Assembly: GCF_900115585.1 (NCBI RefSeq)
Contig: NZ_FOWZ01000002.1
Location: 496,001 to 560,000 of the forward strand
Reading direction: 5' to 3'
Source: Qipengyuania nanhaisediminis
GTDB taxonomy: Bacteria; Pseudomonadota; Alphaproteobacteria; Sphingomonadales; Sphingomonadaceae
DNA length: 64,000 nucleotides
Below the pieces are notes generated by a model. It had not been told where the DNA came from. It searched no databases and worked only from the letters and a program-made list of their open reading frames with translations. Below are positions 1 through 64,000 of the stretch, piece after piece. The position numbers and the translations under genes are program-made. Position 1 is the first letter of the stretch; each line of letters starts with the position of its first letter.

Positions 1-1154
1 GTCATGGACGAGATGATCGCGTCCATGTGGACGAGGACCTTGTCGTCCATGCCGCTGGCCTGCATCGCCTGCTTGGCCTTCTTCATGCCCGGCATCATGC
101 CTGCAAGCGCGCCAAGGCCGCCCATGTTCTGCATCTGCTTCAATTGCATGCGAAGGTCGTCGAGGTCGAATTCGCCCTTCGCCATTTTCTTGGCGAGCGC
201 TTCGGCCTCTTCTTCCTTGATCGCGGTCGCAGCCTTTTCGACGAGGCTGACGACATCGCCCATGCCGAGGATGCGGCCGGCCACACGCTTGGGATCGAAG
301 GCCTCGATCGCGTCGAGCTTTTCGCCCGTACCTGCAAACTTGATCGGCTTGCCGGTGACATAGCGCATCGAAAGCGCCGCACCGCCGCGCGCATCGCCGT
401 CCATGCGGGTCAGCACCACGCCGGTCAGCGGCACTTCGCCGGTAAAGCTCTGCGCGACGTTGACCGCGTCCTGGCCGGTCAGGCTGTCGACAACCAGCAG
501 CACTTCGGTCGGCGCGGATACGGCGTTGATCGCCTTCATTTCCGCCATCAGCGCTTCGTCGACGTGGAGGCGGCCCGCGGTATCGAGCAGCAGGACGTCT
601 GCCGCCTGGAGCTTTGCGCTTTCCATGGCGCGGCGTGCGATATCGACCGGCTGCTGGCCGGGCACGATCGGCAGGGTCGCGACATCGACCTGTTCGCCCA
701 GCACCTTGAGCTGTTCCTGCGCCGCCGGACGATTGACGTCGAGCGAGGCCATCATGGCCTTCTTGCCGTGCTTTTCGCGCAGCAGCTTGCCGAGCTTAGC
801 CGTCGTGGTCGTCTTACCCGAACCCTGCAGGCCGACCATCATGATGACGACGGGCGGCTTGGCGTTGAGGTTCAGCCCTTCGACCTCGGTGCCGCCGAGC
901 ATGTCGACCAGCTCGTCGTCCACGATCTTGACGACCTGCTGGCCGGGAGTGACGGATTTCAGGACTTCCGAGCCGATCGCCTTTTCGGTGACGGCATCGA
1001 TAAAACGGCGGACGACGGGCAGCGCGACATCGGCTTCCAGCAGCGCGATGCGAACTTCGCGCATGGCTTCGCGCACATCGCTTTCGGACAGCGCGCCGCG
1101 GCCCTTGAGCTTGTCGAAGACATTGCCGAGCCGGTCGGACAGATTGTCGAACAT
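1..1154 (-). CDS. ffh: Signal recognition particle protein Ffh (C-terminus beyond window)
   Basis: GTPase of the signal recognition particle; it binds 4.5S RNA and signal sequences of nascent membrane proteins and docks with FtsY at the inner membrane. About 384 residues are visible from the ATG at 1154 and the frame runs off the left edge, so the end of the M domain is missing. The N domain is followed by the P-loop GLQGSGKTTTT at residues 108-118, DTAGRLH (G3) and TRMDGDARGG (G4), then the start of the methionine-rich M domain (MPGMKK, MQNMGGLG). The long plus-strand frames over it are shadows. Confidence 0.96.
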   Translation of the reverse strand, partial: MFDNLSDRLGNVFDKLKGRGALSESDVREAMREVRIALLEADVALPVVRRFIDAVTEKAIGSEVLKSVTPGQQVVKIVDDELVDMLGGTEVEGLNLNAKPPVVIMMVGLQGSGKTTTTAKLGKLLREKHGKKAMMASLDVNRPAAQEQLKVLGEQVDVATLPIVPGQQPVDIARRAMESAKLQAADVLLLDTAGRLHVDEALMAEMKAINAVSAPTEVLLVVDSLTGQDAVNVAQSFTGEVPLTGVVLTRMDGDARGGAALSMRYVTGKPIKFAGTGEKLDAIEAFDPKRVAGRILGMGDVVSLVEKAATAIKEEEAEALAKKMAKGEFDLDDLRMQLKQMQNMGGLGALAGMMPGMKKAKQAMQASGMDDKVLVHMDAIISSM

Positions 1155-1330
1155 GGCCGTTCTACTCCTTCCCGATGCCTGGGCACCGGATAAACGCGAA
1201 AAACGCCGGCGGACGAAAACTCGTCGGCCAGCGTGGGGTCAAACCCCTATGAAACCCAAACGTGTGCCCGGGTGTGGTGGAAGCAAGCCGCAGCCGTCGC
1301 CACGGCCTGCTACCATCAAATCCGGGAAAA

Positions 1331-1406
<76 letters not shown>

Positions 1407-1725
1407 GAGCCATTTTCAAACGACGCATCCTGGGAGGTGCGTCACCCTTGCGGGAGGCGCCCAATATAAGGGGTGACCTCCCATTGCAACAGGTTTTTCT
1501 TCGCCTCCGAAGATTGAGTTTTTGTTTTTCGCTCGCACCTCCGTGCGAGCGTCCTTGGGGCTATTCTTCCGCTTCGCTACAGGCCCCTGCGGGCGGCCAG
1601 TCGGCCTTGCCGGGCCTCCGTCGGCCCGGTTCCTGGTCACGGCAGTCAGCGAGCGACCGCTCGACGCCGCCACTGCGGCGAAGCCAAGCACGCCGGACGG
1701 CGTGAGCCCGGCGTTTGAGGGTCAA
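1407..1725. other. Gene-free spacer with a string of perfect hairpins
   Basis: No convincing gene lies between tRNA-Ala and the FYDLN gene. Between 1530 and 1704 there are several short perfect inverted repeats in a row: 1530-1538/1543-1551 (9 bp, 4-nt loop), 1610-1616/1623-1629 (7 bp, 6-nt loop), 1650-1654/1659-1663 (5 bp), 1665-1670/1675-1680 (6 bp, 4-nt loop) and 1689-1694/1699-1704 (6 bp, 4-nt loop). The first has its T-run on the wrong side for a terminator on either strand. Frames on both strands here look non-genic. Confidence 0.6.
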
Positions 1726-2067
1726 TCAAGAATCGTCGGCGTCGTCGTCGTCGCCCTTGGACTTGGTTTCGACGCCGAGGTCGTCGTCGCCGCCCAGATC
1801 GACTTCATTGTCGGGCGAATCGTCGTCTTCGTCGATGTCGATATCCAGATCGTCATCGTCGTCACCGCCCAGATCGCTGTCGGCTTCGCCCTTCTTGTCC
1901 TTCTTCTCTTCCTCGGCGAGGATCGGCTGCTTGGACTTGAGAACGGGTTCGGGGGTCCATTCTTCACCGCATTCGATGCAGGTGACCGGATCTTCCTTGT
2001 TCAGATCGTAGAAGCGAGTGCCGCAATTCGGGCAAGTGCGCTTGGTGCCCCATTCAGGTTTGACCAT
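1726..2067 (-). CDS. FYDLN acid domain protein (TIGR02300 type)
   Basis: A 113-residue protein of unknown function, typical of Alphaproteobacteria. The N-terminus holds a zinc-ribbon-like [12 protein letters not shown] and CIECG pair (C-x2-C twice), suggesting a metal site. The second half is a low-complexity, strongly acidic Asp/Glu tail with few hydrophobic residues, so it is probably disordered. The start ATG at 2067 gives [15 protein letters not shown], the usual beginning of the family. It is divergent from aroA. A regulatory or nucleic-acid-mimic role would be speculation. Confidence 0.85.
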
Positions 2068-2184
2068 GTGTAATCCTTGATGTTTGCCGCCCCGGCATCG
2101 GGCCGGGTCGCCGTGAATTCGTAATTGTATTGATGGGATCCCGCTGGGCAGGAATCAACTGCGCGCGCGCCTTGCCAGAAGCCA

Positions 2185-3549
2185 TTGCCACTGTCAAAGA
2201 CCCGCGCTCCATCCCTGCAATTCCAGCCGGAAGCCCGCTTGACCGCCCATCGCTTTACTCCCCGTGGCCCGCTGACCGGACGCATTCGCGTGCCGGGCGA
2301 CAAATCGATCAGCCACCGCTCGCTCATGTTCGGGGCCCTGGCGGTAGGGACCACCACCATCCGCGGCTTGCTGGAAGGCGAGGACGTATTGGCGACCGGC
2401 CGCGCGCTCGAGCAAATGGGCGCGAAGGTCCGCAAGGCGGACGATGGCACCTATAGCGTCGATGGCGTCGGGGTCGGCACGCTGCTGCAACCCGAAGGCG
2501 CACTGGACATGGGCAATTCGGGCACGTCGACACGCCTCCTCATGGGTCTCGTCGCGAGCCACGGCATTACAGCGGCCTTCACCGGCGATGCGAGCCTTTC
2601 CAAGCGCCCGATGGGCCGCGTGATCGATCCGCTGTCGGACATGGGCGCGAGCTTCACCCCCTCCCCCGGCGGCACGCTGCCGCTCATCACGGAGGGGATG
2701 CAGCCAGCCGTCCCGATGACCTATCGCCTTCCTGTCGCCAGCGCGCAGGTGAAGAGTGCCGTGCTGCTGGCTGGCCTCAATACTCCCGGCACGACCACTG
2801 TCATCGAGCCGGTTCCAACCCGCGACCACACGGAACGCATGCTGCGCGCCTTCGGTGTCGAAGTCACGGTCGAGGAGATCGACGGCGAAAAACACATCTC
2901 CGTCACCGGACCGGTAGATATGTCTCCCTGCGATATAGAAGTGCCGGGCGACCCCTCTTCGGCAGCATTCTTCGCCGTGGCGGCAAGCATCGTGCCGGGA
3001 AGCGATCTCCTGATCGAGAATGTCGGCCTCAACCCGACGCGCGACGGTATCTTCCGGGTGCTGAAACAGATGGGCGCCGACATCGACTATCTCGACCCGC
3101 GCGAAGTCGGCGGCGAGCCTGTCGCTGATTTGCAGGTGCGGCATGCGCCCCTCACCGGCATCGAGGTCGATCCCGATATCGCGCCGAGCATGATCGATGA
3201 ATTCCCGGTCCTCTTTGTAGCAGCCGCTATGGCGAAAGGGGCCACGATTACCAGCGGGCTGGAGGAGCTGCGCGTCAAGGAAAGCGACCGTCTGTCCGCC
3301 ATGGCAGCCGCGCTCAAAATCTCCGGAGCGAAAGTGCAAGAGCGCGAAGACGGATTGCTGATCACCGGTTCGAGCGGCGAGCCACTGCCCGGAGGCGGCA
3401 CGGTCACCACCCATCTCGACCACCGCATAGCGATGAGTATGGCGGTCGCGGGCCTCGCCAGCGAAACCGGCGTCGAGATCGACAGCACCGAACCCATCGC
3501 AACCAGCTTCCCCAACTTCACTGCGCTGATCGACGAGGCATCGGCATGA
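2185..3549 (+). CDS. aroA: 3-phosphoshikimate 1-carboxyvinyltransferase (EPSP synthase, CP4-like class)
   Basis: Joins shikimate-3-phosphate and phosphoenolpyruvate to form EPSP, the sixth step of the shikimate pathway, in the cytoplasm. 454 residues from a TTG start; no good ATG exists and the true start is uncertain by some residues, since the conserved part begins near residue 28. Motifs: [52 protein letters not shown] and [10 protein letters not shown]. These resemble the Agrobacterium CP4 class rather than the E. coli class. The position matching CP4 Ala100 is Gly113 here. It opens a four-gene coupled chain ending in cmk. Confidence 0.95.
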
Positions 3550-3803
3550 TCAATCTCGACTGGGCGTCCATGGTCGGCTTCGTCGGCACGGCCTGCATCA
3601 TCGGCGCCTATGCCTACCTGACCTACAAGGAAGAGCCGAACCCGTTCATCCTGCATGGCACCAACCTGACGGGCGCCGCCCTGCTGACCGTCTCCCTGGT
3701 GGTGCACACCAACTGGCCGAGCCTGGTGCTCGAAGGTTTCTGGGCAGCGATCGCCGTCTGGGGCTTGGCGAAAGCGCTCAAGACGCGCAGGAAAAGCGCA
3801 TGA
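3546..3803 (+). CDS. Small membrane protein (CBU_0592-like)
   Basis: 85 residues, probably three membrane spans (about residues 7-26, 37-52, 60-76) with a basic C-terminus (KALKTRRKSA). It resembles the small CBU_0592-type permease-like family, whose function is unknown. The start ATG overlaps the aroA stop in ATGA and its own stop overlaps the next start the same way, so it is translationally coupled inside the aroA-cmk chain. No catalytic motif is visible. Confidence 0.75.
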   Translation: MINLDWASMVGFVGTACIIGAYAYLTYKEEPNPFILHGTNLTGAALLTVSLVVHTNWPSLVLEGFWAAIAVWGLAKALKTRRKSA

Positions 3804-4021
3804 GCCGAAAGTTGCTGTATATTTACGCGGCGATCAGCAGTTTCGCCGTCCTCACCTATGTTTTCCGTGGTGGAGGCGAGATCGAGCCAGGCCGGGCCGC
3901 CGCCGCAATCTTCTTCGTTGTTCTCGCCGGTCCAATTATCAAGATGTGGTGGGATGAACGCGACAAGGCTCGCCAACGCAGGCGGATCGAACAAGAAGAG
4001 GCGAAGGAAATCACGGAATGA
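3800..4021 (+). CDS. Hypothetical small membrane protein
   Basis: 73 residues, family not recognised. Two hydrophobic segments (about residues 5-22 and 34-50) are followed by a highly charged tail rich in Arg, Lys and Glu (WWDERDKARQRRR) that should lie in the cytoplasm. The start overlaps the upstream stop (ATGA) and its stop overlaps the cmk start (ATGA). Codon use matches its neighbours, which supports a real gene. Confidence 0.7.
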   Translation: MSRKLLYIYAAISSFAVLTYVFRGGGEIEPGRAAAAIFFVVLAGPIIKMWWDERDKARQRRRIEQEEAKEITE

Positions 4022-4641
4022 TCATCGCCGTCGACGGACCGACCGCCTCGGGCAAGGGCACGATTGCCAAGGCCCTCGCCCAGCATTTCGGCCTTCCCCA
4101 TCTCGATACCGGACTGCTTTATCGCGCAGTCGGCCGACAGGTCTTCCTGGACGGAGGCGATCCCGACAACGGAGCCGACGCGCTGGCGGCCGCCAGCTTT
4201 CCAGACAGCCTCTTGGGCGATCCGCATCTACGCGATGAGGCGACCGGCGGCCTTGCAAGCCGCGTATCCATCCATCCCGCAGTGCGAGAGGCCTTGTTCG
4301 AGCGACAGCGCGCTTTCGCCACACGCGACGGCGGCGCAGTGCTCGACGGACGCGACATCGGCACGGTGATCGCTCCCGAGGCAGACGCGAAGCTGTTCGT
4401 GACGGCCAGTGTGGAAGCGCGCGCCCGCCGCCGCTTCCTGGAAATGCGCGACCGGGGTGCGGGCGTTACACTGCTGGAGATACAGGACGATTTGCGCCGT
4501 CGCGACGAACGCGACCGCAACCGGGCCGTCGCTCCGCTCGTCCCGGCAGAGGATGCCATGGTGATCGATACCAGCTCGCTCGACCGCGACGAGGCGATCG
4601 CCGCGGCAATCGCGGCGGTCGAAGAAGCAATCAGCTCCTGA
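4018..4641 (+). CDS. cmk: Cytidylate kinase
   Basis: Phosphorylates CMP and dCMP with ATP in pyrimidine nucleotide metabolism. 207 residues, close to family length. The P-loop DGPTASGKGTIAK lies at residues 5-17, followed by the substrate segment HLDTGLLYRAVGRQ and DGRDIGTVIAPEAD. The ATG overlaps the preceding stop. The order aroA-(small genes)-cmk-rpsA is a familiar proteobacterial arrangement. The 3' end overlaps the convergent DUF962 gene by 11 bp. Confidence 0.96.
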   Translation: MIIAVDGPTASGKGTIAKALAQHFGLPHLDTGLLYRAVGRQVFLDGGDPDNGADALAAASFPDSLLGDPHLRDEATGGLASRVSIHPAVREALFERQRAFATRDGGAVLDGRDIGTVIAPEADAKLFVTASVEARARRRFLEMRDRGAGVTLLEIQDDLRRRDERDRNRAVAPLVPAEDAMVIDTSSLDRDEAIAAAIAAVEEAISS

Positions 4642-5140
4642 CCGGCGCCTGCGCCGGGCCCTGCTCGACCTTGCGCTGCAAGTCCTGGCACAGGCCGAGC
4701 GCGAAAAGGCCTTCCGCCACCATGAACAGCGGCCCGACCAGCAGGCTGCGTATATCGTCGACGAATGCCGGTTTGCGCCCCTCGTAATGGTGGCCGACGA
4801 ACTGGAACAGCCATCCGATCACGAACAGGCCGATCCCCCCGCCAAGCCAGGCAAGGTCGGACACCTGCGCTATCTGGTGACCTGCGAAGGCAAAGACGGC
4901 AAGAAGCAACGTCATCAGCGCGCCGAACTTCAGGTCCAGCCTGAGATACCACAAGGCCGCGAGGACGTTCGCGACGATCGCCGGTGTCAGCACTATGCCG
5001 GACACGTCCCAGACGGGCCGAGAGAGCAGAACTTCCACCGACAGCACGATCATCGGGATTCCGAGCGCGTGCGTGAGGACATTGCGATGGTCGCGATGGA
5101 ATTCGCGGTAGCTGGCGAGCGATTGGACAAGAGCGGTCAT
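4631..5140 (-). CDS. DUF962 / Mpo1-like membrane protein
   Basis: 169 residues with four predicted membrane spans. The Mpo1 (yeast YGL010w) family signature is present: YREFHRDHRNVLTHALGIP at the N-terminus and FVGHHYEGRKPAF later. Yeast Mpo1 is an Fe(II)-dependent dioxygenase in alpha-oxidation of 2-hydroxy fatty acids, and the histidines seen here are candidate metal ligands. Whether the bacterial protein shares that activity is not shown by the sequence. It is convergent with cmk and divergent from rpsA. Confidence 0.85.
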   Translation of the reverse strand: MTALVQSLASYREFHRDHRNVLTHALGIPMIVLSVEVLLSRPVWDVSGIVLTPAIVANVLAALWYLRLDLKFGALMTLLLAVFAFAGHQIAQVSDLAWLGGGIGLFVIGWLFQFVGHHYEGRKPAFVDDIRSLLVGPLFMVAEGLFALGLCQDLQRKVEQGPAQAPVRS

Positions 5141-5406
5141 AGAGCTTTTCGTATCACCTCGACCGGCCAGCGCAAAGACGCCGTAAGAGCGCCGTATTTC
5201 CTTGCTTTCCGGCCCACATTGGCCTAGGCGCGCGCCCGTTCACGAAACCTGCTGGATTCGATGGACCTTCGCAGCGGCATACGGCTCTGCGGAGATCACG
5301 GCCCTCTTGCCCCGTACGGCCCGTGCAATGGTGCACAGGCAGACGGAGAAAGACCCCGGTAAAACCGGTGGCCGGTAGCAAAACGAACGTTAGGACTACA
5401 CAACCT

Positions 5407-7110
5407 ATGGCAACCTCAGCCAATCCCACCCGCGACGATTTCGCGGCAATGCTCGACGAGCAACTCGGTGGCGCCGATGACGGCGGCTTCGAAGGTCGCG
5501 TCGTCAAGGGCACCGTCACTGCCATCGAAAACGGCATGGCGCATATCGATGTCGGCCTGAAGAGCGAAGGCCGCGTCGACCTCAAGGAATTCATGCGCGG
5601 CGAAGACGACCACGGCCTCTCGGTCGGTTCGGAAGTCGAAGTTTTCGTCGACCGCATCGAGAACGCCGACGGCGAAGCCATGCTGTCGCGCGATCGCGCA
5701 CGTCGCGAAGCTGCCTGGGACAAGCTTGAAAGCGAGTTCGGCGAAGGCAAGCGCGTCGACGGCCGCATCTTCGGCCGCGTCAAGGGCGGCTTCACCGTCG
5801 ACCTCGATGGTGCCGTAGCCTTCCTGCCCGGTTCGCAGGTCGACATCCGCCCCGTGCGCGATGTCACCCCGCTGATGGACATGCCGCAGCCGTTCCAGAT
5901 CCTGAAGATGGACCGTCGTCGCGGCAACATCGTCGTTTCGCGTCGCGCCGTGCTGGAAGAAACCCGTGCGGAACAGCGCAGCGAACTGATCGACAAGCTG
6001 GCTGAAGGCCAGGTCATCGACGGCGTCGTGAAGAACATCACCGACTACGGTGCATTCGTCGACCTCGGCGGCATCGACGGCCTGCTTCACGTCACCGACA
6101 TGAGCTACAAGCGCGTCAACCACCCCAGCGAGATGATCGAAATCGGCCAGACCGTGACCGTCCAGATCGTCCGCATCAACGAAGACACCCAGCGCATCAG
6201 CCTCGGCATGAAGCAGCTGGAATCGGATCCGTGGGACGGTGTCGCAGCCAAGTACCCGGTCGGCATGAAGATGACCGGTACGGTTACGAACATCACCGAA
6301 TACGGCGCATTCGTCGAAATCGAGCCGGGCATCGAAGGCCTGGTCCACGTTTCGGAAATGAGCTGGACCAAGAAGAACGTCCACCCCGGCAAGATCGTCT
6401 CGACCTCGCAGGAAGTCGAAGTCATGGTCCTCGAAGTGGACAGCGAAAAGCGCCGCATTTCGCTCGGCCTCAAGCAGGCCCAGCGCAATCCGTGGGAAGA
6501 ATTCGCCGAAGCGCACCCCGTTGGCGCCAAGGTCACCGGCGAAGTCAAGAACGCCACCGAATTCGGTCTCTTCATCGGCCTTCCGGGCGACGTCGACGGC
6601 ATGGTCCACATGTCCGACATCGCATGGGGCATCTCGGGTGAAGACGCGCTTGCCCTGCACCGCAAGGGCGAGGAAGTCGAAGCCGTCGTTCTCGATGTCG
6701 ACATCGAGAAGGAACGCATCAGCCTCGGCATGAAGCAGCTCGAAAAGGGCGCTCCGACCGAAGCAGGCGCAGGCAGCTCGCTCCGCAAGAACCAGGTCGT
6801 CACCGTCACCGTCCTCGAAGTCCGCGATGGCGGTCTCGAAGTCCAGGTCGGCGAAGATGGCGCAACCGGCTTCATCAAGCGTTCGGACCTCGGCCGCGAT
6901 CGTGACGAACAGCGCCCCGACCGTTTCCAGCCCGGCGCGAAGGTCGACGCCATGGTCACCGGCTTCGATCGTTCGAAGAAGCCGACCTTCTCGATCAAGG
7001 CTCGCCAGATCTCGGAAGAGAAGGAAGCGGTTGCACAGTTCGGTTCGTCGGATTCGGGTGCATCGCTCGGCGACATCCTCGGCGAAGCACTGAAGAAGAA
7101 GGAAGACTAA
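5407..7110 (+). CDS. rpsA: 30S ribosomal protein S1
   Basis: mRNA-binding protein of the small ribosomal subunit that helps initiation on structured or weakly SD-led mRNAs. 567 residues with six consecutive S1 OB-fold repeats; typical segments are KNITDYGAFVDLGGIDGLLHVTDMSY and NITEYGAFVEIEPGIEGLVHVSEMSW-type repeats, each ending near RISLGMKQL. The ATG at 5407 (MATSANPTRDD) is preferred over an upstream in-frame codon at 5323, because the added residues are unlike the family. A 266-nt 5' region precedes it and a strong terminator follows. Confidence 0.97.
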   Translation: MATSANPTRDDFAAMLDEQLGGADDGGFEGRVVKGTVTAIENGMAHIDVGLKSEGRVDLKEFMRGEDDHGLSVGSEVEVFVDRIENADGEAMLSRDRARREAAWDKLESEFGEGKRVDGRIFGRVKGGFTVDLDGAVAFLPGSQVDIRPVRDVTPLMDMPQPFQILKMDRRRGNIVVSRRAVLEETRAEQRSELIDKLAEGQVIDGVVKNITDYGAFVDLGGIDGLLHVTDMSYKRVNHPSEMIEIGQTVTVQIVRINEDTQRISLGMKQLESDPWDGVAAKYPVGMKMTGTVTNITEYGAFVEIEPGIEGLVHVSEMSWTKKNVHPGKIVSTSQEVEVMVLEVDSEKRRISLGLKQAQRNPWEEFAEAHPVGAKVTGEVKNATEFGLFIGLPGDVDGMVHMSDIAWGISGEDALALHRKGEEVEAVVLDVDIEKERISLGMKQLEKGAPTEAGAGSSLRKNQVVTVTVLEVRDGGLEVQVGEDGATGFIKRSDLGRDRDEQRPDRFQPGAKVDAMVTGFDRSKKPTFSIKARQISEEKEAVAQFGSSDSGASLGDILGEALKKKED

Positions 7111-7140
7111 ACTCTTCCTGCCTTCTCAAGGCTAATAAGG

Positions 7141-7178
7141 AAGGCCCGCTTGCTCTCAGGAGCAGGCGGGCCTTTCCC
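7141..7178 (+). terminator. Rho-independent terminator of rpsA
   Basis: Stem 7141-7155 pairs with 7160-7174 (15 bp with one G-T pair) around the loop TCAG, followed by a short T-rich stretch (TTTCCCTTT). It sits 30 nt after the rpsA stop. Confidence 0.88.
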
Positions 7179-7203
7179 TTTGGCGCCGGGGAGCTTACGT
7201 TCC

Positions 7204-7233
7204 CTGTCCTAAAGTAGCGCAGCGTTAGGACAG
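7204..7233. promoter_or_regulatory. 9-bp dyad ahead of gloB (candidate operator)
   Basis: CTGTCCTAA (7204-7212) and TTAGGACAG (7225-7233) are perfect inverted repeats with a 12-nt spacer, ending 10 nt before the gloB ATG. It could be a dimeric repressor site or a hairpin just ahead of the start codon. No regulator gene is nearby. Confidence 0.5.
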
Positions 7234-7243
7234 ACCGAAACAC

Positions 7244-7999
7244 ATGCTAGAAGTTCACCAGTTCCCCTGCCTGTCCGACAATTACGGATTCCTTCTTCAC
7301 GATCCCGATAGCGGAGAGACCGCGGCGATCGACACGCCCGACGGGGCGGAATACCTGCGGCAGGCCGAGGCCAAGGGCTGGACCATCACCCAGATCTGGA
7401 ACACCCACTGGCATCCCGATCATGCAGGCGGGAACAAGGCTATTGTCGAGGCTACCGGAGCGAAGGTCATCGCTCCGCAGGAGGTCGAGAAACTGAGCCC
7501 GATCGACCGGGTAGTCGGTAATGGCGACAGCGTCGAGCTCGGCGAGTGGAAGGCCCGGGTGATCGACGTGTCGGGCCACACTAACGGCCACATCGCTTAC
7601 CATATCGCCGAAGCCGATACCGCCTTCGTGGGTGACAGCGTGTTCGCGCTGGGCTGCGGCAGGATGTTCGAGGGCGAGCCGGAGCAATTCTGGAACAGCC
7701 TCGACCGCATCCGGCAGCTTCCCGATAATACCCAGCTTTACTGCGCACACGAATACACCGCCGCGAACGCGAAGTTCGCCCTGCATGCGGATCCGGACAA
7801 TACCGAACTGCAGCTCTACGCCGCGCGTGTCGAAGAGAAGCGCGCCAAGGGCGAGCCGACAGTGCCGACTGTGCTTTCGCGAGAGCTCGCTACCAACCCG
7901 TTCCTGCGCGCGGACAGCGCCGAATTGCGTGACCGCTGGGGTGGCAGTTCGCCCGCGGAAACCTTCGCCGCACTTCGCGCAGCCAAGGACAGTTTCTGA
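7244..7999 (+). CDS. gloB: Hydroxyacylglutathione hydrolase (glyoxalase II)
   Basis: Hydrolyses S-lactoylglutathione to lactate and glutathione, the second step of methylglyoxal detoxification. 251 residues, normal length. The metallo-beta-lactamase binuclear metal site is complete: THWHPDHAGG (residues 54-63), SGHTNGHIAYH, FVGDSVFALGCGRMFEG and YCAHEYTAAN. The C-terminal glutathione-binding helices include NPFLRAD. It is followed 2 nt later by the DOPA-dioxygenase-like gene, probably in one transcript. Confidence 0.95.
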   Translation: MLEVHQFPCLSDNYGFLLHDPDSGETAAIDTPDGAEYLRQAEAKGWTITQIWNTHWHPDHAGGNKAIVEATGAKVIAPQEVEKLSPIDRVVGNGDSVELGEWKARVIDVSGHTNGHIAYHIAEADTAFVGDSVFALGCGRMFEGEPEQFWNSLDRIRQLPDNTQLYCAHEYTAANAKFALHADPDNTELQLYAARVEEKRAKGEPTVPTVLSRELATNPFLRADSAELRDRWGGSSPAETFAALRAAKDSF

Positions 8000-8001
8000 C
8001 G

Positions 8002-8328
8002 ATGAGCATCAAGGGATACCACGCTCACATCTATTTCGATGAGAGCGAGCTGGCGCAGGCCCAGGAATTCGCTGCTGCGGCACGCGCCGCATTCGGCGTT
8101 CCGGTCGGGCATTTCCACACCAGGCCGGTCGGCCCCCATCCGCGCGGATCGTGCCAGCTCACACTCAGGGCCGACCAGTTCGGTCCTTTCGCCTCCTGGG
8201 CCGTAGAGAACCGCGGCGACCTTACTCTTTTCGTGCATGGCCTCAGCGGCGACGACCTGGCCGATCATACGCAGCACGTCATCTGGTTCGGCACTTCCGA
8301 AGCACTCGACCTATCGATCTTCGCCTGA
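8002..8328 (+). CDS. DOPA 4,5-dioxygenase family protein
   Basis: 108 residues of the PF08883-type family related to plant and fungal DOPA extradiol dioxygenases. Conserved histidines are visible in YHAHIYFDE, GHFHTRPVGPHPRG and LFVHGLSGDDLADHTQHVIWFG, likely Fe(II) ligands. The physiological substrate in bacteria is unknown. The start lies 2 nt after gloB and the stop sits one base before the next ATG, so the three genes look like one operon of small-molecule detoxification enzymes. Confidence 0.85.
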   Translation: MSIKGYHAHIYFDESELAQAQEFAAAARAAFGVPVGHFHTRPVGPHPRGSCQLTLRADQFGPFASWAVENRGDLTLFVHGLSGDDLADHTQHVIWFGTSEALDLSIFA

Positions 8329-8329
8329 A

Positions 8330-9304
8330 ATGAAGGCAGTTCGCGTCCAAGACCTGACGGGCGACTTGTCCGGCGTCGAATTGGTCGACATTCCAGATCC
8401 TGTGCGCACAAAAGGCGAAGTGCTGGTTCGCGTGCGCGCTGCATCGCTCAATTATCCAGACCTGCTGATGACGCAGGGCAAGTACCAGTTCAAACCGGAG
8501 CTTCCTTTCACCTCCGGCCTGGAGATGGCCGGCGAGGTCATCAAGGCGGAGCCGGACAGCGGGTTCGTACCGGGTGACCGGGTAATGGGCGGTGCCAAGA
8601 CCGGCGCCTTTGCCGAGGCCATCGCGCTACCCCCCTCCGCCCTCAGGCATGTGCCCGAGGGGCTGGACTTCCCGCAGGCTGCAGCGATGGGTGCCGCCTA
8701 TCAGACCGCATATGTCGCCCTGGTCGAATTGGGCAAACTGGAGGCTGGCCAGACGATCCTGGTACATGGGGCAAGCGGCGGGGTCGGCCTGGCTGCATGC
8801 GATCTAGCGAAGGCGCTCGGAGCGAAAGTGATCGCGGCATCCCACTCCGCAGGCAAGCTGGACCGCCTGGCTGCAGCATCCGGTGCCGACTCCGTCATCA
8901 GCAATCAGGGCCGATTTCGTGAGGATGTGTCGGCGCTCACGAACGGGCGGCTTTGCGACCTCGTCTTCGATCCTGTCGGTGGCGATGTCTTCGACGAGAG
9001 CACCCGCTGCGTCACCTTTGGCGGCAAGCTGCTGGTCGTCGGCTTCGTGGCGGGACGGATTCCCGAAATCGCCGTCAACATCCCCCTCATCAAGGGCTTC
9101 TCGGTCGTTGGTGTGAGAGCGGGCGAATACAGCCGCCGCTTCCCCGAGCGAGGCGCGCGGATAGCTCGAGAACTCGACGATCTGGCCAGCACCGGCAAGA
9201 TCACGCCGCATATCGACCGTGTCTTGCCGATGTCGGACTGGCGGGAAGCCTTCGAGGCGATGCAGTCGGGCGAAGTCTTCGGAAAGATTGTGCTGGAACC
9301 CTGA
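8330..9304 (+). CDS. NADPH:quinone oxidoreductase, zinc-independent MDR family
   Basis: 324 residues. The MDR fold is seen in order: N-terminal substrate domain with AASLNYPDLLMTQGKYQ and PFTSGLEMAGEV, then the Rossmann segment HGASGGVGLAACDLAKALGAKVIA. The zinc-ligand cysteines of alcohol dehydrogenases are absent, which puts it with quinone oxidoreductases or enoyl reductases. The ATG at 8330 (MKAVRVQDL) is the family-like start and directly follows the previous stop. The actual substrate cannot be read from sequence. Confidence 0.9.
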   Translation: MKAVRVQDLTGDLSGVELVDIPDPVRTKGEVLVRVRAASLNYPDLLMTQGKYQFKPELPFTSGLEMAGEVIKAEPDSGFVPGDRVMGGAKTGAFAEAIALPPSALRHVPEGLDFPQAAAMGAAYQTAYVALVELGKLEAGQTILVHGASGGVGLAACDLAKALGAKVIAASHSAGKLDRLAAASGADSVISNQGRFREDVSALTNGRLCDLVFDPVGGDVFDESTRCVTFGGKLLVVGFVAGRIPEIAVNIPLIKGFSVVGVRAGEYSRRFPERGARIARELDDLASTGKITPHIDRVLPMSDWREAFEAMQSGEVFGKIVLEP

Positions 9305-9351
9305 TCTGCGCTCCACGGACCGTCAGCCCGGCCCCTTCCCTTCAGACGACG

Positions 9352-9384
9352 AAAAAGCGCGCGAAACCCGAGGCTTCACGCGCT
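9352..9384 (-). terminator. Rho-independent terminator of the atp F0 operon
   Basis: Read on the minus strand, 9384-9375 pairs with 9366-9356 (about 10 bp including one G-T pair) around an 8-nt loop and is followed by TTTTTC. It lies 25 nt beyond the atpF stop, between the convergent oxidoreductase gene and the atp operon. Confidence 0.82.
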
Positions 9385-9409
9385 ATTTCCGTGTCGCTTA
9401 AGAGCGAGA

Positions 9410-9982
9410 TCAGATCCCGGCGATAACCTTGTCGGCCAGTGCCTTGTCCGCTTCCGCATCGTGCTTTTCTCCGATCAGCTTGCGGCTGGCCGAAGTGGCC
9501 GCCAGTGCTGCGCGATTGCGGACGTCTTCGACGGCTTCGCGTTCGGCAGCGGCGATCTTGTCTTCCGCCATGCGCTTGCGACGTTCGACCATCGCCTTGC
9601 TGTCGGCTTCCGCCTTTTCCAGGATCGCATCGGCTTCATGCTGGGCATTTTCCAGCATGGCTTCGGCGTCCTTTTCGGCACCGGCGATCTTGTCGGCATA
9701 CTCCTTGCGAAGCGCTTCCGCTTCGGCGCGAAGTTGCTTGGCTTCGTCGAGCTGCTGCTTGATCGCTGCGATCTTGCCGTCGAGGCCGCCTGCAATCGTC
9801 TTGTGCACCTTGGCACCAAAGAAAGCGAACAGGAGCAGGACCAGCATGGAGATCGAAACCCACTGGTAGGGCGCAAGGCCCCACAGCATCGGCTCTACAT
9901 GCTTGCCGGCACCGGCATCGATTTCGACAGTCGCTTCGGGCGTCTCTGTCGCAAACACTTCGGGAACAGTCGTGTTAGCCAT
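9410..9982 (-). CDS. atpF: ATP synthase F0 subunit b
   Basis: One of two peripheral-stalk subunits linking F0 to F1. 190 residues: a short N-terminal extension, a single membrane span near residues 40-60 (WVSISMLVLLLFAFFGAKV), then a long Ala/Glu/Lys-rich coiled coil to the C-terminus. Its start overlaps the end of the b' gene by 8 bp. Paired b and b' subunits are typical of Alphaproteobacteria and photosynthetic bacteria. Last gene of the F0 operon, before the terminator. Confidence 0.93.
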   Translation of the reverse strand: MANTTVPEVFATETPEATVEIDAGAGKHVEPMLWGLAPYQWVSISMLVLLLFAFFGAKVHKTIAGGLDGKIAAIKQQLDEAKQLRAEAEALRKEYADKIAGAEKDAEAMLENAQHEADAILEKAEADSKAMVERRKRMAEDKIAAAEREAVEDVRNRAALAATSASRKLIGEKHDAEADKALADKVIAGI

Positions 9983-10469
9983 TTGCCATGGCCTCCTTCA
10001 CCGCCTTGGTTGCGACAGGCTTGGTCACCTTGACGCCTGCAAGCGTCTTGACGATGTCCTGCGCAGCTTCGACGGCAACGCTTTCGACTTCTGCCAGCGC
10101 TTCCGTCCGGGCGTCGCCGATCCGAGCTTCCGCATCGGCCAGCTTCTTGTCGATACGCGTCTGCGCCGCCTTCAGCTTCTTCTCGGACTTGGCGGCAGCC
10201 TCGTCCTTGGCCTTGGCAACGATTGCCTGCGCGGCAGCGCGGTTCTCGTTTTCACGCACCCGCCATGCCTCTTCCTGCTCGTCGGCAGCATCGCGCGCGG
10301 CCTTGGCAGCGGCGAGGTCGGCAGCGATCTGGCCATCGCGTTCAGCGACGGTACTCATCACCTTGGGCACCATGAGGTTGCCGACAACGAGGAAAGTGAT
10401 GCCGAAGAACACGAGCAACCAGAAAACCTGGCTGGACCATGTATCGGCAAGCTGTGCTATCTGTGGCAT
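9975..10469 (-). CDS. ATP synthase F0 subunit b' (second b-type subunit)
   Basis: 164 residues. An N-terminal span (VFWLLVFFGITFLVVGNLMVP, about residues 15-35) is followed by an extended coiled coil rich in Ala, Lys and Glu. The conserved VPKVMSTVAERDGQIAADL segment is typical of b'. It precedes b with an 8-bp overlap and follows subunit c after an 82-nt gap holding a hairpin. Together b and b' form a heterodimeric stalk. Confidence 0.92.
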   Translation of the reverse strand: MPQIAQLADTWSSQVFWLLVFFGITFLVVGNLMVPKVMSTVAERDGQIAADLAAAKAARDAADEQEEAWRVRENENRAAAQAIVAKAKDEAAAKSEKKLKAAQTRIDKKLADAEARIGDARTEALAEVESVAVEAAQDIVKTLAGVKVTKPVATKAVKEAMANG

Positions 10470-10507
10470 TGCAGCTCTCGAAAAGCGGGTACGGGAAATT
10501 CAATGCA

Positions 10508-10530
10508 CCGGCCGGGTCAGACCCGACCGG
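10508..10530 (-). other. Intercistronic hairpin between subunit c and b' genes
   Basis: CCGG-C-CGGGT (10508-10517) pairs with ACCCG-A-CCGG (10521-10530) around a 3-nt loop, with one C/A mismatch inside a 10-position stem. It has no T-run, so it is unlikely to be a full terminator. It lies where extra subunit c mRNA would be useful, since c is needed in about ten copies per complex. Confidence 0.5.
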
Positions 10531-10551
10531 CGCGATCTCGATTGTCGTCGA

Positions 10552-10779
10552 TTAGGCGACGAAGATCAGGATCATGGCAACGACGAACGCCAGCAGGCCG
10601 AGAAGCTCGGCAGCGGCGAAGCCGATGAACAGGCGACCCTGCTGGCCGTCGGCAGCACCCGGATTGCGCAGCGCGCTTTCGAGGAACGAACCGAAGACGT
10701 TACCAACGCCGATCGCAGCCATACCGGCACCGATCGCCGCGAGGCCCGCACCGATGAGCTTTGCAGCTTCCATTTCCAT
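10552..10779 (-). CDS. atpE: ATP synthase F0 subunit c
   Basis: 75-residue proteolipid that forms the proton-driven rotor ring. Two hydrophobic helices are joined by a polar loop; the N-terminal helix is Gly/Ala-rich (AAIGAGMAAIGVGNVFG) and the second (FIGFAAAELLGLLAFVVAMIL) carries the essential carboxylate as Glu in FAAAELLG. A very good Shine-Dalgarno, AAAGGAGT, sits 5 nt before the ATG, consistent with the high translation the subunit needs. Confidence 0.96.
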   Translation of the reverse strand: MEMEAAKLIGAGLAAIGAGMAAIGVGNVFGSFLESALRNPGAADGQQGRLFIGFAAAELLGLLAFVVAMILIFVA

Positions 10780-10819
10780 GACAAACTCCTTTGGGAAAAA
10801 CGTGTATTGTTGAAAGGTC

Positions 10820-11611
10820 TTAGTGAAGATTTTCAGCGTCGTTGATGTACAGTGCAGTCAACAGCGCGAAGACGTAGGCCTGGATACCGGCGACGAGCAG
10901 TTCGAGCGCGCAGATGCCGATCATCAGGATGAAGCTTGGCAGGCCGACGAGGAGGCCGAAGCCTACACCGGCATTGGTGCCGTCGATCACGAAGCTGGAA
11001 AGGACTTCCAGCAGGACGTGGCCGGCCATCATTGCAACGAAAAGTCGCAGGGCCAGGCTGAACGGACGGACCATGAAGGAGATGAATTCGATCGGTGCGA
11101 TGACCGGGATCATCGGCAGCGGCGTGCCGTGCGGCACGAAAAGGCTGAAGAAATGGAAGCCGTGCTTCCAGAAACCGACCAGCAGGACGATCGAGAAGCT
11201 GATGATCGCGAGCACGCCGGTAACGGTGAAGTGGCTCGTGAAGGTGAACGGGTGAACGCCCACGACGCCGAGCGGCAGGAGGCCGAGCAGGTTCGCGAAG
11301 AGGATGAACATGAACAGGCTGAAGACGTAAGGCACGTATTTGCGCCCTGCCTTGCCGATGTTCGCTTCGAGCATGTTGTCGATGAAGCCGGTGAAGGTTT
11401 CCACCATCATCTGCCAGCGGCCCGGGACCAGCTGACGCCTCATTCCGCCCAGCACGAAGAGGAAGAGCACCACGGTCGTGATGAGCATCCACATTGCACT
11501 GTTGGTGAAGGCGATGTTGAAGCCTTCGCCCAGCACCCACTCATCCGAACCGCCGAGCGGCTTGATGGTGAACTGGTACATCGGATCGACTTTGGCCTGT
11601 TCGGCTGCCAC
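10820..11611 (-). CDS. atpB: ATP synthase F0 subunit a
   Basis: 263-residue membrane subunit providing the proton half-channels next to the c ring. Five or more hydrophobic helices are evident; the conserved essential Arg lies in SLALRLFVAMMAGH, and the last helices contain ELLVAGIQAYVFALLTALYINDA. Family-typical length. It follows atpI and precedes atpE in the F0 operon. Confidence 0.96.
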   Translation of the reverse strand: MAAEQAKVDPMYQFTIKPLGGSDEWVLGEGFNIAFTNSAMWMLITTVVLFLFVLGGMRRQLVPGRWQMMVETFTGFIDNMLEANIGKAGRKYVPYVFSLFMFILFANLLGLLPLGVVGVHPFTFTSHFTVTGVLAIISFSIVLLVGFWKHGFHFFSLFVPHGTPLPMIPVIAPIEFISFMVRPFSLALRLFVAMMAGHVLLEVLSSFVIDGTNAGVGFGLLVGLPSFILMIGICALELLVAGIQAYVFALLTALYINDAENLH

Positions 11612-11662
11612 GTCAGTTAGTCCTTCAAATCCTGTAACGAAAGCCCCGGAAATCCTTGCGGA

Positions 11663-11983
11663 TTATTCGCCGGGGCCCTGATTTGCCGCGCGGATGATGT
11701 TCCTGAAAGCCACGACTATCCCGAGGAACAGCCCGACCAACAGACCCCACGGGTTGGTGCCGGTAAAATAGCCGATGGCATATCCGATCACCGTACCGCC
11801 AAGGAGCCCGCCAAGAAGATCCGCCAATACCCGGTTTCCACTGCGATAATTCGCATCGGCTCCGGAGCCTTGGGGTCGGTTACGCTGCTCTTCGCGCTGC
11901 TGGGCGGCTGCTAGCCGTTTTTCCAGCGCGTCGATCCGCGCATCCTCCTCGATGGGTTCCCGTGCGGGTTCGTCTTCGCTCAT
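11663..11983 (-). CDS. atpI: AtpI/AtpZ-like F0F1 ATP synthase assembly protein
   Basis: 106 residues. A charged, probably disordered N-terminal half is followed by two membrane helices: LLGGLLGGTVIGYAIGYFTG and LLVGLFLGIVVAFRNIIRA. The AtpI/AtpZ family helps assemble the c ring or transport Mg2+. First gene of the F0 operon. About 80 nt upstream on the same strand TTGACT is followed 17 nt later by TAAGGG, a weak promoter candidate overlapped by a G/C-rich hairpin. Confidence 0.85.
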   Translation of the reverse strand: MSEDEPAREPIEEDARIDALEKRLAAAQQREEQRNRPQGSGADANYRSGNRVLADLLGGLLGGTVIGYAIGYFTGTNPWGLLVGLFLGIVVAFRNIIRAANQGPGE

Positions 11984-12163
11984 GCCTTGCTCCTTACTAC
12001 AGGGGGTTGCGCGGCACGCGCAGGGACTTGCCCGCCAAGGGCGCCGCCCCCTTAGAAGGGGGGCATTGGCGAGTCAACACGAAGGGGGTGTGAATTGCGT
12101 GTTTCTAGGACTTAGTGACTAGCGTTCCGCAGGCAGCCCGCTTCGTGCACCCGCCAATCGGCC

Positions 12164-12556
12164 TTACGGGCAACGCGAATCGCGCAGGGGTGCGGCGCTG
12201 GTACGGGTCTGCCAGGTGCCGTCGGGCGCCTGGTATTTTTCGCCTGGGGTAGTGGCGAGAATCGCCTGGCAACCGGCCGTCAGCGCATACTCTTCCAGAG
12301 TTGCGTTATTCGCCTGCGCACGCTCTGCGTAAACGGCGCGGCGCTTGATGTTGATATCGTTGACGACACGGCGCAGTTCGGCGGTCTCCGCACCGACGAT
12401 GCCGAGGTAGCCGTCCATCTTCTCACCGACCTGTCCGGCCGCGCGCGCCGCGGCATAGGCGGGGTCGCGCTGGGCGAAAGCGGGCGCGGCGATGCCGCCT
12501 AGAGCGGTTGCGACGGCTGCCGCACCGAGTGCAGTCCTGATAATCGACCTGGTCAT
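12164..12556 (-). CDS. ydbL: YdbL family protein (DUF1318), periplasmic
   Basis: About 130 residues. I start at the ATG at 12556 (MTRSIIRTALG), preceded by GGTGAG at a good distance; upstream codons at 12568-12571 also exist. A signal peptide ends near APAFAQ. The mature part holds the DUF1318 features YLGIVGAETAELRRVVNDINIKRRAVY and a late Cys. In E. coli YdbL works with YdbH and YnbE in transport of phospholipid to the outer membrane; the same order ydbH-ynbE-ydbL is kept here. Confidence 0.88.
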   Translation of the reverse strand: MTRSIIRTALGAAAVATALGGIAAPAFAQRDPAYAAARAAGQVGEKMDGYLGIVGAETAELRRVVNDINIKRRAVYAERAQANNATLEEYALTAGCQAILATTPGEKYQAPDGTWQTRTSAAPLRDSRCP

Positions 12557-12567
12557 ATTCTCACCCA

Positions 12568-12747
12568 TCAAAAGATATCCGCATTATTCTCGATCGTATC
12601 GCCGGCATCTTCGGCTAGACGATAAATCACTTCCTGGCGGATATTGACGTTCAACTCGATCACGATCGGCTCGGTCGGTGCCTCGACTGTGATGCACCCT
12701 CCCAGCGCGAGCGGAACCGCCGCAATCGCCAATAACCGTCTGCCCAT
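12568..12747 (-). CDS. ynbE: YnbE-like outer-membrane lipoprotein
   Basis: A short lipoprotein; from the ATG at 12747 it has 59 residues with signal peptide MGRRLLAIAAVPLALGGC, lipobox LGGC. The YnbE core EAPTEPIVIELNVNIRQEVIYRL is present. A longer reading from 12819 overlaps the ydbH stop (ATGA) but would put 24 residues before the signal peptide; translation may couple there and restart. In E. coli YnbE stacks onto YdbH as the outer-membrane end of a lipid bridge. Confidence 0.85.
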   Translation of the reverse strand: MGRRLLAIAAVPLALGGCITVEAPTEPIVIELNVNIRQEVIYRLAEDAGDTIENNADIF

Positions 12748-12815
12748 CGTGGCCCCCGTGATCTGCATGAATTCGCTTGTCGCAAGGGGCGAAGGGTCAG
12801 TCAAATATGCTCGTA

Positions 12816-15800
12816 TCATCGCGCATCCTCGCTTTCCTGGTCCTGAATGGTGGGTTCATCCGGAATGACATCTTCCGGGTCGATTTCGGGTGCGGCTTCC
12901 TCGCCGGTGATGGAGCGGCGCAGCAGGCGCTGTCCGTCGTCGCTCAGCAGTCCCAGCTCGCGCGGATCGCGGACGGCCGAAGGGTCGTAGAGCGCCTTCA
13001 TGGAGGTCAGCAGCTGGTAGAACTGGGCACGGATGTTGATCCGGAACTGGATCGGCAGCTTGGCGATCTGGCGCGTGATGATGTTGCGTTTCGCGCCCTC
13101 GCCCTGCTGCACGCCATCGAAGCGCACGCGGGTGACGATCTCGCCCGCAAGCGGCCCTTCCATGACCACGCGCATTTGCGAATAATCCATGCTTCGTAGC
13201 GCATCGAAGGCGAAATTGGCGATTGCGGAAAGGTCTTCGTAGGTCAGGTCGCCGACATAGGAGAGATTGCCTCCCGGCGGCCGCGAAATAAGGATGCCTT
13301 CGTCGATCCGGCCGTTGCCGTCGCTGTCGAACACGATGGGCACCGTGCCGTCGAATGTGCCGGTGGCGGAGATGTTCTCCAGCTCCATCTGGGCGACGAA
13401 CTGCGCCGCTTCCAACCCGATGATCTCGAAGACGTAGCGTCGCTCCTCCTCGACACCGAGGTTGAAGTCGAAGTCCCGCAGGACAAGGCGTCCGCCCATG
13501 AAGGGCCAGCTGCCGCCTGCAATGGCAAGGACTTCGCCGTTGCGCAGCGCGAACTCTATTTCGCCGTCCAGCACCTCGACCCCCGGATTGATCGACGCGA
13601 CGCGCAGCTTCTGGCCGGGAGCGGTCGTCAGATTGAGGAGGTCGGTGAAACGGATGGTCCCGCTTGCGCCTTTTACCGGGCCGAAGGCGGCCGCAAAGTC
13701 GAGGCTGTCGGTCGAAAACTCGCCGCTGCTGGTCACGTCACCATCGGTGGACCAGGCAATGCGCCCCACCCCGTCGATAGACCCTTGCGCATTGGCAATC
13801 ACGCCCAGCGCGAGCGGCATGAGGTCCGCAAATTGCAGGCGATCGTCGAACAGCAGGTCGTCCACCACCAGCCGCGCCGATCCTGCTCCCGTGCCGAGAT
13901 TGTGGTCGATGTCCACTGCGGTGACGAGACGGTCGCTCTCCGGTTCGCGCAGGTCAGCCTGCGCGGTGATGATATTGTCGCGCAAGGCAAGCGAAGCCTC
14001 GCGCGCTTCTAGTGGTTCGAACCGGTCGGGCTCTGCCCTGTCGAAGAGGCGGAAGGCGGCATCGGCAATCGCGAAGACCCCGCCCGCATAGGACCAGTTT
14101 CCTTGGGCGTTGCGGATATCCAGCGGCACGGATGCGAGGGTGATCTCGGCATCGGAGAAACTTCCCTCGATATCCTCGCCAAGCCGCGCATCCAGATCGG
14201 TGATTGCAAAACGGCTTGCCGTTTCCTCGGGGCCGAGCACGACATCGAGATCGCGCGCCTTCACCACGCCGGGCCAGGCAAAGGCGATCGGCCCGCTGGC
14301 AATGCGGATCGGCGTATCCGCGAGGGTTCCCCTCACATCCAGTTGCGGTGCGCCTGCAGCAAGCTGCAACCCGCTGGCCGAGTAAGCGAGGATCGGTTTG
14401 CCGGGGGGCGGGCACAGGGTCAGGCCCGGACCTTCGATATTGAGGTTCGACACGGCTAGTCGGCGGAAGGACAGGCGCGTGCAATCCCGCCACAGTGCCA
14501 GGCTGCCACCGGGCTCATATCGGCCCGACACCGGCATCGACAGGCCATCGATCGCGCCGCCCGGAAGCGGCCCGCTTGCCTCGACTTCGCCCGAAAAGCC
14601 CAATGCGCCGCGATCGGACTGGACGATCGACAGGCTTGGTATGGCAAGGCGCGCCACGCCTGCGTCATAGGGGGCCATGGACAGGCGGAATGCAGGTCCG
14701 CTCTCGGTCCGTCGCTCCATCCGTCCAGAAATGCGCGGGATGCCGGGTCCGCCGGTCGCGAGATTGCCCGAATAGCGCATCGGCGTATCGCCCTGCCTGC
14801 TCGCCTCGAACCGCGACACGGACAGCAGCCTTGCGCCCTGCCCCCCGCGAACTTCGGCTTCAGGAACGAGCAGGGTCAGCGCATCGTCCGTCCGGCTCAC
14901 ACGAATGCGACCCTGGAGCGAACTGCCCCGGGTCTGCGCCTGCAATGCGGCAGCGATTTTCCGCGCGACCGGTTCGACCAGCGTACCCTCGCCGGTGCTC
15001 GCAAGGCTCTCCACCGATGCGATCAGCGCTGGCCCGAGCCGCAGGCCGTTGCCTTCGACAGCGCTGTCGATCTCGATGCGCGAGAAGCCATCCCTGCCGC
15101 GCACATCCCCATCGGCGGTCAGCAGTGCTGCCATGACCTGTTCGTTGGCGAGGCCGCGGGCAGCGATCGTATAGCTTCCGGCGAGATCGTCATTCCGTAG
15201 CTGCACGCGCAGGTTGCCGGACAGGGACTGGGCCGCAACGCCCGGAAGCGAGACTGCATCGCTATCGAAACGGGCAGCGATTTTCGGATCCGCCAGCGAG
15301 GGTTCGAGGTCCGCTTCCAGCTGTGCGACGACGTTCGCCACTGTCACGCCCTGATCCCCGCAGGCAAGCTCTTCGATTCGGAGAGGACCGTCGAAACCGG
15401 GTGCTCCCGCTGCTGTCGTGATTTCCCCGAACAGCGTCGCTCCCGAAAGGTCGCAGCCCGATGCGGTGAAATCGGGCGCGGTGGCCGCAAGGACCCCCGC
15501 GAACCCGTCACGCAGCGGGCCTGCGCCTTCCAGCTTCAATCCCACATTGCCGAAGTCGGTTTCGAGCAGGCCGCGCCCGTCGCGAATGGAGAGGCGTAAA
15601 TCGGGCAATCCCGTGGATTCGCCGCTATCGTCGAAAACGATCGGGTCGAGTGCACCGAAACTCAGTTGCCCGTCACGATAGGTTCCGAACAAACGCGGCG
15701 CGACCAGTTCGACGCTGCCGACCGATGGCAATCCGATCCGGTGCTGCAGTTGGAGGATGACTTTTTCGGCCGTGAAATCCGGCCTGTCAGGATCGCCGAC

Positions 15801-16037
15801 CACCACGTTGCGAAGGATTTGCGTCTGCCCGCCGATCCGTTCGATCTCGTAAGTCGCCTCGACCCCGTAAGCATCGAGCTGGTCGCGGATGAAGTCGTCG
15901 GCGATGGATTCGCGGCTCGACCACGCGGTCAGGGACAGGGCCAGCAGCAACAGCAGCGTGAGGCCGGGCGCGGCATAGCGTTTCTTGCGCCACCGCGGCC
16001 GGGAATCGGAATGTGGGGGCGGTGCGACCTCTTCCAT
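12816..16037 (-). CDS. ydbH: YdbH-like AsmA-type intermembrane lipid-transport protein
   Basis: 1073 residues from the ATG at 16037 (MEEVAPPPHSDS); an earlier in-frame codon at 16136 adds unlikely sequence. After a basic stretch (RWRKKRYA) a single N-terminal anchor (LTLLLLLALSLTAW) is followed by a very long periplasmic region of repeating beta-strands, as in YdbH/TamB/YhdP bridges. In E. coli YdbH spans the periplasm to carry phospholipids to the outer membrane together with YnbE and YdbL. All three are here in one minus-strand operon. Only 74 nt separates it from divergent radC. Confidence 0.87.
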   Translation of the reverse strand: MEEVAPPPHSDSRPRWRKKRYAAPGLTLLLLLALSLTAWSSRESIADDFIRDQLDAYGVEATYEIERIGGQTQILRNVVVGDPDRPDFTAEKVILQLQHRIGLPSVGSVELVAPRLFGTYRDGQLSFGALDPIVFDDSGESTGLPDLRLSIRDGRGLLETDFGNVGLKLEGAGPLRDGFAGVLAATAPDFTASGCDLSGATLFGEITTAAGAPGFDGPLRIEELACGDQGVTVANVVAQLEADLEPSLADPKIAARFDSDAVSLPGVAAQSLSGNLRVQLRNDDLAGSYTIAARGLANEQVMAALLTADGDVRGRDGFSRIEIDSAVEGNGLRLGPALIASVESLASTGEGTLVEPVARKIAAALQAQTRGSSLQGRIRVSRTDDALTLLVPEAEVRGGQGARLLSVSRFEASRQGDTPMRYSGNLATGGPGIPRISGRMERRTESGPAFRLSMAPYDAGVARLAIPSLSIVQSDRGALGFSGEVEASGPLPGGAIDGLSMPVSGRYEPGGSLALWRDCTRLSFRRLAVSNLNIEGPGLTLCPPPGKPILAYSASGLQLAAGAPQLDVRGTLADTPIRIASGPIAFAWPGVVKARDLDVVLGPEETASRFAITDLDARLGEDIEGSFSDAEITLASVPLDIRNAQGNWSYAGGVFAIADAAFRLFDRAEPDRFEPLEAREASLALRDNIITAQADLREPESDRLVTAVDIDHNLGTGAGSARLVVDDLLFDDRLQFADLMPLALGVIANAQGSIDGVGRIAWSTDGDVTSSGEFSTDSLDFAAAFGPVKGASGTIRFTDLLNLTTAPGQKLRVASINPGVEVLDGEIEFALRNGEVLAIAGGSWPFMGGRLVLRDFDFNLGVEEERRYVFEIIGLEAAQFVAQMELENISATGTFDGTVPIVFDSDGNGRIDEGILISRPPGGNLSYVGDLTYEDLSAIANFAFDALRSMDYSQMRVVMEGPLAGEIVTRVRFDGVQQGEGAKRNIITRQIAKLPIQFRINIRAQFYQLLTSMKALYDPSAVRDPRELGLLSDDGQRLLRRSITGEEAAPEIDPEDVIPDEPTIQDQESEDAR

Positions 16038-16111
16038 CGCGTGCACACTTGCGCCCATCGCGGCGCGAAGGCAATGCAAGCATTTGAAAGGTCGCGCTTC
16101 GGGGGTCGAAT

Positions 16112-16810
16112 TTGTCGCAGGAAACCAGCAATGCAAAACCGCATGCAGGCGCCGGTCATCGCGAGCGGTTGCGAAGCCGCCTGCTTAATGGCGGCGCAGA
16201 GGCGCTGGCCGATTACGAGCTGCTCGAATACCTCCTTTTCGGCGCATTCCGGCAAGGAGACACCAAACCGCTGGCAAAGCGCCTGATCGAACGCTTCGGC
16301 TCCTTCTCCGGCGTGTTGAATGCGGACCCGGGTGCCTTGGCGCAGGTAAAGGGCATGGGCGATGCCAGCGCCGCCACATTGCACGCCATCGCCCTGTCGG
16401 CCCGCCGCATGGCGCGCGGCGAAATCGAACAGCAGCCCGTTCTCGGCAGCTGGCAGGCCCTTATCGATTATCTCGCCATCGACATGAGCCATTTGAAGCA
16501 CGAACGCGTGCGTGTGCTTTACCTAGACACCCGTAACCGGCTGATCCTCGATCATCTCGCCGCAGAAGGATCGGTGGACGAAGCGGCGATCCATCCGCGC
16601 GAGGTGATCCGCAAGGCCTTCGATATCGGTGCGTCGGCCCTGATCCTGGTCCACAACCACCCGAGCGGCGACCCCGAACCCAGCCGCGCCGACATCCAGA
16701 TCACCAACCGGATCGCCGAGGCAGGCCGGCTGCTCAACATCACCGTGCACGACCACGTGATCATGGGGCGCGGCAGCCATGTATCGCTGCGCGCCAAGGG
16801 CCTGATCTAG
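16112..16810 (+). CDS. radC: RadC family JAB1/MPN-domain protein
   Basis: 232 residues. An N-terminal helix-hairpin-helix part (HRERLRSRLL, LLEYLLFG) precedes the JAMM metalloprotease-like core with VHNHPSGDPEPSRADI. The name is historical: a direct role in DNA repair is doubtful. The start is a TTG at 16112, since the conserved HRERLRSR segment begins only 16 residues in and no ATG fits. The 3' end is 9 nt from the convergent DUF3857 gene. Confidence 0.93.
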   Translation: MSQETSNAKPHAGAGHRERLRSRLLNGGAEALADYELLEYLLFGAFRQGDTKPLAKRLIERFGSFSGVLNADPGALAQVKGMGDASAATLHAIALSARRMARGEIEQQPVLGSWQALIDYLAIDMSHLKHERVRVLYLDTRNRLILDHLAAEGSVDEAAIHPREVIRKAFDIGASALILVHNHPSGDPEPSRADIQITNRIAEAGRLLNITVHDHVIMGRGSHVSLRAKGLI

Positions 16811-16819
16811 GCTATAGCC

Positions 16820-19630
16820 TCAATTCTTGGGGACGACCCCGTGCATCGCATATTTGGCAGCCAATTCCGGTGCCATGCGCAGCGCCCGCTCGACATCCGT
16901 ACGGCCGGCCTTGTCGCCTTTTTCGAGCCGCACGATCCCGCGCAAGTACAGCGAAGCGGACAGGCCCGGCGCCAGTTCCAGAGCGCTGTCGAGGTCGCTG
17001 AGCGCAGCGTCGTAATCGCCCATCCGGTAGCTGACCATCGCTCTGCTATCGAGCATCGGCGCGCTGTTTGTCGCGCGTTCGATGGCTTTCGTGCAGGAAG
17101 ACAAGGCAGCTTCCGGCTGGACATTGAAAAGTCCGCGGAACCAGCAATCTGCATTCAGGACCGATGCATTGGTCGGCTTGTCCGCCACCTGCTCTTCCAG
17201 CGCTGCAATCGCATCGTCCGTACGACCGGCGAGACCGGCGACCGTAGCGAAGGTACTGGCGTATGACCCTTCCTCATCGTCGCTGACGGGAAGGTCTGCC
17301 AGCAGGTCGAGTGCCTCGTCACGCTTCCCGCCGTAAGCCAGCAGCTCTGCGAGATTGAGCGCGAAATACGTGCTCGGGTCCAGGTCGTAGGCGGCCTGTG
17401 CATCGGCAATTGCGGCCTCGCGGTCGCCGAGCGCCTCGTGGACTCCGCCGCGCCAGCTGTGCAGATATGCGCTCGGCTGATTGGCGATGAGTGTGTCGAG
17501 GTCGGCAAGCACCCCGTCCCAGTCGAAAATCTGCGCCTTGAAAGTTGCTCGCTGGGTAAGCGGCCCCCAGTCGTCGGCGGCCGAGAAATCCACGGCCCGG
17601 TCATAGGCATCGAGGAGCGGTTTCACGCGCTTGGCCAACGTGGCGCTATCGATTTCCCAGCGCCATGCGAAATCCTCTGGCGCAAGCACCTCGGCCTCCA
17701 GTGCGTTGAGCTGGCGCACCTTGCGCTTATGCGCCGGAAGCTCGGACGCGGGGATTTCGCCCAGGTCGTTCCATACGTCGACGCTGAAACGGATGACATT
17801 CCCTTCTATAGCGCGAGTGCCGTAGATGGCGGTATTCGCAAAGCCTTCGTCGATTACGGCATCGCCGGTTACCTCGAAATCGTCCATTCCCTCCGGCAGG
17901 ATGACGGAGGCGTTGACGCGATTGTATTGCGGGCCGCCGGTCTGGACCGGAATGTTGCGCCATTCCGGACGCGCACGGTCGGGATTGAAGGCGAACTTGT
18001 CGGTCTGGTCGGACGAGAGACGCATCCGCCCGTCAGCCCAGGAGAAGTCGCTAGCCATGATTCCTTCGGCGGTCAGGATTCCTAAGGCCCGGTCGTCGTC
18101 ATAGGAAAGGGAAACCGAAGTCAGCGCCCCGCCCGGCCCGGACGCGAAACTCGAGGCGAAACGCTTGAGCTGCTCCTCGTCGGCTTCATCCGCAGCCGCC
18201 CTGAGCGTGGCGCCCTGCGGTCCCGAGATTTTCATCGTCAGCGAAAAGAGCGCGGGAAAATCGATCCCGGCCGAATAATCGGAGGTGGCTTCCATCACCA
18301 TGTCCGGCGACGCCTTGCGCCGCTGAGTCATCGGGACGAGGTCCGCCCCCGCTACGGGCAACGGCAGCGCATAGAAGAATGCCGGGACTTCGCCGATGTT
18401 GGACAGGCGCGTTGCGGTACTGGTGCCATCGAGCCAGTAATCCGTGCCGTCGATGTTTGCGCGCACGATCATATGATCGAAATTGCCAGGGATCGGCAGC
18501 AATTCGGGGATCGCATCGCCTCCCCTGGTGGAGACAAGCACCGGGATCGCGTCGATACCCATTTGCGACAGCAGGGAGTACAAAAGGACCGACTTGGCCT
18601 TGCAGTCTCCGTAGCGCTTCTCCCACGTCTCTTCCGCCGACTGCGGCATGTAATTGCCGCCATCGAGACCGTTGAGGAGGTAGCTCACCTCGTCCTGAAC
18701 CAGCCGCACTGCCAAGGCCGTGCGCTCAAGCGGATCGCGGGTAGCCGCCATGATTTCGCGAGCCTTGGCGGCGACGTCGCTGTTATCAGCCACTTGGGCC
18801 GCTACTTGGTAGTGCGGAGCGAAGGCGCGCGACAAATCCTGCCAGTTGGCGAAGGTCCCGACCCGCAGAACCGGATCGCGATTGAAGCGCGACGGGGCAT
18901 CGCCCGGCATATCGGGGAGCTCGTCAATCGGCAGCGCGATAGTGAGCGTCTTATAGCCGTCGACCACTACAGGAGGCTCTACACCGGCTACATCTTCGGC
19001 TCGCCAGTATACTTCACTATCTTCCGGCCAGCTGACGATGGCCCGGGAGAAGCCGACCTGCCACGGCTCCTGGAAAAGGTATTGCGACGCCTGCATTTCA
19101 TCGCCGAGCGCCTGGTCATCTACCGTTACCGAGTGGGTTACCCGCAGAATGTCGTCCACCTGCAAGCCCGACACGGCAAGCGTTGCGGTAAGCTGTCCGT
19201 CGAGCAGACGCTGCTCAAGGCCACGTTCGCGGCGGATAACCTCGAATTGTGTCCCGCCGCCGATAACGTCGATGCTCTGGCCTGCGCGGATGATCTCGAC
19301 CCGATGCACAGTCAGGTCGCCCTTGTCGGGCAGCCAGGAAAGCGAAACAGTCCCGTGGTCCATGAGTAGCTCGGGATTGTCGATGCGGATCGCGGCATCT
19401 TCGTATTCGGTGACGACACCATCCTCGAGGCGCTGCTGCCAGTCGTAGATCAGCGTCGACGGCGCATCCTCCACGTCGACAAGGTCAAGCGTTGCAGCGT
19501 CAACCCAATCGGGCGCCGGTCCATAAAGAACGGCTTCACCCGCATTGGCAGGAGCCGCCAGAATAATGGCCATCGCGGCCGATGCAGCCAGGCTTGTTCG
19601 AGAAATCGGAAGTATCGTCTGATCGTTCAT
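16820..19630 (-). CDS. DUF3857 and transglutaminase-like domain protein with TPR tail
   Basis: About 936 residues from the ATG at 19630 (MNDQTILPISR). A signal peptide ends near APANA. The order is a DUF3857 beta-rich domain, a transglutaminase-like core with YGDCKAKSVLLYSLLSQMG (catalytic-type Cys; a His follows in NFDHMIVRA), a DUF2569-like middle region and C-terminal tetratricopeptide-like repeats (QPEAALSSCTKAIERA). It is predicted to be periplasmic or surface-exposed. No substrate is known for the family. It is transcribed away from purB. Confidence 0.85.
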   Translation of the reverse strand: MNDQTILPISRTSLAASAAMAIILAAPANAGEAVLYGPAPDWVDAATLDLVDVEDAPSTLIYDWQQRLEDGVVTEYEDAAIRIDNPELLMDHGTVSLSWLPDKGDLTVHRVEIIRAGQSIDVIGGGTQFEVIRRERGLEQRLLDGQLTATLAVSGLQVDDILRVTHSVTVDDQALGDEMQASQYLFQEPWQVGFSRAIVSWPEDSEVYWRAEDVAGVEPPVVVDGYKTLTIALPIDELPDMPGDAPSRFNRDPVLRVGTFANWQDLSRAFAPHYQVAAQVADNSDVAAKAREIMAATRDPLERTALAVRLVQDEVSYLLNGLDGGNYMPQSAEETWEKRYGDCKAKSVLLYSLLSQMGIDAIPVLVSTRGGDAIPELLPIPGNFDHMIVRANIDGTDYWLDGTSTATRLSNIGEVPAFFYALPLPVAGADLVPMTQRRKASPDMVMEATSDYSAGIDFPALFSLTMKISGPQGATLRAAADEADEEQLKRFASSFASGPGGALTSVSLSYDDDRALGILTAEGIMASDFSWADGRMRLSSDQTDKFAFNPDRARPEWRNIPVQTGGPQYNRVNASVILPEGMDDFEVTGDAVIDEGFANTAIYGTRAIEGNVIRFSVDVWNDLGEIPASELPAHKRKVRQLNALEAEVLAPEDFAWRWEIDSATLAKRVKPLLDAYDRAVDFSAADDWGPLTQRATFKAQIFDWDGVLADLDTLIANQPSAYLHSWRGGVHEALGDREAAIADAQAAYDLDPSTYFALNLAELLAYGGKRDEALDLLADLPVSDDEEGSYASTFATVAGLAGRTDDAIAALEEQVADKPTNASVLNADCWFRGLFNVQPEAALSSCTKAIERATNSAPMLDSRAMVSYRMGDYDAALSDLDSALELAPGLSASLYLRGIVRLEKGDKAGRTDVERALRMAPELAAKYAMHGVVPKN

Positions 19631-19798
19631 GCAGAACAACTTACCGCAATTGGAACTACATGCAATCACAGTGAGTGAGGCTGGGAAACCGCCTGTTCAC
19701 CAATATTTCGAATGCATGCCGCCGCTCCCCTTGCCAGCGCGCGCGCCCTTGCCTAGCGCGCTGCCCTGCACCCCAATCACAAGACTCGGAGTCGACCG

Positions 19799-21109
19799 AT
19801 GGTCCCCCGCTATGCCCGTCCAGCCATGACCGCCATTTGGGAGCCGGAGGCGAAGTATCGCATCTGGTTCGAGATCGAGGCGCACGCGACCGAGAAACTC
19901 GGCGAGCTTGGCGTCGTCCCCAAAAGCGCGGCAAAGGCCCTTTGGGACTGGTGGGCAACCGACCCCAAGATCGACGTCGAAGCGATCGACGCAATCGAGG
20001 CGGTAACAAAGCACGACGTGATAGCCTTCCTCACATGGGTCGCGGAAAACGTCGGTGACGAAGCGCGCTTCATGCACCAGGGCATGACCAGTTCCGACGT
20101 GCTCGACACGACACTGGCGGTCCAGCTGGCGCGTTCGACCGACCTGCTGCTAGAAGACCTCGACCAACTGCTGGCCGCGATCAAGCGCCGCGCGGAAGAG
20201 CACAAATACACCCCCACCATCGGTCGCAGCCATGGCATCCATGCAGAGCCTGTAACCTTCGGCCTCAAGCTTGCGCAGGCCTATGCCGAATTCGACCGCT
20301 GCAAGACCCGCCTGCTGGCTGCGCGCGAGGAAATCGCGACCTGCGCGATTTCCGGCGCGGTCGGCACCTTCGCCAATATCGATCCGAGCGTCGAAGAATA
20401 TGTCGCGGAAAAGCTCGGCCTCAAGCCAGAGCCGGTTTCCACGCAGGTCATTCCGCGTGATCGCCACGCCATGTATTTCGCCACGCTCGCGGTGATCGCC
20501 GGATCGATAGAGCGCGTTGCGGTGGAAATCCGCCACTTGCAGCGCACCGAAGTTCTCGAGGCCGAGGAATTTTTCTCGAAGGGGCAGAAGGGCTCGTCGG
20601 CAATGCCGCACAAGCGTAACCCGATCCTGACGGAGAACCTGACCGGCCAGGCCCGCATGATCCGCGCCTACGCCCTGCCGGCACTCGAAAACGTGGCGCT
20701 GTGGCACGAGCGCGATATCTCGCATTCCTCGGTCGAGCGGTTCATCGGTCCCGATGCGACCATCACGCTCGACTTCGCGCTCGCGCGCCTGACCGGCGTA
20801 GTCGACAAGCTGCTCGTCTATCCCGAGCGCATGCAGGCCAACATGGATCGCATGGGCGGCCTCATCCATTCGCAGCGCGTCCTGCTTGCCCTGACCCAGA
20901 ACGGCGTGAGCCGCGAGGACGCCTATCGCCTCGTCCAGCGCAACGCGATGAAGGTGTGGGAATCGGATGGCAGGCTGATGCTGCTCGACCTGCTCAAGCA
21001 GGACGAGGAGGTGACCGCCGCGCTGACGAACGAGCAGCTCGAGGAGCGCTTCGACCTCGATTACCACTTCAAGCAGGTCGACACGATCTTCGACCGCGTT
21101 TTCGGCTGA
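19799..21109 (+). CDS. purB: Adenylosuccinate lyase
   Basis: Acts twice in purine synthesis: SAICAR to AICAR and adenylosuccinate to AMP. 436 residues. Fumarase/aspartase superfamily signature [12 protein letters not shown] is intact, along with [11 protein letters not shown] and the active-site His in [14 protein letters not shown]. Start ATG at 19799 (MVPRYARP). The upstream intergenic DNA carries a 7-bp inverted repeat (AGCGCGC/GCGCGCT) without an obvious role. Confidence 0.97.
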
Positions 21110-21172
21110 GCCTTGCGACACGTCTGGTGTGCGCCTAGCATTGCCGGAAAACCGGTGAGGGGTAGCTAAGAA

Positions 21173-21538
21173 ATGCAAATCGTCCGAACGATCCTGTGGA
21201 TTGCACTGCTGGTGGCGATCCTCGCCTTTTCCTTCGGCAATTGGGACAAGCAGATCGATGTGCGCATCTGGCCCGGCATCGTGTGGGACACGCGCGTGCC
21301 TGCCCTCGTCATCGTGTCTTTCCTGATCGGGATCGTGCCGATGTGGCTCTATCATCGCGGGGTACGCTGGCGTCACACGCGCCGGATTACCGCACTTGAG
21401 CAAGCGACCTCTCAGATGGCGGCACCGCGTGCCGATGATCGCCCTGCACCTGCACCTGCACCTGCCCCTACGCCGGCGGCCTCGACAGTCGCCGAGCCTG
21501 CAAATCCTGTAGATCCGGAACCCGACACGCGGTCATGA
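21173..21538 (+). CDS. LapA-domain (DUF1049) membrane protein
   Basis: 121 residues with two membrane helices (about 5-22 and 43-62) and the LapA-like segment LAFSFGNWDKQIDVRIWPG. LapA/LapB proteins in E. coli tune LpxC turnover and lipopolysaccharide assembly. The C-terminal 40 residues are Pro/Ala-rich and disordered, encoded partly by a tandem hexanucleotide repeat. Its stop overlaps the pyrF start (ATGA), so the two are coupled. Confidence 0.8.
   Translation: MQIVRTILWIALLVAILAFSFGNWDKQIDVRIWPGIVWDTRVPALVIVSFLIGIVPMWLYHRGVRWRHTRRITALEQATSQMAAPRADDRPAPAPAPAPTPAASTVAEPANPVDPEPDTRS
21443..21465 (+). repeat. Tandem CCTGCA hexanucleotide repeat in the lapA-like gene
   Basis: Three full copies of CCTGCA plus five bases of a fourth encode a Pro-Ala run. 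As the unit is a multiple of three, copy-number change would alter tail length without a frameshift. Confidence 0.8.
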
Positions 21539-22209
21539 GCAACCCTGTCTATCTCGCTCTCGACGTCCCTCGCCTGCGCGATGGAGTTGCACTGGCAGAA
21601 AAGGTCAAGGCGCACGTCGGCGGGATCAAGCTGGGGCTGGAATTTTTCTGCGCCCATGGCGCGCACGGGGTGCACATGATCGGGCAGCTCGGCCTGCCGA
21701 TCTTCCTCGATTTGAAGCTTTACGACATCCCGAACACGGTGGCCGGCGCCATGCACGCGATCCACCAGCTCGAACCTTCCATTGTTACCATCCATGCCAG
21801 CGGCGGACGCGCAATGATGGAAGACGCGAAAGCTGCTGCGGGAGAGAACACGAAGGTGGTCGGCGTCACCATGCTCACCAGCATGGATGACCGCGATTTA
21901 CAGCGCACCGGCGTCCAGGGCACGGCGCACGACCAGGTCATGCGTCTCGCGGAACTCGCCAAGGACAGTGGACTCGACGGGATCGTGTGTTCAGGTCACG
22001 AGGTGAAAGCCGTGCACGATCAATGGAAAGACGGCTATTTCGTCGTCCCCGGCCTGCGTCCGGCAGGCAGCGCGGTCGGCGACCAGAAACGCGTGGTCAC
22101 ACCGCGCCAGGCGCGCGACGACGGCGCCAGCGTCCTCGTCATCGGACGCCCCATCAGCCGGGCGGACGACCCCGCAGAAGCGGCCCGCGCGATCGAGGCC
22201 ACTCTTTGA
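21535..22209 (+). CDS. pyrF: Orotidine 5'-phosphate decarboxylase
   Basis: Decarboxylates OMP to UMP, the last step of de novo pyrimidine synthesis. 224 residues, a TIM barrel. The catalytic Asp-Lys array is seen as FLDLKLYDIPNTV; the phosphate-binding end contains VPGLRPAG and VIGRPISRADDPAEAA. The start overlaps the preceding stop and the stop overlaps the TTG of the GNAT gene, giving a tightly coupled run. Confidence 0.96.
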   Translation: MSNPVYLALDVPRLRDGVALAEKVKAHVGGIKLGLEFFCAHGAHGVHMIGQLGLPIFLDLKLYDIPNTVAGAMHAIHQLEPSIVTIHASGGRAMMEDAKAAAGENTKVVGVTMLTSMDDRDLQRTGVQGTAHDQVMRLAELAKDSGLDGIVCSGHEVKAVHDQWKDGYFVVPGLRPAGSAVGDQKRVVTPRQARDDGASVLVIGRPISRADDPAEAARAIEATL

Positions 22210-22715
22210 CTTCCATTATCGAGGCATCCCTTGCGGATGCCGCCGAGATCAAGCTCCTCATAGAGAGCGCCTATCGCGGCGACAGCGCGCGGCAGGGCTG
22301 GAACCACGAAGCCGACCTCCTCGACGACGAACGCACTTCTCTCGAAGAGATCGAGCGCCTCATCAAAGACGAGAAAGTCAGCTTCCAGGTGGCCCGGGGC
22401 GATGCCGGAGCGCCGACCGGCTGCGTTGCCGTGACACAGCTCGACGCGACATGCGGCTATCTCGGAATGCTGTGCGTCGCGCCAACGATGCAGTCGGGAG
22501 GGCTTGGCGGAATGCTGCTCGAAGCGGCTGAACTGGCAGCTTTGAAACGCGGCATAGAAACGCTGGAGATGACCGTGATTACGCAGCGTTCCTCATTGAT
22601 ATCATGGTACGAGCGGCGCGGATATGAGCGGACGGGTGAAACGCGCCCTTTCCCGGTTCCGCGCGATCCACCGCTGGAATTCGCCGTGCTGGCAAAGCGG
22701 CTTGCGAACACCTAG
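22206..22715 (+). CDS. GNAT family N-acetyltransferase
   Basis: 169 residues from a TTG that overlaps the pyrF stop as TTGA; no ATG fits before the conserved start (TSIIEASLADAAEIKLL). The GNAT fold is visible: a beta4 strand with LGMLCVAPTMQSGGLGGMLLEAAE (acetyl-CoA pyrophosphate loop of the Q/RxxGxG/A type, here QSGGLGG) and SWYERRGYERTGETRPFP. The acceptor substrate is unknown. Coupled between pyrF and trpF. Confidence 0.85.
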   Translation: MTSIIEASLADAAEIKLLIESAYRGDSARQGWNHEADLLDDERTSLEEIERLIKDEKVSFQVARGDAGAPTGCVAVTQLDATCGYLGMLCVAPTMQSGGLGGMLLEAAELAALKRGIETLEMTVITQRSSLISWYERRGYERTGETRPFPVPRDPPLEFAVLAKRLANT

Positions 22716-22724
22716 CTTCTGCTC

Positions 22725-23369
22725 ATGACCAGCGTAGCCATCAAGATTTGCGGGATTTCAACCCCTGATGCCCTCGACGCGGCGATTGCGGCCCGTGCGG
22801 ATTTCATTGGACTGGTGTTTTTCCCGCCATCCCCGCGCAACGTCGATGGCCATGCTGCGGCGGCACTGGCCGCGCGTGCAGGTTCGTCCATCGGGCGCGT
22901 CGGCCTGTTCGTGGACGCAGACGACGGTCTCATTGCCGAGAGCGTCAAGGCTGGCCGCCTCGATGTCATCCAGTTGCACGGCGAAGAAACGCCGGAACGC
23001 GTCGCGCAGGTTAAGGATCGTTTCGGTTTACCAGTCTGGAAAGCGATTCCCGTCGCAACCGGCAGAGACGTCGAAAAAGCTCAGGCGTATAAAGGGATTG
23101 CCGATCTGTTTCTGTTCGACGCTCGAACGCCGAAGGACGCGGCGCTCCCGGGTGGCATGGGGCTCAGCTTCGACTGGTCGCTCTTGGCCAGCTGGCGCGG
23201 CAGGCCCGGATGGGGCCTTGCAGGCGGGCTTTCTCCCGCAAATGTAGCAGATGCGCTGGAGCGGACGGGCGCGCCATTGCTCGACACTTCCTCCGGTGTA
23301 GAGAGCGCGCCCGGCCAGAAGGACCCGGAATTGATCCGCGCCTTCTGCGATGCAGCGCGCAACGCTTGA
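22725..23369 (+). CDS. trpF: Phosphoribosylanthranilate isomerase
   Basis: Amadori rearrangement of phosphoribosylanthranilate in tryptophan synthesis. 214 residues, TIM barrel. Seen: IKICGISTPDALDAA (catalytic Cys), FIGLVFFPPSPRNV, VIQLHGEETPERV, LFDARTPK (general-acid Asp) and LAGGLSPANVADAL (phosphate site). It follows pyrF-GNAT with 9 nt spacing; no other trp gene follows in the window. Confidence 0.95.
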   Translation: MTSVAIKICGISTPDALDAAIAARADFIGLVFFPPSPRNVDGHAAAALAARAGSSIGRVGLFVDADDGLIAESVKAGRLDVIQLHGEETPERVAQVKDRFGLPVWKAIPVATGRDVEKAQAYKGIADLFLFDARTPKDAALPGGMGLSFDWSLLASWRGRPGWGLAGGLSPANVADALERTGAPLLDTSSGVESAPGQKDPELIRAFCDAARNA

Positions 23370-23438
23370 CGCGCTGCACAATCCTGCTATGCGCGCGCCT
23401 TCGCTAATTGGCTCCGCACCCCGGTGAAGCGGTAGCCG

Positions 23439-23459
23439 CGCTGGAACACTCTTCCAGCG
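23439..23459 (+). other. Perfect hairpin in the rpsD leader
   Basis: CGCTGGAA (23439-23446) pairs with TTCCAGCG (23452-23459) around a 5-nt loop, 60 nt before the rpsD ATG. S4 regulates its own operon in several bacteria; this is only a candidate autoregulatory leader. Confidence 0.45.
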
Positions 23460-23519
23460 GTGCGATGCCGGGTTGGATGGCGGACATTGGGTTCGCTCAG
23501 CAAATTGAAGGAAAGACTT

Positions 23520-24134
23520 ATGTCGAAGCGCAAGAGCGCCAAGTACAAACTCGACCGCCGGATGGGTGAAAACATCTGGGGTCGTCCGAACTCCCCGGTC
23601 AACAAGCGTTCCTACGGCCCCGGCCAGCACGGTCAGCGCCGCAAGAGCAAGATGAGCGACTTCGGCCTGCAGCTGCGCGCCAAGCAGAAGCTCAAGGGCT
23701 ACTACGGCGACGTGACCGAGAAGCAGTTCAAGCGCACCTACAAGGAAGCGTCGGCCATGAAGGGCGACACCGGTCAGAACCTGATCGGCCTGCTCGAACA
23801 GCGTCTCGACATGGTCGTCTATCGCGCCAAGTTCGCTCCGACCATCTTCTCCGCCCGTCAGATCGTGAGCCACGGCCACATCTACCTCAACGGCGTGAAG
23901 ACCAACATCGCATCGGCCCGCGTCAAGGTCGGCGACGTCGTCAGCCTCGGCAGTAAGGCCAAGGAAATGGCTCTCGTCATCGAAGCGCAGAGCCTGCCCG
24001 AGCGTGAAATTCCCGACTACGTCGCGCCCGACGGCAACGACAAGGTGACCTTCACCCGCGTGCCGAAGCTCGACGAAGTGCCCTACCCGGTCACCATGGA
24101 ACCGAACTTGGTCGTCGAATTCTATTCGCGCTGA
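23520..24134 (+). CDS. rpsD: 30S ribosomal protein S4
   Basis: Primary 16S rRNA-binding protein that nucleates assembly of the small subunit. 204 residues, the standard length, from the ATG at 23520 ([16 protein letters not shown]) with GAAGGAAAG as ribosome-binding site. The S4 RNA-binding domain includes [31 protein letters not shown]. It stands alone rather than in an alpha operon, with its own terminator. Confidence 0.97.
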
Positions 24135-24153
24135 TCACTTCGGCAACGAAACA

Positions 24154-24190
24154 CGAAAGGGCGGTCCTGCGGGGCCGCCCTTTTTCGTTT
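24154..24190 (+). terminator. Rho-independent terminator of rpsD
   Basis: AAAGGGCGG.CC pairs with GG.CCGCCCTTT around a short loop and is followed by TTTTTCGTTT. It begins about 20 nt after the rpsD stop. Confidence 0.88.
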
Positions 24191-24253
24191 CGATTGGTCG
24201 CATTTTCAAGAAGTTGCAGGAACCAGACCCGGGTCTGGCGTTGTGTCGATGCT

Positions 24254-24451
24254 ATGGTCTTCTATCGCTTCGTGACACGCAATCGCATCGGCAAATGGTA
24301 TGCCTCGCTCACCGACGCACAGCGCAATGCAAACGCGATCGGCGCCGGCTTCACAGGGCCCGGCGGCAGCTTCACGGCCTATCGCGGGACGATCCTGGAA
24401 ATGCAGGAAAAGCCGGGTCAGCGCGAATGGGCCAAGCGCAAGGACCAGTAG
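24254..24451 (+). CDS. Hypothetical small protein (65 aa)
   Basis: No family recognised. It starts MVFYRFVTRNRIGKWYASL and has a Gly-rich middle (GPGGSF). Codon third positions are strongly GC-rich in this frame, like true genes nearby, which supports coding. No good Shine-Dalgarno is visible before the ATG at 24254. The last 34 bp overlap the convergent M50 peptidase gene tail-to-tail. Confidence 0.6.
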   Translation: MVFYRFVTRNRIGKWYASLTDAQRNANAIGAGFTGPGGSFTAYRGTILEMQEKPGQREWAKRKDQ

Positions 24452-25146
24452 ATCATCGCGACGATAATCGCTGTGATGAGGCCACCCCAGAACCAGTACG
24501 GCAGGAACAGCGCCTGCGCGATATGACCGGTGTCCGATAGCTGCGGCCGCCCGCCGAGCATGCCGCCTTGGCTGAACAAATAGCCGAAGTCGCGATAGAT
24601 GCTGATGCAGCCCTGCACGCCGAGGAACTGGACCGCGAAATGGCGTTGGTTCGCCCGTGCCTTGAAAGCGAACCACAGGCAGGCCAGCCCGACTGCGGGC
24701 AGGACCAGCCATCCCGTGAGGGAACGCACCCAGATAAGCGTCGAGATCAACAATACCCCGCCCAGCAAGACCAGCGCATTCCGAGTAGCGCGCCTTGTGC
24801 GCGATGACAGGATCAGCGCGCATCCTGCGAATGTCGGCCCCAGAAGTCCGGCTGCTGCGATCAGAGCACTCGACAATCTGGACGGCTCGCCCTCGGACAG
24901 GTGCGCAGCATAGCCCGAACCGTTGGGGAAAATGACCAAGCGCTCGAACTCGTGGCCGAATGCCATCGCCGCAAGGCCGTGGCCCATTTCATGAAACCAG
25001 GTCGACAGGATCGTGAACGGGTAGAGCAGATATCCGCCGTAAGGCGAATGCCAGAGGAGGATGGTAATGATCGCCATCACCACCAGCGCGGTTATCTCGC
25101 TGCGGTCATTGGAGCCAAGCCCTCCCCCCGAACGCCATCTCGTCAT
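24418..25146 (-). CDS. M50-family membrane peptidase-like protein (M50B)
   Basis: 242 residues from the ATG at 25146 (MTRWRSGGG). Multi-spanning, with the zinc-site HEMGH near residue 53 after FTILSTWF and a further conserved segment AMAFGHEFERLVIFPNGSGYA. This matches the M50B group, whose members resemble site-2 proteases; several are uncharacterised. A distant second zinc ligand is not clear to me, so proteolytic activity is uncertain. It follows the SDR gene by 19 nt. Confidence 0.8.
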   Translation of the reverse strand: MTRWRSGGGLGSNDRSEITALVVMAIITILLWHSPYGGYLLYPFTILSTWFHEMGHGLAAMAFGHEFERLVIFPNGSGYAAHLSEGEPSRLSSALIAAAGLLGPTFAGCALILSSRTRRATRNALVLLGGVLLISTLIWVRSLTGWLVLPAVGLACLWFAFKARANQRHFAVQFLGVQGCISIYRDFGYLFSQGGMLGGRPQLSDTGHIAQALFLPYWFWGGLITAIIVAMIYWSLRLAHSR

Positions 25147-25165
25147 GTCGAGCCTCTCGCAGCCA

Positions 25166-25858
25166 TCACGCCGGAATTTCCTCGCCGTCATAGGCGAAGC
25201 ACTTGCCGCTGTCCGAAGGCTCCAGCGACGCAAGCACATCGACCAGCATTCCTGCCGAATAGTCCGGGGTGAACAGCTTGCCTTGCGGCACATTGCGCTG
25301 GAACGGCTCGCTCAACCGCGTGTCGACCGTGCCGGGATGGAGGCCGACGCAAAAAGCCTCCGGCTTCTTGCGCGCCAGTTCGATGGACAGGCTGCGCACC
25401 ATCATGTTGAGTGCGGCCTTGCTCGCCCGATAGGCATACCAACCGCCGAGCCGGTTGTCCGAGATGCTCCCCACCCTCGCCGACAGCGCCGCAAAGCCGC
25501 CTCGGCGATCGTCGGGCAGGAGCGGCAGGAAATGCTTGGCGACCAATGCAGGACCGGTGACGTTGATCGCAAAATTGCGCGCGAAGTTTTCCGCGTCGAG
25601 GTGTCGCCAGTCCTTTTCAGGACCACTGCCTTCCTCGTGGAGAAAGCCAGTAGCGACGAAGACGAGGTCGACCGGCCCATTCTCGCCAGCTCGATCCGCG
25701 GCAGCCGCGATGCTGCCTTCGTCCTCGATGTCGATGCGTGCGCTATCGCCGGAGCGGGCATATCGCAGGACCGTGGTTCCACCCGCCTCAAGCTTTTCGG
25801 CAATCGCTGCGCCAATGCCGCCGGATGCGCCGATCACAGCTGCGCGGCGCCATGTCAC
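25166..25858 (-). CDS. Short-chain dehydrogenase/reductase
   Basis: 230 residues. Rossmann nucleotide motif [14 protein letters not shown] at the N-terminus, an NVTG segment and the catalytic YAYRASKAA (Tyr-x3-Lys), then [14 protein letters not shown]. This is of the C-factor-like or atypical SDR group. It starts with GTG overlapping the tgt stop (GTGA). Substrate unknown. Confidence 0.9.
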
Positions 25859-26991
25859 TGCTTGGCGTCTCCGAGGTAATCCCTGCGAAAATCAGCCGCA
25901 AAGGCAGCGAAAGTACCGCCACCAATCGCATCGCGCATGGCCTGCATCAGCTGCTGGTAGAATGCGATATTGTGTTCGGTCATCAGCATGGCTCCGAGGA
26001 TTTCGCCCGACTTCTGCAGGTGATGGAGATAGGCACGCGAATAGGTCGCGCAAACCGAACAGGTGCATTTCTCGTCCAGCGGTCCCGTGTCCTCGGCGAA
26101 CCGCGCATTGCGCAGGTTGAGCGGGCCATGCCAGGTGAATGCCTGCCCGTTTCGTCCCGACCGGCTCGGCAAGACGCAATCGAACATGTCGACCCCGCGC
26201 TCGACCGCGCCGACCAGGTCGTCCGGCTTGCCGACGCCCATGAGGTAGCGCGGCCGGTCATTCGGCAATTGGCCCGGCGCGAAATCGAGCGTGGCAAACA
26301 TCGCCTCCTGCCCCTCGCCCACGGCAAGTCCGCCGATCGCGTAACCATCGAAGCCAATATCGGTCAGTTTCTCTGCGCTGATCTTGCGCAATTCCTCGTC
26401 GAGGGCGCCCTGCTGGATGCCGAATAGCGCGGATCGCTCGGCGTGCTCTCCGCCAGCATCGAACCCGTCCCGGCTACGCTGCGCCCAGCGCATCGACATT
26501 TCCATGCTCGCCGCAATTTCGTCACGCGGACGATCGGCGCGCGGACACTCGTCGAATGCCATGACGATGTCCGACCCCAGAAGCCTCTGGATCTCCATCG
26601 AGCGTTCGGGGGTAAGCATATGCTTCGACCCATCGATGTGACTGCGGAACTCGACACCCTTTTCGGTGAGCTTGCGCAGGTCCGACAGGCTCATCACCTG
26701 GTAACCGCCGCTGTCGGTCAGGATCGGCCGGTCCCAGTTCATGAACTTGTGGAGGCCGCCGAGCCTGGCGACCCGTTCTGCACCCGGGCGCAGCATCAGG
26801 TGGTAGGTGTTGCCAAGGATAATGTCCGCGCCTGTTGCGCGCACTGTCTCCGGCTTCATCGCCTTCACCGTCGCAGCGGTGCCTACGGGCATGAACGCCG
26901 GCGTGCGGATGTCACCGCGCAGCATGGAAATCCGCCCGGTACGCGCAGCGCCGTCCGTCGCGTCGATCGTGAAGTCGAACCGATTGGCCAT
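25855..26991 (-). CDS. tgt: Queuine tRNA-ribosyltransferase (tRNA-guanine transglycosylase)
   Basis: Exchanges guanine-34 for preQ1 in GUN-anticodon tRNAs (Asp, Asn, His, Tyr), the entry step of queuosine in tRNA. 378 residues. Catalytic and substrate motifs: [12 protein letters not shown] (nucleophile region), [35 protein letters not shown], and the zinc site [17 protein letters not shown]. queA, which acts next, lies 3.2 kb upstream on the same strand. Confidence 0.96.
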
Positions 26992-26992
26992 G

Positions 26993-27943
26993 TTAGAAAC
27001 CGTAAATTAGGGTGGCGCGGGTCAGCGTGTCGGTCGACACCTTTCCGACCGGCGGATTGCTGTCGTAATCGATCTGGTAAGACAGGCGCGAGCGGAGGCG
27101 ATTGCTGATTTCGAAATCGAGGCCGCTGACGAAGGTCAGGCTGGTGTTCGATCCGTCGACGATGAGCTGCGCCTGCCCGCCCGTTTCGGCCAGCGCATTG
27201 GCATCCTGAGTGAACGAAAGCCGCTCGAAAATCTGCCAGTCGAAATCGAGGCCTGCGAGGGCCGCGATGCTGTTTTCCGTCCGGCCGTCGGTATATTCGG
27301 TCACGCGGTATGCGGGTCCGGCCTTGACCGACAGGTTGAGCGTGTCGCTATCGACCAGCTTGTATCCAACGCCGCCCGAGACCGCATACCGGCCGGAAAA
27401 GCCCTGGATCTTGTCGCGCTCGTACTGGGCGAGGCCGTAAATGAACATGCGGTCATTGAACTGCCAGCGGGGCTCATAGGCGAGCAGGTACTGCTCGCGG
27501 CTCGTCTGGCCGTTCTGGCGCTGGTAATCGAGGCGCGCGCGCAGGCGGTGGCTCCAGTCGATCCCTTCGCGCTTCATCTTGAGCGACGCTGCGATGCCGA
27601 CGCTGTCGGTATTGCCGGAGGATTGGAAGCCACCGATCTCGCCCTCGCCAGACCACAGGTCGAGCGCTCCGGCATTCTCTATCGCGGCAATCCGCGCCTG
27701 CTCGGCCTCGGCGTTGCGTTTCGCAAGGGTAGCCTTCCAGCCGTTCTCCAGCGTGTCGATTTCACCGGCATCGTCCGGAAAGCTCGAGCGGGCTACCGAG
27801 ATCACGGCATCCACCTTGGCCGCATCGCCGGTCGCGATTGCGTTTTCGATCATCGTGCGGGCGGCTTCGGGAAGCTCGGCGCTGGCGGGCACAGCCAGGC
27901 ACCCGACCAAAAGGGCTATCAGGATATGACGCAGGTTCTTCAT
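26993..27943 (-). CDS. DUF481 outer-membrane protein (YdiY-like)
   Basis: 316 residues with a signal peptide ending near VPASA. An N-terminal helical part is followed by a beta-barrel-like region with alternating hydrophobic strands, ending in the aromatic ATLIYGF typical of outer-membrane barrels. DUF481 proteins (for example YdiY) are reported as stress-induced. It precedes tgt by 1 nt. Confidence 0.85.
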
Positions 27944-27962
27944 GGCGCCCGCGCCTAGCGCG

Positions 27963-28727
27963 TCAGGCGCGCAGTCGCCAGCCTGTCTTGAAGATATAGG
28001 CGATCACGCCGGTACATGCCGCCAGGAAAGCGAGCGTAATCCCGAAGCTGATCCAGATGTTCACATCGCTGCTGCCGTAGAAGGTCCAGCGCAAACCGCT
28101 TACGAGGTAAACGATCGGATTTGCCAGCGCGATCGTGTCCCATGGCTTGGGCAGCATATCGATCGAATAGAACGTCCCGCCAAGGAAGGTCAGCGGCGTC
28201 AGGAACAGCATCGGGATGATCCCCAGCTTCTCAAAATTGTCGGCCCAGATCCCGAGGATGAAGCCGAACAGGCTGAATGCTGCAGCGACCAGCATGATGT
28301 AGATTATCGCGAGCAGCGGGTGCGCGATCGAATAGTCGACGAACAGGCGCGCGGTCAGGAGGATGATTGCCGCAAGGATAAGGCTCTTGGTCATGGCCGC
28401 GCCGACGAAGCCGATCAGGGTCTCGCCAACGCCGACAGGCGCGCTGAGCAACTCGTAGATCGTGCCGGTGAAGCGCGGCATATAGATGCCGAAACTGGAA
28501 TTGCTGGTGGTCTCGCCCAGCAAAGTCAGCATCAGCAGTCCCGGAATGATGAAGGCGCCGTAATCGACCCCGCCAAGGTCAGGCATCCGCCCGCCGATGG
28601 CCGCTCCGAAAACGATGAAATAGAGCGAGGTGGTCAGGACCGGCGCAAGGACGGACTGGAAAGCCGTGCGCAGGAAGCGCATCAGCTCGCGCGTGTATAT
28701 TGACCAGGTCGAACGCCAGTTGATCAT
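27963..28727 (-). CDS. ABC-2 type transporter permease (YadH-like)
   Basis: 254 residues with six predicted membrane helices, and the ABC-2 signature in the IADNFEKLGIIPMLFLTPLTFLGG-type region. The sequence resembles E. coli YadH. It starts with an ATG overlapping the ATPase stop (ATGA). With the upstream ATPase it should form an exporter; the cargo is not evident. Confidence 0.9.
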   Translation of the reverse strand: MINWRSTWSIYTRELMRFLRTAFQSVLAPVLTTSLYFIVFGAAIGGRMPDLGGVDYGAFIIPGLLMLTLLGETTSNSSFGIYMPRFTGTIYELLSAPVGVGETLIGFVGAAMTKSLILAAIILLTARLFVDYSIAHPLLAIIYIMLVAAAFSLFGFILGIWADNFEKLGIIPMLFLTPLTFLGGTFYSIDMLPKPWDTIALANPIVYLVSGLRWTFYGSSDVNIWISFGITLAFLAACTGVIAYIFKTGWRLRA

Positions 28728-29671
28728 GCGGCCTCCCCGTCTTCACCCAGCAGGGTGACGAAAATGTCTTCCAGGCTGCTCTCGCGCGTGTCGATACCGG
28801 TATAGTCGATGCCCGATGCGATAAGGGCCTTGGTCAGGGCTGCGACCTCTTCCTTCCCCTTTCCGGTCCCGTCACCGCCGCGGTAGCAAAGCTTGTTGCC
28901 GCCATCTTCCAATTCGACGGGGAATTGGCTCAGTTGCTCCGGCAAAGCGTCCAGCGGCTTCGCTAGCGTGATGTGCGCTTCCGTCCGGCCGAGGCGCGAC
29001 ATCATCGCGTCTTTTTCGTCCACCATCAGGATGCGGCCGCCGCTGATGATGCCGACGCGGTCGGCCATTTCCTCGGCTTCTTCGATGTAATGGGTGGTGA
29101 GGATTACCGTGACGCCGCGCTCTCGCATCTCGTCGATGATCCGCCACATGCCCTTGCGCAGTTCGACGTCGACACCGGCAGTGGGCTCGTCGAGAAACAA
29201 CAGGTCCGGCTCGTGCGCAAGCGCCTTGGCAATGAGGACGCGGCGCTTCATTCCGCCCGACAGGGCCATGATCCGCTCGTCCCGCTTGTCCCACAGGCTG
29301 AGCGAGCGCAGGATTTCCTCTATCCGCTCCGGATTGGGGGGAAGTCCGAACAGCCCGCGGGAATAGGCCACAGCCCGCTTCACCGGCTCGAACATATCGG
29401 TGCTCAGTTCCTGCGGCACGAGGCCGATCCGGCTACGCGCCTGGCGCCACTCGGTAGCTAGGTCATGCCCGAATACACGCATTGTGCCGGATGTGGGCCG
29501 CACAAGGCCGCAAACCGCGCCGATCAGGGTCGTCTTGCCCGCACCGTTCGGCCCGAGCAGGGCGAAGATCTCTCCCCGGCGGATAGTCAGGTCGACATTG
29601 TCGAGCGCCTTCAGGCCGCCTGGGTAGACCTTGGTCAGCCCTTGAAGTTCGAGGATCGGGTCCGAGCTCAG
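28724..29671 (-). CDS. ABC-2 type transporter ATP-binding protein (YadG-like), probable CTG start
   Basis: About 315 residues. Walker A GPNGAGKTTL, signature LSGGMKRRVLIAKAL and Walker B LLFLDEPTAGVD are all intact, and the sequence resembles YadG. The frame is open up to a TGA at 29701, but no ATG, GTG or TTG occurs before the conserved start. A CTG at 29671 lies 7 nt behind AGGAG (29683-29679), so CTG, or less likely ATC at 29674, is the probable start. A GTG at 29503 would delete Walker A. Confidence 0.85.
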   Translation of the reverse strand: MSSDPILELQGLTKVYPGGLKALDNVDLTIRRGEIFALLGPNGAGKTTLIGAVCGLVRPTSGTMRVFGHDLATEWRQARSRIGLVPQELSTDMFEPVKRAVAYSRGLFGLPPNPERIEEILRSLSLWDKRDERIMALSGGMKRRVLIAKALAHEPDLLFLDEPTAGVDVELRKGMWRIIDEMRERGVTVILTTHYIEEAEEMADRVGIISGGRILMVDEKDAMMSRLGRTEAHITLAKPLDALPEQLSQFPVELEDGGNKLCYRGGDGTGKGKEEVAALTKALIASGIDYTGIDTRESSLEDIFVTLLGEDGEAA

Positions 29672-29681
29672 GATAGCGCTC

Positions 29682-30140
29682 CTACTCGGCCAGCGCAGTC
29701 ATGGCAGCGGGATCGATATACTGGATATACGCCATCAGCGCCTGCATGGCCGCCGGGTCCATCATCAGTTCCGCCATCGCGATCTCGCCGAGCCGACCGC
29801 CCGCAGCCTGCATACCCATCCGGTCGCGGCTCTGCATGACTACCTTGGCCTGCGCCTTGCAATCCTTGGTAAGCAGGCGCGCGAATAGGTCGGCCATCTC
29901 GCGATCGACCTGCTCCTTCGCTGAGGTATCGACTTCGACCAGGCCCTCCATCATCGGTGAGGACGCCATGCTGCCTGCCATCCAGCGAGCGACCAGCGTT
30001 CGATCGCTGCCGGTGGTCCTGTCGACCAGGCACTGCCCCAATTTGGCCGATGCTTCGTTCGGCGCTGCAACCATGCTTTGCGCCGCGAGCGGTGTGCTCA
30101 TGGCGACTGCGGCTAGCGCTGCCAGACCGGTGAATTTCAT
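29682..30140 (-). CDS. Hypothetical secreted protein
   Basis: 152 residues from the ATG at 30140, which has GGAGGG at a good distance. Signal peptide MKFTGLAALAAVAMSTPLAAQ. The mature protein is helical and rich in Met and Ala, with Cys in LGQCLVDR and TKDCKAQ that could form one disulfide. No family recognised. Its stop codon lies within the ribosome-binding site of the ABC ATPase gene downstream. Confidence 0.72.
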   Translation of the reverse strand: MKFTGLAALAAVAMSTPLAAQSMVAAPNEASAKLGQCLVDRTTGSDRTLVARWMAGSMASSPMMEGLVEVDTSAKEQVDREMADLFARLLTKDCKAQAKVVMQSRDRMGMQAAGGRLGEIAMAELMMDPAAMQALMAYIQYIDPAAMTALAE

Positions 30141-30239
30141 TGCGTCCCTCCGTTGAATTGAGGTCGCGATTCGGACCTCGCGGTCACCATAGGCCAAGGA
30201 TCGGAAGAGCCAAGTTCGGACTGCGGACCGATCCCCGGC

Positions 30240-31271
30240 TCAGGGAATGAGAAGCGATGAGTCGCCGTAGCTGTAGAAACGGTACTCGTTGGCAATGGCG
30301 TGCGCGTAAGCCGCCATCATGCGGTCCCTGCCCATAAGCGCGCTCACCAGCATCATCAGGGTCGATTTCGGTAGGTGGAAATTGGTCATCAGGCCGTCGA
30401 CCGCGCGGAATTGATATCCGGGCGTGATAAAGATGTCGGTGTCGCCTGCAAACGCGCGGATCACGCCATCGTCCTGCGTCGCACTTTCGAGCAGGCGGAG
30501 GCTCGTCGTCCCGACGGCGATAATCCGGCCGCCCGATGCGCGCGCGGCGTTGAGCCGGTCTGCAACCTCGGGTTCGATCCGGCCCCATTCCGAGTGCATG
30601 GCATGATCGTCCGTATCGTCCGCCTTTACCGGCAGGAAGGTCCCGGCCCCGACATGGAGGGTGAGGGTTTCCCTGCCCACGCCCGCATCATCCAGCGCAG
30701 CGACGAGTTCGGGGGTGAAATGCAGTGACGCCGTCGGTGCTGCCACGGCACCGTCCTCGGCTGCGAACATGGTCTGGTAGTCTTCCCGGTCCTGCGCATC
30801 GGTCTCGCGCTTTCTGGCGATATAGGGCGGAAGGGGCATGCGGCCTGCGCGTTCGAGCAGGACTTCAACCGGTTCATCTCCCTGGAAGGCCAGGATAAAA
30901 GAACCGTCCGGCAAGCGCTCTTCGGCAATGGCGGAAACGCCCCCGCCGAACTCGATCAGGTCCCCTGCCCGCACCCGCTTCGCATTGCGGATGAAGGCTT
31001 GCCACCGGCGCAGGTCGACGCGCTTGTGAAGGGTCGCGCCAATCTTCGCTTCGCCGCGGCGCCCCTCGAGCTGTGCCGGGATGACGCGGGTGTCGTTGAA
31101 GACTAGCACATCGCCCGCCTTCAGCAGGGACGGGAGATCGCGCACGCCGCAGTCGCGCATTGCCCCTTCGGCACCCTCGACGACGAGCATGCGGGCGGCA
31201 TCGCGCGGGCGCGCCGGACGCAAGGCTATGCGTTCGGGCGGCAAATCGAAATCGAACAGGTCTACCTTCAT
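30240..31271 (-). CDS. queA: S-adenosylmethionine:tRNA ribosyltransferase-isomerase
   Basis: Transfers the ribosyl part of SAM onto preQ1-modified tRNA to form epoxyqueuosine. 343 residues. Typical start [22 protein letters not shown], then [40 protein letters not shown] and [17 protein letters not shown]. It is co-oriented with tgt but separated by four genes. Confidence 0.96.
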
Positions 31272-31312
31272 CGCCAGCGCCTCTAGACGCAGGACGGTGT
31301 CAGGAAAAGCGC

Positions 31313-31981
31313 TTAGCCGATCGGGGCGTTCAGATCGTCGGCAGTCACCTCGGGATCCGCCATGATACGCGGAGCAGCCGGGACCGGACGATTGTCAGCC
31401 GCGATCGACGCCTGGAGGATGCGCGTCGGGTCCTGCGGCGGTTCGCCGCGATTGATCGCGTCCACGGCTGCCATGTTCGAGATGACACGACCGAAATTGG
31501 TGTAGCGCTTGTCCAGGTTGAAACGCGGATAGAAGACGATGAAGAACTGGCTGTTCGCGCTGTCTTCATCGGCTGCGCGGGCCATCGACACTGTGCCGCG
31601 CACGTGCGGCATAATGTTGAATTCTTCCTCGAGGTCGGGAAGCTCGGAGCTGCCCTGGCCCGTACCCGTCGGATCGCCCGTCTGCGCCATGAAGCCGTCG
31701 ATCACGCGGTGAAAGATCACGCCGTCATAGAAGCCGGAGCGGGCCAGCGTCTTGATACGATCAACATGATTGGGCGCCCAGCTCGGCATCAGGCGGATCG
31801 CCACACGCTCGCCATTGGAAAGGTCGAGCAGCAGGATATTCTCCGGATCTTCCTGCACGCTGTAATTGATCGGCTGGAAAGGTGCGCGCTCAGCCGGCAC
31901 TTCGGCATCCTGCGCTGTCGCGGATAGCGGAGCGAGAGCCGTCAGGGCGGCGGCAGCAAGGGCAAGCGAGGTCTTGAGCAT
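31313..31981 (-). CDS. Peptidyl-prolyl cis-trans isomerase, cyclophilin type, exported
   Basis: 222 residues with a signal peptide ending near SATAQ. The cyclophilin core is seen as [25 protein letters not shown], a [20 protein letters not shown]-type active-site segment and [15 protein letters not shown] linker before the domain and a 20-residue tail are additional. It probably assists folding in the periplasm. It lies between queA and coaD. Confidence 0.92.
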
Positions 31982-32061
31982 CGGGTTTCCGTCGAATTGT
32001 CTGGTATGCAGAACGCCCTAGCGAGCGGGCGCTGTCGGTTCAATGAATAGCTTTGGCAGGA

Positions 32062-32574
32062 TCAATAGTCGCCCAGCCGTCCCTTTTCATCCACACGCTT
32101 GACGACATCCTCGCAAACCTCCTGGCTTACGAACGGTGTGATATCGCCGCCGAACAGTGCGATTTCCTTCACCAGCTTGGACGCGATCGGCTGGAGCGAA
32201 ACGTCGGCCATGAGGAAAACCGTCTCGATATCGTCGTCGAGCTGCTGGTTCATGCCCGCCATCTGGTATTCATATTCGAAATCGGCGACGGCGCGCAGGC
32301 CGCGGATAAGGACGTTGGCGCCCATCTTCTGAGCGAATTTTACCAGCAGCGCGTTGAAACCCACCACCTCGACATTGTCGAGGCCCATGCGCGCAATCTC
32401 GCGCTCCACCATGGCGAAGCGTTCGTCGGTCGAGAACATCGGGTTCTTCGACGGGTTCGTGGTTACGCCGATGATCAGCTTGTCGACCAGCTTCGATCCA
32501 CGGCGGATGATGTCCGCATGGCCGAGCGTGATGGGATCGAAGGTCCCCGGATAAATGCCGATACGTTCGCCCAT
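32062..32574 (-). CDS. coaD: Phosphopantetheine adenylyltransferase
   Basis: Adenylates 4'-phosphopantetheine to dephospho-CoA. 170 residues. The nucleotidyltransferase motif GIYPGTFDPITLGHADIIRR is complete, with the later IASKLVKEIALFGGD. The ATG overlaps the ispA stop (TGATG). Confidence 0.96.
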   Translation of the reverse strand: MGERIGIYPGTFDPITLGHADIIRRGSKLVDKLIIGVTTNPSKNPMFSTDERFAMVEREIARMGLDNVEVVGFNALLVKFAQKMGANVLIRGLRAVADFEYEYQMAGMNQQLDDDIETVFLMADVSLQPIASKLVKEIALFGGDITPFVSQEVCEDVVKRVDEKGRLGDY

Positions 32575-33473
32575 CAGTGATCCCTCTTCACGACAAATCG
32601 TGCCAGTTCAACAAGCAGTGCCGCGTCCGAACCGTGGCTGGCAAGGTGCTGCCCCGCCTGTTCGACCAGCATTTCGGCCTGCGCGCGCGCGGCATCGCGG
32701 CCCATCAGAGTCACGAAGGTTTGCTTGCCCTGCCCCTCGTCCTTGCGCAATGCCTTGCCGGCTTTCTCCTCGTCGCCTTCCACGTCGAGAAGATCGTCGG
32801 CGATCTGGAATGCGAGACCGATATCGCGTGCATAGGCGCGAAGGTGTGTGCGCCCTTCCGGCGGCACCCGGCCAAGAATGGCACCCATCTCGACGCTGGC
32901 CGCCAGCAAGGCGCCGGTCTTGAGCTGTTGCAGGCGCGTCACCTGGCGCAGGTCGTAATCCTCTTCGTCCGAAACGATGTCCATCATCTGGCCACCTGCC
33001 ATGCCTTCATGGCCACTCGCCTTGGCAAGCGCGGCCACCAGCTCTGCGCGAACGAAGGGATCGCTGCTGGTGTCGGGCATGGTCAGGATATCGAATGCAA
33101 GCGCGTGGAGGCAGTCGCCGGCGAGGACTGCCGTCGCTTCGTCGAACTGCTTGTGCAGCGTCGGCTTGCCATGACGAAGGTCGTCATCATCCATGCAGGG
33201 CAAGTCGTCGTGGATCAGCGAATAGGAATGGATCGCCTCGACCGCGCAGCCCGCGTTGACGGCGGCCTGTCGCGTAACCCCGAACAATTGCGCCGTTGCG
33301 CAGACTAGCAGCGGGCGGACCCTCTTGCCCCCGCCTATCGCGGCATAGCGCATCGCCTCTACCAGGCGCGCCCGCGTGTCTTGCGGCACGGGAAGGAAAG
33401 CATCGAATGCCCCGTCGACCTCGGCCTGGATCTGGTCGAAGGCGTTTGCCAGGAGATCGGGCATTGCGGTCAT
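32574..33473 (-). CDS. ispA: Polyprenyl synthetase, probably farnesyl diphosphate synthase
   Basis: Condenses isopentenyl diphosphate with allylic diphosphates. 299 residues from the ATG at 33473, which is better spaced from GAGGC than the GTG at 33482. The first aspartate-rich motif is DDLPCMDDDD and the second DDLLDVEGD; GKQTFVTLMG follows. It sits directly after xseB, as in many proteobacterial xseB-ispA(-dxs) clusters, though no dxs is here. Confidence 0.93.
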   Translation of the reverse strand: MTAMPDLLANAFDQIQAEVDGAFDAFLPVPQDTRARLVEAMRYAAIGGGKRVRPLLVCATAQLFGVTRQAAVNAGCAVEAIHSYSLIHDDLPCMDDDDLRHGKPTLHKQFDEATAVLAGDCLHALAFDILTMPDTSSDPFVRAELVAALAKASGHEGMAGGQMMDIVSDEEDYDLRQVTRLQQLKTGALLAASVEMGAILGRVPPEGRTHLRAYARDIGLAFQIADDLLDVEGDEEKAGKALRKDEGQGKQTFVTLMGRDAARAQAEMLVEQAGQHLASHGSDAALLVELARFVVKRDH

Positions 33474-33485
33474 CGCGTTCACGCC

Positions 33486-33740
33486 TCAGCTTTCCGCATC
33501 GAAAGGCATGGTGCCCGATGGCTTCCCGTCGGCTCCCTGCACGATTTTTTCGATCCGCGCCTGCGCTGCATCCAGCCGTGCCTGGCACGCCTTGCGCAAT
33601 TCCTCGCCGCGTTCGTAAAGCGCGATGCTTTCATCAAGCGGTACGTCGCCGCTTTCCAGGTTACGCACGACACCCTCAAGGGCGCGGAGCGCTTCCTCGA
33701 AACTCATTTCGCCGATCGGCTTGTCTTGACCCTCTGTCAT
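33486..33740 (-). CDS. xseB: Exodeoxyribonuclease VII small subunit
   Basis: 84 residues from the ATG at 33740 (MTEGQDKPIGEMSFEEAL). The family core is present: SFEEALRALEGVVRNLESGDVPLDESIALYERGEEL. It forms ExoVII with XseA, which is not in the window. First gene of a 9-kb minus-strand series. Confidence 0.94.
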   Translation of the reverse strand: MTEGQDKPIGEMSFEEALRALEGVVRNLESGDVPLDESIALYERGEELRKACQARLDAAQARIEKIVQGADGKPSGTMPFDAES

Positions 33741-33804
33741 ATCGGGTGAGCATTGACGGCGCACAGCCGCGCGGTCAAGAAGATGCAAAACCGGGGGAGC
33801 AGGT

Positions 33805-34200
33805 ATGACGTGGATTATCGCATTTGTCGCGGCGGCGCTGGCATTCGGCGCACTCGATGCACTCTGGCTGGGCTGGGCCGGGAATAATTTCTACAGGCCG
33901 CGCCTTGGCGACATGCTTGCCGATAGCTTCCGCATGGGCCCTGCCCTCGTGTTCTACGCCGCTTACGTGGCCGCGATGGTCTGGTTCGCAGTCCGCCCGG
34001 GTCTTTCCGCAGGGCTCGGCAATGCCGCACTCAACGGGGCCCTGCTCGGCGCGATCTGTTACGCGACCTACGACCTGACGAACCAGGCGACGCTCAAGCA
34101 ATGGTCCACCACGGTCACGATCGCCGACATCATCTGGGGCGCGTTTGCCACATCGGTTGCCGCAACCGTTGCCACCTATGCTGCGAGCAAGCTCGCCTGA
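33805..34200 (+). CDS. DUF2177 family membrane protein
   Basis: 131 residues with four membrane spans. Family features DALWLGWAGNNFYRPRLGDML and AICYATYDLTNQATLKQWS are seen. Function unknown. It is divergent from xseB and followed 16 nt later by another membrane-protein gene. Confidence 0.85.
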   Translation: MTWIIAFVAAALAFGALDALWLGWAGNNFYRPRLGDMLADSFRMGPALVFYAAYVAAMVWFAVRPGLSAGLGNAALNGALLGAICYATYDLTNQATLKQWSTTVTIADIIWGAFATSVAATVATYAASKLA

Positions 34201-34216
34201 AGGATAGAGCGGCCCC

Positions 34217-34900
34217 ATGTTCATAGGTCATTTCGCACCGGCTTTCGCCGCAAGCGCAATCACGAGCGAAGCGCCCAAGCTGGGCACGCTGTTCATTGCC
34301 GCGCAGCTGGTGGACTGGGCCTTTATGGCCTTCTTCATGGTCGGCATAGAGCAGGCGCGCATCGAGCCCGGCATTACAGTGATGAACGGGCTGGACCTGT
34401 ATCACATGCCCTATACGCACAGCCTGCTTGGTACGGCCGTATTCGCGGTCGCTTTTGCTGCAGTGGTCGGCATCACCTTGCGCAACGCGGTGGCCGCGAC
34501 CTGGACGGCAATCGTCGTGATGAGCCACTGGGTGCTCGACCTCCTCGTCCACCGGCCGGATCTGACCCTCGCAGGTGGAGAGGAGAAGATGGGCTGGGGC
34601 TTGTGGAACTATCCCTGGATCGAAATCCCGCTCGAACTGGGAATAACCCTTGGCGCATTCATTTGGTTCATGCGCGCGACCAAGGGGCCGATCGTACCCC
34701 CGCTTATCCTCATGGGGTTCATGCTCGTTTTCCAGGCGATCAGCTGGTTCGGTCCGCAACCCATGGAATATTCGATAGCCTTGCCGCTGACCGCCCTGTT
34801 CGCCTTCGGGTTACTCACGGCGCTCGCATACTGGGTCGGCACTACACGCTGGCATCGCAACGAGGTCGGCCTCGGGGTAGCAAGCCCACCATTGTGGTAG
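34217..34900 (+). CDS. Membrane protein with His/Asp pattern (DUF457-like)
   Basis: 227 residues with about seven membrane spans. The pattern GHFAPAFAA near the start, then MPYTHSLLG and [14 protein letters not shown], gives conserved His and Asp residues reminiscent of membrane-bound metal-dependent hydrolases (YdjM/DUF457-like). This assignment is by pattern only. It ends 46 nt before purL. Confidence 0.65.
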
Positions 34901-34946
34901 CCGAGCATATTGCGCCTCGGCGCGCAGCACCGTAAGGGCGCGGGCC

Positions 34947-37521
<2,575 letters not shown>

Positions 37522-37525
37522 CACG

Positions 37526-37933
37526 ATGAGCGCTGGCTATTCGGACACACCCCTCGCCAAGAAGCTTTCCCTGAGGGACGGGATAACCGTCTGGTTCGAC
37601 GGCATGCCCGAAAGCATCCTCGACGAGATCGATGAATATGCGCTCGAACTGACCTTCGTACCGGGCCCGGAAGCCGGGCCGGACGCCGCCCATATCTTCG
37701 TGACCGATCAGGCCGCCCTTGAAGAGAAGCTGGCCGTGCTGCGCGACGCGATTTCGCCAAACGGCCATGTCTGGGTCAGCTGGCCCAAACAGGCGTCGGG
37801 CGTCGCCACCGAAATCGACGAACACGCCGTGCGCGAAGCGGGGTTGGCGCTGGGATTCGTTGATACGAAGAAATGCGCGGTGGACGAGACCTGGTCGGGC
37901 CTCAAATTCGCCATCCGCAAGGATTTGCGCTGA
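37526..37933 (+). CDS. DUF3052 family protein
   Basis: 135 residues, soluble. Family features GYSDTPLAKKLSLRDG at the N-terminus and VWVSWPKQASGVATEIDEHAVREAGLALG followed by CAVDETWSGLKFAIRK. No function is known. The ATG at 37526 is used; longer readings from 37478 lie inside the upstream gene. Convergent with the first coq4-like gene. Confidence 0.85.
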   Translation: MSAGYSDTPLAKKLSLRDGITVWFDGMPESILDEIDEYALELTFVPGPEAGPDAAHIFVTDQAALEEKLAVLRDAISPNGHVWVSWPKQASGVATEIDEHAVREAGLALGFVDTKKCAVDETWSGLKFAIRKDLR

Positions 37934-37936
37934 TAC

Positions 37937-38728
37937 TCAGGCAGCCTGCTGCTGCGGCGGCATGATCTGGTCTTCGGTCAGACCCTCTTCCCGCATGATT
38001 TCCAGGCAGCGGAAATAGGTCTCCGGCCTGCCGACATTCAGCCGCCTGCGCGCGACATCGATGTCTTCGCGCATCACCTGCTCGACATCCATATGCGCGA
38101 GTTTTTTGGCTTCCTTACCCAGGCGCCGTCCTTCGTTGATCGCAGCGAAGATCGGGGCCGAGGTGCTTGTCCCCTTCTTGATCTGGCGTGCACCGGCGTA
38201 CGCGATGAACAGCACGCCCGGATTGAGATTCTGCTCGTAACTGAAGCCCAAGAGCGCTGCTTCGCCCAGGGCGTCGCGTCCGTAACCGGTCAGGATATGG
38301 AAGAGATCATGCGTGTCGCGCAGGCGACAGAAATACCATTCCGTCAGGTCGTCATGGCGGTTTTCCGGCGGATTGAACTTGTGCGACTCTGCGACCAGGC
38401 CCGCTGCGGACAATCCCTCGCGCTTCATGAAGGCAATGTATTTCGCGGCCACCGTATTCGGCCCGCAATCGGCCCAGCGTTCATGATCGTCGAGCATGGC
38501 AGGAATGTCCGTGCCATTGTCCAGGAACCGGCGTCCTTCGTCCGATTGCACGAAATTCCATGCCTGCTGGTGGCTACGCTTGCCCTTCAGCGATTCGATG
38601 ATGTGGAACACCTGCGCGGTGTCTTCCTTGTCGGCGACGAGTTTCCGGAAATGCCGCCATGCCTTGAGCGGACGAATGCCGCTGGTCTTGCGGTCCGGAT
38701 GAACGAGAGGTCGATCAGAAAGCGCCAT
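37937..38728 (-). CDS. Coq4 family protein (copy 1)
   Basis: 263 residues from the ATG at 38728, preceded by GGAG at 6 nt. Coq4 in ubiquinone synthesis was recently linked to oxidative decarboxylation at ring C1. The zinc motif H-D-x2-H-x11-E is intact: HDLFHILTGYGRDALGE. The neighbouring RPETYFRCLEIMREEG is also conserved. It is divergent from a nitroreductase and related to the second copy 0.8 kb away. A standard ubiquinone role or a different hydroxylation/decarboxylation both remain possible. Confidence 0.85.
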   Translation of the reverse strand: MALSDRPLVHPDRKTSGIRPLKAWRHFRKLVADKEDTAQVFHIIESLKGKRSHQQAWNFVQSDEGRRFLDNGTDIPAMLDDHERWADCGPNTVAAKYIAFMKREGLSAAGLVAESHKFNPPENRHDDLTEWYFCRLRDTHDLFHILTGYGRDALGEAALLGFSYEQNLNPGVLFIAYAGARQIKKGTSTSAPIFAAINEGRRLGKEAKKLAHMDVEQVMREDIDVARRRLNVGRPETYFRCLEIMREEGLTEDQIMPPQQQAA

Positions 38729-38753
38729 GCGAGACTCCATTGCAGGCAGCAAC

Positions 38754-38767
38754 TTACAATACTGTAA
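38754..38767. promoter_or_regulatory. Palindrome between coq4-like copy 1 and the nitroreductase gene
   Basis: TTACA-ATAC-TGTAA, two perfect 5-bp half-sites with 4-nt spacing, lies 26 nt upstream of the coq4-like start and 58 nt before the nitroreductase start. It is a likely operator (TetR-like size) for a divergent promoter pair, by inference only. Confidence 0.5.
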
Positions 38768-38824
38768 ATTGCCTGTCCATGTAACGGGTTCCCTTTCACG
38801 GTCGGAACAGGGATAGGAGGGACC

Positions 38825-39496
38825 ATGCAAGATCACGAGACAGTAGCCTATTCCCTGCCTGCAATGGACGATGCGCAGCGTATCGAGCGCGCGCGTTCCA
38901 TGCGGGACAGGTTGAAGGAGCGGCGCACCTGCCGGTATTTTTCCGACGCGCCCGTTCCGCGTGAGGTGATCGAAGCCGCGATCGAGGCGGCAGGCACGGC
39001 ACCCAATGGCGCGAACCACCAGCCGTGGCATTTCGCCGTCGTCTCATCGCCCGAAAAAAAGCGCGCCATCCGCGAAGCTGCCGAGGCAGAGGAACGCGCA
39101 TTCTATGCCGGCAAGGCGAGCGAGGAATGGCTCGATGCGCTGGCGCCCCTGGGCACCGATGCCGACAAGCCGTTCCTGGAGACCGCACCTTGGCTGATCG
39201 TCGTCTTCGCCCAGCGAAAGGGCGGGATCGCCGAAGACGGGAAAACGCAGAACTACTACGTCAACGAAAGTGTCGGGATCGCCTGCGGAATGCTGATCTC
39301 GACCTTGCACGAAGCGGGCCTCGCGACGTTGACCCACACCCCCTCGCCCATGGGTTTCCTGCGCGAAATCTGTGAGCGGCCGGAATACGAGAAGCCGCTG
39401 ATGGTCATCGTAGCAGGGCTACCGGCAGAGGGAGCCACGGTGCCCAAACACGCTCTGGAAAAGAAACCGCTGTCGACGATCAGTTCCTGGCTCTGA
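38825..39496 (+). CDS. Nitroreductase family protein (iodotyrosine deiodinase-like)
   Basis: 223 residues, FMN-dependent fold. [21 protein letters not shown] and [14 protein letters not shown] are the FMN-binding N-terminal features, with [21 protein letters not shown] and [11 protein letters not shown] later. The arrangement is close to the deiodinase/dehalogenase branch. A strong GGAGG lies 4 nt before the ATG. It sits between two Coq4 homologues on the other strand; electron transfer to a quinone-like intermediate would be speculation. Confidence 0.87.
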
Positions 39497-39500
39497 CTTT

Positions 39501-40298
39501 TCAGGCCCGACGCGACAGCAGACGGTGCGGGTCGATATTTTCGTCCTGCCAGATCTCGTGGCAGCGAAAATAGGCAAGCGGTGCCGAGAACCCCAGCACC
39601 TCGCGAGCGTGATGGAGGTCCATATGCAGGATCTCGCGGATGGGGTGGCCGACAAGCCCCTCGCAGCCTTTCCCCGCGCGCCGCGCTTCACGTGCGGCAT
39701 CGATTACGGGTGCCTGTGTCTGTACCGACTGCCTGATCTTCAGAGCGCCTGAATAGCCGAGAAGGAGGTGCGCGGGACTTGGCGAGTGGCCGTGCGTGAA
39801 GAGGAGGACACACGCCTCTCCCAGAGTGTCCCGGCCATAGCCTGTCATCACGTGCAGCAGATCATGCGTATCGCGCTGTCGCCAGCCGAACCATTCGATC
39901 ATATCGCCGTAGATCGGCCTGCCGGACCATGTGCCTTTCCTCGCCAGGCCTTCTGCAGTCAGGCCCTGCTCTTCCATGAAATCGCAATAGGCCTGTCCGA
40001 CCGACCCGGTGGGCATAGCGCGCAGCGCTTCGCGATCGTCTAGAATGTGCGGAAGATAGGGTTCCGTTTTGCGGAGCATCTCCCCATGATCGCTTAATGC
40101 AAGCCGCTCGGCATCCGGTTCGAAATGCTCGGACGGAAGGGCGTCGTAGATATGGAAAACGTGGGAGGTATCTTCCTTGTTTTCGACCAGCTTGCGGTAG
40201 TGGTGAAGGGCCCGGCGAAGATTGCGTTTGCGATAGGGGCGCACTGGATGGCGAAACGGGATTCCGTCTGCCGCGTGATCCACGCCCGGTCCGGCCAT
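39501..40298 (-). CDS. Coq4 family protein (copy 2)
   Basis: 265 residues from the ATG at 40298 (MAGPGVDHAADG); a GTG at 40319 is an alternative. H-D-x2-H-x11-E is intact in HDLLHVMTGYGRDTLGE. It resembles copy 1 throughout (RKLVxxKEDTxxVFHI, LxYFRCHEIW) but is clearly divergent, so the duplication is old. It converges on the nitroreductase gene with a 4-nt gap. The upstream region has three CAATAGG repeats. Confidence 0.83.
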   Translation of the reverse strand: MAGPGVDHAADGIPFRHPVRPYRKRNLRRALHHYRKLVENKEDTSHVFHIYDALPSEHFEPDAERLALSDHGEMLRKTEPYLPHILDDREALRAMPTGSVGQAYCDFMEEQGLTAEGLARKGTWSGRPIYGDMIEWFGWRQRDTHDLLHVMTGYGRDTLGEACVLLFTHGHSPSPAHLLLGYSGALKIRQSVQTQAPVIDAAREARRAGKGCEGLVGHPIREILHMDLHHAREVLGFSAPLAYFRCHEIWQDENIDPHRLLSRRA

Positions 40299-40327
40299 AT
40301 GAGTTGCTTCGCCTACCACTTTTGATC

Positions 40328-40366
40328 CCTATTGGGACCGTAGCGCCCTATTGTGCGATCCTATTG
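40328..40366 (-). promoter_or_regulatory. Three CAATAGG direct repeats upstream of coq4-like copy 2
   Basis: On the minus strand CAATAGG occurs at 40366-40360, 40353-40347 and 40334-40328, starts 13 and 19 nt apart. The outer ones sit in small dyads (TCCCTATTGGGA). They lie between serB and the coq4-like gene and may bind a regulator; no regulator gene is adjacent. Confidence 0.45.
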
Positions 40367-40395
40367 GAAGGATGCGCCAAAAAACCGTATCATTT

Positions 40396-41280
40396 TCAGC
40401 CTTCTACCCAATCGGATCGCGCGATACCAAGTAGCGAGAGCAAGACTTTAAGGTCTTCGCTGACTATCCGGCCGCTTGCCGCATCGCGGGCCTTGGGCTT
40501 CGCCCGGTACGCAACGCCGTAATCCGCGGCGACAATCATGGGTATGTCGTTGGCACCGTCTCCGGTCGCCAGGACGCGCGCTCCCTCGCCCAGCTGGTCC
40601 CGCTCTTCCTCCAGCGTGGCGAGTTTAGTCGACGCATCGCTTACGGGCCCTGCCAACTTGCCAGTGAGCTTGCCCTCGGCAACGGCGAGTCGATTGCCGA
40701 CCACCCGATCGAAGCCGAGCGTTTCAGCGACAGGATCCGCGAAATGATGGAACCCACCGGTGACGAGAACTGGACGGCAACCGTGGCTCTTCAGCGTCTG
40801 CACCAGAGTGCGTGCGCCTGCGACCGGGCGAATACGTTCATCCAGGCATTGCTGGATCGCCGTCTCGTCCAACCCCTCGAGCAAAGCTACGCGTTCCCTG
40901 AGCGCCGCTTCGAAATCGAGCTCGCCGCGCATAGCACGTTCGGTGATTTCGGCGACGTGCTGCTTTATGCCCGCATAGTCCGCCAGCTCGTCGATACATT
41001 CCTGCCCGATCATGGTGCTATCCATGTCGGACACGAAGAGCCGAGGAATTTCAATGGCATGGTCGGCGACCAGCATGTCGCATCCGCCGAAACTTTCGGA
41101 CAGGATGCGCGTGACAGTGTCGGCCTGCCCGTCGGGGAAGGTGATTTCCAGTACCTCGCCGCAGAAATCCAGCATGGCAGCGGACGCCAGCGGCATTCCC
41201 GCCTGGCCCAGCTGCGCCCGCGCATTTTCCAAGCGGGTTTCCAGTCCCTCCTGCTCTGCTATCAGTCGCGCGATGAGCAC
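40396..41280 (-). CDS. serB: Phosphoserine phosphatase
   Basis: Removes phosphate from phosphoserine in serine synthesis. 294 residues with an N-terminal regulatory-like domain and a HAD core: [19 protein letters not shown] (DxDxT), [41 protein letters not shown]. The start is a GTG at 41280 with AGGAG 8 nt before it; this overlaps the miaA start on the other strand. Confidence 0.95.
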
Positions 41281-42238
41281 TGCCTATTCTCCTGAAGAAC
41301 CGTCTCTTGAAAAACCGGTGGCGCTCATCGCAGGGCCGACCGCAAGCGGCAAGAGCGATCTCGCGGTACGCCTGGCCAAGGCCATCGAAGAGCGCGGCGG
41401 CCGCGGCGTCGTCATCAACGCGGACAGCGCACAGGTCTATGCCGATCTCCAGGTCCTTTCCGCCCGGCCTGACGAAGAGGAGATGCAAGGCATCGAACAT
41501 CGCCTCTACGGCGCCTGGGACGGTGCGACCGCATGCTCGGCAGCCGACTGGGCCGAAGCCGCCAAACGGGAAATTGTCGCACTTCATAACGAATGCGCGG
41601 TCCCGATCCTGTGCGGCGGTACTGGCCTTTACATGCGCACGCTATTGGAAGGCATCGCGCCCGTACCTCCTATCGTACAAAGTCTACGTGATGAGGTAAG
41701 AGCTCTATCCCAATCAGAGGCGCGCGAAGCGCTGGAGGCAGAGGACCCGGAGGCCGCATCCCGCCTTGCGCCGGCGGATGTTGCGCGCACCGCCAGGGCG
41801 CTGGAAGTGGTGCGATCGACCGGCAGAACGCTCAAGGATTGGCAGGCGCGCAAGACCGGCGGCATCGGTGGCGAAATCACCCTTTCCCCGCTTGTCCTGC
41901 TGCCCGAGCGCGAATGGCTCTACGAACGCTGCGATCGCCGCTTCGTCTTGATGATGGAGGGAGGAGCGGTCGAGGAAGTGGAAAGCTTGCTCGCGCGAGG
42001 CCTCGAACCCCGGCTTCCCGTCATGCGCGCAATCGGGGTGCGTGAAATCGCGGGCTATCTCAAAGGCGAACTATCGCGCGATGAAGCCATCATCGCTGGC
42101 CAGATTGCGACACGTCGGTACGCCAAACGGCAATACACGTGGTTCAGGCACCAGCCGCCGGAAACATGGCCGCGGACGAGTAACATTAATGCCGCGTTGG
42201 CGGATCATTTTGTTTATTTGTTACGCAAATCGAGTTGA
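41273..42238 (+). CDS. miaA: tRNA dimethylallyltransferase
   Basis: Adds dimethylallyl to A37 of tRNAs reading UNN codons. 321 residues from the ATG at 41273. P-loop [48 protein letters not shown] and [14 protein letters not shown] are all present. The first 8 bp overlap the divergent serB start, so each gene carries the other's upstream signals in its coding DNA. Confidence 0.95.
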
Positions 42239-42310
42239 CAACGCGCTATTCGTTACTCATACGGAGGCTCCTGTCGGCCCGGTGCTATGACCCCAGCGCC
42301 GGGCCGATTT
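42235..42310 (+). promoter_or_regulatory. Promoter candidate and GC-rich hairpin ahead of ilvB
   Basis: TTGACA at 42235-42240 overlaps the miaA stop and is followed 17 nt later by CATACG, a weak -10. Next, 42274-42285 pairs with 42296-42307 (12 positions, one G-T pair) around a 10-nt loop, followed by TTT. It could stop miaA transcripts or sit at the 5' end of the ilv message. No leucine/valine/isoleucine-rich leader peptide is present. Confidence 0.45.
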
Positions 42311-42334
42311 GTGACTGGAAGTGGAGGAATACCC

Positions 42335-44083
42335 GTGTCGGAAGAGCGCAGCGGCGCCGCAATCCTGATCGAATGCCTGAAACGGCAGGGCGTCGAATTT
42401 GTATTCGGCTACCCCGGCGGTGCAGTGCTGCCGATCTATGACGAGCTGTTTGCAGACGACGATATCCGGCACATCCTCGTTCGTCATGAAGCAGGCGCTG
42501 CCCACGCGGCTGAAGGCTACGCGCGATCGACCGGCAAACCGGGCGTCGTCCTTGTCACCAGTGGTCCGGGCGCCACCAATGCAGTCACCGGCATCGCCGA
42601 TGCCTACATGGATTCCATTCCTATGGTGGTCATCACCGGACAGGTCCCCACGGGCCTGATCGGCACCGACGCTTTCCAGGAAGCCGATACTGTTGGCCTC
42701 ACGCGCCACTGCACCAAGCACAACTATCTGGTCAAAGACCCGGAACGCCTGCGCGCGACGATCGAGGAAGCATTTCGTATTGCTACCACCGGCCGTCCGG
42801 GACCGGTCGTGATCGACATTCCCAAGGATGTCCAGATCGCGCTCGCATCGTGGGGCGACCAGGACGATGCCCCGCTGCCCTCGCACCGCTACCAGCCCGA
42901 AGTCGACGGCAGCGCGAGCGAGATCGAGCAGGCCATCCAGATGCTGGCGCAGGCGGAACGCCCGGTTTTCTATACCGGCGGCGGAGTCATCAACGCTGGA
43001 CCCAAGGCGACTGAACGCCTGCGCCAACTGCAAAAGGCAACCGGCGCCCCGGTGACCAGCACCCTCATGGGCCTGGGCGCCTTCCCTGCCGATCATCCCG
43101 ACTGGCTCGGCATGCTCGGCATGCACGGCACTTACGAGGCCAACATGGCCATGAACCGGGCTGACCTGATTGTCGCAGTCGGAGCGCGCTTCGACGACCG
43201 CGTGACCGGCAGACTCGACGCATTCGCTCCGCAAGCGAAGAAGATCCACATCGACATCGACCGCGCGCAGATCAACAAGATCGTGCCAGTCGATCTCGGC
43301 ATCGTGGGCGACTGCGGCAATGTGCTCGACCAGCTGCTGCAGGAATGGGGCGCGCGCAAACCCAACGACCTGTCGGAATGGCAGGCGCGTATCCTTGGTT
43401 GGCAAGCTCGGGATTGCCTCGCCTATCCAGAACGTTCCGATGTCATAATGCCGCAAAAGAGCATCGAGCGCCTCTTTGCCCTGACGAAAGACCGTGATCC
43501 CATCATCACCACCGAAGTCGGCCAGCACCAGATGTGGGCGGCGCAGTATTTCGGCTTCATGGGCCCGAACAAATGGCTCACCAGCGGCGGCCTCGGCACG
43601 ATGGGCTATGGCCTTCCCGCAGCCATCGGCGCGCAGCTGGGCAACCCCGACAGCCTTGTCATCGATATCGCTGGCGAAGCGAGCATCCAGATGAATATCC
43701 AGGAGCTAGGCACCGCAAGCCAGTTCCGTCTCCCGGTGAAGGTCTTCATTCTCAACAACGAGTATATGGGCATGGTCCGCCAGTGGCAGGAACTGACCTA
43801 TGAAAGCCGCTATTCGAACAGCTATTCCGACAGCTTGCCCGATTTCGTGAAGCTGGCCGAAGCCTACGGCTGGAAGGGGATCCGGATCGAAGATGAAAGC
43901 CAGCTCGATGCGGGGATCGAGGCGATGCTAGCCCATGACGGGCCGGTAATCGTCGATTGCCAGGTGTCCAAGGATGCCAACTGCTTCCCGATGATCCCGA
44001 GCGGTGCGGCGCACACGGAAATGCTTCTCTATGGCGACCAGGTCGGGGGCACGATGGACGACGAAGCGAAGGCGCTGGTGTGA
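42335..44083 (+). CDS. ilvB: Acetolactate synthase, large (catalytic) subunit
   Basis: Thiamine-diphosphate enzyme that condenses pyruvate units, the first common step of Ile/Val/Leu synthesis. 582 residues from the GTG at 42335, which has GGAGGA 6 nt upstream. Motifs: [50 protein letters not shown]. In the metal/ThDP motif the usual GDG/GDA reads G-E-A (Glu448), with the paired Asn at 474-475 at correct spacing. The stop overlaps the next ATG (TGATG). Confidence 0.95.
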
Positions 44084-44378
44084 TGGGTATGCATATGAAA
44101 ATTCCCACCGAATTCGCGCAGCGCGCGGAACGCAAGAAATGGTTCGCGCGCGAAGATGCGGAGCGTCTGCTCGACTGGCTCGAGGATGACGGTCACCGTT
44201 TCATCGGCATGGATGTCGCCGAAAAGCGCGATGACGGCAGCTGGGTCCTGCTGCTGGACCAGCTCGATCTCTCGCGCCAGACGGACAATTTCGAAGCTGT
44301 CCGCCGCGGACGCGATTTCCTGCGCGATTACGACGGCGAAGGCCGAATGTTCGAACCCGTCTGGCAGGAGCGCCAGCC

Positions 44379-44382
<4 letters not shown>
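44083..44382 (+). CDS. Unknown protein coupled between ilvB and ilvN
   Basis: 99 residues, family not recognised. It starts at the ATG overlapping the ilvB stop (TGATG) and its stop overlaps the ilvN GTG (GTGA), so it is translationally coupled on both sides. Charged and soluble: KKWFAREDAERLLDWLEDDG, GMDVAEKRDDGSWVLLLDQLD, and RDYDGEGRMFEPVW. The last part slightly recalls RNase E inhibitor RraB, too weakly to assign. Codon use is typical of the neighbours. Confidence 0.82.
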
Positions 44383-45942
<1,560 letters not shown>

Positions 45943-45987
45943 TCGAAAACCCTTTGCGGTTCAGTGCGATACGGAGAGGGTGAGGTC

Positions 45988-46578
45988 ATGACGGACCTCG
46001 CCTTCTCTTGCGCTTGCGGCACCGTGACGGGTGTCGTGAAAGATGTCGGCCCCGGTGAAGGGGACCACGTCTATTGTCACTGTTCCGATTGCCAGTCCGT
46101 GCCCAAGTTCCTTGGTGCCGAAGACCGCATCCTGGACAAGGCTGGTGGGACCGAGCTTTACCAGACCCGCTGCGCCCGGCTGGCATTCCAGTCCGGCAAG
46201 GACCAGCTTGCCGGTCTTCGCATGACCGACAAGCCGACCTTGCGCTGGTTTGCAAAGTGCTGCGACACGCCGATGTTCAACACCTACGCGAACGGGAAGC
46301 TTCCCTATACCACCGTGCTTGTCGCGAATTGCGAGGCGAGCGGCCGATCGGCGTTGGGGCCGGTGCGCGGACACCTCTTCCTGGAAGACGCTCCGGGCAA
46401 TACCGACGGCCTGAAGCCACTTTCCATGAACGCCCTGCTACGCAGCTTTTTCAAGCGGCTGATCCGCGATATTTTTTCCGGCGACCGCAGGCGCAATCCG
46501 CTGTTCGATCCGACGACATTGCAGCCGATAGCCACTCCGCGAAGACTCACACCGGAAGAACGTCGCACACTCGGTTAG
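45988..46578 (+). CDS. DUF6151-like protein with Cys-rich zinc site
   Basis: 196 residues from the ATG at 45988. Cysteines in FSCACGTVTG, VYCHCSDCQSVPKFLG and FAKCCDTPMF give the pattern of GFA/Mss4-like zinc folds. No activity is known for this group. It follows ilvC by 45 nt and may be read through from it. Confidence 0.75.
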   Translation: MTDLAFSCACGTVTGVVKDVGPGEGDHVYCHCSDCQSVPKFLGAEDRILDKAGGTELYQTRCARLAFQSGKDQLAGLRMTDKPTLRWFAKCCDTPMFNTYANGKLPYTTVLVANCEASGRSALGPVRGHLFLEDAPGNTDGLKPLSMNALLRSFFKRLIRDIFSGDRRRNPLFDPTTLQPIATPRRLTPEERRTLG

Positions 46579-46662
46579 AGTGATCGGATTTTCGTGTCGC
46601 CTGTTCAGGAACGAGGCTGACGCTGCGGTTTTCCTAGAGGGCAATCCCGCAGGAGACCGAAC

Positions 46663-47307
46663 ATGAAAAAGCCGATCCTCGCCCTAGCCCTCGCCACCAG
46701 CGCAGGCCTTGCCGTCACTTCTTTCTCTGCCCATGGACAAGGTCAGGTGCCGGGCGCAGTCGATGCCAGCCGCGTCGCTGCGGGCACCTACGCCCTCGAT
46801 CCTGCGCACACCCTCGTGCAGTGGAGCGTGAGCCACTTCGGCTTCAACGACTACTTCGGCCTGTTCGGCGATATCGAGGGGACGATGTCCTTCGATCCTT
46901 CCGATATCGAGGCGAGCAGTTTCGACATCTCGATCCCCATCACCAGCGTCGCCGTACCCAGCGAGGGCTTGCGCGACCATCTCCTGCGCCCTGGCAAGGA
47001 CGGGGCGGAACCGGATTTCTTCGGTCCCGATCCGGAAGCTGCACGGTTCGTTTCGACCTCCGTTCGCCGGGTTGGCGACACATCGGCGGTCGTCACCGGA
47101 CAGCTGACGATGAACGGTAACACCGGTCCGGTCACCATGCTCGTGGACTTCACCGGCGCAGGCCAGAACCCCATGAACGAGGCGCGCACAGTTGGTTTCC
47201 ATGCGCGCGCGACGATCGACCGGACGCAGTGGGGCATCGATTACCTCGCGCCAGTAGTCGGCAGCGAAGTCAACCTCGACATAAGCGCAGCCTTCGAACT
47301 GCAGTAA
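46663..47307 (+). CDS. YceI family periplasmic protein
   Basis: 214 residues with signal peptide ending near FSAHG/Q. YceI lipocalin-like core: YALDPAHTLVQWSVSHFGFNDYFGLF, then a series of beta-strands ending VGSEVNLDISAAFELQ. Members bind isoprenoids or similar amphiphiles in their barrel and some are involved in base- or stress-induced response; the ligand here is unknown. Confidence 0.92.
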   Translation: MKKPILALALATSAGLAVTSFSAHGQGQVPGAVDASRVAAGTYALDPAHTLVQWSVSHFGFNDYFGLFGDIEGTMSFDPSDIEASSFDISIPITSVAVPSEGLRDHLLRPGKDGAEPDFFGPDPEAARFVSTSVRRVGDTSAVVTGQLTMNGNTGPVTMLVDFTGAGQNPMNEARTVGFHARATIDRTQWGIDYLAPVVGSEVNLDISAAFELQ

Positions 47308-47349
47308 GGCCTCTCGACAAGCGCATCGCGAGCCTTCACGACGGTCCGC

Positions 47350-48498
47350 ATGCGCTTGTCCGACTGTCACAATATCGATGATTTCCGCAAACTGGCCAAG
47401 GCACGCCTGCCGTGGCCGGTCTTCGATTACATCGACGGTGCGGCAGACGACGAGCTGACCAAGGCCCGCAATACCAGCGCCTTCGACAATGTGGACCTGG
47501 TGCCGGACGTGCTTGCCGGTGTCGGCAAAATCGACACCAGCTGCACGATTATGGGGCGGAAGAGCGCGCTTCCCCTCATGCTCAGCCCGACAGCCCTGCA
47601 GCGGGCTTTTCACCGCGACGGCGAGCGTGCGGTTGCCTTGGCTGCGGAGAAATTCGGCCTGTGGTTCGGTATCTCCAGCCTGGCGACACACTCGATCGAG
47701 GAAATCGCCGGCCTGACCAGCGGCCCCAAGTTGTTCCAGCTCTATGTGCACAAGGACAAGGGGCTGAATGCAAGCATGATCGAACGCTGCCAGGAGAGCG
47801 GCTTCGACGCTTTGGCGCTGACAGTCGACACGATCGTATCGGGCAAGAGAGAGCGCTGCCTGCGCTCGGTATTCACAACCCCGCCCCGCTTCTCCGCCTC
47901 ATCGCTGTGGAGTTACGCGACGCGGCCGTACTGGACACTCAATTACATTTTCTCCCCCAAGTTCCGCCTCCCCAACCTCGACGGCCATGTGCAGGAGGGG
48001 ACCGGCAAGGCCGTGAGCATTCAGGATTATTTCAACACCATGCTCGACACGAACATGGATTGGGACACTGCGGCGAGGATACGGCAGGACTGGGGCGGCA
48101 CGTTCTGCCTCAAGGGCGTCATGAGCGCTGCCGATGGAAGGCGCGCAGTCGAGATCGGAGCGGACGCGATCATGATCTCGAACCATGGCGGCAGGCAGCT
48201 TGACGGCAGCCGCGCCCCTTTCGACCAGTTGCAGGAAATCGTCGATGCCGTCGGAGGCGAGATCGAAATCATCTGCGACGGCGGGGTCCGGCGTGGCACC
48301 CACGTTTTGAAAAGCCTTGCGATGGGCGCAACCGCTGCCTCCGGTGGCAGGCTCTACCTCTATGCTCTTGCCGCGGCCGGCCAGGAAGGTGTCGAGCGCG
48401 CACTTGCCATCCTGCAGGACGAAATCGAGCGGGGTATGCGCCTCATGGGTGTTACAAACGTGCAAGAATTGACCCGCGATCGCCTGCGTTGGCGATAG
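47350..48498 (+). CDS. FMN-dependent alpha-hydroxy-acid dehydrogenase (LldD-like)
   Basis: 382 residues of the glycolate/lactate/mandelate oxidase family. Seen: DFRKLAKARLPWPVFDYIDGAADDE, LSPTALQRAFHRDGE, KLFQLYVHKDKG, the active-site SNHGGRQLDGSRAPFDQL and ICDGGVRRGTHVLK with phosphate-binding residues. Lactate dehydrogenase (quinone) is the commonest role, but glycolate or another hydroxy acid is possible. Confidence 0.9.
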   Translation: MRLSDCHNIDDFRKLAKARLPWPVFDYIDGAADDELTKARNTSAFDNVDLVPDVLAGVGKIDTSCTIMGRKSALPLMLSPTALQRAFHRDGERAVALAAEKFGLWFGISSLATHSIEEIAGLTSGPKLFQLYVHKDKGLNASMIERCQESGFDALALTVDTIVSGKRERCLRSVFTTPPRFSASSLWSYATRPYWTLNYIFSPKFRLPNLDGHVQEGTGKAVSIQDYFNTMLDTNMDWDTAARIRQDWGGTFCLKGVMSAADGRRAVEIGADAIMISNHGGRQLDGSRAPFDQLQEIVDAVGGEIEIICDGGVRRGTHVLKSLAMGATAASGGRLYLYALAAAGQEGVERALAILQDEIERGMRLMGVTNVQELTRDRLRWR

Positions 48499-48529
48499 AA
48501 AAGAAAACTTCACCTTGTCCTGCGCGAAA

Positions 48530-48541
48530 AATTGCGCAATT
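48530..48541. promoter_or_regulatory. 12-bp palindrome ahead of the leuA leader
   Basis: AATTGCGCAATT is a perfect 12-bp palindrome ending 9 nt before the leader-peptide ATG. It may be an operator, or chance in AT-poor DNA. Confidence 0.35.
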
Positions 48542-48550
48542 CATCATGGC

Positions 48551-48598
48551 ATGAACCGCATCGGACTACTTCTGCGACTTACACGCCCTTGGGCGTGA
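48551..48598 (+). CDS. leuA leader peptide, 15 aa, leucine-rich
   Basis: The ORF reads MNRIGLLLRLTRPWA with three consecutive Leu codons (CTA CTT CTG) and a fourth close by; CTA and CTT are uncommon in this genome's genes. It lies 78 nt upstream of leuA. This is the hallmark of ribosome-mediated attenuation: stalling on Leu codons under leucine shortage would change the downstream fold. The ribosome-binding site is weak. Confidence 0.72.
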   Translation: MNRIGLLLRLTRPWA

Positions 48599-48637
48599 AC
48601 TCGGTGTGCCATCAGGGTGCACCGCGCACCCAAGGGC
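48585..48637 (+). promoter_or_regulatory. leuA attenuator: alternative stem pairings
   Basis: GCCCTTGGG (48585-48593) can pair perfectly with CCCAAGGGC (48629-48637). Alternatively GGGTGC (48615-48620) pairs with GCACCC (48626-48631). The two share bases 48629-48631 and exclude one another, and the first arm lies inside the leader-peptide ORF. The 3' side is followed by CTTTCC, a poor T-run, so whether it terminates is uncertain. Confidence 0.55.
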
Positions 48638-48675
48638 CTTTCCGAAGATAGCCGAACCCCGATACGAGTTTCTCC

Positions 48676-50361
48676 ATGCCAATGCTTAGCGATCCCAGCG
48701 CCAAATACTCGGCCTTTCCCCAGGTCCCCCTGACCGATCGTCAGTGGCCGACCAGAACAATCACCGCCCCGCCCCGCTGGCTGTCGACCGATCTTCGGGA
48801 CGGCAACCAGGCGATTGTCGACCCTATGGATGCGCACAAGAAGAACCGCTTCTTCGATCTCCTCGTCGAGATCGGCGTCAAGGAGATCGAAGTCGGCTTT
48901 CCCAGCGCGGGCGCGACGGAGTTCGATTTCATCAGCGGCCTCGTCCAATCAGGCCGCGTCCCGGACGATGTGCTGGTGCAAGTCCTCACCCAGAGCAGGG
49001 AAGACCTGATCCGTACGAGCTTCGCCAGCCTCACGGGGGCGAAGCAGGCCATCGTCCACCTCTACAACGCGGTCAGCCCCGCATGGCGCGAAGTCGTTTT
49101 CGGCATGACACGGGAGCAGGTGCGCGACATCGCCGTTCGCGGCGCAAAGGTCATGCGGGACGAGGCGGCGCAGCAACCGGGCACCGACTGGTACTTCCAG
49201 TATTCGCCGGAAACATTCTCCACCGCAGAGCTCGATTTCAGCCTCGAGGTTTGCGAAGCTGTGATGGAGGTCCTTGCCCCTACTCCCGAGCATCCGATCA
49301 TCCTCAACCTGCCTGCGACGGTGGAAGCGGCCACTCCGAATATCTACGCAGACCAGGTGGAGTATTTCATCCGCAACCTGCCCAATCGGGATAGTGCGGT
49401 CATCAGCCTTCACACCCATAACGATCGTGGCACCGGCGTTGCTGCAGCCGAACTGGCCCTGATGGCCGGGGCCGACCGGGTGGAAGGATGTCTTTTCGGG
49501 AACGGCGAGCGGACGGGGAACTGCTGCCTCGTGACCATGGCGCTCAACATGTACACGCAGGGTATCGATCCCCGCCTCGATTTCTCCGACATTGACCGGG
49601 TTATCGAGACGGTGGAGTACTGCAACGAATTGCCCGTGCACCAGCGCCATCCCTATGGCGGCGAGCTGGTCTATACCGCGTTCTCGGGCAGCCATCAGGA
49701 CGCCATCAAGAAAGGCTTCGCGGCCCATGAGGTGCAGAACGATCCTCATTGGCGCGTCCCCTACCTGCCAATCGATCCCGCCGATCTCGGGCGGACCTAC
49801 GAGGCGGTCATCCGCGTCAATTCGCAATCCGGCAAGGGAGGCTTCGCATGGGTTCTCGAACAGGATCAGGGCCTCAAGCTGCCGAAGAAAATGCAGGCCG
49901 ATTTCAGCCCGCATGTCCAGCGCATGGCCGACGAACTCGGCCGCGAACTGGGTGCAGCGGACATCTGGGAAGCCTTCAAACGGGCTTACCACGTCCAAAC
50001 CAGCGAGAAGCGCTTCCAGCTTGTCGATTATGACGAGCGGCGCGCGTCGGACGGCACCAGGCTGTTCAGCGGGACGATCGCGGTCGATGGTGTCGAGCAA
50101 AGCGTTTCCGGCCGCGGCAACGGCCTGATCTCCTCGGTGCTTTCGACCATCGAAAAGGCGTTTGGCCTGCAACTCGAAATCGTCGATTACAGCGAGCACG
50201 CACTGACCACCGGTCGCGACAGCCAGGCCGCAGCATATCTCGAATGCCGCGACGGAGAGGGCAACACCATATGGGGGTGCGGCATCGATGAAGATGTCGC
50301 GACGGCCAGTGTCCGGTCGGTTCTGAGTGCGGCCAACTCCGCAGTGGCGAAGACGCCCTGA
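48676..50361 (+). CDS. leuA: 2-isopropylmalate synthase (long, yeast/actinobacterial type)
   Basis: Condenses acetyl-CoA with 2-ketoisovalerate, the first dedicated step of leucine synthesis. 561 residues. Motifs: RWLSTDLRDGNQAI (catalytic start), EVGFPSAGATEFDF, SLHTHNDRGTGVAAAELALMAGADRVEGCLFGNGERTGN-type metal site, and a C-terminal regulatory domain (GLQLEIVDYSEHALTTG). This is the TIGR00970-type, as in yeast and Corynebacterium. Confidence 0.95.
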   Translation: MPMLSDPSAKYSAFPQVPLTDRQWPTRTITAPPRWLSTDLRDGNQAIVDPMDAHKKNRFFDLLVEIGVKEIEVGFPSAGATEFDFISGLVQSGRVPDDVLVQVLTQSREDLIRTSFASLTGAKQAIVHLYNAVSPAWREVVFGMTREQVRDIAVRGAKVMRDEAAQQPGTDWYFQYSPETFSTAELDFSLEVCEAVMEVLAPTPEHPIILNLPATVEAATPNIYADQVEYFIRNLPNRDSAVISLHTHNDRGTGVAAAELALMAGADRVEGCLFGNGERTGNCCLVTMALNMYTQGIDPRLDFSDIDRVIETVEYCNELPVHQRHPYGGELVYTAFSGSHQDAIKKGFAAHEVQNDPHWRVPYLPIDPADLGRTYEAVIRVNSQSGKGGFAWVLEQDQGLKLPKKMQADFSPHVQRMADELGRELGAADIWEAFKRAYHVQTSEKRFQLVDYDERRASDGTRLFSGTIAVDGVEQSVSGRGNGLISSVLSTIEKAFGLQLEIVDYSEHALTTGRDSQAAAYLECRDGEGNTIWGCGIDEDVATASVRSVLSAANSAVAKTP

Positions 50362-50490
50362 GAGGAAACTTGTCCCATAGCGGGATTACATGCTGGTTCT
50401 ATACAAGCACATCATACCGTGTATGGTAGAGGAAGGGTCACTATCGCAATAAAACAGGCTGTTATCGCCGCTGGTTGAGTAGCAATCCCG

Positions 50491-51306
50491 TTGGAAGACC
50501 CCTTCTACGTCATCAAGGCTGACCATCTGCCGGCGCTTTATTATCTGGAGCGTTCGCACCCTCGCCCGCGTCGTATGGAATGGATCAATCGGGGCACCAA
50601 TTCGGTGCTGCGTCCGTCCACGGTCGATATGCTGTTGCGCACCCTTTTCAGGCATCCACGCTCGCCAAGCGTCAAGAAACTGCACGAAACCTCCGGACTG
50701 AGGGTTACATTCGCTGGCGAGTCCGAAAGAGACAAGTTCGCCCGCACCTTCCTGGAAGCGCGGCGTCACATGAGGTCTAACTCCGCCCGAATAGTAACGG
50801 CGGTCTTCGAGGGCTCCGAAAGTGCGGAAGCGGCGGTAGAGAAGCTGCGTGAGGAAGGTATTCCGGACAAAGCCGTGTCTATGGTGTGGCGCACCAGCCA
50901 ATATCTCGATGCGGATTACAAGCCGAGCGAGGGGCATGGCTATCTCGGCATTGCCTCTGCCATGGCTGGCGGTGGTATTGCAGGTGCGATGCTGGGAACG
51001 GCAATCCTTATCATTCCCGGCGTCGGACCGGTCGCGGTTGCCGGGGCGCTTACTGCCTCTGCGTTCTCTTCCGTGGCTGCATTCTCGGGGATTGTCGGCG
51101 CAACCGGAAGCGGGATTGCCAAGATGCTGACCGACCATGATGTGGATGGTGTTGCTGCCACTCTATACGAACAGGAAATTCGGAAAGGACGCGTCTTCGT
51201 ATCGGTCGACTGCGTCGATGCAAATTGCGATCCGGCCAAGATCCACAAGACGCTCGACGAAGCCGGCGGCAAGACGGCAGGACTTGAATCTGGCGGCCTA
51301 TCCTAG
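50491..51306 (+). CDS. Unknown membrane-associated protein with YflT-like and glycine-zipper parts
   Basis: 271 residues from a TTG at 50491; an ATG at 50575 is possible. The N-terminal 97 residues are unrecognised (VTFAGESERDKFARTF). Next is a segment like general-stress YflT/17M domains, RIVTAVFEGSESAEAAVEKLREEGIP, followed by a Gly/Ala-rich hydrophobic stretch (MAGGGIAGAMLGTAILIIPGVGPV) and a C-terminal repeat-like domain (RKGRVFVSVDCVD). This suggests an envelope or stress function, unproven. Confidence 0.65.
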   Translation: MEDPFYVIKADHLPALYYLERSHPRPRRMEWINRGTNSVLRPSTVDMLLRTLFRHPRSPSVKKLHETSGLRVTFAGESERDKFARTFLEARRHMRSNSARIVTAVFEGSESAEAAVEKLREEGIPDKAVSMVWRTSQYLDADYKPSEGHGYLGIASAMAGGGIAGAMLGTAILIIPGVGPVAVAGALTASAFSSVAAFSGIVGATGSGIAKMLTDHDVDGVAATLYEQEIRKGRVFVSVDCVDANCDPAKIHKTLDEAGGKTAGLESGGLS

Positions 51307-51327
51307 TGCCTTTGCAGGAGATTGAAG

Positions 51328-52377
51328 ATGTCGGAAGAAATTCTCGAACCCGAACTGCCAATCATTGATCCCCATCATCACCTGTGGGACCTGAGGCCGC
51401 TCGTTCCTGCCTTTCCCGAACCTCGCCACGACTTTATCGAAGCGATCGCAGTTGCAGCCTATTACACTTTCGACGAATTGCTGGCCGACACCAGCACAGG
51501 CCACAACATCATCGGCACCGTCTTCATGGAGTGCGGTGCATTTTATGATGCTGCACGGGATGATGCGCTCAAAAGCGTCGGCGAAGTCGAGTTTGTGAAC
51601 GGCGTAGCTGCGCAGGGTGCCAGCGGACTCTACGGAGACATTCGCCCTTGTGCCGGGATTGTCGGCCATGCCGATTTGACGCTCGGGGATGCGGTTCGCC
51701 CCGTCATCGAAGCCTTGGTCGCGGCAGGCAATGGCCGCTTCAGAGGCATACGGCATGCAAGTGCGTGGGACGCCGACCCGGAGGTGCTGGGCCCGCCTTT
51801 CCACGCCCCCGAAGGCCTGTATCGCAGTGACGCATTCCTGTCCGGTTTCGAAGCCTATTCCGAATACGGACTGACCTTCGATGCCTGGCTTCTCGAGCCG
51901 CAACTTGGCGACGTCATCGAATTGGCGAAAAGGTTTCCGGACCAGGCAATCATCCTCGACCATTGCGGTACACCGCTCAACATCGCGAGTTATCGCGGCA
52001 AACTGCATGAAAACTTTGATCGCTGGCGCAGATCGATCCACGCTCTCGCCGAATGCTCCAACGTATCGGTGAAGCTGGGAGGCCTGGCGATGGCATTTTG
52101 CGGCATGCCCGAAGAAGGCCCGGCGAAGGGTCTCGGGTCGGAGCATCTGGCAGCGCTCTGGCGCCCGTATGTCGAGACTTGCATCGAGAGCTTTGGCCCG
52201 GATCGCGCGATGTTCGAAAGCAATTATCCTGTCGACAGATGGGGTGCGAGCTATCCTGTCCTGTGGAATGCATTCAAGCGCCTGGCACAAGGCCATTCCG
52301 CCGATGAGAAGCGCGCGCTCTTCGCTGGAACCGCGGCACGCGTATATGGGGTCGAGCACTTGCTGGAGGGGGCCTAA
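51328..52377 (+). CDS. Amidohydrolase family (metal-dependent hydrolase) protein
   Basis: 349 residues from the ATG at 51328, with AGGAG 7 nt before it. TIM-barrel amidohydrolase-2 type: IIDPHHHLWDLRPL (HxH ligands), FRGIRHASAW, IILDHCGTPL and FESNYPVDRWGASY (late Asp). Related enzymes act on lactones and phenolic acids. Followed by a nitronate monooxygenase gene. Confidence 0.88.
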   Translation: MSEEILEPELPIIDPHHHLWDLRPLVPAFPEPRHDFIEAIAVAAYYTFDELLADTSTGHNIIGTVFMECGAFYDAARDDALKSVGEVEFVNGVAAQGASGLYGDIRPCAGIVGHADLTLGDAVRPVIEALVAAGNGRFRGIRHASAWDADPEVLGPPFHAPEGLYRSDAFLSGFEAYSEYGLTFDAWLLEPQLGDVIELAKRFPDQAIILDHCGTPLNIASYRGKLHENFDRWRRSIHALAECSNVSVKLGGLAMAFCGMPEEGPAKGLGSEHLAALWRPYVETCIESFGPDRAMFESNYPVDRWGASYPVLWNAFKRLAQGHSADEKRALFAGTAARVYGVEHLLEGA

Positions 52378-52458
52378 CGTTTACGTAACGTCACACTCGA
52401 CAAGTCCGATGCTGCGCCATAGGCACGCTGCTTCAGAAGAGTAGAGGAGCCTTCCAGC

Positions 52459-53427
52459 ATGAGCCTGCCTGCCCCGTTCGACAAACTGCGTATTCCGGTA
52501 ATCGGTTCGCCTCTCTTCATCGTGTCCGGGCCGGAGTTGGTGATCGCCCAATGCAAGGCAGGCATCGTCGGCAGCTTCCCGGCTCTCAACGCGCGTCCGC
52601 AAAGCGAGCTGGACGAATGGCTTCATCGTATTACCGAAGAACTGGCAGCCCACAACCGGGACAACCCGGATCGCCCGGCAGCGCCATTCGCGGTCAATCA
52701 GATCGTTCATCGATCCAATGACCGCATCGAAGCAGATATGGCGACCTGCGCGAAATGGCAGGTTCCTCTGGTAATCACCTCCCTAGGCGCGAGGGAAGAA
52801 ATCTTCGACGCGGTCCGCGGCTGGGGCGGCATCACCATGCATGACGTCATCAACAATCGCTTCGCTCACAAAGCCATCGAGAAGGGCGCCGATGGGCTCA
52901 TCCCGGTCGCCGCAGGCGCTGGCGGCCATGCCGGTACGCTCAGCCCCTTCGCTTTGATGCAGGAAATCCGCGAGTGGTTCGATGGATTGGTCGCGCTATC
53001 CGGTTCGATCGCTCACGGTCGCTCCATCCTTGCAGCGCAAGCTCTCGGAGCGGATTTTGCCTATATCGGTTCGCCGTGGATCGCTACCGAGGAAGCAAAC
53101 GCAGTCGACGGATACAAGGAAGGCATTGTCGAAGGCAGCGCAGACGGCATTGTCTACTCAAACCTCTTCACCGGGGTGCATGGTAATTACCTGCGTTCGA
53201 GCATTGAGAAGGCAGGCCTCGATCCGGAAAACCTCCCGGAAAGCGATCCCAGCAAGATGAACTTCGGCAGCGGCGGCAATACCAAGGCGAAGGCGTGGAA
53301 GGACATCTGGGGTTCGGGACAGGGTATCGGAACGGTGAAGAGCGTCGGGCCGGTAGAGGACATGGTTGCCCGGCTCGAAACCGAATATACCGCGGCCAAG
53401 AAAGCGCTCGCCGAAGCGACCGCCTAG
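52459..53427 (+). CDS. Nitronate monooxygenase (2-nitropropane dioxygenase-like)
   Basis: 322 residues, FMN-dependent TIM barrel. PVIGSPLFIVSGPELVIAQCKAGIVGSFPALNA-type N-terminus and GAGGHAGTLSPFALMQEIREWFDGLVALSGSIAHGRSILAAQALGADFAYIGSPW contain the FMN phosphate site. It oxidises nitroalkane nitronates such as propionate 3-nitronate in related organisms. Its stop overlaps that of the convergent AHH gene by 4 bp. Confidence 0.92.
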   Translation: MSLPAPFDKLRIPVIGSPLFIVSGPELVIAQCKAGIVGSFPALNARPQSELDEWLHRITEELAAHNRDNPDRPAAPFAVNQIVHRSNDRIEADMATCAKWQVPLVITSLGAREEIFDAVRGWGGITMHDVINNRFAHKAIEKGADGLIPVAAGAGGHAGTLSPFALMQEIREWFDGLVALSGSIAHGRSILAAQALGADFAYIGSPWIATEEANAVDGYKEGIVEGSADGIVYSNLFTGVHGNYLRSSIEKAGLDPENLPESDPSKMNFGSGGNTKAKAWKDIWGSGQGIGTVKSVGPVEDMVARLETEYTAAKKALAEATA

Positions 53428-53945
53428 GCCGCGGCCGCCCACAGATCATCGGCCAGAGCATCGAGTTCGGAGAAATCGATGCCCTGGCCAGCTGGATTCT
53501 TGCGATTGAGACGGATTGGGCGCGCTTCGTCCAATAGCTGTTTACGAAGGGTTTTCTGGAGCAGTCGCAACTCGGCAATCGCATCCTGACCGGCTGCGTC
53601 GCAATCGGATTTGCGACGAATTTGCCATAGTGCCTCGATATCTCCGACCCGGTTTATGACCATTGCGTTATAGTCCTGATGCGGACCGCGATGGAGAGGC
53701 AGGGCCGTGCGCCGTGCAGCCTTTTCGCACGACGGCAACAGCATCCCGTTTATCCTGAAGTCGTCGAAACCGATGCGCTCTCGTCCCAAGGCAGCGAACA
53801 TCGAGCCGAAGCATGATCGATTCAGCAATTGCCGCGGGAGAAGATGATGGCGTTGCATTGCCGGATCATGGCCTTGCGCACCTCGCCGGTTAACCGCACG
53901 AAAGGGAACGCGGAAGCGCTGTTCCAGGTAGAGATGGCGACCCAA
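53424..53945 (-). CDS. AHH-family predicted HNH nuclease
   Basis: 173 residues from a TTG at 53945 with AAGGA 7 nt upstream. The AHH pattern is clear: MQRHHLLPRQLL, then INGMLLPSCEKAARRTALPLHRGPHQDYNAMV (His-His at the start, NG-LLP, H-x2-H-x2-YN). AHH domains are HNH/EndoVII-like nucleases often found in toxins; this is a stand-alone form of the type seen in sphingomonads. It lies 10 nt after the 272-codon unknown gene and is likely cotranscribed. Confidence 0.83.
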   Translation of the reverse strand: MGRHLYLEQRFRVPFRAVNRRGAQGHDPAMQRHHLLPRQLLNRSCFGSMFAALGRERIGFDDFRINGMLLPSCEKAARRTALPLHRGPHQDYNAMVINRVGDIEALWQIRRKSDCDAAGQDAIAELRLLQKTLRKQLLDEARPIRLNRKNPAGQGIDFSELDALADDLWAAAA

Positions 53946-53955
53946 AGCGAATTCC

Positions 53956-54762
53956 TTACATCGTCCGAACCTCGATCAGAGCGTCATCGACAGGCATAAG
54001 ACCCAGCTCGACCCCATCATCCAGGATGAACCGCGTCTCCTGATCCAGCCGCCCGAGAGGGACCAGTTCGTGGATCAATCTTATCGCGATGCGCATTGCG
54101 GCACTTCGATCGAGCGAGAGCTCCGGCGAGAGTGCAAGCTCGCGTCCCACAAACCACCGCAGCCCATCTGTGCAGAGGCGCCCCTGCCCATCGACAATGT
54201 GTCCAACCATTCCGAGAGCGGGAAATGCCCCCCCTTCCATCCAGGAAGAAGCGAGCGAGGTGAAGACAGCCCGGGACATCGCCGAACCACTCGGCCCCCA
54301 ATATACGGCTTGAACGCCTCCGAGGGCCTCGATCAGTGCCATTGCGGCATCAAGCAAGGCTCGCACCACAGGGATACTGCTCGAAGCATCGGCGAGGTGA
54401 GGCCCCGGCGTAAGTGCAATGGCGTCATGAGAAGCCAGGTCGATGTCGGAGGAAAGGCTCAACCGGTGCCTGACAGGGGGCAATACGAGCTTCGGTCCCG
54501 GGGCGAGCCCGAGACAGTCGAAAGTCATGCCCCATTTGAGCAGTTCCAGCCACGTACCTTCCGGCATGTCCCCCAACGCTTCTCGAGCGTGGCGGTGCGC
54601 AGCATCGCGCTGGAAAGGGTCATGACTGATCGTAATGTCTTGGATAGTCGAGATAGCATCGGTCAAATCCGACCGATGTGGCCGACAGTCGCGCTCGAAT
54701 ATCAGGAACAGGGCATTGACGGGGGCCGAGCGATCATTCGCTTTGTCCGACCCCTTCCCCAT
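53956..54762 (-). CDS. Hypothetical protein upstream of the AHH nuclease gene
   Basis: 268 residues from the ATG at 54762; a TTG at 54774 is possible. No firm family. Readable segments: LFLIFERDCRPHRSDLTDAI, EGTWLELLKWGMTFDCLGLAPGP, GVQAVYWGPSGSAMS and CTDGLRWFVGRELALSPE. The last two faintly resemble DUF4261 proteins. It has no membrane segment or signal peptide. Pairing with a nuclease suggests, but does not show, a partner or immunity role. Confidence 0.7.
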   Translation of the reverse strand: MGKGSDKANDRSAPVNALFLIFERDCRPHRSDLTDAISTIQDITISHDPFQRDAAHRHAREALGDMPEGTWLELLKWGMTFDCLGLAPGPKLVLPPVRHRLSLSSDIDLASHDAIALTPGPHLADASSSIPVVRALLDAAMALIEALGGVQAVYWGPSGSAMSRAVFTSLASSWMEGGAFPALGMVGHIVDGQGRLCTDGLRWFVGRELALSPELSLDRSAAMRIAIRLIHELVPLGRLDQETRFILDDGVELGLMPVDDALIEVRTM

Positions 54763-54871
54763 ACTGCGTCCCAAACCCCCGATCCCACTCCTTCAATGCC
54801 TTTAGCGAAAAGCTCTATGACGTCGAGGCTCTTGCGCCGAATTACTTCCAGATTGGATGATTCTACTGCGT

Positions 54872-55357
54872 CTAGAAAATACCCTGCCCGATGCCTTCGG
54901 CGAATGCCTCCCCCAGACTTCTCGCGGTCCTCAAATGATCTTCAGGCACGACCTTCGATGCCAATATCGCCTCGGCAGTCTGGGCATCCGTGTTGACGAT
55001 GAAATGATCGAAGACGCGTTTCAACCGCCAGCCTTTCGCGATGCGATCGATCTGGCGCTGCGCACCTTCCCCGTCGGAACCTGCGGCTATGATGGTGGCG
55101 AAGGCCCTACCCTCGATTTTTCCCAGCACCGGATAATAGCAGCGATCGAACATCTCTTTCATGCAGCCGCTCATCGATGCGAGGTTTTCCGGGCACACGA
55201 AAAGATACCCGCCCGCCTTGAGTATATCGGCCGGTTCCACCTCGCCCGCGGCAAGAATGATTGCAGCTTCTCCGGCGCCATCCTTGGCGGCCTTGGCGAG
55301 CGCCTCGCTCGTGCCTGTTCGGCTATGCCAGATTATGAGTAGCGGCCCTATTTCCAT
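54872..55357 (-). CDS. Flavodoxin family protein
   Basis: 161 residues from the ATG at 55357 (MEIGPLLIIWHSRTGTSEALAKA); an ATG at 55372 adds five residues. The phosphate-binding loop HSRTGTSEAL and the GGYLFVCPENLASMSGCMKEMFDRCYY-type segment mark an FMN-dependent flavodoxin/NAD(P)H reductase fold. It may donate electrons or reduce quinones; the partner is unknown. Confidence 0.85.
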   Translation of the reverse strand: MEIGPLLIIWHSRTGTSEALAKAAKDGAGEAAIILAAGEVEPADILKAGGYLFVCPENLASMSGCMKEMFDRCYYPVLGKIEGRAFATIIAAGSDGEGAQRQIDRIAKGWRLKRVFDHFIVNTDAQTAEAILASKVVPEDHLRTARSLGEAFAEGIGQGIF

Positions 55358-55441
55358 TTCGCGCTGAACCATCCAGCATGGCTGTCGATTGTCAATGGCG
55401 CCTGCTTGCTGCGACCTGTCGGGAAGAGGTAGAACGACAGG

Positions 55442-57229
55442 ATGGCTACATCTGCACTTCCCTATGTCTATGGCGTTTCGCGCTCGCTCACCGGCAAAGC
55501 CTGGCGTTGGCGCGGCGGCAATATGGACTTGGGCCAAGGAAATTTCGCGGGCGGCAAGGACATCCTGCGGCAGATCCTGCTCGCGCGCGGGGTGGCTTCC
55601 GACGACATCGATCGCCACATGACCCCGACCCTGCGCGATTTCCTTCCGGATCCGTCCGAATTCAATGACATGGACGTGGCCGCAGAACGTATTGCGCAGG
55701 CCATTCTGACGAATGAGAAAATCACCGTTTACGGTGATTACGACGTCGATGGCGCAACCAGTTCCGCGCTGCTGATCCGGCTGCTTAGGGAACTCGGGGT
55801 CGATGCGGACTACTACATCCCGGATCGCCTGCTGGAAGGTTACGGTCCGTCTGGCGAAGCGCTGGTCAAGCTGGGTAAATCCGGCTCCAGCCTCGTGGTT
55901 ACGGTCGACTGCGGCGCAATGGCTCATGACGCATTGTCCATGGCGAGCGATGCGGGCGTGGACGTGATCGTCGTCGATCACCACAAATGCTCGCCCGAGT
56001 TGCCGCGCACGGTCGCGCTCGTAAATCCGAACCGGCTCGACGAGAACGACCTTGCCGCAGCGCATGGCCACCTCGCGGCAGTTGGCGTGGCCTTCCTGCT
56101 AGCGATCGCGCTGGTTCGTACCCTGCGCGAAAGCGGATACTTCGAGAACCGTCCCGCCCCCGACCTGCTGGCCCTACTCGACCTCGTCGCGCTTGGCACC
56201 GTTGCCGATGTCGCCGCCTTGCATGGCCTCAACCGCGCATTCGTCGCACAAGGTCTGAAAGTGATGGGCAAGCGCGCCAATACGGGCATGGCGGCACTGA
56301 TTGATGCCAGCCGCCTCAAGCGCAGCCCGGTCTGCTCCGACCTGGGCTTTGCGTTGGGACCGCGCATCAACGCGGGTGGGCGTGTCGGCGAATCCACATT
56401 GGGCGTGCGATTGCTCACCACGCAGGATCCGGAGGAAGCTGCGCAGATTGCCGCCCAGCTTTCCGCACTCAACGAGGAACGGCGCGCCATCGAGGCCGAA
56501 GTCCAGCAGGCAGCGGAAGAACAGCTCGGCGCCCAGCACAATCGTGCGGTCCACGTCCTCAACGGCGAAGGATGGCATCCCGGCGTGATTGGCATTGTCG
56601 CCGGGCGGATCAAGGAAAAGACCGGCAAACCCTCGGTGGTCATCGCGGTGGACGAAGCGTCAGGAGAAGGCAAAGGCTCGGGACGTTCGATCTCCGGCGT
56701 AGATCTGGGCGCTGCCATTATCCGTGCGCGCGAGGAAGGCCTTCTGGTCAAGGGAGGCGGACACGCGATGGCCGCAGGCCTCACGGTAGAGGCCGGCAAG
56801 ATCGATGCCCTGGCCGATTGGCTCGACAGCCATCTCGAGCAGGCGGTCGCACGCGCTTCCGACAACCTCGAGATGCTGCTCGATATCGCGGTCGCTCCGG
56901 GAGGTCTCACGCCCGAGTTGGTCGACACGCTTGATGCCGGGGGACCTTACGGGGTTGGTTGGCCCGGTCCGCGTGTAGCAGTCGGTCCCGTCAGGCTCGT
57001 AAAATGCGATATCGTGGGCACGGACCATGTCCGCCTGATCGCCAGCGGCGATGACGGAAAAAGCTTTAAGGGAATCGCATTCCGGGCCGCCGACAGCGAG
57101 ATGGGCCAGGCCCTGCTCCATGGCTCGCGTGGACGACGACTGTGGCTGGCAGGCCGCGCGAAGATCGACGATTGGGGCAGCCGTCCGCAAGCGGAACTGC
57201 ACCTCGAAGACGCCGCTTTCGCAGACTGA
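55442..57229 (+). CDS. recJ: Single-stranded-DNA-specific exonuclease RecJ
   Basis: 5'-3' exonuclease in recombination and mismatch repair. 595 residues. DHH motifs are all seen: VYGDYDVDGATSSALL, VTVDCGAMAH, VVDHHKC, LDLVALGTVADV; the DHHA1 part has VKGGGHAMAAGL, and an OB fold lies at the C-terminus. ATG at 55442. Confidence 0.96.
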   Translation: MATSALPYVYGVSRSLTGKAWRWRGGNMDLGQGNFAGGKDILRQILLARGVASDDIDRHMTPTLRDFLPDPSEFNDMDVAAERIAQAILTNEKITVYGDYDVDGATSSALLIRLLRELGVDADYYIPDRLLEGYGPSGEALVKLGKSGSSLVVTVDCGAMAHDALSMASDAGVDVIVVDHHKCSPELPRTVALVNPNRLDENDLAAAHGHLAAVGVAFLLAIALVRTLRESGYFENRPAPDLLALLDLVALGTVADVAALHGLNRAFVAQGLKVMGKRANTGMAALIDASRLKRSPVCSDLGFALGPRINAGGRVGESTLGVRLLTTQDPEEAAQIAAQLSALNEERRAIEAEVQQAAEEQLGAQHNRAVHVLNGEGWHPGVIGIVAGRIKEKTGKPSVVIAVDEASGEGKGSGRSISGVDLGAAIIRAREEGLLVKGGGHAMAAGLTVEAGKIDALADWLDSHLEQAVARASDNLEMLLDIAVAPGGLTPELVDTLDAGGPYGVGWPGPRVAVGPVRLVKCDIVGTDHVRLIASGDDGKSFKGIAFRAADSEMGQALLHGSRGRRLWLAGRAKIDDWGSRPQAELHLEDAAFAD

Positions 57230-57314
57230 TCGGCAAGTTGCACAATTCGAGGCTTGACGCTTTCGACGCCCCCGCCTAAGTGCCGCGCCACGCCACCGAC
57301 CCGGCAACGGGTGT

Positions 57315-57389
57315 GGCCCGTTCGTCTAGCGGTTAGGACGCGGCCCTTTCACGGCTGAAACACGGGTTCGATTCCCGTACGGGTCACCA
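57315..57389 (+). tRNA. tRNA-Glu (TTC anticodon), copy 1
   Basis: 75 nt with encoded CCA. Acceptor GGCCCGT pairs with ACGGGTC (one G-T), anticodon stem CGGCC/GGCTG holds CTTTCAC (anticodon TTC), T arm GGTTCGATTCC. Confidence 0.95.
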
Positions 57390-57435
57390 CGGTGGCGTTA
57401 TTGCATCTGCAATCCGCGCAAAGCGCCACTTCTGT

Positions 57436-57510
57436 GGCCCGTTCGTCTAGCGGTTAGGACGCGGCCCTTTCACGGCTGAAACACGGGTTCGATTCCCGTA
57501 CGGGTCACCA
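57436..57510 (+). tRNA. tRNA-Glu (TTC anticodon), copy 2
   Basis: Identical in all 75 nt to the copy 121 bp upstream. The spacer between them is unrelated to flanking DNA apart from the three bases TGT just before each copy. Confidence 0.95.
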
Positions 57511-57575
57511 CTTCTCCCAAATTTCGCTCCGATTACGGCTGGCGCAGGCAATCGCGCCAAGCTAAGCGGCTTGGC

Positions 57576-58748
57576 ATGAGCGCGCGCTCCTTCCCCTGGT
57601 CCGCCTTTGCCTTGGCGATTGCGACGGCCATCGGTCTTCTCGTGCTCGAGATTCCCTTGCTTGTTGTGACTGTCATCCTGCTCGTCTGGGCGGGGTCACT
57701 CTGGCTTGTCGGCTCGACGCCGCCCCCTCCTGCGGAAAAGAACAGCGACGGCGCGATCTCGCGCGATTCCATGGGCGATCTCTTCGAGCACTCAGAAACG
57801 CCAGTCCTGCTCACAGAGGGCGGACGGGTCATCATCGCGAACATTGCCGCGCGCAGGCTGCTGGGGGCACACATCCTTGGACAGGATGTGAAGATGGCCT
57901 TGCGCCAGCCGGAAGCGGTGCGACTGCTGGAAAAGCCGGAAGACGGTGCCGCCGTTGTGAGAGGCCTCGCTCGGCGCAAGGACATCTGGCGAATCAATCG
58001 CAAGAAGCTGGACAAGAACCTCTCTGTCATCGAACTGGTCAACAAGACGGCCGAGGCCGATATCAGTCGCGCCCACACCGATTTCGTCGCCAACGCCAGT
58101 CACGAATTGCGCACGCCGCTTGCAGCAATCCTCGGATATGTCGAAACGCTTCGCGAGGACGGGCCGGATATCGAACCGAAGATGGCTGAGAAGTTCCTCG
58201 CGACGATCCAGCGCGAGGCGAAGCGCCTGCAGGACCTTGTCAGCGATCTCATGTCGCTGTCGCGTATCGAGGCTGAGAAACACGACCTGCCCGCCAAGAC
58301 GGTTGCGCTCGCAGATCTTGCCAAGCGCGCGTCCCAGGATGGCGCCGGAGCAGAACGCCTGGATCGCCTGGATTTCGAGTCCCATGGCGACTTCCTCGTC
58401 CGCGGCGACGAACAGCAGCTTGAACAATTGGTCCGCAACCTGGTCGACAACGCCATGAAATACGGCGCGCCGGGTACGCCGGTCACGGTCAGGCTCGTGC
58501 CTCAGGGCGATGCACGAGTGCTGATGACCGTAACCGATCGGGGCGACGGTATCGCTCCGGAACACATTCCGCATCTCACGCGCCGGTTTTACCGTACCGA
58601 TCCCGGGCGAAGCCGCGCCTCCGGAGGAACCGGGCTCGGCCTTGCCATCGTGAAGCACATCGTCGAACGGCATCGCGGCAAGCTTGTGATCGAGAGCAAG
58701 CAAGGTGAAGGAACGCGGGTGAAGATCACCCTTCCCCTTGCCGACTGA
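57576..58748 (+). CDS. phoR: Phosphate regulon sensor histidine kinase PhoR
   Basis: 390 residues: two N-terminal membrane helices (about 9-45), a PAS-like region (VLLTEGGRVIIANIAARRLLG), the H box FVANASHELRTPLAAILGYVETL and the ATPase boxes LVRNLVDNAMKYG, DRGDGIAPEHIPHLTRRFYRTD and GGTGLGLAIVKHIVERHRG. It should phosphorylate PhoB under phosphate shortage. phoB is not in the window. Porin and pst genes follow. Confidence 0.93.
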   Translation: MSARSFPWSAFALAIATAIGLLVLEIPLLVVTVILLVWAGSLWLVGSTPPPPAEKNSDGAISRDSMGDLFEHSETPVLLTEGGRVIIANIAARRLLGAHILGQDVKMALRQPEAVRLLEKPEDGAAVVRGLARRKDIWRINRKKLDKNLSVIELVNKTAEADISRAHTDFVANASHELRTPLAAILGYVETLREDGPDIEPKMAEKFLATIQREAKRLQDLVSDLMSLSRIEAEKHDLPAKTVALADLAKRASQDGAGAERLDRLDFESHGDFLVRGDEQQLEQLVRNLVDNAMKYGAPGTPVTVRLVPQGDARVLMTVTDRGDGIAPEHIPHLTRRFYRTDPGRSRASGGTGLGLAIVKHIVERHRGKLVIESKQGEGTRVKITLPLAD

Positions 58749-58830
58749 GCGCGCCCAATGCCCCGTTTTCCGGGCTTTCCCACAGCTATGCACATGTAAT
58801 CCACAGGCTTGGAGCGTCGTGTGAACTTGT

Positions 58831-58857
58831 GTCACAAACCCGTAATTATCGGGTCAT
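58831..58857 (+). promoter_or_regulatory. PHO box ahead of the phosphate porin
   Basis: GTCAC (58831), GTAAT (58842) and GTCAT (58853) recur at an exact 11-bp period, the layout of PhoB direct-repeat sites. They lie 42-68 nt upstream of the porin ATG. Confidence 0.7.
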
Positions 58858-58898
58858 AGAGGCGTCTCCGGATCGTAACCTTGTAGGGGATTCGTCAC

Positions 58899-60260
58899 AT
58901 GAATTCGCCAATCCGGCTCTCCGTCATTGCCGCCGCACTAAGCTGCACCATCGCCACACCCGTATTTGCTCAGGCCGAGACGGCCCCTTCGGCTGCCCAG
59001 GAACTGGCAGAGATGCGCGCCCAGCTTGCTGCGCTTGTCTCGCGTATCGACCAGCTCGAAGGCGAACTCGCTGAAGAGAAGGCTGCAAACGCTGCGCAGG
59101 ACGCGACGATCGCCGCCAACGCGGAAGCCGTCGCCGCTCCTGCCCCCGCACCAGAGCCGCAGGTTGCTACCCTTGAGAAGAAGGATGGCTGGAGCTTCAA
59201 GCCGCGCGGCCGCCTGATGTATGATGTCGGTTTCACGAGCGTTCCCGAATCGACGGGCCGCGACGACGGCTTCGGAAACGAAGTGCGCCGCGCGCGCCTT
59301 GGTGCATCCGGTGGGCTTGGCGGTGGCTTCGGCTACAAGTTCGAGCTCGATTTCGCCGGAAACGAAGTCGAAGCGGCCGATGCCATCCTGACCTACGAGG
59401 ACGGCGGGCTGGACATCGCGATCGGCCACCACAACAATTTCCAGTCCCTCGAGGAACTGACCAGCAGCCTGCACACGACCTTCATCGAACGTGCCGCTTT
59501 CACGGATGCTTTCGGGTTCGAACGCCGCATCGGCGCATCGGTCAGTTACAGCACCGGCATCGTCTTGGCGCAGGCCGGTGTCTTCACCGACAATTTCGAT
59601 GACACCGGGACGAACAATCGCGGCTTCGACGGTCGCGTGGTCGTGATGCCGAAAAGCGGCAACACCCAGTTCCACCTCGGCGGATCGCTTCACTACAACG
59701 ATCTGGGCGAGGATGACGCCAGCGTACGTTATCGCCAGCGCCCGCTCGTGCACTTCACCTCCGAGCGGTTCGTTAACACCGGCAATCTGGATGCCGACAG
59801 CGAGTTCGGCGTCGGGCTCGAAGGCGCCGTAATCTCCGGTCCTTTCCATGCTGCTGCCGAAGGCTTCTGGCAGAACGTCGACATGCCCGCGATGACCGAC
59901 AACCCGACTTTCTTCGGCGGCTATGCCGAAGTCGGCTACTTCCTCACCGAGGGGGACAGCCGCGGTTACAAGGGCGGTAAGTTCGATCGCACAAAGCCTG
60001 AAAGCCCCGTCGGCGAAGGCGGCATGGGTTCGGTTCAGCTGAACCTGCGCTATGACTATCTCGACCTCAACAGCGCAGGAATCGTAGGCGGAATCCAGAA
60101 CGGCTACCTCGCGTCGCTGATCTGGAAACCGACGGATTACACGCTCTTCAGCCTCAACTACGGCAAGATGGACTACACCGATGCAGTCCATGCCAAGGCG
60201 GATGGCGACACGGATTACACCGTAGATGCTTTCGGAATTCGCGCTCAGGTCGATTTCTGA
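58899..60260 (+). CDS. Phosphate-selective porin O/P family protein
   Basis: 453 residues: signal peptide ending near PVFAQ, a short coiled coil (AELRAQLAALVSRIDQLEGEL-like, periplasmic trimerisation type), an Ala/Pro-rich linker, then a beta-barrel with the OprP-like regions FKPRGRLMYDVGF and DFAGNEVEAADAILTYED, ending in the outer-membrane signal VDF with terminal Phe. It probably takes up phosphate in starvation, given the PHO box and pst neighbours. Confidence 0.9.
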   Translation: MNSPIRLSVIAAALSCTIATPVFAQAETAPSAAQELAEMRAQLAALVSRIDQLEGELAEEKAANAAQDATIAANAEAVAAPAPAPEPQVATLEKKDGWSFKPRGRLMYDVGFTSVPESTGRDDGFGNEVRRARLGASGGLGGGFGYKFELDFAGNEVEAADAILTYEDGGLDIAIGHHNNFQSLEELTSSLHTTFIERAAFTDAFGFERRIGASVSYSTGIVLAQAGVFTDNFDDTGTNNRGFDGRVVVMPKSGNTQFHLGGSLHYNDLGEDDASVRYRQRPLVHFTSERFVNTGNLDADSEFGVGLEGAVISGPFHAAAEGFWQNVDMPAMTDNPTFFGGYAEVGYFLTEGDSRGYKGGKFDRTKPESPVGEGGMGSVQLNLRYDYLDLNSAGIVGGIQNGYLASLIWKPTDYTLFSLNYGKMDYTDAVHAKADGDTDYTVDAFGIRAQVDF

Positions 60261-60310
60261 TCCATATCCCGCTAGGGGCATCGACAACGATTCGGTGCCC
60301 CGGAGCGGAA

Positions 60311-60337
60311 GTCACACTTTTGTCGTCACCTTGTAAC
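60311..60337 (+). promoter_or_regulatory. PHO box ahead of pstS
   Basis: GTCAC (60311), GTCGT (60322) and GTAAC (60333) are spaced exactly 11 bp apart, matching the porin site. They lie 48-74 nt before the pstS ATG, with a CCGCGC/GCGCGG hairpin between. Confidence 0.7.
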
Positions 60338-60384
60338 AATCCCGCGCTCTTGCGCGGCTAGTTGGACAACATAGGGGTTCTACC

Positions 60385-61428
60385 ATGACCAAGACTTTCA
60401 AGATTGCTCTCGCCGCCGCTTCGGCTCTCGCGCTCACCGCTTGTGGTGACAATTCCGCCGGTGGCGGTTCGCGCGAACAGATCAAGGCCGTCGGCTCCTC
60501 GACCGTCTTCCCGTTCTCGAAGGCCGTTTCGGAAGCCTTTGCCCGCGGCACCCAGTTCGCATCGCCGATCATCGAATCGACCGGTACTGGCGGCGGCATG
60601 AAGCTGTTCTGCGCCGGCGTCGGCGCCGAAACGCCGGACATCGCCAACGCATCGCGCCGCATGAAGGCCAGCGAGTTCGAGACTTGCCAGACCAATGGCG
60701 TGACCGACATCATCGAAGTCCAGGTCGGCCTCGACGGCATCGCCCTTGCCTCCTCCAAGGGTGGCATCATGATGAACCTCACGCCCAAGATGGTGTACGA
60801 AGCGCTTGCTGCGTCGCCCTATGGCGGTGAGCAGACCACCAAGACCTGGGCGGATGTCGATCCCTCGCTCCCGGCCGAGCCGATCCTCGTTTACGGTCCG
60901 CCGAGCACCTCGGGCACGCGCGACGCGCTCAAGGAACTGATCCTCGAAGCAGGCTGCAAGACCGACGAAGCCACCAAGGCTCTCAAGGAAACCGACGAAG
61001 ACCGTTACGACCAGGTCTGCACCGAAGTCCGTAGCGACGGCGCTTATGTCGACCAGGGCGAGCAGGACAACCTGATCGTGCAGAAGATCGAAGGCAATCC
61101 GAATGCCGTGGGGATTTTCGGCTATTCCTATCTTGAGGAGAATCTCGACAAGGTGCAGGGCCTGCCGATGAACGGCGTCGACCCGACCTACGAGAACATC
61201 TCCAGCTTCGAATATCCCGGCGCACGTCCGCTCTTCATGTACGTCAAGAAGGCGCACCTCGACGCCATCCCCGGCCTGAAGGAATTCCTCGGCCAGTGGG
61301 CAGGCATGTGGGGCAAGGACGGACCGCTCGCCAAGATCGGCCTCGTCGCCAATCCCGATGATGCGGCAGCTGCAGCCAATGCTGCTGTCACCGAGTACAC
61401 CACGCTCGACGGTTCCGAGCTGAAGTAA
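60385..61428 (+). CDS. pstS: Phosphate ABC transporter substrate-binding lipoprotein
   Basis: 347 residues. Signal peptide with lipobox LTAC near residue 20, so it should be lipid-anchored. The phosphate-binding loops are visible: AVGSSTVFPFSKAV, STGTGGGMKLFCAGVG, DIANASRRMK and YGPPSTSGTRDALKELIL. Family-typical length. Confidence 0.95.
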   Translation: MTKTFKIALAAASALALTACGDNSAGGGSREQIKAVGSSTVFPFSKAVSEAFARGTQFASPIIESTGTGGGMKLFCAGVGAETPDIANASRRMKASEFETCQTNGVTDIIEVQVGLDGIALASSKGGIMMNLTPKMVYEALAASPYGGEQTTKTWADVDPSLPAEPILVYGPPSTSGTRDALKELILEAGCKTDEATKALKETDEDRYDQVCTEVRSDGAYVDQGEQDNLIVQKIEGNPNAVGIFGYSYLEENLDKVQGLPMNGVDPTYENISSFEYPGARPLFMYVKKAHLDAIPGLKEFLGQWAGMWGKDGPLAKIGLVANPDDAAAAANAAVTEYTTLDGSELK

Positions 61429-61445
61429 GGGTAACCACGCACACA

Positions 61446-62831
61446 ATGTCGCTAACCATTCTGCTCCTCCTGGCCCTCGGGCTCGGGCTCGCCGGATGGT
61501 TGGCGGCTCGTGCGCGTGCGTGGACCTTCCGCAAGGCGAGCCCGACCGGGCGGCTCGCCAGCTTGCCGAGCTATCACGCGTGGTACGTCGCGCTCTGGAT
61601 AGTCCTGCCCGTCCTTGTCTTCATAGCTATATGGAGTGCGGTTGCGCCAGGTCTCGTGACCCAATCGGTGCTGGCTGCGCCCGCGGCCGACCAGCTTCCT
61701 GCCTTCGGCTTCCAGCGCCAGACGATCCTCAACGAAGCGCGTGCGGTTGCCACCGGGGCTGCCCAGGGTGTCTTCAACCCCCTCGCCCGCGAGTTCGTCG
61801 AGCCTTATCGTGAAGCCCTGTCGTTCTATAACTGGATCGGCATCGCCGCGACGCTGGTCATCGCCTTCCTCGGCGGGGCCTTCGCCTTCTTGCGCCTGAA
61901 GCCCGATTTCACTGCGCGCACGCGGGTGGAACGTATCGTTATGGCGATCCTGCTGGGCGCTTCGCTGGTGGCCATCCTGACGACCATCGGGATCTTCGTC
62001 AGCCTCGTTTTCGAGACTCTGCGCTTCTTCGGAATGGTCAACCCGATCGACTTCCTTTTCGGAACGCACTGGGCACCTGACCCGATGAGCAATCCGGAGA
62101 ACCCGGATGCCACCCGCTACGGCGCGATCCCGCTCTTCTGGGGCACACTGTTCATCGGTGCGATCATCGCCATGATCGTGGCGATACCGCTCGGCCTGAT
62201 GAGCGCTGTCTACCTGACGCAGTATGCCAACCCGCGCCTGCGCGCCTGGGTGAAACCGACCCTCGAAATCCTCGCTGGCGTGCCGACCGTGGTCTACGGT
62301 TACTTCGCCGCGCTCACCATCGCCCCTGCGATCCGCGACCTGGCCGTCGACCTAGGCGCATCGAACCCGTCTTCCGAAAGTGCGCTCGCTGCAGGCCTGG
62401 TCATGGGTGTCATGATCATTCCGTTTGTGTCTTCCATGGCCGACGATTCCATTGCAGCCGTGCCGCAATCCATGCGCGACGGCAGCCTTGCGATGGGCGC
62501 CACCACGAACGAGACCATTCGCCGTGTTCTGGTTCCGGCAGCCCTTCCCGGCATCGTGGCCGGTGTGATGCTCGCGATCAGCCGCGCGATTGGCGAAACC
62601 ATGATCGTGGTGATGGCCGCATCGACCGCGGCCAACCTCAGCGCCAACCCGCTCGATTCCATGACCACCGTCACGGTGCAGATCGTGGCCATGCTGACGG
62701 GCGAAGGCAGCTTCGACCACCCGGCCACGCTCAGCGCTTTTGCGCTCGGCTTTGTCCTGTTCATGGTCACGCTCGGTCTCAACTTCATCGCCCTGCGCGT
62801 CGTTAAGAGGTTCCGCGAAGCTTATGAGTGA
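61446..62831 (+). CDS. pstC: Phosphate ABC transporter permease PstC (long form)
   Basis: 461 residues, about 150 longer than E. coli PstC. Extra N-terminal spans and a periplasmic segment precede the core; the core has six spans and the EAA-type loop SSMADDSIAAVPQSMRDGSLAMGATTNETIRRVLVPAALPGI. It overlaps pstA by 8 bp. Confidence 0.93.
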   Translation: MSLTILLLLALGLGLAGWLAARARAWTFRKASPTGRLASLPSYHAWYVALWIVLPVLVFIAIWSAVAPGLVTQSVLAAPAADQLPAFGFQRQTILNEARAVATGAAQGVFNPLAREFVEPYREALSFYNWIGIAATLVIAFLGGAFAFLRLKPDFTARTRVERIVMAILLGASLVAILTTIGIFVSLVFETLRFFGMVNPIDFLFGTHWAPDPMSNPENPDATRYGAIPLFWGTLFIGAIIAMIVAIPLGLMSAVYLTQYANPRLRAWVKPTLEILAGVPTVVYGYFAALTIAPAIRDLAVDLGASNPSSESALAAGLVMGVMIIPFVSSMADDSIAAVPQSMRDGSLAMGATTNETIRRVLVPAALPGIVAGVMLAISRAIGETMIVVMAASTAANLSANPLDSMTTVTVQIVAMLTGEGSFDHPATLSAFALGFVLFMVTLGLNFIALRVVKRFREAYE

Positions 62832-64000
62832 GCACATCGCCCCCACGCGTACGCCCGCTTTCGAGGCGCGTCTCAAAAAGCGCTATGCAGCGGAGAAGCG
62901 CTTCCGGTCGCTTGGCCTTGCAGCGATCGTTTTCTCGGTCGCCGTGCTGGTTTACCTGCTTGGCACGATGACGCTGAACGGCATCGGCGGCTTCCAGCGC
63001 GCCGAGCTGGAAGTGCCGATCGACTTTACCCAAGCAGGTCTATCCGCAGACCCCGCGACGATGGATTCCCCCCAAGCGCTGCAATCGCTGCAAGGTCAGG
63101 GACTTCCCGAAGTGGTTCAGTACTTCGCGCAGGAATCCTTGGGCGAAGCCGGAGCCGAAGAGCTTGGTGCACAGGCCTGGCGTGACGTCGCGCAGGCAAT
63201 AATCGACGATCCGTCGATCGTTCGCGGACAGGAAACCTTCTGGCTCCCCGCGAGTGCAGACCTCGCGAGCGGATATTCGGGCGAAGGGTCGCAAGACCTG
63301 CAAGCGCTGGCCGCAGAGCTCGATGCAGCGGGTAAGATCGACAAGAATTTCGATGCCGGCTTCTTCTCCCGCGCCGATGCCACCAACCCGCAGCAGGTGG
63401 GCATCTGGGGCGCCCTCAAGGGCTCGATGCTGACGATGATCGTCACGCTCCTGCTGGCCTTCCCGATCGGCGTTCTGGCCGCGCTTTATCTCGAAGAGTA
63501 CGCGCCGAAGAACCGTTGGACCGACCTGATCGAGCTTTCGATCAACAACCTTGCGGCCGTGCCGTCGATCATCTTCGGCCTGCTCGGGCTCGCCGTATTC
63601 CTGACCCTGTTCCCCAACCTGCGTTCCGCCCCCGTCATCGGTGGTATGACGCTCGCGCTCATGACGATGCCGGTCATCGTCATCGCAGGCCGCAACGCGA
63701 TCAAGGCGGTGCCGCCGAGCATTCGCGACGGCGCGCTGGCCGTCGGGGCATCGCCGGTCCAGGTGGTGTTCCACCACGTCCTGCCGCTGGCCTTGCCCGG
63801 TATCCTGACGGGTACGATCATCGGCATGGCCCGCGCGCTCGGCGAGACCGCTCCGCTGCTCATGATCGGGATGCGCGCATTCGTCGCCAGCCCGCCCGAC
63901 GGCTTTACATCGCCTGCCACCGTCCTGCCCATGCAGATCTTCCTCTGGTCGGATGAAATCGACCGCGGTTTCGTGGAACGGACAAGTGCGGCTATCATCG
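62824..64000 (+). CDS. pstA: Phosphate ABC transporter permease PstA (C-terminus beyond window)
   Basis: 392 codons visible. After one N-terminal span (about 30-50) there is a roughly 130-residue periplasmic insert not present in E. coli PstA, then the permease core with LEEYAPKNRW and the EAA loop AIKAVPPSIRDGALAVGASPVQVVFHHVLPLALPGI. The frame is open to the right edge; pstB, phoU and phoB would be expected next. Confidence 0.93.
   Translation, partial: MSEHIAPTRTPAFEARLKKRYAAEKRFRSLGLAAIVFSVAVLVYLLGTMTLNGIGGFQRAELEVPIDFTQAGLSADPATMDSPQALQSLQGQGLPEVVQYFAQESLGEAGAEELGAQAWRDVAQAIIDDPSIVRGQETFWLPASADLASGYSGEGSQDLQALAAELDAAGKIDKNFDAGFFSRADATNPQQVGIWGALKGSMLTMIVTLLLAFPIGVLAALYLEEYAPKNRWTDLIELSINNLAAVPSIIFGLLGLAVFLTLFPNLRSAPVIGGMTLALMTMPVIVIAGRNAIKAVPPSIRDGALAVGASPVQVVFHHVLPLALPGILTGTIIGMARALGETAPLLMIGMRAFVASPPDGFTSPATVLPMQIFLWSDEIDRGFVERTSAAII

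Follow-up and report, generated by a model that had tools for sequence, protein, structure and literature searches.

Old Coq4 paralogs at a purL–serB locus and a predicted TetR regulon that links bacterial Coq4 to lipid genes

The window analyzed here, a stretch of 64,000 nucleotides from the Qipengyuania nanhaisediminis genome, contains two genes for Coq4-family proteins (coq4A and coq4B) on either side of a gene for a nitroreductase. Our analysis led to the proposal, to which we assign a probability of about 0.6, that coq4A and coq4B are old paralogs flanking a long-resident nitroreductase gene between purL and serB, that the three genes do not form a functional module, and that coq4 is a member of a predicted TetR regulon, which would point to a role of Coq4 in lipid or isoprenoid metabolism.

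The purL–serB locus and its three genes

The genome that contains the window (2.9 Mb in 12 contigs, listed as 100% complete) has three intact genes in the region from 37937 to 40298 (Table 1), and the best named matches of its Coq4 proteins are found in Erythrobacteraceae, such as species of Qipengyuania and Erythrobacter. By comparison with relatives, the probable start of coq4A is the ATG that ends at 38728 (MALSD...). A promoter scan yielded 1 candidate versus a mean of 0.9 in shuffled sequences, with nothing above the level of the shuffles, and clustering of neighboring genes was noisy because of shadow ORFs in this GC-rich DNA.

Table 1. Positions of the genes and the predicted operator discussed in the text, numbered from the first nucleotide of the window.
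Feature	Position	Strand	Basis or remarks
purL-like gene, syntenic anchor (one side)	34947..37181	+	tblastn synteny; name read from sequence
coq4A, Coq4-family protein	37937..38728	-	PF05019, motif HDLFHILTGYGRDALGE
Predicted operator TTACAATACTGTAA	38754..38767		coq4A/nitroreductase divergent intergenic region
Nitroreductase, iodotyrosine deiodinase type	38825..39496	+	PF00881
coq4B, Coq4-family protein	39501..40298	-	PF05019, motif HDLLHVMTGYGRDTLGE; no operator found upstream
serB, syntenic anchor (other side)	40396..41280	-	TIGR00338 above cut-off; synteny

An initial annotation described the pair as Coq4 homologs with an intact zinc motif, and this is borne out: both proteins exceed the Pfam gathering cut-off for PF05019 (47.6 bits for coq4A and 46.0 bits for coq4B versus 22.9) and both retain the HDx2Hx11E metal motif, the columns of which are invariant in an alignment of 35 rows. 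The two genes are the only PF05019 matches in the 2.9 Mb genome, where a search for other coq4 genes had been recommended. Predicted models of the two proteins are confident (pLDDT 92.2 and 92.7) and have the Coq4 fold, with 6e12 and 3msq as the top structure matches of both; these cyanobacterial Coq4-like proteins share the fold at an identity of just 17–20%. For example, the coq4A model matched a cyanobacterial Coq4-like structure with a Foldseek E value of 1.4e-5 and the coq4B model did so with a Z score of 18.3 over 204 residues (rmsd 3.2), and among the entries listed at Z ≥ 5 there were none beyond the two Coq4 ones. The 6e12 entry is Alr8543 with oleic acid and Mg, and the bound oleic acid is named in its title.

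The protein encoded between the two coq4 genes exceeds the cut-off for PF00881 with 84.7 bits. Its best solved relative is 5ko7 (E 3e-61), which we take to be a bacterial IYD, followed by animal iodotyrosine dehalogenases (E 5e-43), and of the five best chains (5ko7, 4ttb, 3gb5, 5yak and 3tnz) the last four come from entries named iodotyrosine dehalogenase or deiodinase. When aligned with 5ko7, the nitroreductase keeps the E, Y and K columns at a spacing of +4 and +21, and these columns presumably bind the substrate zwitterion. Since its closest solved relatives are IYD enzymes and these residues are kept, the earlier placement of this protein in the deiodinase-like branch was right; that it dehalogenates halotyrosines is a plain guess from sequence likeness.

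The three genes were also proposed to act together as a dedicated ring-modification module for a quinone or another aromatic compound, a reading that we consider very improbable. Orthologs of the nitroreductase (≥300 bits) occur in 53 genomes of the family, 39 of which have coq4 no more than 2 kb away, as a module would predict; coq4 is located elsewhere in 2 and is missing from 12 (adjacency was tallied by hand and excludes G157, which has a weaker nitroreductase match and a distant coq4). In addition, the predicted operator of coq4A is 57 bp upstream of the nitroreductase start and may also govern that gene. However, the nitroreductase gene is convergent with coq4B and divergent from coq4A, so the three genes are not an operon, and the nitroreductase is still found near purL at 12 of the 12 loci that lack coq4, as in G134, where the order purL–nitroreductase–serB–miaA–ilvB is kept and coq4 is absent. 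The absence of coq4 at these 12 loci rests on a search with coq4B, and it stands because this query also detects A copies (E about 1e-46). Furthermore, five loci (L048, L051, L058, L062 and L072) have coq4B as their one coq4 gene, and there it is coq4B, rather than the nitroreductase gene, that the strict site precedes. The nitroreductase is therefore ruled out as an obligatory partner of coq4, and its co-conservation with coq4, on which the module proposal depended, largely fails, with 12 of 53 genomes having no coq4. As read from gene order, the link between the nitroreductase and coq4 is one of place.

A predicted operator and its candidate TetR regulon

The palindrome upstream of coq4A fits the pattern TKACA-N4-TGTMA, which recurs upstream of coq4 genes. 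It was found within 300 bp upstream of 87 of 194 unique coq4 genes, versus 95 of 5741 windows of 320 bp from the same loci, a control that includes the coq4 upstream regions themselves. After redundancy was cut to <82% identity, a site with at most one mismatch preceded 75 of 109 representative coq4 genes (52 exact), as opposed to 16 of 2016 random windows from the same loci (2 exact) and 3 of 109 reversed upstream regions (0 exact). At this threshold, the site is present at 65 of 86 coq4 genes and in 59 of 68 genomes of the window's family, a tally that covers 68 of the 74 coq4 genomes (G080, G097, G114, G167, G180 and G194 lie outside it). The nine genomes without such a site comprise six from the window's genus (G050, G068, G077, G142, G161 and G169), G053, G116, in which the coq4 site has 2 mismatches, and G138, which has a short match. 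Conservation extends beyond the search pattern, mainly to T-A-Y before it and R-T-A after it, and this flanking conservation is much alike at the 65 coq4 sites and at 45 other sites of the regulon; the site in the window, with AAC and ATT in the respective positions, fits these flanks only partly. The claim that the two paralogs have their own regulatory-looking sites thus survives for coq4A and fails for coq4B, upstream of which no operator was found, the closest approach to the pattern differing from it at 3 positions.

Sites of this type also precede genes elsewhere in the same genome, which contains 8 of them versus 3 for a reversed control pattern. One is at coq4A, two form a tandem pair in the space that separates a PF10118 gene from a TetR gene, and further sites precede genes for a P450, an AMP-binding acyl-CoA ligase and a 4HBT thioesterase and a small gene; one of the 8 is near none of the recurrent genes. 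Nine further genomes contained 70 sites versus 18 for the control. Among the ten genomes with the site, the targets, counted by hand, include TetR/PF10118 in 9 (for two of these, G025 and G044, the location of the TetR match served to assign the TetR frame), the thioesterase in 9, and the P450, fadD and the small conserved gene in 7 each; of the seven genomes in this set that carry coq4, six have an exact site at that gene and G077 has none. Of the 59 site regions examined from the nine genomes, 25 are near none of the recurrent genes, and these may be due to chance. A CrtW-like gene is found downstream of the thioesterase gene (its score of 214 bits falls short of the NCBIfam cut-off, 350), and the small recurrent target has no family match in Pfam or NCBIfam.

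The candidate regulator is encoded by the TetR gene at G000:C6:256818-257411, and the tandem predicted sites at its own gene, by implying autoregulation, suggest that this TetR is a repressor. No NCBIfam regulator model matched it above cut-off (the best reached 27 bits versus 120). Orthologs of this TetR (E 2e-37 or better) are present in 101 of the 113 genomes of the family, a family size obtained by hand as 105 TetR-matched plus 8 unmatched genomes. The coq4 type found in the window occurs in 73 of the 101 genomes with the TetR versus 1 of the 12 that lack it (Fisher p 2.6e-5, from hand counts with no phylogenetic correction, and the sampled genomes are related, such that the counts are not independent events). 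Viewed from the side of coq4, 73 of the 74 genomes bearing this coq4 type have the TetR ortholog, where the 74 leave out G121, G155 and G186, which have distant Coq4-like genes only; G053 has coq4 without the TetR, and there is no operator at its coq4.

A related arrangement is seen in family f5, in which a TetR of 31–35% identity is divergent to coq4 in at least 11 loci. At 7 of the 11 loci listed, a longer palindrome around a like core lies between the TetR gene and coq4, such as ATATTGACAACACTGTCAATAT in L091; relative to the strict pattern, L091 is exact, L087, L088, L094 and L098 have one mismatch and the other six have 2–3. A site of this kind may be common to several TetRs. The wider regulon is present without coq4 in G134, G191 and G025, so coq4 is an optional member. 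These features resemble those of known TetR-type regulators of acyl or lipid genes, with which this system has in common a small TetR, tandem palindromes, a divergent target, and fadD and thioesterase genes as targets. Taken together, these comparisons give good support to a conserved, predicted TetR regulon with Coq4 among its members.

History of the coq4A and coq4B paralogs

The two Coq4 proteins of the window are 35% identical, and a tree of 109 sequences places them in separate clades, in agreement with their earlier description as divergent paralogs. The A copies form one clade of 18 rows (100/100), which groups with two further rows, from an uncultured Sphingorhabdus and G119 (95/92), and the B copies are found in a clade of 56 rows (100/97) that includes Novosphingobium and Parasphingopyxis. 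Thus, the split is older than the genus and, on this tree, probably also predates the Erythrobacteraceae. A recent tandem duplication is ruled out by the position of the A clade outside the B clade.

The paralogs differ in rate of change and in their predicted control. Where a genome of the genus has both copies, B evolves faster and A is the better conserved of the two: coq4A of the window is 94–95% identical to the copies in L033 and L034 and 83% identical to those in both L035 and L036, and the corresponding values for coq4B are 91–93%, and 62% and 66%. The B branches are long in the window and in G187 (0.36 and 0.32, with 0.31 shared). Across the five two-copy genomes examined from the genus, 5 of 5 coq4A genes and 0 of 5 coq4B genes have an operator with at most one mismatch, and six single-copy genomes of the genus have an intact B from which the operator has been lost; in related two-copy loci (L037–L044), the operator is at B in 8 of 8 and at A in 6 of 8. 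With the operator on A and lost at B, A would be the regulated copy in this genus and B would be leaving the regulon.

The long B branches, the lower identity of B than A to the L035 and L036 copies and the missing operator could each be expected if coq4B of this clade were decaying or redundant, such that coq4A alone matters. We consider decay or redundancy of coq4B very improbable, since its frame is open in all five two-copy genomes with the metal motif intact, the window's B copy still shares 91–93% identity with its L033 and L034 counterparts, and the six single-copy genomes keep an intact B in spite of having no operator.

Ubiquinone synthesis and the possible role of Coq4

The notion of one coq4 in most genomes does not hold for the class, since, of the genomes sampled, 27 of 289 in the class and 95 of 196 in the order contain PF05019 (a more sensitive family-specific profile, A1, also found 95 of 196). 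The window's family contributes 113 genomes to the order sample, and a Coq4-like gene is present in 77 and absent from 36 of them. These bacteria make ubiquinone-10, and UbiA is present in the window's genome. Matches to UbiD above cut-off were found in 0 of the 113 family genomes versus 76 of the 83 others in the order, and matches to UbiX in 1 of 113 versus 76 of 83 (both counted by hand). Therefore, the ring must be decarboxylated by other means in a family without UbiD.

Non-UbiD routes for this step are known. Human COQ4 is reported to be an oxidative decarboxylase at C1 (PMC11495197), and in a paper on UbiN (PMC10626278), this decarboxylative hydroxylase of Rhodobacter capsulatus is another non-UbiD route for C1 decarboxylation and Zymomonas mobilis is described as having neither ubiD nor ubiN. 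UbiN is a flavin monooxygenase that is unrelated to Coq4. The eukaryotic COQ4/Coq4 proteins, C1 oxidative decarboxylases of coenzyme Q biosynthesis, have PF05019, the HDx2Hx11E motif and the fold in common with the proteins studied here; unlike them, Coq4 in these bacteria is patchy in distribution, dispensable in the family, duplicated, and predicted to be part of a TetR regulon with lipid genes.

It can be argued from these observations that bacterial Coq4 is an inducible or backup C1 oxidative decarboxylase in ubiquinone synthesis, like human COQ4, and that the TetR regulon raises ubiquinone levels along with the electron flux from lipid oxidation. The absence of UbiD and UbiX from nearly the whole family creates a need for a decarboxylase, UbiA is present, the metal motif is intact in both copies, and if the ubiquinone supply were inducibly boosted while lipids are oxidized, Coq4 would likewise be expected in this regulon. 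On the other hand, the 36 of 113 family genomes that have neither UbiD nor Coq4 must be served by another decarboxylase, UbiD accompanies Coq4 in 16 of 18 coq4 genomes of family f5, and a lipid regulon is an odd home for an obligatory step. The double absence in these 36 genomes rules out that Coq4 stands in for UbiD throughout the family, and together with the coexistence of the two proteins in f5 it indicates that Coq4 is not a general substitute, though it could be an additional one. Overall, we regard a function of Coq4 in ubiquinone synthesis as unlikely, albeit the most serious of the alternatives considered.

The reading that we favor, in which Coq4 acts with lipid genes, draws on the regulon partners (the acyl-CoA ligase, thioesterase, P450 and ketolase-like gene) and on the fatty acid bound by a protein of the same fold, which point to a lipid or isoprenoid task. 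Judged from these sequences and models, Coq4 most likely has such a task and is induced with the other members of the regulon. A role beyond housekeeping ubiquinone synthesis, as proposed earlier for one of the two copies, is likely. In the mechanism that we envisage, the TetR protein would repress its targets by binding to TAY-TKACA-N4-TGTMA-RTA until released by a hydrophobic ligand, such as an acyl compound. This release would raise levels of Coq4, the acyl-CoA ligase, a YbgC/FadM-like thioesterase (with the CrtW-like ketolase encoded downstream), the P450 and the PF10118 protein. Coq4 itself would be a membrane-lipid metalloprotein that has a function in the turnover of lipids or isoprenoids and is not indispensable for making ubiquinone. 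Within the genus of the window, coq4A would have remained under this control and coq4B would have left the regulon.

More tentatively, at somewhat less than even odds, these proteins may represent a widespread bacterial branch of Coq4 outside coenzyme Q synthesis. They would be inducible metalloenzymes that bind lipids, have fatty-acyl or isoprenoid lipids of the membrane as substrates and are controlled by a TetR lipid regulon, with B as a copy released from this control in the genus.

Among the papers listed by our literature searches, none dealt with Coq4 in these bacteria, and in the texts consulted no role was assigned to a bacterial Coq4. In humans, COQ4 is a disease gene, and it was given a catalytic role only recently. 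The findings also sharpen the question of how ubiquinone is made in a family that produces it yet has no UbiD and has UbiX in one genome, and for which Coq4, missing in 36 of 113 genomes, is not a general substitute. The combination of a conserved predicted operator, a candidate regulator gene and a short list of targets provides a direct route to the function of Coq4 in bacteria.

Sequences flanking the two coq4 genes

A small gene that resembles DUF3052, at a score below the cut-off, is often found between purL and the nitroreductase gene. Upstream of coq4B, a sequence that is CCTATTGG or closely similar to it occurs three times, and these repeats occupy the place where the operator, the palindrome proposed as the target of the conserved TetR, stands at other coq4B genes.

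Features of the window flanking the two coq4 genes
Feature	Position	Remark
Small gene	37526-37933	DUF3052 match below cut-off, 20.2 bits vs 22.7
CCTATTGG repeats	40328-40367	Three copies, exact or near; upstream of coq4B

Divergent Coq4 proteins and the UbiD/UbiX pair

Most of the genus g2 loci (L106-L111 and L113) have dnaN-like and recF-like genes near coq4, as named from our reading of these genes, and three sequences from this genus carry the Coq4 motif HDIWHVLTGY followed by one extra residue before the E. An additional, more distant Coq4 copy is present in three genomes, G145, G142 and G161 (loci L102, L103 and L104), and no operator was found at this copy in any of the three loci. Its neighbours, named from our reading of the neighbour clusters, include acyl-CoA-dehydrogenase-like genes in L102 and L103 and a P450-like gene in L102 and L104. 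Loci L121-L125 represent a distant Coq4 branch, in which the motif region is mostly HDxEH and GGGF or GFG, and some genomes contain more than one copy.

Across the order sample, UbiD scored over the cut-off in none of the 113 genomes of the window's own family, compared with 76 of the 83 others; for UbiX the corresponding fractions were 1/113 and 76/83. The sole family member with UbiX over the cut-off, G155, also contains a UbiD relative below the cut-off, and its Coq4-like gene is of the distant type only.

Genes behind the operator-linked thioesterase

In three loci, L085 (4590-5800), L264 and L272, the gene 3' of the operator-linked thioesterase is either CrtW-like, with a match below the NCBIfam cut-off, or encodes an FA_hydroxylase domain. 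Carotenoid tailoring may thus be tied to the same TetR, via the gene behind this thioesterase.
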